A stretch of DNA of 32,672 nucleotides. Source: Candidatus Gastranaerophilales bacterium (GTDB lineage: Bacteria > Cyanobacteriota > Vampirovibrionia > Gastranaerophilales > Gastranaerophilaceae). Positions within the stretch are counted from its first letter, which is position 1. The number at the start of each line of letters is the position of its first letter. The position numbers and the translations under genes were made by a program. Of this stretch, positions 1 through 32,672 are shown piece by piece. The stretch spans positions 1-32,672 of the forward strand of contig CALUUV010000010.1 in NCBI GenBank assembly GCA_944324055.1, given 5' to 3'. Below the pieces are notes generated by a model. It ran no database searches. It had not been told where the DNA came from and worked only from the letters and a program-made list of their open reading frames with translations.

Positions 1-720
1 CCGGATGAGAAACCACCGGTAAAACCCGATGAAAAACCACCGGTGAAACCTGATGAGAAACCTCCGTTAAAACCGGATGAGAAACCACCAGTTAAACCGG
101 ATGAGAAACCACCGGTAAAACCCGATGAAAAACCACCGGTGAAACCTGATGAGAAACCTCCGTTAAAACCGGACGAAAAACCACCAGTGAAACCGGATGA
201 AAAACCACCGGTGAAACCGGATGAAAAGCCACCGGTAAAACCGGATGAAAAGCCGCCGGTTAAACCCGATGAAAAACCACCGGTAAAACCGGATGAAAAG
301 CCTCCGGTAAAACCCGACGAAAAACCGCCAGTTAAACCTGATGAGAAACCTCCGGTGAAACCCGACGAAAAACCACCAGTGAAACCTGATGAAAAACCGC
401 CAGTTAAACCAGATGAGAAACCACCGGTGAAACCTGATGAGAAACCACCAGTTAAACCGGATGAAAAGCCGCCGGTTAAACCCGATGAAAAGCCACCGGT
501 GAAACCTGATGAGAAACCACCGGTGAAACCTGATGAGAAACCACCGGTGAACCCTGACGAAAAACCACCGGTAAAACCCGACGAAAAACCACCGGTAAAA
601 CCGGATGAGAAACCACCAGTTAAACCGGATGAGAAACCACCGGTGAAACCTGACGAAAAGCCGCCGGTTAAACCCGATGAAAAACCACCAGTTAAACCTG
701 ATGAAAAACCGCCGGTGAAA
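1..720 (+). repeat. Tandem 24-bp repeat, 30 units (PDEKPPVK)
   Basis: Thirty in-frame 24-bp units run from base 1 to 720, followed by one degenerate unit (PDGKPPVD) at 721-744. Only three residue changes occur in the 30 units (two V to L, one K to N), while codons vary widely at third positions (CCA/CCG, GAT/GAC, GAA/GAG, GTT/GTG/GTA). Bases 1-77 are identical to 97-173, a four-unit offset, so at least one block of four units was duplicated recently. The array continues off the left edge. Confidence 0.97.
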
Positions 721-3033
721 CCCGACGGAAAACCACCTGTGGACACAAAGCCTCCGGTGGATACTAAACCGCCAGTGGATAACAAACCACCGATTGATAA
801 TAAACCACCAATCGACAATAAACCGCCGGTGGACAATAAACCGCCAGTGGATAACAAACCACCGATTGATAATAAACCACCAATCGACAATAAACCGCCG
901 GTAGACAATAAACCGCCAGTGGACAATAAACCGCCAGTGGATAACAAACCACCTATCGATAATAAGCCACCAGTGGACAATAGACCACCGGTGAAACCTG
1001 ACATGCCGGAAGTTCCAGATTTTGATATAAGCATTGAACATAATGAAGGAACAAAACCAAATAAACCTCCAATAGATAACAAACCAGGGGTAAATCAAGG
1101 GGTAAATCAAGAAACTAAACCTGATAAACCGCCAATGGACAATAGACCGCCGGTAGATAATAGACCACCAATTATCCCAAACGAAAAACCGCCGATTAAA
1201 CCTTTGTACGGTCCTGACGATATGTTAGACCAATATCTAAACAACGAATTATGGTTACCGAACAGAGATCATGGAGCTGGGGTAAATAAGGGACCTAGAC
1301 CTCCACATCACGGGCATGATGGTATTAGACCTGATAGACCACCGATTGATAACAGGCCGCCAATTGATAACCGTCCTCCAATGGATAATAAACCGCCGGT
1401 AGATAATAGACCACCAATTATTCCAAACGAAAAACCGCCGGTTAAACCGTTATATGGTCCTGACAATATGTTAGACCAATATTTAAACAACGAATTATGG
1501 TTACCGAACAGAGATCATGGAGCCAGACCTAGACCTCCACATCACGGGCATGATGGTATTAGACCTGATAGACCACCGATAGACAATAGGCCGCCAATTG
1601 ATATAAGACCGCCTATCGATAACAGACCGCCGATAGATAATAGGCCGCCAATTGATATAAGGCCGCCTATCGATAACAGACCGCCGATAGACAATAGGCC
1701 GCCGATTGATATAAGACCGCCTATCGATAACAGACCGCCGATAGACAATAGGCCTCCTATTGATATAAGACCGCCTATCGATAACAGACCACCGATTGAT
1801 AATAGGCCGCCGATTGATATAAGACCGCCTATCGATAACAGACCGCCAATTGATAACAGGCCGCCGATTGATAATAGGCCGCCGATTGATAATAGGCCTC
1901 CTATTGATATAAGACCGCCTATCGATAACAGACCGCCGATAGACAATAGGCCTCCTATTGATATAAGACCGCCTATCGATAACAGACCACCGATTGATAA
2001 TAGGCCGCCGATTGATATAAGACCGCCTATCGATAACAGACCGCCAATTGATAACAGGCCGCCGATAGACAATAGACCGCCGGTTAATGATGGAATGCGC
2101 CCACATCCATTCCCTCATCCTGATCATCCGGGACATATAGATGTTAAACCTCAATTACCAGGGTTTAATCCTGATATGGGGTTACAAGAATACATGAGAT
2201 ATGAAATGTTGAGACCTGAACCACCAAGACATGCTCATAGACCTCATCATCATCACCATATGCCACCTCCACCACCTGAGAAGACTATGGATCCTGAAAC
2301 TGCTGCAGCTATGCAAATTATGCAGAATGTTCAGCAACCAACAGACCCTACAATTACTCAAATGAGACAACGTTTGAGTGGAGATGCTGCAGAATTGTTC
2401 TTTACAGGTATGATTAATCTAAATGATTTATCAAATACTATAAAAGAAAATAGTAAAAGTGCTAAATCAAAACTTATATTAGCTATGGCGAATGCATCAA
2501 GACAAGGTATTGATAACTCGCAAATAAATGATACTTTAAAAATGGTTACTGCAAGTATGGCAGCAACTGAAAATAGTACACCATCAAAAATTCTTAAAAA
2601 TATTATAGAATTATATCTTCCTTGGTATCCATTACAACAAGGGGTTGGTTTTGACTTAACAATTGAAACTTTACCTGTTGATCAAAACTTTTTATCTGTG
2701 TTGAAAGTTTGGATACAAACAAGAAACTACGGAAATGTTAATGCTGTATTAACACTATTAACAAGCAATTCCGTTGATATGAATATACAATGTAATGAAA
2801 AATTCCCTAAAGATGATTTATTAAAACGTCTTAATGATGAAACCCATAATCACACAATGCAATCAAGCATAAGTGTAGAAGAAGTTACATCGACAGAAGG
2901 GTATATTGAACCAGACCAACAAGCAAAAGTTAATTTATCATCTACATATGAATTAAACCCTTATTTATTATTAATGGCACATTCATTTATAAAAAATACA
3001 ATTATAATTGATAGTAATATGACACTTACATAA
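1..3033 (+). CDS. Proline-rich repeat protein with FliK/YscP-like C-terminal domain (5' partial)
   Basis: The frame is open from base 1, so the start lies outside the window; a GTG at 43 falls inside a repeat and is not a credible start. Visible: 1010 codons. Order: 30 units of PDEKPPVK, 14 units of PPVDNK type, a linker with two copies of an 82-residue module (LYGPDDMLDQYLNNELWLP), 28 units of RPPIDN/RPPIDI, a His-rich patch, then a non-repetitive domain from about base 2280. That domain has a helical part, an LYLPWYPL motif and beta-rich sequence with IQTRNYGNVNAVL, which resembles the C-terminal switch domain of hook-length protein FliK and needle-length protein YscP. FliI lies 1.4 kb downstream. 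I infer a secreted molecular ruler. The similarity is by eye and not tested; a surface proline-rich protein is the main alternative. Base composition jumps from mid-GC repeats to AT-rich in the C-terminal domain. Confidence 0.6.
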   Translation, partial: PDEKPPVKPDEKPPVKPDEKPPLKPDEKPPVKPDEKPPVKPDEKPPVKPDEKPPLKPDEKPPVKPDEKPPVKPDEKPPVKPDEKPPVKPDEKPPVKPDEKPPVKPDEKPPVKPDEKPPVKPDEKPPVKPDEKPPVKPDEKPPVKPDEKPPVKPDEKPPVKPDEKPPVKPDEKPPVKPDEKPPVNPDEKPPVKPDEKPPVKPDEKPPVKPDEKPPVKPDEKPPVKPDEKPPVKPDEKPPVKPDGKPPVDTKPPVDTKPPVDNKPPIDNKPPIDNKPPVDNKPPVDNKPPIDNKPPIDNKPPVDNKPPVDNKPPVDNKPPIDNKPPVDNRPPVKPDMPEVPDFDISIEHNEGTKPNKPPIDNKPGVNQGVNQETKPDKPPMDNRPPVDNRPPIIPNEKPPIKPLYGPDDMLDQYLNNELWLPNRDHGAGVNKGPRPPHHGHDGIRPDRPPIDNRPPIDNRPPMDNKPPVDNRPPIIPNEKPPVKPLYGPDNMLDQYLNNELWLPNRDHGARPRPPHHGHDGIRPDRPPIDNRPPIDIRPPIDNRPPIDNRPPIDIRPPIDNRPPIDNRPPIDIRPPIDNRPPIDNRPPIDIRPPIDNRPPIDNRPPIDIRPPIDNRPPIDNRPPIDNRPPIDNRPPIDIRPPIDNRPPIDNRPPIDIRPPIDNRPPIDNRPPIDIRPPIDNRPPIDNRPPIDNRPPVNDGMRPHPFPHPDHPGHIDVKPQLPGFNPDMGLQEYMRYEMLRPEPPRHAHRPHHHHHMPPPPPEKTMDPETAAAMQIMQNVQQPTDPTITQMRQRLSGDAAELFFTGMINLNDLSNTIKENSKSAKSKLILAMANASRQGIDNSQINDTLKMVTASMAATENSTPSKILKNIIELYLPWYPLQQGVGFDLTIETLPVDQNFLSVLKVWIQTRNYGNVNAVLTLLTSNSVDMNIQCNEKFPKDDLLKRLNDETHNHTMQSSISVEEVTSTEGYIEPDQQAKVNLSSTYELNPYLLLMAHSFIKNTIIIDSNMTLT
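733..984 (+). repeat. Tandem 18-bp repeat, 14 units (PPVDNK/PPIDNK)
   Basis: Fourteen in-frame 18-bp units coding PP(V/I)D(N/T)(K/R). The V/I pattern VIIVVIIVVVIV suggests that paired or longer blocks were copied rather than single units. Confidence 0.95.
1147..1605 (+). repeat. Direct repeat of about 246 bp, two copies, with a diverged third copy downstream
   Basis: Copy 1 runs from 1147 to 1392 and copy 2 from 1393 to about 1605. Both code PPIIPNEKPP, then a LYGPD-DMLDQYLNNELWLPNRDHGA core, then RPPHHGHDGIRPDRPP. Copy 2 lacks the GVNKG insert of copy 1. A diverged third core (NPDMGLQEYMRYEMLRPEPP, then a His-rich stretch) lies near 2170-2260. The module is the only amphipathic, non-proline-rich element within the repeats. 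Confidence 0.85.
1570..2073 (+). repeat. Tandem 18-bp repeat with 54-bp higher order, 28 units (RPPIDN/RPPIDI)
   Basis: Twenty-eight 18-bp units code RPPID followed by N or I. The last residue follows an N-N-I cycle over most of the tract, giving a 54-bp higher-order period, interrupted once by four N units in a row near 1840-1900. Several 54-bp blocks look nearly identical at DNA level, so copying happened in three-unit blocks. Confidence 0.95.
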
Positions 3034-3081
3034 TATCCTTATGGCTATTGTTATTTTTTTCGTTAGCTAAATAATAATGAT

Positions 3082-4431
3082 ATGAATATTGTTATTATAG
3101 GTGGAGTTGCAGCAGGGGCAAAAGCTGCAGCTAAAACAAGAAGATTATTACCGGATGCAAAAATAGATATTTATACAGAAGATACACATGTTTCGTACTC
3201 AGCATGTGGTCTTCCTTATTATATACAGGGGAATTTTGATGATTATAAAAAATTAATTGTCAGAACCCCTGAAGTATTTGGAAAAAGTAATATAAATGTT
3301 CATCTAGAAAACCGTGTTATAAAAATAATACCTAAGACACAAAAAATAATAGTTAAAGATTTAGCCAATGATGTTGAATATCCTGTATGTTATGACAAAT
3401 TGGTAATTGCAACAGGCGCAACACCATTCATGCCGGAAATAAAAAACATACATCTTAAAAATGTTTTCAAAATCAGGACTTTAGAAGACGGTATTGCAGT
3501 AAAAGAAGCAATGAAAGAAGCAAAACACGCCACAATAATTGGTGGAGGTTATATTGGAATAGAGCTTTTAGAAGCAATGGTTAAGAACAATATTCAAACA
3601 ACCTTAGTTGAAAATTCTCCTCATATAATGCCAATGTTAGATTCGGATATTGCAGAACTTATAACAAAATATATTGAGTCAGAATGCAGCGATTATGTTA
3701 GATTACTAACCAACGATAGTGTAATATCATTTAATGGGCAAGACAAAGTCGAAGAAGTTATAACATCAAATGGCGAACATTTTGAAACCGATATTGTATT
3801 AGTATGTGCAGGAGTTCGTCCAAGAGTTGATATTGCAAAAGAAGCAGGAATAGAACTTGGAGCAACAGGAGCTATAAAAGTAAATAGCCGAATGAAAACA
3901 AATATTGAAAACATATACGCAGCAGGCGACTGTGCAGAAAAAACAAACATTATAACTCATCGTCAAGTATGGATTCCATTAGGAACAAACGCAAATAAAG
4001 AAGGTCGATGTGCTGCAGTAAATTTATCAGGATATACAGAAGATTTTGAAGGTGTTTTAGGTTCAGCAGTAACAAGATATTTATCACTCACTATTTCTAC
4101 AACAGGATTAACCGAAAAAAGTTCAATAGAGAATGGTTTTGATCCAGTATCAGTAATGGTAACAAAACGAGACAAAGCAGGTTATATGCCAGAAGTAGAG
4201 AATGTCACCATAAAATTAGTTGCAGATAAAAGAACTCATAAGCTATTAGGAGGTCAAGCAATAGGTTGCGGAGATGCAGATAAAAGAATAAACACATTAT
4301 CGGTAGGATTAATAAACGGAATAACGGTAGAAGAACTTGTTGGTGCAGATATGACCTATGCACCACCATACTCAACAGCGATAGACCCTTTATTATCAGC
4401 AGCAAGACTTTTAATAGACAAACTAAAATAA
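3082..4431 (+). CDS. CoA-disulfide reductase-like FAD/NAD(P)-dependent oxidoreductase
   Basis: A 449-residue single-cysteine flavin disulfide reductase (CoADR/NADH oxidase/NADH peroxidase group). Visible: N-terminal FAD dinucleotide motif (IIGGVAAGAKAA, residues 4-15), the redox-active cysteine C42 in SYSACGLPYY, a second dinucleotide motif for NAD(P)H (ATIIGGGYIGIEL, about 153-165), the FAD-binding NIYAAGDCAE (about 277-286) and a C-terminal dimerisation domain. Length is normal for the family. The likely role is thiol or oxygen/peroxide redox defence in the cytoplasm; the sequence alone does not separate CoA-disulfide reductase from NADH oxidase. It sits 48 bp after the repeat protein and 34 bp before fliI, with no visible Shine-Dalgarno, so it may be co-transcribed with export genes without sharing their function. 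Confidence 0.88.
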   Translation: MNIVIIGGVAAGAKAAAKTRRLLPDAKIDIYTEDTHVSYSACGLPYYIQGNFDDYKKLIVRTPEVFGKSNINVHLENRVIKIIPKTQKIIVKDLANDVEYPVCYDKLVIATGATPFMPEIKNIHLKNVFKIRTLEDGIAVKEAMKEAKHATIIGGGYIGIELLEAMVKNNIQTTLVENSPHIMPMLDSDIAELITKYIESECSDYVRLLTNDSVISFNGQDKVEEVITSNGEHFETDIVLVCAGVRPRVDIAKEAGIELGATGAIKVNSRMKTNIENIYAAGDCAEKTNIITHRQVWIPLGTNANKEGRCAAVNLSGYTEDFEGVLGSAVTRYLSLTISTTGLTEKSSIENGFDPVSVMVTKRDKAGYMPEVENVTIKLVADKRTHKLLGGQAIGCGDADKRINTLSVGLINGITVEELVGADMTYAPPYSTAIDPLLSAARLLIDKLK

Positions 4432-4465
4432 TGCATAAATTCAAGAGATATGCTACAATATTCCT

Positions 4466-5812
4466 ATGAATTCACCTTATGAAGAAGAGTTAAATAATGT
4501 CAAAAATAGAGTATCCAATGCTTTAGATAATACTCAACTTTACCAGTTTAAAGGAACTGTATCAAAACTTTTAGGCTTAACCGTAGAAGTAAAACTTCCA
4601 GGGTTAAAAATAGGAGATTTATGTTTTATTGAAACAAATACAGGAGAGAAAAAACCTGCAGAAGTAGTTGCGTTCAAAGGTGAAACAGCACAATTACTAT
4701 TACTATTAGACGGAACGGGAATTGGACAAGGTAGTTTAGTTGTATCAACAGGAAATCCAATTATTATTCCGGTAGGAGAATTTTTATTAGGCCGATTGAT
4801 TAACCCAATGGGAGAACCGATTGACGGAAAACCACTAGACACAACTGGCGCAATGTGGCGATCAATCGAAGGACCTCCACCAGGACCATTTGAGCGACCA
4901 ATTATTACAGAAATGTTCTCAACAGGTGTTAGAGCAATCGATGGATGTATGACAATGGGTTGCGGACAACGTTTAGGATTGTTTGCAGGATCTGGGGTTG
5001 GTAAAAGTACACTTCTAGGTATGATTGCAAGAAATTCAGATGCTGATGTAAACGTAGTTGCACTAATCGGAGAACGTGGCCGTGAGGTAAAAGAATTTAT
5101 TGAAGATTCACTAGGCGTTGAAGGGATGAAAAAATCAGTTATCGTATGTTCAACAGGTGACCAACCCCCATTGATTAGACAAAAAGCTCTACTTGCAGCA
5201 ACAGCAGTATGTGAGTATTTCAGAGATCAAGGGAAAAAAGTATTCTTAATGACAGATACAGTAACACGTTGTGCAATGGCAGGTCGTGAAGTTGGTTTGT
5301 CTATCGGAGAGCCTCCAACAATGAAAGGTTATCCGCCATCAATATTCTCTTGGTTACAAAAAGTTTTAGAAAGAGCAGGAAACAGTCCAAAAGGTTCTAT
5401 TACTGCTTTATATACAGTATTGATGGAAGGTGACGATATCTCAGACCCTATCGTAGATATTGTGCGTGGTATTGTAGACGGTCACATTTTCTTATCAAGA
5501 AAAGTTGCAGAAAGTAACCACTATCCAGCAATTGATGTTTTAGGAAGTATCTCAAGGTTGATGTCAGCTATTGCCAGTCCTGAACATAAAGCAGCAGCTG
5601 GTAAAATGAGAGCTTTATTATCTTTATATAGAGAAAATAAAGACTTGATTGACGTTGGTATGTATCAACCTGGAAGTAACCCTAAACTTGATATTGCAAT
5701 TGAAATGATGCCGCAAATTAACGCATTCTTACAACAAAGAACATCAGATATTGTATCAATGGATTCTACAATTAATACTCTTGTAGAAATGATGGCAAAT
5801 ATTGATATTTAA
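4466..5812 (+). CDS. fliI: Flagellar/type III export ATPase FliI
   Basis: A 448-residue F1-beta-like hexameric ATPase that energises the flagellar or injectisome export gate. Visible: N-terminal beta-barrel domain, Walker A AGSGVGKST (about 174-182), the ALIGERGREVKEF loop, Walker B region LMTDTVTR, and the family signature GEPPTMKGYPPSIF followed by ERAGNSPKGSITALYTVL and DGHIFLSR. AMAGREVGLSIGEPP fits flagellar FliI better than injectisome YscN, but I cannot rule YscN out. No other flagellar gene is visible to the right, and the left neighbour but one carries a FliK-like domain, so this is probably the edge of a flagellar/type III block. No strong Shine-Dalgarno is seen before the ATG. Confidence 0.92.
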   Translation: MNSPYEEELNNVKNRVSNALDNTQLYQFKGTVSKLLGLTVEVKLPGLKIGDLCFIETNTGEKKPAEVVAFKGETAQLLLLLDGTGIGQGSLVVSTGNPIIIPVGEFLLGRLINPMGEPIDGKPLDTTGAMWRSIEGPPPGPFERPIITEMFSTGVRAIDGCMTMGCGQRLGLFAGSGVGKSTLLGMIARNSDADVNVVALIGERGREVKEFIEDSLGVEGMKKSVIVCSTGDQPPLIRQKALLAATAVCEYFRDQGKKVFLMTDTVTRCAMAGREVGLSIGEPPTMKGYPPSIFSWLQKVLERAGNSPKGSITALYTVLMEGDDISDPIVDIVRGIVDGHIFLSRKVAESNHYPAIDVLGSISRLMSAIASPEHKAAAGKMRALLSLYRENKDLIDVGMYQPGSNPKLDIAIEMMPQINAFLQQRTSDIVSMDSTINTLVEMMANIDI

Positions 5813-5859
5813 ACCTCAACTTTAGTTATAGATTATAATAATATAAGAAAATGATGTTT

Positions 5860-5887
5860 TTGACATGTTTCTTGTTAAAATTATAGT
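5860..5887 (+). promoter_or_regulatory. Strong sigma70-like promoter abutting the next start codon
   Basis: TTGACA at 5860-5865, a 16-bp spacer and TATAGT at 5882-5887. The -10 box touches the ATG at 5888, so transcription would begin within the annotated gene. See findings. Confidence 0.5.
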
Positions 5888-6208
5888 ATGGCACAAGTAG
5901 AAATTGAACATGATACCGAATTAAAAAGCGTTGGGTTAGAATTAATGTTTCTAACTCCAGAAAAGTATGCCAATGAACAAGGGATAACGGCTGTTGAATT
6001 ATCAAAATTAGTCAATTTACCACTTGACACAGTTAAGAAAAAATTAGCAATATTAAAAGAAAAAGATATAGTCAGAGTTAAGGGAAATAATCCTAAATTC
6101 TGGCTTTTTGATGAATATAACTTTCAAAGAATGGATGAAGAAGACGAAGTATTTTTACTTTTATCCTGCTTTGATGATGTAGATTTTGATAAATATTTCA
6201 GCTATTAA
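5888..6208 (+). CDS. Small winged-helix DNA-binding protein
   Basis: A 106-residue acidic protein. Residues about 30-75 look like a winged helix-turn-helix: ITAVELSKLVNLPLDTVKKKLAILKEKDIVRVKG reads as two helices, a recognition helix and a wing, as in small ArsR/MarR-like repressors. The C-terminus is rich in D, E and F. No cysteine or histidine pattern for metal sensing is visible. The first ATG directly follows a -10 box (5882-5887), so either another upstream promoter (TATAAT at about 5834) drives it or translation starts at the in-frame ATG at 5945, which keeps the winged helix intact. It lies 75 bp downstream of fliI; its target is unknown. Confidence 0.65.
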   Translation: MAQVEIEHDTELKSVGLELMFLTPEKYANEQGITAVELSKLVNLPLDTVKKKLAILKEKDIVRVKGNNPKFWLFDEYNFQRMDEEDEVFLLLSCFDDVDFDKYFSY

Positions 6209-6228
6209 TTTTTATATTCATATTAATA

Positions 6229-6288
6229 AATGAACAAAACTCTGCTTGAGAATTTCTTTGTTCCACATTTCTTTGCGGTCAAAGGGGG
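6229..6288 (+). repeat. REP-like direct repeat, copy A
   Basis: It matches copy B at 6500-6558 over about 60 bp with few substitutions. The shared core is CTGCTTGAGA, then TTTCTTTG, then CCAC, then TTTCTTTGCGGTCAAAG. In this copy the right arm of the terminal palindrome has decayed (AAAGGGGG instead of AAAGAAA). Confidence 0.75.
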
Positions 6289-6438
6289 TAAATGGATGTG
6301 GAGGGAACAAATCAAAGAGTAAATATTTGTTATTATTTTTAAAATTAAAAGGATAAATTTATAATTATTGTTTCAATATTTATATAAATATTTTCAAGCA
6401 TAACGAAGCGAATAATTAATGTTTATGAGCAAGTGACA

Positions 6439-6476
6439 AAACGAGTGTTGTCTGAGCGAAGCGAGTTCACTCGTTT
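6439..6476. repeat. 9-bp perfect inverted repeat
   Basis: AAACGAGTG (6439-6447) and CACTCGTTT (6468-6476) pair perfectly around a 20-nt loop that contains GAGCGAAGCGAG. No T-tract follows directly, so it is not a clear terminator. It lies between the two direct repeats and probably belongs to the same composite element. Confidence 0.7.
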
Positions 6477-6499
6477 AGATGCGAATAATACAATTAATT

Positions 6500-6570
6500 A
6501 ATGAGCGAAGTTCTGCTTGAGAGTTTCTTTGCTCCACGTTTCTTTGCGGTCAAAGAAATGTGGAAAGGGG
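6500..6570 (+). repeat. REP-like direct repeat, copy B, with perfect palindrome
   Basis: Second copy of the repeat at 6229. It ends in TTTCTTTG-CGGT-CAAAGAAA (6539-6558), an 8-bp perfect stem with a tetraloop. Confidence 0.75.
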
Positions 6571-6635
6571 AAAATATATATTATTATTTAAAAATTTAAA
6601 TTAAAAAGAAAACTTATTTTCTTTTATAAATATTT

Positions 6636-6668
6636 AAAAAGAGGATTTGGAAACCCAAACCCTCTTTT
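6636..6668 (-). terminator. Intrinsic terminator of gap
   Basis: On the minus strand, AAAGAGGG and TTTGG pair with CCAAA and CCTCTTT around a short loop, and the stem is followed by a run of T. It lies 26 bp after the gap stop codon. Confidence 0.8.
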
Positions 6669-6693
6669 ATATAATTATAATCTTTTATTCAAA

Positions 6694-7734
<1,041 letters not shown>

Positions 7735-7746
7735 TTACAAGTTCAT

Positions 7747-7773
7747 ATTATAACAAACAAAAATACTATTCAA
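7747..7773 (-). promoter_or_regulatory. Candidate gap promoter
   Basis: On the minus strand: TTGAAT, a 15-bp spacer and TATAAT, about 50 bp before the gap start. The spacer is short but the -10 is perfect. Confidence 0.5.
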
Positions 7774-7796
7774 TGGGGTAAAATATTTTATTTTTA

Positions 7797-9671
7797 CTAA
7801 TTGTTAGCGGAATTTTTTATAATATGTTCTAACAATGTTCCATCAAGATTTATATTCTTTTTCTTAGATAATATTTTCATTTTATATGTTAATTTATGGA
7901 TTGGAGATAATTTTTTTAACTCTTCAAAAGACTCATTACTAAATGGTTCTAATAATTTATCTTGCATAATTTGAGCATCTAAATAAGAAAGTTTCTTCAT
8001 ACTATCCCATTCTTGTTTATTTTCTTCTGATGATTTTGAAAGCATTGTAAAAGCATGAAGAAAAGCAAAATAATTAAATTTGAAATCATTTAACAACCAA
8101 TATAAATCTAAAAAGTTTTTTAATTTTTGAAGAATTATACTATTTCCGCAAGATGAAATAAAATAACTTGCCATATTTAATCCATCAAAATCTTTTTCTT
8201 CATCATTTTGAAGTACAAATAATTCTGATTCTTTAATGTATTGAGGAAGAGGTTCTGTCAGATAAACAGTTGCATCAATCCAACACCCCCCATATTCAAC
8301 TAAAAGATATGTTCTTAAAATATCAGAGAAATTTGCTTGACTAATAATTCCTTTATCTCTTTTTTCATAAATATAATCAGGAATATTTACATAATCTTTT
8401 ATATTATCTTTTGTTAAAATAACCCTTTCAATATCACCTTTATATTTATCAACACTAGCCATACAAGCTTTAACTATTTCAGGTGCATTTTCTAAACCGG
8501 TATCCCAATATTGCCAAATTTTATATATTTTTTCTTTTTTAGGAAGTTTAATATAATCTTTTTCTATTTGGTTTATGTATTTTGTTAAATACCATTTGCA
8601 AAAATCACCTTTTAAATGGCGTCTTATTTTACGATTAAATATAAATAATTCTAAAAATAATTTAACAATTGTGTTTAAAAATTGATAATATCTATTAATA
8701 AAAAATTTTAAAAACTCTGGTTGGAATTCAGAAACCAAATTATTTTGGATAATTGAATTATATGTACATATTTTATTAATACCACCAATACCTGAAGTAC
8801 CAACCGTTGTATTATTCATATTTAATTTCCACAAAGCACAATCTTGAACAGTTCTATCAAAAATTAATTTTAAATTAAATCCATTTTTATTAACTTTTGT
8901 TTTTGTGCCATTTTTAACGGCATGACCCCAAAACCAAATATCATCATTTGTTGGAATTATATTCATAAAAGTTTCTGAATCAAAAACTCCTTTATCTAAA
9001 GAATGTGGGGGAAATAATGTACCATATCCTGTCATAAATTCATTATAAAAAGCTGGTAAATATGTATTATTATATACATAACTTCTTGCATTCATTGAAT
9101 ATTTATTACAAAATCTTTTGATTAAAAAAGCTCTATTAGCATGAATATATTGAGGTTGTTTAAGGTATTCTTCATAAAGACTTTCAACAAAATTTTTTGG
9201 ATAAAAAATATCATCATCTGCAGTTATAATTATATCTTCAGGGAATTCTCTTAAAGATGGAATCAATTTTTTAAAAGATTTAATATCTTCGCACCACTTT
9301 ATAGTTAATCCAAACTCTTGTAATCTTGTTAAATTTTCCGGTAACTCTCTATTAGGGAACTGTGAATCTGCCAGCCACAAAACAACTTCATCAGGTTTTA
9401 ATGTTTGTTGTAATAAAGTTGAAATTGTTTTATATACAGTATTTATTCTACCTGGAAAAGTAGTTAAAGAAACAATAATTTTGGGGCTTCTCTTATCTAT
9501 TGTAACACCTAATTCATTGACTTCTTGAATATTTATTTCTATCTTGTGTCTTTTACAAAACTTTATACCAAATAACCGCATTACATAATGATCATCAATA
9601 TCTTGTATTGAAAAAAAAGACGATAAAGAACTTTTTAAATTTTGTATAATAGAAATTTTTTCATTAAACAT
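7797..9671 (-). CDS. Two-domain glycosyltransferase (GT-A type + capsular polysaccharide synthesis type)
   Basis: 624 residues from the ATG at 9671, chosen because longer frames run into the divergent XRE gene; no Shine-Dalgarno is visible. The N-terminal half (SPKIIVSLTTFPGRI to about residue 290) has a GT-A layout with a TADDDIFYP metal/sugar-nucleotide motif near 152. The C-terminal half from about 381 begins KIWQYWDTGLENAPEIV and contains FSDILRTYLLVEYGG followed by WIDAT near 463, the DXD-type signature of capsular polysaccharide synthesis (Caps_synth/OCH1-like) transferases. So two sugar-transfer sites sit on one chain, probably for a surface glycan. No other glycan genes flank it. Donor and acceptor cannot be read from the sequence. 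Confidence 0.8.
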   Translation of the reverse strand: MFNEKISIIQNLKSSLSSFFSIQDIDDHYVMRLFGIKFCKRHKIEINIQEVNELGVTIDKRSPKIIVSLTTFPGRINTVYKTISTLLQQTLKPDEVVLWLADSQFPNRELPENLTRLQEFGLTIKWCEDIKSFKKLIPSLREFPEDIIITADDDIFYPKNFVESLYEEYLKQPQYIHANRAFLIKRFCNKYSMNARSYVYNNTYLPAFYNEFMTGYGTLFPPHSLDKGVFDSETFMNIIPTNDDIWFWGHAVKNGTKTKVNKNGFNLKLIFDRTVQDCALWKLNMNNTTVGTSGIGGINKICTYNSIIQNNLVSEFQPEFLKFFINRYYQFLNTIVKLFLELFIFNRKIRRHLKGDFCKWYLTKYINQIEKDYIKLPKKEKIYKIWQYWDTGLENAPEIVKACMASVDKYKGDIERVILTKDNIKDYVNIPDYIYEKRDKGIISQANFSDILRTYLLVEYGGCWIDATVYLTEPLPQYIKESELFVLQNDEEKDFDGLNMASYFISSCGNSIILQKLKNFLDLYWLLNDFKFNYFAFLHAFTMLSKSSEENKQEWDSMKKLSYLDAQIMQDKLLEPFSNESFEELKKLSPIHKLTYKMKILSKKKNINLDGTLLEHIIKNSANN

Positions 9672-9759
9672 AGGATAATAATAACACAAAAAATAATAGC
9701 AAAATATACGGGCTATATGCCTGTTAAAATTGATAATAATATCCCTGATAATTATTTTT

Positions 9760-9972
9760 ATGATAAAAAAAGCACAAGAAACTGTTGGAAACAATATTAA
9801 ACGATATCGTACCGAAAAGAAATTGACACAAGAACAATTGAGTGAAATGTGTTCAATATCTTGTGATTATTTATCTGAAATAGAACGTGGCAAAAGACAT
9901 CCAAGTATGAAACGCCTTGATGTTATTGCAGAAGCTCTTAACATAGATTCTTACAAATTATTAATGCCTTAA
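9760..9972 (+). CDS. XRE-family helix-turn-helix regulator, small
   Basis: 70 residues from ATG 9760 ([10 protein letters not shown]); a TTG at 9730 would only add an unlikely hydrophobic lead. Almost the whole protein is one Cro/C1-type domain: [20 protein letters not shown], then [25 protein letters not shown]. There is no sensor domain. It is divergent from the glycosyltransferase gene, with starts 88 bp apart, so it may regulate that gene or itself. Its 3' end overlaps the convergent J-domain gene by 12 bp. Confidence 0.85.
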
Positions 9973-10992
9973 ATCGTTTAATTTTTTATATAATTCTATT
10001 TCTTCATCAGATAAATCTTTAGGAATAACTATTTTAATTCTTGCTTTTAATTCCCCAAGACCTCCATTTTTATCAGGAAGACCTAATTTTTTCAATCTTA
10101 AAGATTGTCCGGAAGAAACTTTTGGAGGAATTTTTATATTAACTTTCCCGTGAGGAGTTGTAATTTCTTTTTGGCAGCCTAAAACTGCTTGAGAAGGAGT
10201 AATTTCAACATCTTTTATTAATGTTGAACCATCAATTTCATATTCAGAATCTTTAATGTGAAGAATTAAATACAAATCACCTTTTCTTCCATATGAATCA
10301 ATTTTTCCTTCACCTTTTAATCTTATTTTTTGTCCTTCAGAAACATTCTTAGGAAGTTTAACTTTAACAGATTTAACAGTATTTACAAAACCTGTTCCAG
10401 CACAATGAGAGCAAAAACCTCCATTAGGCGGACATTGAGTACATTTTTCCATATCATTGAATTTTACATTAATAGGATCAGAACTCATTAAATCTTTTAA
10501 TGAAACATTTAGAGATTTAGTTACATCAAGATTTTCAGAAGATTTAGCAGATTGTCTTGATTGTCTTTGAGTATTAGCACCACCAAAGTCAAACCCTGAA
10601 AAACCTCCTGTTGAACGAGCTTGTTGTCCAGACATAAAATCTCCGAATAGTGAAGAGAAGAAATCAGAGAAACCACCAGCACCACCAGTGAAATCAAAAC
10701 CTTGAGCTCCACCTTGATTAAAATTAAAATTAAATTGTTCAAATCCAGGAGGAGGTGTGTAATCTGCACCACCTTGCCAATTTGAACCAAGACTATCATA
10801 TCTTTGACGTTTTTGTTTATCGCCTAAAACTTCATAAGCTTCATTAATATCTTTAAATTTTTGTTCAGCTTCTTTTGTTTTATTAACATCAGGGTGATAT
10901 TTTCTTGCAAGTTTTCTAAATGCAGATTTTATTTCTTTTTCATCCGCATCTCGTTTTACACCCAATATTTCATAATAGTCTTTGTATTGCAT
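9961..10992 (-). CDS. DnaJ-like J-domain co-chaperone with a miniature zinc site
   Basis: 343 residues. A J-domain with HPD at 33-35 stimulates DnaK ATPase. A Gly/Phe-rich linker (about 72-140) follows, then two DnaJ C-terminal substrate-binding domains (about 155-335). Instead of the usual four CXXCXGXG motifs there are just four cysteines, C184-x2-C187-x6-C194-x2-C197, inserted in the first C-terminal domain. That is intermediate between DnaJ (two zinc sites) and CbpA (none). AGGAG sits about 10 bases before the ATG. No dnaK or grpE is nearby. Family call is firm; naming it dnaJ or cbpA is not. Confidence 0.9.
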
Positions 10993-11067
10993 ATTAATCT
11001 ATCTCCTATATTAATGATAATATAAATTTTATAAAAATAGATAGAATTAATATTTTTTTAATCATGT

Positions 11068-11098
11068 AAAAAGACCGGCTCTTATTGAACCGGTCTTT
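11068..11098 (-). terminator. Terminator hairpin, identical to the one at 12188
   Basis: AAAGACCGG and CCGGTCTTT form a perfect 9-bp stem around an 11-nt loop (CTCTTATTGAA). On the minus strand the stem is followed by T-rich sequence, 17 bp beyond the stop of the gene at 11116. Confidence 0.85.
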
Positions 11099-11115
11099 AA
11101 TTCTAAAAATTTTAA

Positions 11116-11460
11116 TTATGCCATACGATTAAACGCAGCCATTTGGTCAGCTTTACGTTTTTCATTATGGTTTAGTAAGCCATCAACAGAGGCACCAATA
11201 ACTAAACCGCTAACAATAGATTTAACAGTAGGAGCAATTGCTAATAATGCTGTTTTCGGATTTTTTGTAGTTACAGCTAAAAGAACTGCACTAGCAATAC
11301 CACCTAAAACACCTAAACCCACACCTACCTTTTTAGCAGCATTTGTATGGTAATATGGATTACCTTGCTTTGTCATACGAATATTTTTTGTCTCTTTGTT
11401 TTTTTGAGGTTTTACTGAACTTACGCCCATAACCGGAGTTTTACCAAATGATACTACCAT
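11116..11460 (-). CDS. Small hypothetical protein with C-terminal hydrophobic segments
   Basis: 114 residues from ATG 11460; a GTG six bases earlier is less likely, because TAGGTG then serves as a Shine-Dalgarno. The N-terminus is basic and begins MVVSFGKTPVMG; residues about 45-65 (VGVGLGVLGGIASAVLLAV) and 72-95 (ALLAIAPTVKSIVSGLVIGASVDG) are hydrophobic and glycine-rich, like a hairpin of two short membrane helices. The tail is charged. I do not recognise the family. It has its own hairpin terminator and is divergent from the cysteine-rich gene. Confidence 0.65.
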   Translation of the reverse strand: MVVSFGKTPVMGVSSVKPQKNKETKNIRMTKQGNPYYHTNAAKKVGVGLGVLGGIASAVLLAVTTKNPKTALLAIAPTVKSIVSGLVIGASVDGLLNHNEKRKADQMAAFNRMA

Positions 11461-11554
11461 ACACACCTACTTTCTTTTAATAACCTGTACAGTTGTTAGA
11501 AAAAATTTTTTTTGATTTTTTTGCTAATTTATTAAAATTTGTTTACAAAAAATA

Positions 11555-11583
11555 TGTACAAATTCAAATAAAAGTGATATATT
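11555..11583 (+). promoter_or_regulatory. Candidate promoter and operator of the cysteine-rich gene
   Basis: TGTACA, a 17-bp spacer and TATATT. An imperfect inverted repeat, AATTTGT (from about 11536) with ACAAATT (to about 11564), surrounds the -35 region and could be an operator. Confidence 0.4.
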
Positions 11584-11611
11584 ACATGACAAAAAGAAAG
11601 GAGAGTGAAAT

Positions 11612-12172
11612 ATGAAAAAACTCTTATTAACAGTTTTAGCATTATGTTTAATGTGTTCAGTTGTTGTAGCAAAACCTTGTAAAAAAGGATGTCCTGTTGC
11701 ACCTCAAACAACACAACAAACAGTAGTGGACAAATGTACTTGTCCTAATTGTGATTGTGACAAATGCGATTGTAAATGTACAAAGAAAGATTGTACATGT
11801 CCAGCTTGTGAAGCAGCAAAAAAACAATTAGAAAATTGCAAATGTCCTCAATGTACTACAAAAGAAGGCAAAAAAGAATGTACATGTCCTGATTGTGAAA
11901 AAGCTAAATCTCAATTAGAAAATTGTGATTGCCCTCAATGTGTAAAACCAACTTGCAATTGTCCAAATTGCCAATGTGACAAATGCAATTGTCAAACAGC
12001 AAAAGATTGTGCTTGCCCAGCTTGTGAAGCAGCAAAAAAACAATTAGAAAATTGCAAATGTCCTCAATGCACTACAAAAGAAGGCAAAAAAGATTGTACA
12101 TGTCCTGATTGCGAAAAAGCTAAATCTCAATTAGAAAATTGTGATTGCCCTCAATGTACACCTAAAAAATAA
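11612..12172 (+). CDS. Exported protein with 39 mature cysteines, duplicated
   Basis: 186 residues. A Sec signal peptide (MKKLLLTVLALCLMCSVVVA) with likely cleavage after A20 leaves a mature chain with 39 cysteines in about 166 residues, in CXC, CXXC and CPXC patterns. Residues 42-110 and 115-182 are an internal duplication; each half holds two sub-units of the form CxCPxCExAKxQLENCxCPQC. The DNA of the two halves is nearly identical at a 216-bp offset, so the duplication is recent. Lysine and glutamate balance the cysteines and there is no membrane anchor or lipobox. I infer a periplasmic or secreted metal-binding, metallothionein-like role; a disulfide-knotted structural or antimicrobial protein is possible. 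AAAGGAG stands about 8 bases before ATG. No known family is recognised. Confidence 0.85.
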   Translation: MKKLLLTVLALCLMCSVVVAKPCKKGCPVAPQTTQQTVVDKCTCPNCDCDKCDCKCTKKDCTCPACEAAKKQLENCKCPQCTTKEGKKECTCPDCEKAKSQLENCDCPQCVKPTCNCPNCQCDKCNCQTAKDCACPACEAAKKQLENCKCPQCTTKEGKKDCTCPDCEKAKSQLENCDCPQCTPKK

Positions 12173-12187
12173 TTTTTATTAATTAAT

Positions 12188-12221
12188 AAAAAGACCGGCT
12201 CTTATTGAACCGGTCTTTTTT
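12188..12221. terminator. Bidirectional terminator between convergent genes
   Basis: Same hairpin as at 11068 (AAAGACCGG, 11-nt loop, CCGGTCTTT), here flanked by A-run and T-run so that it can stop transcription from both the cysteine-rich gene (+) and ahcY (-). Confidence 0.9.
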
Positions 12222-12240
12222 ATTGAATAACTTGAAATAA

Positions 12241-13530
<1,290 letters not shown>

Positions 13531-13705
13531 CTAATCCTCTTTAATTGAGTAACATAAATAATTGTTATAATAACACTTTTATTTTATCATAATATTTTTT
13601 TTATTTACATAATTTGTAATAATTTTCATTATTCTTAACACTAATAGCAAAAAATTTTTTTATAGTTTTTCATGCAAATATAAAACAACTTAGGAGTATT
13701 TTAGA

Positions 13706-14968
13706 ATGAACCATTTACCCATAAATAATGTATCAATTAGTTATTCCCCATCTATATCAAATCCTAGACTAAATCCTAATAAACCTTATAAAATAAACAC
13801 ATCAAATATTGATGCAATTCAAAAAATTGGTAAAAAATATGATCCTGAAGAAGTACCAGCAAAAATGTTATTAAATTTATTAAAAAGCGGTATAACAGAT
13901 CAAAAACCAAATGAAAAATTATTTATAGGAAGAAGTCATGAAGATTGGGTAAAAATGTATAATATGGCTCATAAAAATGCAGTCATGCCAGTAGTCTATG
14001 ATGGTTTATCAAAAAATCCAGCAATAAAAATTCCAGAAGATGTAAAAGAAAACATGGAAATCAACAAAAAATATGCAAAAGATTATCATGGACAACAAGA
14101 ATGGATACTTAAAAAATTTACAGAAATGACATCAGAAAATGGAATTGATACAGTCCAAATGAAAGGAATCGGATTTTCAATGAATTATCCAAATCCAACA
14201 TCTAGATTTGGAGGGGATATAGATATATATAATTACAAACATGGAACAGATCCATCAAATCCTAAAAACAATATGTCTCTTTTCGTAGACAAATTAGCTC
14301 AAAAATATGGAATGGAATATGAAGATCACGGATATAAACATAGTCAATTAACTTATAAAACAATGCCTATAGAAAATCATAGAAATTTTTTAAATGTAGA
14401 ATCTTCTCCTATTGCTGCTAAAATGAATAAATATTTATATAAAGTATTCAAACCAGTAGAAGAGACACTACCACATGGTACAAAAATTTTAGTACCATCA
14501 AAAGAATTTAATACTGTATTTATCTCATTCCATGCAATGCAACATTTTGTAGGAGCAGGAATTAATTTTCATCATTTAGCAGATTGGGCAGTACATATAA
14601 ATAAACATGGACTAAAAGTTCCAGAAGAAGCAAAAGGAACAAAATTTGAAGAGTTTATGTATGCATTTACAAATTTAGCAAATAAACATTTAGGAACAAA
14701 TGTAAAAGTACCAGAAAATAAAAAATTAGAAGATGCTATATTCAACAAAATGTTACATCCAGATAGAACAGATACTGGTTTACCAAAACCAAACACAAAA
14801 AATCCGTTAAAAATACTTGCATATAAATGTAAGAGTATGGCTGAAAGAACAGCAAGAAGAAATGAATTTTGGGGAACAAAAGAAACATTAGCAGGAGCTA
14901 TGCTTAAATCATTTGTAGCTCACTTAAAAAAACCAAAAACATTTATTAACGTCTTTACAAAATTATAA
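13706..14968 (+). CDS. NTP_transf_5-type nucleotidyltransferase-fold protein
   Basis: 420 residues. The core resembles the uncharacterised nucleotidyltransferase family PF14907: MKGIGFSMNYPNPTSRFGGD followed by IDIYNY (about residues 150-175) matches the LKG...YP...R...DIDL pattern of a minimal nucleotidyltransferase active site, and FISFHAMQHFVGAGINFHHLADWA fits its helical C-terminal part. In other genomes this family often sits near surface polysaccharide genes; here it does not. The N-terminal 50 residues are Asn/Pro/Ser-rich and unlike the family. AGGAG is 9 bases before ATG. Its last bases overlap a convergent small gene. The substrate is unknown. Confidence 0.7.
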   Translation: MNHLPINNVSISYSPSISNPRLNPNKPYKINTSNIDAIQKIGKKYDPEEVPAKMLLNLLKSGITDQKPNEKLFIGRSHEDWVKMYNMAHKNAVMPVVYDGLSKNPAIKIPEDVKENMEINKKYAKDYHGQQEWILKKFTEMTSENGIDTVQMKGIGFSMNYPNPTSRFGGDIDIYNYKHGTDPSNPKNNMSLFVDKLAQKYGMEYEDHGYKHSQLTYKTMPIENHRNFLNVESSPIAAKMNKYLYKVFKPVEETLPHGTKILVPSKEFNTVFISFHAMQHFVGAGINFHHLADWAVHINKHGLKVPEEAKGTKFEEFMYAFTNLANKHLGTNVKVPENKKLEDAIFNKMLHPDRTDTGLPKPNTKNPLKILAYKCKSMAERTARRNEFWGTKETLAGAMLKSFVAHLKKPKTFINVFTKL

Positions 14969-15130
14969 TGATTCAAAAGCAGTATTAATAAAAATAGAAT
15001 CATTATTAATATCGACAATAGCCCATCTTAAAGGGATTATCATATATAAATTTTTCAGTTGAGATTCAATATACTCAACTGAAAAATCTCCTATATTTTT
15101 TATTTCAAAAATTTTAGATTGAATTTGCAT
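14963..15130 (-). CDS. 55-codon small protein coupled to glmS
   Basis: An open frame of 55 codons starts at ATG 15130, inside the glmS stop in a TAATG overlap typical of translational coupling, and ends TAA at 14963-14965. The product (MQIQSKIFEIKNIGDFSVEY at its start, LRWAIVDINNDSIFIN near its end) has a globular-looking alternation of charged and hydrophobic residues, no signal peptide and no cysteine. A 13-bp perfect inverted repeat lies inside it. It is convergent with the NTP_transf_5 gene and overlaps its end by 6 bp. No family is recognised; a chance frame cannot be excluded. Confidence 0.5.
   Translation of the reverse strand: MQIQSKIFEIKNIGDFSVEYIESQLKNLYMIIPLRWAIVDINNDSIFINTAFESL
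15051..15086. repeat. 13-bp perfect inverted repeat inside the small gene
   Basis: TTTTTCAGTTGAG (15051-15063) and CTCAACTGAAAAA (15074-15086) pair perfectly around a 10-nt loop. The polarity (T first, A last) is the reverse of an intrinsic terminator on either strand. Confidence 0.85.
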
Positions 15131-16974
15131 TATTCCACTGTAACTGATTTTGCAAGATTTCTAGGTTGGTCAACGTCTTTACCTAAGAATTCAGCAATAT
15201 AATAAGCTAATAATTGTAATGGAATGATAGCAATAATTGGTGATAAGTATTCATCAACATCAGGAATTCTAATGATATCTTCAAACAAATCATTTAATTT
15301 TTCATCATCAGAATTAGTTAAAGCAATCATTCTAGCATCTCTTGCTTTTGCTTCTTCACTGTTAGATAAAATTTTATCGTAAACCATACCCTTCATCATA
15401 ATAGATAATACTGGCATTGATTCATCTAACATAGCGATAGGACCATGTTTAAGTTCACCAGCTGGATATCCTGTTGCGTTAATATAACTAATTTCTTTTA
15501 ACTTTAACGCACCTTCTAAAGCTGTTGCATAATTCAAGCCACGAGCAACAAAAACAAAGTTTTTGAAATTAGCATATTTTTTAGCAATTTCTTGAATATT
15601 TTTCTTATGGTCTAAAATTTCTTCAGCTTTTTCAGGTAATGTTATTAATCCGTGTTTTAATCCCATAAGTTTGGCATTATCTAAAGATCCTTTAATTTCT
15701 GCAATATGTAATGCTAATAAATAGAATGAAATTAACTGTGCCATATAAGATTTAGTAGCAGCAACAGAAACTTCAATACCAGCATTAACAGGGATTAAAC
15801 TATTAGCTTCACGAGCCATAGTAGAATCTGGTCTATTAGTAATAATTAAAATATGAGAACCTTGTTTTTTAGATTGTTTAACTGCAGTAATAGTATCAGC
15901 TGTTTCACCTGATTGAGAAACCCCAATAACTAAAGTTTTATCATTAGTAGTAGTTTTTCTATAAATAAACTCACTAGAAGGTTCAACATCAACTGATATA
16001 CCGCAAAAATCTTCAAGAATATATTTACCAATCATAGCTGCGTGTAAAGATGTACCGCAAGCAACAATTTGAATTCTTTCAAGTTTTTTAATTGTATCTA
16101 AATCAAGTTTAACTTCATCAAGCTTAATAGGTTGATTATCAGAAACAACTTTACCTGATAAAAGATTTCTAATAATACTAGGTTGTTCATGAATTTCTTT
16201 AAGCATAAAATGTTTAAATCCCATTTTACTTAAAGAAACAGATTCCCAAGGTAGGGTTTCAATATGTGGTTGTAATTCAACACTGAAGCTATTTATTAAT
16301 TTCATAGAATCAGGAGTTAAAGTAACAATTTGATTATCATCTAAATAAACAGCTGTTTTAGTATAATCAATAATAGCAGGAACGTCAGATGCAACATAAT
16401 ATTCATTTTGTCCAATACCAACAAGTAAAGGAGCATTTCTTTTTGTTGCAACAATTGTGTTAGGAACATCTTGATGCATAACACAAATAGCATAAGCCCC
16501 ATTAATTTGTTTAGTTGCAATTCTAACTGCATCAGTTAAATTATTAACTTTACCATATTCTCTAGCAATTAAATGAGCTAAAGTTTCAGTATCAGTTTCA
16601 GAACGGAAAACACAACCATCATTTTTTAATTCTTCTCTTAATTCTTTGAAATTTTCAATAATACCGTTATGAACAATAACTAATTTTCCGCAAGTGCAAG
16701 AATGTGGATGAGCATTAATAGTATTAGGAGCACCGTGTGTAGCCCATCTAATATGTCCGATACCCATAGTAGAAGATTTTAAATGATCTTTTTTAGGTTC
16801 AACAAGATTTTTTAAATTTTGAAGTTTACCTTCTTCTTTATACATTTCAATCTTGTTATCAACACTAACTGCAATACCAGCTGAATCATATCCACGATAT
16901 TCTAATTTAGTTAATCCATTGAATAAAATATCAACAACTGATTTTTTACCTACATATCCAACAATTCCACACAT
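15130..16974 (-). CDS. glmS: Glutamine-fructose-6-phosphate aminotransferase (isomerizing)
   Basis: 614 residues from ATG 16974, chosen because removal of Met exposes the catalytic Cys of CGIVGYVG and because GGAGAG stands 8-9 bases upstream; an upstream extension of 14 residues is not credible. It makes glucosamine-6-phosphate for UDP-GlcNAc, the precursor of peptidoglycan and LPS. Visible: N-terminal glutaminase domain (HIRWATHGAPN, HNGIIEN), then two SIS domains (VACGTSLHA, GVSQSGETADTI, TKSYMAQL) and the C-terminal DVDQPRNLAKSVTVE. Length is normal. No glmS ribozyme or clear leader is seen in the 160 bp upstream. Its stop overlaps the start of a 55-codon gene. Confidence 0.97.
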   Translation of the reverse strand: MCGIVGYVGKKSVVDILFNGLTKLEYRGYDSAGIAVSVDNKIEMYKEEGKLQNLKNLVEPKKDHLKSSTMGIGHIRWATHGAPNTINAHPHSCTCGKLVIVHNGIIENFKELREELKNDGCVFRSETDTETLAHLIAREYGKVNNLTDAVRIATKQINGAYAICVMHQDVPNTIVATKRNAPLLVGIGQNEYYVASDVPAIIDYTKTAVYLDDNQIVTLTPDSMKLINSFSVELQPHIETLPWESVSLSKMGFKHFMLKEIHEQPSIIRNLLSGKVVSDNQPIKLDEVKLDLDTIKKLERIQIVACGTSLHAAMIGKYILEDFCGISVDVEPSSEFIYRKTTTNDKTLVIGVSQSGETADTITAVKQSKKQGSHILIITNRPDSTMAREANSLIPVNAGIEVSVAATKSYMAQLISFYLLALHIAEIKGSLDNAKLMGLKHGLITLPEKAEEILDHKKNIQEIAKKYANFKNFVFVARGLNYATALEGALKLKEISYINATGYPAGELKHGPIAMLDESMPVLSIMMKGMVYDKILSNSEEAKARDARMIALTNSDDEKLNDLFEDIIRIPDVDEYLSPIIAIIPLQLLAYYIAEFLGKDVDQPRNLAKSVTVE

Positions 16975-17136
16975 TATATAAATCTCTCCAATTAAAATTC
17001 TAGCTTTTAAAAACATACTACCATAAATTGATTAAAATTAAAGGGGGTTTATAAAAGTTTTATATTTTATTTACTAATAAATAATTCATCTAGTTAAATG
17101 TTTTCTTCTCTATATTGAAATATTAAATTAATAAGT

Positions 17137-17565
17137 ATGAAAAAAATACTAACTTTATTATTAATATTAACAATCGGACTTAGTTCATTTGCAGCAACTC
17201 AAAAGAAAAGCAAAGTTATATCTGATGAAGAATTAGCTTATATGAGTATAACAATTGATCATATAACCGAAAAAATTTATGGAGGAGCTTTTTTATCTCC
17301 AAAAGATACAATGGCATTAATAAGTGTAAAAATAAAATTAGATGATAATATGCTTGTTCAACCAGATAAAAAATATGCTCCACTATATTATAAATTAGGA
17401 AAAATATATCAAATGCGTGATAACAAAGATGAATCAATAGAATGTTATCAAGCGATAATAGAAAATTTTTCAGATACAGCATTAGCCCCAAAAGCAGCAG
17501 CAGCATTAAAACAAATGGGTATAAATGTAAAGTTACCTGAAAATATAAATGTTGAAGAAGAGTAA
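17137..17565 (+). CDS. Exported TPR-like small protein
   Basis: 142 residues. A signal peptide (MKKILTLLLILTIGLSSFAA) with likely cleavage after residue 20 is followed by a helical mature part. KYAPLYYKLGKIYQMRDNKDESIECYQAIIENF resembles one tetratricopeptide unit, and the next segment (ALAPKAAAALKQMGI) a partial second, as in periplasmic TPR adaptor proteins. There is no lipobox cysteine. No Shine-Dalgarno precedes ATG. It ends 3 bp before the first origin box, so its 3' end borders oriC. Function unknown. Confidence 0.7.
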   Translation: MKKILTLLLILTIGLSSFAATQKKSKVISDEELAYMSITIDHITEKIYGGAFLSPKDTMALISVKIKLDDNMLVQPDKKYAPLYYKLGKIYQMRDNKDESIECYQAIIENFSDTALAPKAAAALKQMGINVKLPENINVEEE

Positions 17566-17961
17566 ATTGTAGAAAAACATGTATAATTATTGTAGAAAAC
17601 TCATAAGTTTTCTACAGTTTTCTACAATAAAAATATAGAATAAAAAGTTTTCTACAAAATCAAAAAATTATCTACAAAGTTTTCTACACTTTTTCTACAA
17701 AAATATACAATTCTTATTTTTTAAGATATTGCTTGAATAGATACCTATTTAAACACCCTTTTCTACAAATAATTAACCCTTATGATTATTATTAATTTAT
17801 ATATATTATTAATTAATATATATAATAAATAATAAAGAAAAATTTCAAAAAATTTTTAAGCTTTTAGAAATATAAAAAAATGTATCTTTTATATTTAGAA
17901 TATTTTGTTTTTATTTTATAATATAAGATATAAAGAATAAGAAGATTAGGGGAGTAAGAGT
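17566..17961. other. Candidate chromosomal origin oriC: nine DnaA-box-like 9-mers plus AT-rich unwinding element
   Basis: The 396-bp gap before dnaN holds nine 9-mers. TTTTCTACA on plus: 17608, 17618, 17648, 17680, 17691, 17759. TTATCTACA on plus: 17668. On minus: 17568-17576 and 17591-17599. Known boxes are TTATCCACA (E. coli) and TTTTCCACA (cyanobacteria); here position 6 is T in all nine. I see no such 9-mer elsewhere in the window. A tract of nearly pure A/T (about 17783-17860) follows, suited as an unwinding element. Cyanobacterial origins also lie next to dnaN rather than dnaA. Conclusion is by pattern; DnaA binding is inferred. Confidence 0.8.
17894..17922 (+). promoter_or_regulatory. 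Candidate dnaN promoter
   Basis: TTTAGA, a 17-bp spacer and a perfect TATAAT at 17917-17922, which would give a leader of about 33 nt before dnaN. Confidence 0.45.
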
Positions 17962-19071
17962 ATGAAATTTCTTGTTGAAAAAGATAATATGTTTAACGGA
18001 GTAAAAATAGTAGAACGTGCAACTGTTGTAAAAGGTTTGCAGCCAGTTCTTGCTAATATTTTAATTGAAGCAGTATCTCCAAACAAATTAATGTTATCAG
18101 CAACAGATTTTGATTTATCAATAACAACAGAAATAGATGCTCAAATAGAAACTGATGGAAAAATAACACTTCCTGCTAAAAAATTAATGGATATAATATC
18201 TCGCCTAAATGATGGTCTTATTTCTTTTGAATTAAATGAAAATACAATGTTAATAACAAATGGAAAAACAAAGTTTGAAATAATTGGTATTTCAGCATCA
18301 GAATTTCCACAAATAGAAGAAGTAACAAATAAAGAAGAAGAAATAGAAATAGATTTAGAACCATTTACAAAAGGAATTAAAGAAGCAGCATTTGCAGCTG
18401 CAGGATATGAAACAAATAATTTATTATCAGGTGTTGTATGCGATATAAATAAAAATGTATTAGAAATTGCATCAACAGATGGTAATAGATTAGCAAGAGC
18501 AAGAAAAATAATAAATAATAAAGAAGATAAAACAATTCAAATGATAGTTCCTTCAAAAGTTCTTCAAGAATTTTTGAAAATGAGTTATTTATTAGATGAT
18601 GAAAGTGTAAAAATCTACATCGAAAAAACAAAAATGATGATAGAATCTGGAAGAACAAAGATTGTATCAAGATTAATGGAAGGTCAGTATCCAAAATACA
18701 ATCAATTAATTCCAACAACTTTCCCAAAAGAAGCAAAAATAAATGTATCAACAATTATAAAATCATTGGAAAGAGTATCAACAATGGTTAATGAAAAAAC
18801 AAGTATAGTAAAACTTCAATTTAGTGAAAACAAATTAAGTTTGATGGGTGATACTCCGGATGCTGGTGCTTCAGAAGATGAAATTGAAATAACATATTCA
18901 GGAGAAGATATCTTAATTGCATTCAACTATAAATATTTATTAGATTGTTTCAAAAATTTAGAATCAGATGAATTAGTTATAGGAATGAATACAAATCTTT
19001 CAGCAACAGTATTGAAACCATACAATGAAGAAGATTTCGTATATTTAGTAATGCCTGTTCAAATACGTTAA
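17962..19071 (+). CDS. dnaN: DNA polymerase III beta subunit (sliding clamp)
   Basis: 369 residues, the usual clamp length. Three consecutive clamp folds are visible in sequence: N-terminal MKFLVEKDNMFNGVKIVERA and PVLANILIEA, the middle GVVCDINKNVLEIASTDGNRLARA, and the C-terminal EIEITYSGEDILIAFNYKYLLD with the terminal VYLVMPVQIR typical of the family (the C-terminal tail lies by the peptide-binding cleft). It tethers DNA polymerase to DNA. GGGAG stands 7-8 bases before ATG. It lies just after the origin candidate, and dnaA is not adjacent. Its stop overlaps the convergent gene's stop. Confidence 0.97.
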   Translation: MKFLVEKDNMFNGVKIVERATVVKGLQPVLANILIEAVSPNKLMLSATDFDLSITTEIDAQIETDGKITLPAKKLMDIISRLNDGLISFELNENTMLITNGKTKFEIIGISASEFPQIEEVTNKEEEIEIDLEPFTKGIKEAAFAAAGYETNNLLSGVVCDINKNVLEIASTDGNRLARARKIINNKEDKTIQMIVPSKVLQEFLKMSYLLDDESVKIYIEKTKMMIESGRTKIVSRLMEGQYPKYNQLIPTTFPKEAKINVSTIIKSLERVSTMVNEKTSIVKLQFSENKLSLMGDTPDAGASEDEIEITYSGEDILIAFNYKYLLDCFKNLESDELVIGMNTNLSATVLKPYNEEDFVYLVMPVQIR

Positions 19072-20039
19072 TAAACAACTTTTTTAGCAGTTTGTTCAGT
19101 ATCAAATTTAGCAATTTGTGGTGCAAGTTTTTTGTTAGCATACATAGTACCTGCAACTAAAGAACTGAATACAATTGGGATTCTAAATATACTTTTCATT
19201 CCTTTAGTTACACTTGTAGATAAAGATAGGAAGAAAACAGGAATAAGAGTATCTTTAAGAATACTTTTTGTAGTGTGTTTTAATTTATCTTTAAAAGTTT
19301 TTTCTTCTGCAATTCTAAAGCTTTGTAGTCCAATAAATGAATTGTTAAATACTCTCATTTCCGGCATATTGTAAATGTTATAAATTATGCTTTTTTTAGT
19401 TCTTTCATCTACGATATGATCTAAATGTTTAATATTATCTGGTATATTTTTCTTTATTTTATTAAACGGATTATCATTATTTATATTATTTTGAATAGTT
19501 TTGTTTTTTAAAGAATTGTTAGTTTTATCATTTGAGTTATAAAAATCATCGTTAAGAATTTTTGATTTATCTTCAATTTTATTATCGATATAATTTTTGT
19601 GAGAATGTCCTATATTAATTAAAGAGTCAGTAAATAAACCTCCAGCAACCCCAGATAAAAGAATAAGAGTACTATCAATACTTTCTTTAACTATATTATA
19701 AGAACTTTTAGCAATGAATTTAATAGGTTTTTTGAGAATATTTTTATCAGATTTCCAGAAATTAGTATTTCTAATTTTATCAATTTGTTTATGAGCAAAG
19801 TTAAAAGCTTGTTTTTTTAACGGAGAATTAATAAAGTTCTTTCTATTTAAACTATAAGCAACAAGTCCTGCAGCAGAGCCTGCAAGTATAGCAGAGTCTT
19901 TCATTAACACATTTTTCTTTTCATTATAAGGAGCTTTCTGATAATCTTTCAGCACCTTATAAGCGCCAGTGAATCCGAATAAAAACACACTGGCAGACTG
20001 AGAATTTAAAACTCTGTTAAAATTACTAACAAAACTCAT
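19068..20039 (-). CDS. Hypothetical membrane-associated protein
   Basis: 323 residues from ATG 20039 (MSFVSNFNRVLN); a TTG eight codons earlier is the only upstream alternative and neither has a Shine-Dalgarno. Weakly hydrophobic, glycine/alanine-rich segments lie near 20-30, 50-62 (AILAGSAAGLVAY), 122-145 (LILLSGVAGGLFTDSLI) and 265-305 (TLIPVFFLSLSTSV; IPIVFSSLVAGTMYAN), separated by a very Asn/Lys-rich, low-complexity middle (about 160-210) that looks disordered. There is no signal peptide. The architecture (short Gly-rich hydrophobic hairpins in a basic protein) recalls the protein at 11116-11460, but I see no sequence match. Family not recognised. Confidence 0.6.
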   Translation of the reverse strand: MSFVSNFNRVLNSQSASVFLFGFTGAYKVLKDYQKAPYNEKKNVLMKDSAILAGSAAGLVAYSLNRKNFINSPLKKQAFNFAHKQIDKIRNTNFWKSDKNILKKPIKFIAKSSYNIVKESIDSTLILLSGVAGGLFTDSLINIGHSHKNYIDNKIEDKSKILNDDFYNSNDKTNNSLKNKTIQNNINNDNPFNKIKKNIPDNIKHLDHIVDERTKKSIIYNIYNMPEMRVFNNSFIGLQSFRIAEEKTFKDKLKHTTKSILKDTLIPVFFLSLSTSVTKGMKSIFRIPIVFSSLVAGTMYANKKLAPQIAKFDTEQTAKKVVY

Positions 20040-20107
20040 TGCATGTACATAAAACCCAAACAAAAAATTATTTGCTATGAGAATGTTAAAAAAGTTTTAT
20101 AGAAAAA

Positions 20108-20719
20108 TTATTTGTGATCGCCAGGAGTGATAACTTTATCAATAAGTCCATACTCAACAGCTTGTGCAGCAGACATATAATAATCTCTTTCACAATCTTT
20201 CTGAACTTTTTCAACATCTTGTCCTGAATTTTGAGCTAATATAGTAGTTAATTCTTTTTTCATTCTAAGAATTTCTTTAGCTTCAATTTCGATATCAGTA
20301 GCTTGACCTTTAGCTCCCCCTAAAGGTTGGTGAATCATAATTCTAGCAGAAGGAAGTGCTAATCTTTTTCCTTTAGCTCCAGAAGATAAAAGGAAAGAAC
20401 CCATACTAGCAGCTTCACCTAAACAAATAGTAGAAACATCTGCTTTAATAAGATTCATAGTATCATAAATAGCCATACCAGCAGTAATAACACCACCAGG
20501 GCTATTAATGTATAACATAATATCTTTTTCAGGATTTTCACTATCAAGAAGTAAAAGTTGAGCGACAACAGAGTTAGCAACTTCATCATCGATTTCAGAA
20601 CCTAAGAAAATAATTCTTTCTCTCAATAATCTAGAAAAGATATCGAAAGAACGTTCACCTCTAGAAGAAGCTTCAATAACTGTTGGCATATAGCTTAAAA
20701 TTTTAGAAACATCACTCAT
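20108..20719 (-). CDS. clpP: ATP-dependent Clp protease proteolytic subunit
   Basis: 203 residues. The serine protease ring partners ClpX/ClpA/ClpC. The catalytic triad is visible as S105 (GEAASMGSF), H130 (IMIHQPLGG) and D179 (ERDYYMSA). INSPGG oxyanion strand is present. Length is normal. AAAGGAG sits 6 bases before the ATG and a strong promoter lies in the tail of the upstream gene. No clpX follows in this window, unlike the common clpP-clpX order. Confidence 0.97.
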
Positions 20720-20734
20720 GCTTTTCTCCTTTTT

Positions 20735-21274
20735 TTATGAGTTAATTATATTACAAACCTTTTTTTCTGTCACGAAGTAATCAAATTTAATATCAAAACT
20801 TTCGTGAGGAATAGAATCAAAAATAAGTTCTTCTGATATAGGAACAATTTTTGTAGAATTAATATTTGCTAAAAATCTATCATAGAATCCACCACCGTAT
20901 CCTAAACGATTTCCATATTTATCAATAGCAAGAGCTGGAAGTATAATTAAATCTAGTTTAGGACAAGAAACACATTCAGTTGTTGGCTCTTTAATATTGT
21001 ATTTTTTTATAATTAAATTATCACCTTTTTTGTATGGACAACATTCAAGATTTTTTCCATTCATTCGGGGCAAGTAAAAATTTTTGTTCTCAAAATCTAA
21101 TAAATCTAATAAATTAATCTCTTTTTCTAAAGGGTAAAAAATCATAATATTATTTGAAGATTTAAAAATATCTGATTGGATTAAATTATTAACTATATTT
21201 TTGCTAATTTGTTTAATATCCAAATTATTACGAATATTTTTAGCTTTTAATCTAAGAGATGTTTTGTTATCCAT
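20735..21274 (-). CDS. 5-formyltetrahydrofolate cyclo-ligase
   Basis: 179 residues from ATG 21274 (MDNKTSLRLKAKNIRNNL); longer readings run through the divergent cobO gene and are rejected. It converts 5-formyl-THF to 5,10-methenyl-THF with ATP. Visible: N-terminal basic helix of the family (LRLKAKNIRNNL), MIFYPLEKEINL, PKLDLIILPALAIDKYGNRLG, then the signature GYGGGFYDRFL that binds ATP/phosphate. Its 3' part carries the clpP promoter, so the two genes can be read together or separately. Only 26 bp separate its start from that of cobO. Confidence 0.92.
   Translation of the reverse strand: MDNKTSLRLKAKNIRNNLDIKQISKNIVNNLIQSDIFKSSNNIMIFYPLEKEINLLDLLDFENKNFYLPRMNGKNLECCPYKKGDNLIIKKYNIKEPTTECVSCPKLDLIILPALAIDKYGNRLGYGGGFYDRFLANINSTKIVPISEELIFDSIPHESFDIKFDYFVTEKKVCNIINS
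20745..20773 (-). promoter_or_regulatory. clpP promoter inside the upstream gene
   Basis: On the minus strand: GTGACA, a 17-bp spacer and TATAAT, ending 26 bp before the clpP start codon. Confidence 0.65.
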
Positions 21275-21284
21275 AAATTTAATA

Positions 21285-21290
21285 TATAAT
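21285..21290 (+). promoter_or_regulatory. Candidate -10 box of cobO, near-leaderless
   Basis: TATAAT ends 10 bases before the cobO ATG, implying a leader of only about 4 nt. The -35 is weak (TTTTGT at 21262-21267, 17-bp spacing) and lies inside the divergent gene. Confidence 0.35.
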
Positions 21291-21300
21291 AAAATCGGAT

Positions 21301-21879
21301 ATGGATAAAGAAAAAGAAACCAATTTATATAACCCTGATTGGGACGAACATGGATATATCCAAGTTTACACAGGTGATGGTAAAGGAAAAACCACAGCAT
21401 CATTAGGTCTTGCAATGCGTGCATTAGGTCGTGATTGGAAGGTTTTACTTATAATGTTTACCAAGGGTGGAAATAAATATGGTGAATTAAATTCTTTCCG
21501 TAATTTATCAGAAAAGATAAGTAAGAATTTAACAATCTACCAAGCAGGAACCGAGCATATAGTTTATTCAAACAATATAACTGAAGAGGATAAAAAAGTT
21601 ATTACAGAAGGCTGGGAAAAAGCTAAAAAAGCAATAAAAAATAATGAATACAATTTGATAATTTTGGATGAATTAAATATTGCAATATCATTAGGAATAA
21701 TAGATGTAGATGATGTTGTAGAAACAATAAAAAATAAACCAGATAGAATGGAAATAGTATTAACCGGCAGATGTGCAAATCAAAAAATAATAGATGTAGC
21801 GCACTTGGTATCAAAAATAGAGCCTGTAAAACATTATTGGGATATAGGAGTTTCAGCTAGGAAAGGAATAGAATTCTAA
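21301..21879 (+). CDS. cobO: ATP:corrinoid (cob(I)alamin) adenosyltransferase, CobA/CobO/BtuR type
   Basis: 192 residues. It transfers the adenosyl group of ATP to reduced corrinoids in adenosylcobalamin synthesis or salvage. Visible: P-loop YTGDGKGKTTASLGLAMRALG (residues 24-32 hold GDGKGKTT), MFTKGG, GELNSF, the Walker B-like LIILDELNIAISLG, the VLTGR strand and the terminal ARKGIEF characteristic of the family. No Shine-Dalgarno is visible; ATCGGAT precedes the ATG. No other cobalamin genes are in the window, so whether the cell makes or salvages B12 cannot be told. Confidence 0.93.
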   Translation: MDKEKETNLYNPDWDEHGYIQVYTGDGKGKTTASLGLAMRALGRDWKVLLIMFTKGGNKYGELNSFRNLSEKISKNLTIYQAGTEHIVYSNNITEEDKKVITEGWEKAKKAIKNNEYNLIILDELNIAISLGIIDVDDVVETIKNKPDRMEIVLTGRCANQKIIDVAHLVSKIEPVKHYWDIGVSARKGIEF

Positions 21880-21951
21880 TACTTTCTTCCTACATAAAAA
21901 TATTAATTTTTCAAAAAAAATAAATTCTCAAACGGTTCAATAGATAATCTG

Positions 21952-21973
21952 AACTCATAACTTACCATGAGTT
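21952..21973. repeat. 7-bp inverted repeat next to a ribosome binding site
   Basis: AACTCAT (21952-21958) and ATGAGTT (21967-21973) pair around 8 nt, immediately before the AGAGGT ribosome binding site of the next gene. It could be an operator or an mRNA hairpin; it could also be chance. Confidence 0.35.
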
Positions 21974-21985
21974 TAGAGGTCTATT

Positions 21986-22912
21986 ATGCTAAAGAAATTG
22001 TTTGTATTATTAATCTTAATATTTGGTTTGAGTGCCTATTCAGCAGATAGTACATCAACAACGTTATCAAAATTAGAAGATGTAACATTTGGGGTTGATT
22101 ATTCAAATGAAAAACCAGAGTCAAGATTGAGCCGATTAGAAAAAAATATATACGGAGAGTCAAAAACAGGTTCAGTCAAAACAAGATTAGATAAAATAAA
22201 CAAGGATATAGCAGGTGATGTTATAGGTGAAGAAATAACACCAACCAAAGATACCTTTATGAATGAAGAGGATATAATCGCAAGTGATGGAACAGAGAAT
22301 TATCCTATATTAAATGAAATAGAACAAAAATTATTTAATAAATCATCACCAGAAAAAAGTCTTCATTCTCGTATAGTAAATATAGAAAAGAAGTTATTTA
22401 ATAAGAGTTATGATACAGAAGATTATTACACACGAGTTGAACGAATTAAAGCTGAATACTATAACCAAAATCCTCCAATTGCTAACAATTGGGATAGTGA
22501 TAATTATGGGGACAGTTATAGTAATGATTATACAGCTTACAACGATACGGAGCCGGATATCCAGTCTTATTACACTCCTCCTACAATGAGGAATTGGGAT
22601 AGACAGAATAAAGGTCCTTATAGTACATATAGTCCAAAAGATGAATATGAATTGGCAGCATTAGAAGAGAGAATTTTAAACAATACATATCCAAATGATA
22701 CAGTTAATGATAGATTATCAAGATTGGAGAATAAAGTATTTGAGACCGATTTTTTCTATGATGATGCAAAAATAAGAATTGATAGATTGGCAAGTGTCTC
22801 AAAGGCAAAAAAGAGTTCTCATAAATACGATAACAACAGATTTTATTCAAAATTAAACACAGCAGTATCAATAGGTTCAATGTTGTTAATGGTATTAGCG
22901 TTCATATTGTAG
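21986..22912 (+). CDS. Exported LE-repeat protein with C-terminal membrane anchor
   Basis: 308 residues. Signal peptide (MLKKLFVLLILIFGLSAYSA). The mature part repeats a unit of about 35 residues of the form L..LE...F...Y......RL.RLE...: LSKLEDVTFG with RLSRLEKNIYG, LNEIEQKLFN with RIVNIEKKLFN, and LAALEERILN with RLSRLENKVF. The units bracket a Tyr/Asn/Pro-rich linker (about 165-215). The C-terminal 20 residues (AVSIGSMLLMVLAFIL) form one membrane segment with almost nothing after it. AGAGGT stands 7 bases before ATG. I believe such repeats are common in Melainabacteria-type genomes, from memory; the function is unknown, probably envelope structure. Confidence 0.7.
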   Translation: MLKKLFVLLILIFGLSAYSADSTSTTLSKLEDVTFGVDYSNEKPESRLSRLEKNIYGESKTGSVKTRLDKINKDIAGDVIGEEITPTKDTFMNEEDIIASDGTENYPILNEIEQKLFNKSSPEKSLHSRIVNIEKKLFNKSYDTEDYYTRVERIKAEYYNQNPPIANNWDSDNYGDSYSNDYTAYNDTEPDIQSYYTPPTMRNWDRQNKGPYSTYSPKDEYELAALEERILNNTYPNDTVNDRLSRLENKVFETDFFYDDAKIRIDRLASVSKAKKSSHKYDNNRFYSKLNTAVSIGSMLLMVLAFIL

Positions 22913-22924
22913 AATATAAAATAA

Positions 22925-23398
22925 TTATTTAACAAAACCTAAGAAATAACTATGTAAATAGAACGCATAGATAACTCCTAGAACAGCACCCCAAAAAACT
23001 TGTATAGGAGTATGTCCTAGTAATTCTTTTAATTTACCGCCGATAGCTTGAATTTCGTGTTTATAAAAATCATCAAGAATTCTGTTTAAACAAGCAGCTT
23101 GACGACCAGCAGCACGTCTTAAACCTGCAGCATCATACATAACAACTAAAGCATAACCAAGCGCGATAGCAAATTCAACAGAATCAAAACCTCTTAAAAT
23201 ACCAACCATTGTAGATAGAGCTACAACACTTGCTGAGTGAGCACTTGGCATTCCGCCTGTTGTTGTGAATAAACGTAAATCTACTTTTTTATCCATTATT
23301 AAATGTAAGAAAAATTTTATAGTTTGAGCAATTAATGGCGCAGTTAAACTTGCGAAAATAACTTCATAACCTGTATTAACTAATTTAGATACGTCCAT
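22925..23398 (-). CDS. DUF212 (YuiD-type) divergent PAP2 family membrane protein
   Basis: 157 residues, about four membrane helices. The motif GGMPSAHSASVVAL with YALVVMYDAAGLRRAAGRQA and the following LN is the signature of the DUF212 family, related to acid phosphatase/vanadium haloperoxidase-like proteins. GGAGG sits a few bases before the ATG. It follows ispA by 10 bp at the end of the wall operon, so a role on a prenyl pyrophosphate (for example lipid carrier recycling) is tempting but is inference from context. Confidence 0.88.
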   Translation of the reverse strand: MDVSKLVNTGYEVIFASLTAPLIAQTIKFFLHLIMDKKVDLRLFTTTGGMPSAHSASVVALSTMVGILRGFDSVEFAIALGYALVVMYDAAGLRRAAGRQAACLNRILDDFYKHEIQAIGGKLKELLGHTPIQVFWGAVLGVIYAFYLHSYFLGFVK

Positions 23399-23408
23399 TA
23401 ACCCTCCA

Positions 23409-24269
23409 TTATTTATCTAATTTTTTCTTCATATTATCAATAATATATCTAAACACTTCTGAATTATACTTGTCAATTATATCATAGATTTCAGCAAAAA
23501 GCGAATTAACTTTTTCTTGAGCTTTTTCTAAACCATATAATGAAGTATATGTAAGTTTATTTGCTTCTTTATCTTTTCCAACAGTTTTTCCAAGTTCTTC
23601 GAATGTAGATATTTCATCTAAAATATCATCATAAATTTGGAAAGCAAGACCAAATTTTTGAGCTAAATCATCCATATCTTTTAAACCGTTTTCATCTGCT
23701 CCAGCAATAATAGCACCGGCTTTTAGAGCTAATCTAAATAAATCAGCAGTTTTATGAGTATGTATAAATTCTAAAACTTTAGGATCTTTAATTCCTTTAT
23801 TTTCTGATTCAATATCAACAACTTGACCGGCAATAAGCCCATAAGCGCCTGCAGTTTTCATAAATTCGTGTAAAACTTTTATTTTTACAGAATCAGATAA
23901 TTTATCAGATTTTTCAATAATTAATTGAGGAGCAAAAGATAATAAAGCATCTCCTGCTAAAACTGCAATAGCTTCACCAAAAACTTTATGGTTAGACGGT
24001 TTACCACGTCTAAAATCATCATTATCCATACAAGGTAAATCATCATGAATTAAACTTTGAGCGTGTAACATTTCAATAGCACAAGCCGTTGGCATAGCAG
24101 CTTCTATATCTCCGCCAAAAAATCTGCAAGCTTCTAAACACATTACAGGACGTAATCTTTTGCCTGGTAATGTTACTGTATATTTCATTGATTTAAAAAT
24201 ATCTTCAGGATATTTTTCTACCATATATTCATCTAATGCTTTATTTACTTTTTCAATTAATTTATTCAT
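23409..24269 (-). CDS. ispA: Polyprenyl (farnesyl/geranylgeranyl) diphosphate synthase
   Basis: 286 residues, normal for short-chain trans-prenyl synthases. It condenses isopentenyl diphosphate with an allylic diphosphate. Visible: first aspartate-rich motif DDLPCMDNDDFRRGKP (the DDxxxxD form of bacterial FPP synthases), GKRLRP substrate-binding basic loop, and second motif DDILD followed by GKTVGKDKEANKLTY. The start overlaps the rsgA stop by 8 bp. The product feeds synthesis of the undecaprenyl carrier used by MraY and MurG upstream in the same operon. Chain length (C15 or C20) cannot be settled by eye. Confidence 0.93.
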   Translation of the reverse strand: MNKLIEKVNKALDEYMVEKYPEDIFKSMKYTVTLPGKRLRPVMCLEACRFFGGDIEAAMPTACAIEMLHAQSLIHDDLPCMDNDDFRRGKPSNHKVFGEAIAVLAGDALLSFAPQLIIEKSDKLSDSVKIKVLHEFMKTAGAYGLIAGQVVDIESENKGIKDPKVLEFIHTHKTADLFRLALKAGAIIAGADENGLKDMDDLAQKFGLAFQIYDDILDEISTFEELGKTVGKDKEANKLTYTSLYGLEKAQEKVNSLFAEIYDIIDKYNSEVFRYIIDNMKKKLDK

Positions 24270-25254
24270 CTATATCTTCCTTATAAAGTTGTTGTTTCAA
24301 AGTTCTTCTTGATGATAATCTTTTTTGAGCACTAATTTTTACTGCGGATTTATCATTATGTTTTTTTTCAAAAGTTTCTTTTTTGCGTCCTTCATACTTA
24401 ATTTTTTCTTTGTATTCTTTTGCTTCTTCAACAAATTCTTCGTAACTTTTGTATCTGCTAATTGAAATTTTATCAAGATTTTCTTTTATAGCACAATCAG
24501 TTTCCATTAAATGAAGACAATTTTGATATTTACATTGTCCTAAATAAGGACGCATTTCTCTAAACAATTTTGCAACATCCCAAGGTAAAAGGAAATCAAA
24601 TTTTAAATTACTAAACCCTGGGGTATCAATAATTCTTGTATTTTCAGAAATATTTAAAATTTCAGAATGTCTAGTTGTGTGAGTACCTCTGCCTGTTTTT
24701 TCACTAATACTTTTTGTTCTTAAGTGGAAATTAGGGTTTAATGCGTTTAATAAGCTTGATTTTCCAACTCCTGATGAACCACAAAGAACAGAAGTTTTGC
24801 CTTCCATCATTTCTTGAAAATCCTCAATACCTAATTTTTCTAAAGCAGAAGTGAATATAATATCATATCCCATTGGTTCATATATTGAATAAACTTTTTC
24901 TATTGTGTCATCATTTGTAGATAAATCATTTTTATTAAAACAAAGTTTTATATCAATATTAAAATATTCCCCAAAAGCTATGTATCTATCTAATTGTTGA
25001 AAATCTAAATGTGGTTCTTCAACTGCTGACACAATAACGATTTGGTCAATATTAGCAACTGCAGGTCTTAAAATATAATTTTTTCGAGGCATTAAATTAA
25101 CAATATGACCATTATCAAATTCAACAAAATCACCAACGCAGATTTTTTTCTGTTGTTTTTTCAAAACTTCTCTAAGTTTGCATTCAAACATTTGATTGTC
25201 TGAAAGAACATAGTAAAAATCTGAATGAATTTTGATAATTTGACCTTGCTTCAT
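24262..25254 (-). CDS. rsgA: Ribosome small subunit-dependent GTPase A
   Basis: 330 residues. A circularly permuted GTPase that checks 30S assembly. Visible: OB-fold N-terminus, G4 NKNDL before G1 GSSGVGKSSLLNAL, G2-region GTHTTRH, G3 DTPGF, and a zinc-binding C-terminal CKYQNCLHLMETDC pattern. The C-terminal 50 residues are Lys/Glu-rich, longer than usual. Its ATG follows the murG stop with no gap and its stop overlaps ispA by 8 bp, so it is inside the wall operon. Confidence 0.95.
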   Translation of the reverse strand: MKQGQIIKIHSDFYYVLSDNQMFECKLREVLKKQQKKICVGDFVEFDNGHIVNLMPRKNYILRPAVANIDQIVIVSAVEEPHLDFQQLDRYIAFGEYFNIDIKLCFNKNDLSTNDDTIEKVYSIYEPMGYDIIFTSALEKLGIEDFQEMMEGKTSVLCGSSGVGKSSLLNALNPNFHLRTKSISEKTGRGTHTTRHSEILNISENTRIIDTPGFSNLKFDFLLPWDVAKLFREMRPYLGQCKYQNCLHLMETDCAIKENLDKISISRYKSYEEFVEEAKEYKEKIKYEGRKKETFEKKHNDKSAVKISAQKRLSSRRTLKQQLYKEDIDE

Positions 25255-26385
25255 TTATTGCTCCACAACTTTAATAAATTGATTAACAATATTACTTAAA
25301 GCATCAAATTGAGCTAATTTAGCACAATTTTGACGTAATTTATTCTGTAATTCACTATCATTTAATAACTTGGTTATTATTTCTTTTAAAGAATTTGGAT
25401 TAGTGTCTTTATCTTCTAAATAAATACAAGCACCTTGTTCTTCAACAAATTTAGCATTTCTTCTTTGATGATCAGAAGCTGCATGTGGATATGGAATAAG
25501 AACAGGAGCAACATCAGATGCAAAAATTTCTGATAAGCTTAAAGAACCAGCTCTTGATATTACGATATCTGCAGATTTTAAAACAGTAACCATATCATCA
25601 AAATAAGGTCTTACAATAATATTTTTGTCCTTATTGTAATGTGGATAAAGTTTTTCTAATCTTTCAGTTACGTCCATAAAATTCTTTTTACCTGTTTGGA
25701 AAATAACTTGAATATTATTAACAGTAGATAATTCTTTAACAATTTCAACAAAAGCATCATCTATTGATTTAGCCCCTTGAGAACCACCCATAACTAATAA
25801 AACAGGTCTATTATAATCTAAAGTTAACCCAGCTCTAGCTAAACCTTTAGTTAATGTTTTAAATCTAGGTCTAAGTGGATTACCATTAACTTGGCAGTTT
25901 TTGTTGTTAATAAAGTTTTTTGCTTTATCAAAAGCTAATGAAACAGATGCTGCATAAGGCGCTAATTTTCTTGTAACTAAACCTGGTTGAGCATCGCAAT
26001 CATGCATCATAAAAGGTGTTTTTTTCTGTATAATAGATGCAATCATAATAGGAGCAGAAACATAGCCGCCAGTTCCAAATATACCGTCAGGTTTATATTT
26101 ATTTAAATAATATAATGATTGTAAAACCGCTATAGATAGTTTAAATCCCCACCATAAAAATTTGAACCCAAATTTTCTAGGCATACCTTTAATATAAACA
26201 GGTAAGAATTTATAACCTTTTTGTTGAACGATAGAATACTCTAAATTATTAGGATTTCCTACGTAAAAAATTTCAACATCTTCTCCCATTTCAGCAAGAG
26301 TATCGGCAACAGCCATAGCAGGATAAATATGTCCCCCTGTGCCTCCTCCTGTAATAAAAAATTTTTTGCTACATATATTCGACAT
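25255..26385 (-). CDS. murG: UDP-GlcNAc:lipid I N-acetylglucosaminyltransferase
   Basis: 376 residues, GT28, GT-B fold. It converts lipid I to lipid II on the inner face of the membrane. Visible: GGGTGGHIYPAMAVA (residues 12-26), the donor-binding VLLVMGGSQGAKSID, and SRAGSLSLSEIFASDVAPVL with PHAASDHQRRNA. The usual HEQN..PG acceptor-side motif reads HDCDAQPG here, a departure worth noting. It overlaps the ftsW end by 17 bp and abuts rsgA, so translation is coupled. Confidence 0.95.
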   Translation of the reverse strand: MSNICSKKFFITGGGTGGHIYPAMAVADTLAEMGEDVEIFYVGNPNNLEYSIVQQKGYKFLPVYIKGMPRKFGFKFLWWGFKLSIAVLQSLYYLNKYKPDGIFGTGGYVSAPIMIASIIQKKTPFMMHDCDAQPGLVTRKLAPYAASVSLAFDKAKNFINNKNCQVNGNPLRPRFKTLTKGLARAGLTLDYNRPVLLVMGGSQGAKSIDDAFVEIVKELSTVNNIQVIFQTGKKNFMDVTERLEKLYPHYNKDKNIIVRPYFDDMVTVLKSADIVISRAGSLSLSEIFASDVAPVLIPYPHAASDHQRRNAKFVEEQGACIYLEDKDTNPNSLKEIITKLLNDSELQNKLRQNCAKLAQFDALSNIVNQFIKVVEQ

Positions 26386-27544
26386 TTTGTTGTACCCTTA
26401 TTTTTTGTACTCTCTTCTTAGAAATATTTAATAAAATACCAATCATCCATAAAGAAACCATAACGGATGAACCACCATAACTAATAAATGGCATAGGAAC
26501 ACCTGTTGCCGGTAAGAATGAACTTGCAACAGACATATTTAAAAATGCTTGGAAACATATTGAGAATGTTAATCCAACGGCTAATAATTTTCCATACATA
26601 TCAGGACATCTAGAGGCAATAACAAAACCTCTTTGTAATAAAGTCCAGAATAAAACTAAAACTAAAACACAACCAACAAACCCTAATTCTTCACCAACAA
26701 CAGCAAAAATAAAGTCGGTATGTGCTTCAGGCAGCCAAGCTAATTTTTGTTTAGAAGCTCCAAATCCAACACCATAAAGTCCTCCTGATGCAAAAGCAAC
26801 AAGAGATTGAATAATGTTGTATCCAGCACCTAATGGGTCACTTTCTGGGTGTAACCAAGTTGTAATTCTTGAAGATTGATAACCTTTTAACCCGTGCATT
26901 AATAAAACAGGAATAACAGTTGCAAACATCATTCCTATTAATTTTACAGACCCATTACTACATAAATATAAAATAACAGAAGTCATACCTAATAAAATAA
27001 CCATACTTAAGTTCGGCTGAACAAAGATTAATCCAACCATAACTAAAATAGGAATAAAAGCATTTGCCCATTTATTAGGATCAAAGATATTAGCATCTTT
27101 ATGAAAAACATTAGCTAATAACATAACAATAGCAGGTTTTGCAAACTCAGATGGTTGTAGGCTTAAAGGTCCTAAATTTAACCAACGTTGCGCACCGTTT
27201 ACTATATCACCGGTAAAATGAACTAATAATAACAAACCAATAACAATGTATGTATAAATATTAGTAACATTTACCAATTTTCTATAATCATAATTACTTA
27301 AAAAACGTAATCCGATATAACCAACAATAACCCCTAAAATCTGTTGAATAGCAAATTTAGCAGGATTAGCTCCCATATCAACACACTTAGGCGCACTTGC
27401 TGAGAAAATAACCATAATACCTATAACAACTAAAAATAATACTACCACCATCAAAGTTTTATCAGGTGGTGTAATAATTATATTTTGTTGGGTAGTGCTT
27501 CTAGGAACACGCCCTCTATTTTGATTATTTTTTTGATAATACAT
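26369..27544 (-). CDS. ftsW: FtsW lipid II polymerase (SEDS family)
   Basis: 391 residues from ATG 27544 (MYYQKNNQNRGR), which lies inside the murD 3' end (20-bp overlap); the longer frame upstream is shadow. About ten membrane helices. Visible: FSASAP in the first loop, GAQRWLNLGPLSLQPSEFAK, and GVPMPFISYGGSS, all diagnostic of SEDS proteins. It polymerises lipid II at the division site with its partner PBP, which is not in the window. A basic cytoplasmic N-terminal tail of about 30 residues precedes the first helix. It could be named spoVE/rodA by similarity, but the position between murD and murG indicates ftsW. Confidence 0.94.
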   Translation of the reverse strand: MYYQKNNQNRGRVPRSTTQQNIIITPPDKTLMVVVLFLVVIGIMVIFSASAPKCVDMGANPAKFAIQQILGVIVGYIGLRFLSNYDYRKLVNVTNIYTYIVIGLLLLVHFTGDIVNGAQRWLNLGPLSLQPSEFAKPAIVMLLANVFHKDANIFDPNKWANAFIPILVMVGLIFVQPNLSMVILLGMTSVILYLCSNGSVKLIGMMFATVIPVLLMHGLKGYQSSRITTWLHPESDPLGAGYNIIQSLVAFASGGLYGVGFGASKQKLAWLPEAHTDFIFAVVGEELGFVGCVLVLVLFWTLLQRGFVIASRCPDMYGKLLAVGLTFSICFQAFLNMSVASSFLPATGVPMPFISYGGSSVMVSLWMIGILLNISKKRVQKIRVQQNVEYM

Positions 27545-28874
27545 ATTCTTTAAATACCGTTCCTCTTTCTTCGTAACCTTTAAACATATCAAAACTAGCA
27601 CAAGCAGGTGATAATAAAACGTTATCCGGTTTCAACTCAATTGCTTTATCAACCGCAGATTCAAGAGAATCAGTTTTTATAATATTACTAAAACCAGAAG
27701 CAATTAAACTTTCTTCAAAACGTTCAGTTGCTTCTCCGATTAAAATAACAGTTTTGATATGATTTTTTACTGATTCACAAAATTCATCTAATGTTGTCAA
27801 TTTATCTCTACCGCCTGCAATTAATGCAACATCGCAGTTATTAAATGAATTTATCGCAACAATAGAAGCTTCCGGATTTGTTGCTTTTGAATCATTATAG
27901 AAAGTTATTCCATTATATTCTCTAACTTTTTCTAATCTGTGTTCTGGAACAACAAAATTCATAATTCTTTCTTTAATATGTTCATTTGTTATTCCAATTA
28001 ATTTTGCGATAATAACACCGCACATAATATTTTGATAATTATGATGACCTATCAAAGGACAATCTGATAATTTAATAATAAATTCTTCTTTACCTTTACG
28101 TTTAAAATAAATGCTTTCATCTTTGATATAGCAGCAATTATTTTCAACTTCCTTATCAAATAAGAAAATATCTCCAGCACAAGTTTTAGAAAATTCTAAT
28201 AATTTTTCATCTGCACCATTTAAAATAGCAAAAGCAGCAGCAGTTGGGTTTTTAAACAGTTTAGCTTTTGCATTGAAATAATTTTCTAAAGTTCCGTGCC
28301 ATGTAATATGATCAGGAGTGAAATTAGTCCAACAAGCAATTTGTGCTCTGAAAGCATTTGTATGCTCCATTTGGAAAGAACTTAATTCACAAACAAAATA
28401 ATCTACATCAGAATTTAATAATGAAGTAGGAGGAACTCCTATATTTCCGCAAACAGGAGCATTAAATTCAGAAGATAAAATATGTGAAACTAATGCAGTT
28501 GTTGTTGTTTTCCCGTTAGTTCCTGTTATAGCAACAAAAGGTTTACCAGTTTCCTTGTATGCAAGTTCAACTTCTGAAATTATTTGAACATTTTTTTCTT
28601 TAACTTTTTTATATAATTCAGACTCTAATGGAACACTCGGACTAATAATTGCAACATAAGAGTTTTCAATAAACTTGTCAGAATGACCACCAAACTCTAT
28701 TTTTATTCCTAAATCATTTAATTCTTTAATATCTTGTTTATCTTCTTCTTTTTCTTCACGGCCTTCTGTTATATAAACGTCAGCCCCTTTACCTGCAAGA
28801 TATTTTGCTGCAGATTTTCCACTTAAAGAAAACCCCATTATTAAAACTTTTTTATCATGCCAGTTAGTAATCAT
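27525..28874 (-). CDS. murD: UDP-N-acetylmuramoyl-L-alanine:D-glutamate ligase
   Basis: 449 residues. It adds D-Glu to UDP-MurNAc-L-Ala. Three Mur-ligase domains: N-terminal Rossmann-like (VLIMGFSLSGKSAAKYLAGKG in two halves around residue 10-30), central ATPase with VAITGTNGKTTTTALVS and WTNFTPDHITWHGT, and C-terminal with EHRLEKV, FYNDSKATNPEAS and IAGGRDK. The start overlaps the mraY stop (TAATG) by 1 bp. Confidence 0.96.
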   Translation of the reverse strand: MITNWHDKKVLIMGFSLSGKSAAKYLAGKGADVYITEGREEKEEDKQDIKELNDLGIKIEFGGHSDKFIENSYVAIISPSVPLESELYKKVKEKNVQIISEVELAYKETGKPFVAITGTNGKTTTTALVSHILSSEFNAPVCGNIGVPPTSLLNSDVDYFVCELSSFQMEHTNAFRAQIACWTNFTPDHITWHGTLENYFNAKAKLFKNPTAAAFAILNGADEKLLEFSKTCAGDIFLFDKEVENNCCYIKDESIYFKRKGKEEFIIKLSDCPLIGHHNYQNIMCGVIIAKLIGITNEHIKERIMNFVVPEHRLEKVREYNGITFYNDSKATNPEASIVAINSFNNCDVALIAGGRDKLTTLDEFCESVKNHIKTVILIGEATERFEESLIASGFSNIIKTDSLESAVDKAIELKPDNVLLSPACASFDMFKGYEERGTVFKEYVLSKK

Positions 28875-29857
28875 TATAAAACCCCTGTGTGAAATAATTC
28901 AAAAATTAAAACAGCTAAACCTGAGAAAATACAAGAAACGATTGCAAAACCTTTTACAATTTGACGTTCAGTAAAACCACAAAGTTCAAAATGATGGTGA
29001 ATAGGTGACATTTTGAAAACTCTTTTACCTGTTAATTTAAAGCTTGTAACTTGAATCATAACAGATAAACATTCGATAACAAAAATACCAGCTAAAAGGA
29101 TTAAATAAATTTCAAATTTACCCATAATAGCTAAAGTCCCTAATAAACCACCAATAGCTAAAGAACCAGTATCACCCATAAAAACTTGCGCTTTAGGTTT
29201 GTTGTATTTCAAGAAACCTAATAAAGCTCCAGCCATAGCAGCAGAAATTATTGCAATATAATCATAATTTGATAATAAAGCGATAGCAGAGCAAGCCATA
29301 AATACAGGCACACCAGTTGATGCTGCTAAACCATCTAGTCCATCAGTTAAATTATATGCGTTAGAAGCACCGGTTACAGCTAAAATAGCAAGTATCGGAT
29401 ACCACCAACCTAAATCAATAACAATATGTCCAAAAGAAATTTGAGTTCCGAAAGTTCCGTAAGTTTGGATTGCATAAAAAATAGGAAGTAATGCAATAAT
29501 AATTTGACGTAATAATTTACCTCTAGCGCTCAAACCTTTATTTTCGTGTCCTTTAATTTTTAGGAAATCATCTTGAAAACCTGCAAGCGCATAGAATAAA
29601 AATGTAATCAAAACAATCCAAGCGGCAGTAATAAATTTTTCTGCCATAAATAATGTTGTAACAGAAGCTAATAAAGCTGCAAGAATAATAAACACACCAC
29701 CTGTTGTAGGTGTTCCTGCTTTTTGAGCGTGAGCTTCAGGAGCTTCTTCTCTTATATATTGTCCAATAGTTTTTTTCTTTAAAAAATCAATATATGGAAT
29801 GCCGAATAATAAGCATAAAATTAATCCTAATAAAAAGGATACAGAAGTCATTATCAT
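28874..29857 (-). CDS. mraY: Phospho-N-acetylmuramoyl-pentapeptide transferase
   Basis: 327 residues, about ten membrane helices. It makes lipid I from UDP-MurNAc-pentapeptide and undecaprenyl phosphate. Visible: EAHAQKAGTPTTGG, FQDDFLKI, the catalytic-region NAYNLTDGLDGLA, FMGDTGSLAIGG and SPIHHHFELCGFTE. Both ends overlap neighbours by 1 bp (TAATG), showing translational coupling with murF and murD. A second ATG two codons in is possible. Confidence 0.97.
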   Translation of the reverse strand: MIMTSVSFLLGLILCLLFGIPYIDFLKKKTIGQYIREEAPEAHAQKAGTPTTGGVFIILAALLASVTTLFMAEKFITAAWIVLITFLFYALAGFQDDFLKIKGHENKGLSARGKLLRQIIIALLPIFYAIQTYGTFGTQISFGHIVIDLGWWYPILAILAVTGASNAYNLTDGLDGLAASTGVPVFMACSAIALLSNYDYIAIISAAMAGALLGFLKYNKPKAQVFMGDTGSLAIGGLLGTLAIMGKFEIYLILLAGIFVIECLSVMIQVTSFKLTGKRVFKMSPIHHHFELCGFTERQIVKGFAIVSCIFSGLAVLIFELFHTGVL

Positions 29858-31131
29858 TAGATGTTCTCCTTTATGTAATTTATAATTTCTTCAAACTTCA
29901 TAGAACGAGATGCTTTAAAAAATATAGTTGCACCATCTTTGTATGTTTCAATTATATAACGAGCAGCTGATTCATTATCAGAAAAGTTATTTCTATTATC
30001 TATTTCTTTTGCTAAATCACCAACTGTTATAAATTTGTTGGTAGAATGAGCATATTTCTCAATAAATTCACCAACTTCTCTATGATAAATTTTTTCGTTT
30101 TCACCTAATTCTCCCATATCACCTAAAACAATTAGAGAATCAGGATATAAATCAAAAATTGTTTTTAAAGTGGCTTTCATGGATTCAGGATTAGCATTAT
30201 AGCTGTCATTAATGATATCAAATTTGCCAACATGTTCAATTTCCCATCTTTTTTCAATAGGTTTGTATAATTCTAAACCTTTTCTTATTTCGTTAGGTGA
30301 AATATTTAGTGCTAAACCAGCTTCAATTGCTGCGATAGAATTTTCAATATTGTAATCACCTTCAATATTCAAACAGTATTCAGAATTTTTATAATTAAAT
30401 TTTGAATACCCAATTTTTCTTTCAATAATTTCAGTATTATTTATTGAGTAAAAAATCTTTTGACCATCAAAATTAAGATGTTTATGGATTAATTCATCAT
30501 CGTGTCCAATAAATAAACCGTTATTTTTTTGATATTTAACAACTTCACATTTCGCTATTGCAATATTGTCACGAGATCCTAAGCGACCTATATGAGCTGT
30601 TCCGACATTAGATATGATTGTAATATCAGGGATAGCATATTTTGATATTAATTCAATTTCTCCTAAACCTCTCATGCCAGCTTCTAATACAAGAACTTCA
30701 GTATCATCAGGCATTTCAAAAATAGTTTGACAGAAACCAATTTCGTTATTGTGGTTAAGAGGGGTTTTAAAAGTTTTATATTTTTGTGAAATAACAGAAT
30801 AAACAAGTTCTTTTGTTGTAGTTTTACCAGAACTACCTGTAATAAGAATAACTTTAGGGTTTATTTTTAGTCTTCTTTGAGAAGCTAATTCTAAATAAGC
30901 AATTTTAGTATCAGGAACTTTGAAGGAGATAGTACCATCTATTTTTTCATCGCCAGTTGTTAGAAAACCAATTGCCCCTTTTTCAACAGCTTGAGAAATA
31001 AATTTTTCACCATCAAAATTAGCACCTTTTAATGGTAAATAAATATCACCTTTTTGAATAGTTCTTGTATCTGTTGAAATACGGTGACCTTTTAAATCTT
31101 CTAAATTTACAGAGTAAATACTAGTTTCCAT
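29857..31131 (-). CDS. murF: UDP-N-acetylmuramoyl-tripeptide:D-Ala-D-Ala ligase
   Basis: 424 residues from ATG 31131 (METSIYSVNL), chosen because AGGGG lies just upstream; a TTG eleven codons earlier is less likely. It adds D-Ala-D-Ala to the UDP-MurNAc tripeptide. Visible: N-terminal STDTRTIQKGDIYLPLKG, Walker A LITGSSGKTTTKELV, NHNNEIGFC, MRGLGEIELI and the C-terminal NDSYNANPESM and LGDMGELGE. First gene of the wall operon, read from a promoter at 31175-31204. murE is not in this window. Confidence 0.95.
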   Translation of the reverse strand: METSIYSVNLEDLKGHRISTDTRTIQKGDIYLPLKGANFDGEKFISQAVEKGAIGFLTTGDEKIDGTISFKVPDTKIAYLELASQRRLKINPKVILITGSSGKTTTKELVYSVISQKYKTFKTPLNHNNEIGFCQTIFEMPDDTEVLVLEAGMRGLGEIELISKYAIPDITIISNVGTAHIGRLGSRDNIAIAKCEVVKYQKNNGLFIGHDDELIHKHLNFDGQKIFYSINNTEIIERKIGYSKFNYKNSEYCLNIEGDYNIENSIAAIEAGLALNISPNEIRKGLELYKPIEKRWEIEHVGKFDIINDSYNANPESMKATLKTIFDLYPDSLIVLGDMGELGENEKIYHREVGEFIEKYAHSTNKFITVGDLAKEIDNRNNFSDNESAARYIIETYKDGATIFFKASRSMKFEEIINYIKENI

Positions 31132-31174
31132 ATTTACCCCTACCCCCTTCTGCTTATTCTTCAAATATAGAATA

Positions 31175-31204
31175 ATTTTACTACAAAGTAGGAATAAATG
31201 TAAA
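31175..31204 (-). promoter_or_regulatory. Candidate promoter of the murF-DUF212 operon
   Basis: On the minus strand: TTTACA, an 18-bp spacer and TAAAAT, giving a leader of about 37 nt before the murF ATG at 31131. It would serve eight genes. Confidence 0.5.
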
Positions 31205-31223
31205 TCAAAAAAAGCATAAGATT

Positions 31224-31442
31224 TTATTCTTCTACATATCCGTCATAAAATTTTGTCGGTTCTATATTAAGAACTTCGCATAATTTAAGAACGTGCAGTA
31301 TTCCAACTTCTTTGAAACCGTTTTCTATAGCTCTTATATAGTTACCGTTTCTTCCCATTCTTTTTCCAAGTTCATCTTGTGAAATATTATGTTCTTCTCT
31401 AATTTCCTTGAATCTTTTTATAATAAACTCTTTTTGTTCCAT
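31224..31442 (-). CDS. XRE-family helix-turn-helix regulator, small
   Basis: 72 residues from ATG 31442; the GTG three codons upstream lacks a ribosome site, whereas GAGTG stands about 6 bases before this ATG. One Cro/C1-type domain fills the protein: RFKEIREEHNISQDELGKRM then GNYIRAIENGFKEVG and LHVLKLCEVLNIEPTKF. The usual serine/threonine in the recognition helix is replaced by NGNY. There is no sensor domain and the C-terminus is acidic. It is divergent from the GT9 gene and lies just upstream of the mur operon, so either could be its target. Confidence 0.85.
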   Translation of the reverse strand: MEQKEFIIKRFKEIREEHNISQDELGKRMGRNGNYIRAIENGFKEVGILHVLKLCEVLNIEPTKFYDGYVEE

Positions 31443-31456
31443 ATTAAACACTCGTG

Positions 31457-31511
31457 CTATTTGTACGTTAGTTAAATAATATTAACATATTTTCTTAACA
31501 ATGACAAATAG
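31457..31511. repeat. 8-bp inverted repeat in a divergent intergenic region
   Basis: CTATTTGT (31457-31464) and ACAAATAG (31504-31511) pair around 39 bp between the XRE gene and the GT9 gene. It could be two operator half-sites for the XRE protein. Confidence 0.35.
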
Positions 31512-31527
31512 AGCGATTATAAAAAGA

Positions 31528-31555
31528 TTATCAAGAATTTTTTTTATATTACAAT
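31528..31555 (+). promoter_or_regulatory. Candidate promoter of the GT9 gene
   Basis: TTATCA, a 16-bp spacer and TACAAT, about 20 bp before the GT9 ATG. Confidence 0.4.
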
Positions 31556-31574
31556 ATAACTTGAGAGGTAAACA

Positions 31575-32564
31575 ATGGTTAAAAAAATACTTGCTGTAAA
31601 TTTTGGTGGAATCGGTGATGAGATATTATTTTTGCCGGCATTATGGTCATTAAAAAAAGAATATCCTGAATCACATATTACTTTAGCATTGGAATCACGT
31701 GCTAAAGGTATAAAAGATTTAACAGATATTATAGATGAAGTTTTAACTATTGATATAAAAACAAAGAATAAATATACAGAATTACTTCGTTTAATTTTTC
31801 ACGGTATGACAGGTGGATATGACACAATAATTACATCTGGTGCGAATCCAATGATGAGTGTGATATCAGCAAGCACATTTATACCAAGAAGAATAGGATA
31901 TAACACAGGTAGTTTAAGTCAAATGCTTTTGACAGATGTAATTGATTTAAATAAGAATCAATATGCAGCAAAAATGTATCATGATTTAGTAACCCCATTA
32001 ACAAAACAGGTTACAGAGTTACCAATTTTAGATATAAATATCAAACAAAAAGTTCCAAATTCTGTTGTAATTCACCCAGGCGTAAGTAAAATGAGCAGAA
32101 TTAAAGGTATTATAAAAACAATTCAAGGTTATGAATGGGCACAATTAGTTGATTTATTACAAGAAGCAGGTAAAAAGGTAATTTTAGTTGGCGGCCCAGA
32201 TGATAAAGATTGTATAAAAGAGATAGAAGAATATACAAAACGAAAAGATTATGAAAACTTATATGGAACAACAAAGAATCTAACAGAATTGGCTGAAGTT
32301 ATATCATCAGCAGAAAAATTTGTATGTTCTGATTCTGCTCCTTTGCATATCGCAGTAGGTTTGGGAGTAAAGACATATGTCTTTTTTGGTCCAACAGATG
32401 ATAAAAAATTAATCCCTCAAAATGAGAATGTAATTGCTTTAAAAAATAAGTATGAATGTCCAGATAGACCATGTTTATGGGATAGAAGAAAAATTTCATG
32501 CATGGAATTGCATTGTTTAAAATTTGATTTTCATGACATCAGTCAAATAATATTAAAGAATTAA
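31575..32564 (+). CDS. Glycosyltransferase family 9 (heptosyltransferase-like)
   Basis: 329 residues, GT-B fold. Visible: N-terminal ILAVNFGGIGDEILFLPALW (the GDxxLxxP glycine-rich loop of GT9), VVIHPGVSKMSR at the start of the second domain, VILVGGPDDKD, and FVCSDSAPLHIAVGLGVKTY with FFGPTD, which matches the ADP-heptose-binding region of WaaC/WaaF-type enzymes. A C-terminal cysteine cluster (CPDRPC, SCMELHC) resembles that seen in many GT9 members. Supports a Gram-negative LPS-like envelope. GAGAGG precedes ATG by about 7 bases. Sugar donor not determinable. Confidence 0.9.
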   Translation: MVKKILAVNFGGIGDEILFLPALWSLKKEYPESHITLALESRAKGIKDLTDIIDEVLTIDIKTKNKYTELLRLIFHGMTGGYDTIITSGANPMMSVISASTFIPRRIGYNTGSLSQMLLTDVIDLNKNQYAAKMYHDLVTPLTKQVTELPILDINIKQKVPNSVVIHPGVSKMSRIKGIIKTIQGYEWAQLVDLLQEAGKKVILVGGPDDKDCIKEIEEYTKRKDYENLYGTTKNLTELAEVISSAEKFVCSDSAPLHIAVGLGVKTYVFFGPTDDKKLIPQNENVIALKNKYECPDRPCLWDRRKISCMELHCLKFDFHDISQIILKN

Positions 32565-32594
32565 TCCAAAAGTATTAATTTTTTTAACAGAATT

Positions 32595-32672
32595 CTAATC
32601 CCCTAAAAAGTATGATATCGCTGGATTGCAGATGTTTTCTATATTTGCGATATTTACGAGTTTTTGAAAAAG
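32595..32672 (-). CDS. Possible 3' end of a minus-strand gene (partial)
   Basis: On the minus strand the frame is open from the window edge for 25 codons and ends in TAG at 32595-32597 (visible end NICNPAISYFLGD). It is convergent with the GT9 gene, 30 bp beyond its stop. Too short to identify; an open frame of this size can be chance. Confidence 0.3.
   Translation of the reverse strand, partial: LFQKLVNIANIENICNPAISYFLGD

Follow-up and report, generated by a model that had tools for sequence, protein, structure and literature searches.

Where does chromosome replication begin in a gut bacterium whose dnaN gene is preceded by a tight cluster of near-canonical DnaA boxes, and what do those boxes imply about the initiator that would read them? 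The Gastranaerophilales, an order of gut bacteria, belong to the non-photosynthetic kin of the cyanobacteria (Melainabacteria/Vampirovibrionia). Few protein-DNA pairings in bacteria are as well conserved as that of DnaA with its box. We analysed a 32,672-nucleotide stretch of DNA from a Candidatus Gastranaerophilales bacterium, referred to here as the window. Searched against named genomes, its DnaN matches metagenome assemblies at 98-99%, and three of these (L193, L195 and L196) carry the name Candidatus Gastranaerophilales. An initial annotation of this DNA had proposed nine boxes within 200 bp before dnaN, all with T at position 6 (T6) in place of the usual C (C6), followed by an AT-only tract. 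Both proposals were borne out: the nine boxes span exactly 200 bp, all nine have T6, and a 52-bp A/T-only run follows them. The features of the locus are as follows.

17568..17767, strand order --+++++++: variant DnaA box cluster of nine boxes (eight TTTTCTACA and one TTATCTACA), by exact-match count
17568..17576, minus strand: DnaA box 1, TTTTCTACA, exact match
17591..17599, minus strand: DnaA box 2, TTTTCTACA, exact match
17608..17616, plus strand: DnaA box 3, TTTTCTACA, exact match
17618..17626, plus strand: DnaA box 4, TTTTCTACA, exact match
17648..17656, plus strand: DnaA box 5, TTTTCTACA, exact match
17668..17676, plus strand: DnaA box 6, TTATCTACA, exact match
17680..17688, plus strand: DnaA box 7, TTTTCTACA, exact match
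17691..17699, plus strand: DnaA box 8, TTTTCTACA, exact match
17759..17767, plus strand: DnaA box 9, TTTTCTACA, adjoining the unwinding region, exact match and trio scan
17768..17779, plus strand: 12-bp spacer AATAATTAACCC, its length constant among relatives (12 bp at 21 of 22 loci)
17780..17794, plus strand: candidate DnaA-trio array TTA TGA TTA TTA TTA (other strand 3'-AAT ACT AAT AAT AAT-5'), from the trio scan
17785..17836, no strand: 52-bp A/T-only run, candidate DNA unwinding element overlapping the trios, the longest such run in the window and kept in relatives
17962..19071, plus strand: dnaN, DNA polymerase III sliding clamp, PF00712 match to the open reading frame

The 9-mers are clustered beyond chance. 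Eight exact copies of TTTTCTACA occur in the window against 1.01 expected per 32.7 kb, and none of 100 shuffles reached eight. The annotation had also stated that no boxes lie elsewhere in the 32 kb. This holds for exact TTTTCTACA, which is absent from the rest of the window, but not for TTATCTACA, which also occurs singly at three scattered sites (13249, 19215 and 24916). The classical pattern TTWTNCACA, whose C6 none of the nine boxes carries, is not enriched in the window (4 found, 6.2 expected). Across the 2.07-Mb assembly the 9-mer is no more frequent than expected (110 occurrences against 115 for the reversed pattern), and six of its seven close pairs fall in the candidate origin, the sole such cluster found in that assembly.

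The DNA that follows the last box has the arrangement of an origin. In Bacillus subtilis the basal unwinding system places a DnaA-trio element with consensus 3'-GAT-5' behind a spacer of up to 16 bp (PMC8287927). Three or more trinucleotides with A in the middle, close behind a DnaA box, define such a system. Here five trinucleotides begin exactly 12 bp after the last box and overlap the candidate unwinding element, so that by sequence the succession of box, spacer, trios and A/T run fits a basal unwinding system. The spacer AATAATTAACCC is possibly a decayed second box followed by a short GC-richer gap, the parts expected of such a spacer (PMC8287927). Of 31 loci tested, 22 have a trio-like array behind a T6 box, where shuffled sequence would give 0.014; the window and its near relatives account for six of the 22, so these loci are not wholly independent, although at least nine genera are represented. 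The gap from box to trios is 12 bp in 21 of the 22 (the window and 20 others) and 15 bp in one. Four of the five window trios read 3'-AAT-5' and one reads 3'-ACT-5', ACT units number two or three in several relatives, and the genomes G079 and G086 carry TTA CTA CTA CTA TTA, that is, 3'-AAT GAT GAT GAT AAT-5', which is the trio known from B. subtilis.

Are the boxes kept where a functional site should be kept? We aligned the window with five relatives, taking only those whose upstream region could be aligned (locus L199, where it could not, was left out). Box columns are invariant at 79 of 81 positions as against 27 of 119 in the spacers, and none of 199 circular shifts of the box mask does as well as the real box positions. 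The two box columns that vary are positions 1 and 3; T6 is kept in 54 of 54 box copies. An unbiased count of 9-mers likewise returns TTTTCTACA as the most recurrent, with at least four copies in 12 of 12 family loci. Relatives therefore have the boxes, as the annotation's proposal demands, some directly before dnaN and others in a cluster now separate from the gene. The latter is seen in G044, G141 and G168 (L159, L160 and L172), where the cluster is intact but lies 5 to 80 kb from dnaN, which argues against a mere role as a dnaN operator. Many class origins (L302, L172, L171, L315 and others) contain TTTTGAACA as a second box type among their TTTTCTACA boxes. G003 and G043 have T6 clusters upstream of dnaN and no match to DnaA domain IV; their assemblies may be incomplete, or dnaA may have been lost or have diverged.

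A switch in GC skew is expected at an origin, and the annotation had suggested looking for one near 17.7 kb. Within the window the strand-corrected third-position skew passes from -0.014 to +0.111, which is the right direction but weak. We dropped the window alone as a test because its contig is short and gene orientation dominates the skew, and used relatives with long contigs instead. In G053, G092 and G130 the same measure is negative in every one of 15 stretches on the left side of the cluster, and on the right side 12 of 13 stretches are positive. The stretches were sampled, so that the switch at the cluster is resolved to 20 kb and other switches may exist. The skew thus changes sign at the cluster in all three relatives. 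We conclude that the cluster is almost certainly the oriC of this Candidatus Gastranaerophilales bacterium.

How far does the altered base extend? We surveyed position 6 with TTWTnnACA held fixed, taking the densest cluster (families and genera are given by code); f6, f8 and f9 yielded no clear origin. Outgroup boxes have C6 in 79 of 84 cases. T6 prevails in the main genera of family f1 (114 of 135 boxes), in f2 (60 of 88) and in f4 (10 of 14); the sister family f3 mostly has A6 (15 of 21). Genera g18 and g19 are mixed, with A6 in 14 and C6 in 13 of 29 boxes. Most genomes of the window's family contain TTWTCTACA in pairs, and pairs with C6 (TTWTCCACA) occur almost nowhere in 174 genomes of the class but are common in the rest of the phylum. 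The wider survey genomes presumably belong to the class Vampirovibrionia/Melainabacteria. TTWTCAACA pairs were considered as a class-wide alternative and rejected, as there is about one per f1 genome, scattered and apparently background; only G002 has an A6 cluster at dnaN.

Two departures from the main pattern deserve description. In G002 (L182/L259/L317) the DNA upstream of dnaN holds an origin-like cluster of TTATCAACA (A6) and a TGA TGA TTA TGA TGA array, and DnaA has Gln433; TTATCAACA forms another group downstream of dnaN, at G002:C1:1740422. In g18 and g19 (L179, L180, L296, L297 and L298) the boxes upstream of dnaN are TTTTGCACA, TTTTACACA, TTTTAAACA and TTTTGAACA, and DnaA has Asn or Thr at 433. 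Judged by their sequences, the g18/g19 boxes have in part regained C6, and they carry G or A at position 5.

If the boxes have changed, has the protein? The dnaA gene is not beside the origin but on contig C3. Its product matches PF08299 (E 5e-23), and its domain IV is homologous to 3pvp/3pvv, 1j1v, 8btg and others. DnaA makes base-specific contacts through residues 399, 423, 432-435 and 438-439 (PMC5043019), among which Asp433 is highly conserved in all bacterial classes and contacts box position 7 (PMC8235120). The recognition-helix motif here is FEKKHPTILYS, as against GGRDHTTVLHA in E. coli, so that the Asp-His dyad at E. coli positions 433-434 is replaced by Lys-His. The annotation's suggestion to examine domain IV therefore led to a changed base-reading residue. 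Across the aligned DnaAs of the class the His is kept and the Asp is lost: position 433 is Lys or Arg, less often Thr, Gln or Asn, and never Asp. All outgroup DnaAs of the phylum with a readable motif have Asp433. In the DnaA tree its loss falls on the branch leading to the class; we placed it from the drawn tree and the alignments, since eight rows with an unparsed motif make an automatic count of Asp against non-Asp unreliable.

The shifted DnaA specificity that the annotation had proposed for this lineage thus finds support in both partners, boxes and helix, and needs refinement: the shift is class-wide rather than confined to the genus, and families differ in the new base, which is T in some but A in others. 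Two simple accounts of it fail. Pro435 of this genome is not the cause of T6, as most f1 relatives combine Lys433 and Thr435 with the same T6 box. Nor is there a strict code of one residue at 433 for one base at position 6, as f3 has Lys with mainly A6 and g18/g19 are mixed.

Could the same observations arise in another way? The boxes might instead serve as operators through which some other DNA-binding protein controls dnaN, with no origin present. They do lie directly upstream of that gene, and the binding of DnaA to them is a prediction; yet they differ by one base from the DnaA box that cyanobacteria have at this site, trios follow at fixed spacing, an A/T tract is present, the skew switches at the cluster, and the cluster persists where it has parted from dnaN. 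We regard an operator as extremely improbable. A real origin with unshifted specificity is a less remote proposal, though still an unlikely one. Mutational drift in an AT-rich genome would have turned C6 into T6, and DnaA would still prefer TTTTCCACA and tolerate T6 in a cooperative array. The genome is indeed AT-rich and C to T is a common mutation, but f2 and f3 loci, at about 48-50% GC, show T6 or A6, so AT bias is not a sufficient cause, and cyanobacteria with GC contents down to 34% keep C6. Drift also sits poorly with C5 and C8 of the same boxes, which stay fixed, with the invariance of T6 among relatives, and with a recognition helix changed at a base-reading residue.

It is harder to assign the cause within the protein. 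Specificity may have shifted through other changes in domain IV (helix 4, positions 437-440, or a one-residue deletion before the helix in f1) rather than through residue 433. Several neighbouring residues also differ; Lys433 accompanies T6 in f1, f2 and f4 but A6, for the most part, in f3; and the reported contact of Asp433 is with position 7, not 6 (PMC8235120). Against this, 433 is the only contact residue that has changed consistently, as a comparison of the cyanobacterial KDHTTVMYS with the KKHTTMLYS-type helices of the class makes plain; f2, f3 and f4 have no C6 either, yet do not carry the f1 deletion; and Tyr439 is common to the class and cyanobacteria. We consider a cause outside 433 possible, although it is not the one that we favour.

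We therefore return to residue 433. Its Asp loss or Lys gain may have moved the preference at position 6, and we infer from the sequences that the losses of Asp433 and C6 arose together on the class stem. Since both changes share one branch, the link between residue and base counts statistically as one coincidence. The link finds support in the place of 433 in the DNA contact and in secondary variation, itself suggestive though not one-to-one. On purely chemical grounds, replacing an acidic acceptor with a basic donor beside the C6/A7 step would fit a change from C (amino) to T (carbonyl). We lean towards the view that the initiator and its sites were rewired in concert on the class stem (Vampirovibrionia/Melainabacteria), and that descendants then took separate routes to Lys with T6, to Lys or Gln with A6, and to Asn or Thr with mixed A6 and C6. 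Such a set would be a natural series of evolved amino-acid-to-base readings.

How might this origin work? DnaA, encoded on the other contig, would bind the nine 9-mer boxes (TTTTCTACA in the main) through domain IV. The array would point into the basal unwinding system, in the order last box, 12-bp spacer, five DnaA-trios and A/T-only tract. A DnaA filament is expected to grow toward the trios, where domain III would capture the trio strand; the A/T tract would then open and helicase would load, as described for other bacteria. The distinct feature here would be double-strand recognition at base 6. We consider the whole of this explanation (a chromosomal oriC, DnaA binding via domain IV, a basal unwinding system, and a class-wide change at 433 and base 6) very probable.

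Set beside known systems, the locus is a familiar type of element in altered form: a real origin whose boxes vary throughout the class, with an initiator that has changed to match. The cyanobacterial oriC has TTTTCCACA boxes beside dnaN (PMC4674748), and shares with the window a cluster of 9-mers at dnaN and eight of nine bases; it differs in having C6 rather than T6 and Asp rather than Lys at DnaA 433, and it belongs to a different class of the phylum. The B. subtilis basal unwinding system (PMC8287927) has the same succession of box, short spacer, trinucleotide run and A/T-rich DNA, but the box on the trio side is a T6 variant here, and the window trios are 3'-AAT-5' apart from one 3'-ACT-5'. 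Epsilonproteobacteria offer a case of a lineage-specific box with a matching difference in DnaA specificity (H. pylori TCATTCACA; PMC5043019, PMC4285127), although their variant positions are 2 and 5 and they keep both C6 and the Asp-His dyad. Thermotoga maritima DnaA also has base-reading residues unlike those of most bacteria (PMC4285127, PMC7561715). Its box AAACCTACCACC is a 12-mer whose last six bases, ACCACC, keep CCAC, and its lineage is unrelated. In the lineage variants that a review brings together, positions 2, 3 and 5 are the ones that differ (PMC4285127). The annotation knew of no description of this box, and we likewise found none of an origin or DnaA box of Melainabacteria, Gastranaerophilales or Vampirovibrio, or of TTTTCTACA itself, in the open-access literature, which excludes most subscription papers and where absence is not proof of novelty.

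What would follow? If the reading is right, an essential initiator can alter the core of how it reads DNA across the many sites of a single origin, and the class-wide change of base 6 and residue 433 has left a series of descendants to compare. Origin finders that seek TTWTNCACA may miss such origins, and the variant boxes serve as markers of oriC in an uncultured group of gut bacteria.

Two other features of the window are of separate interest. An open frame of 996 aa at 43-3033 consists largely of KPDEKPPV, DNKPP and DNRPP repeats, and a 186-aa protein at 11612-12172 has a signal-like start and cysteine-rich repeats with CPxC motifs.
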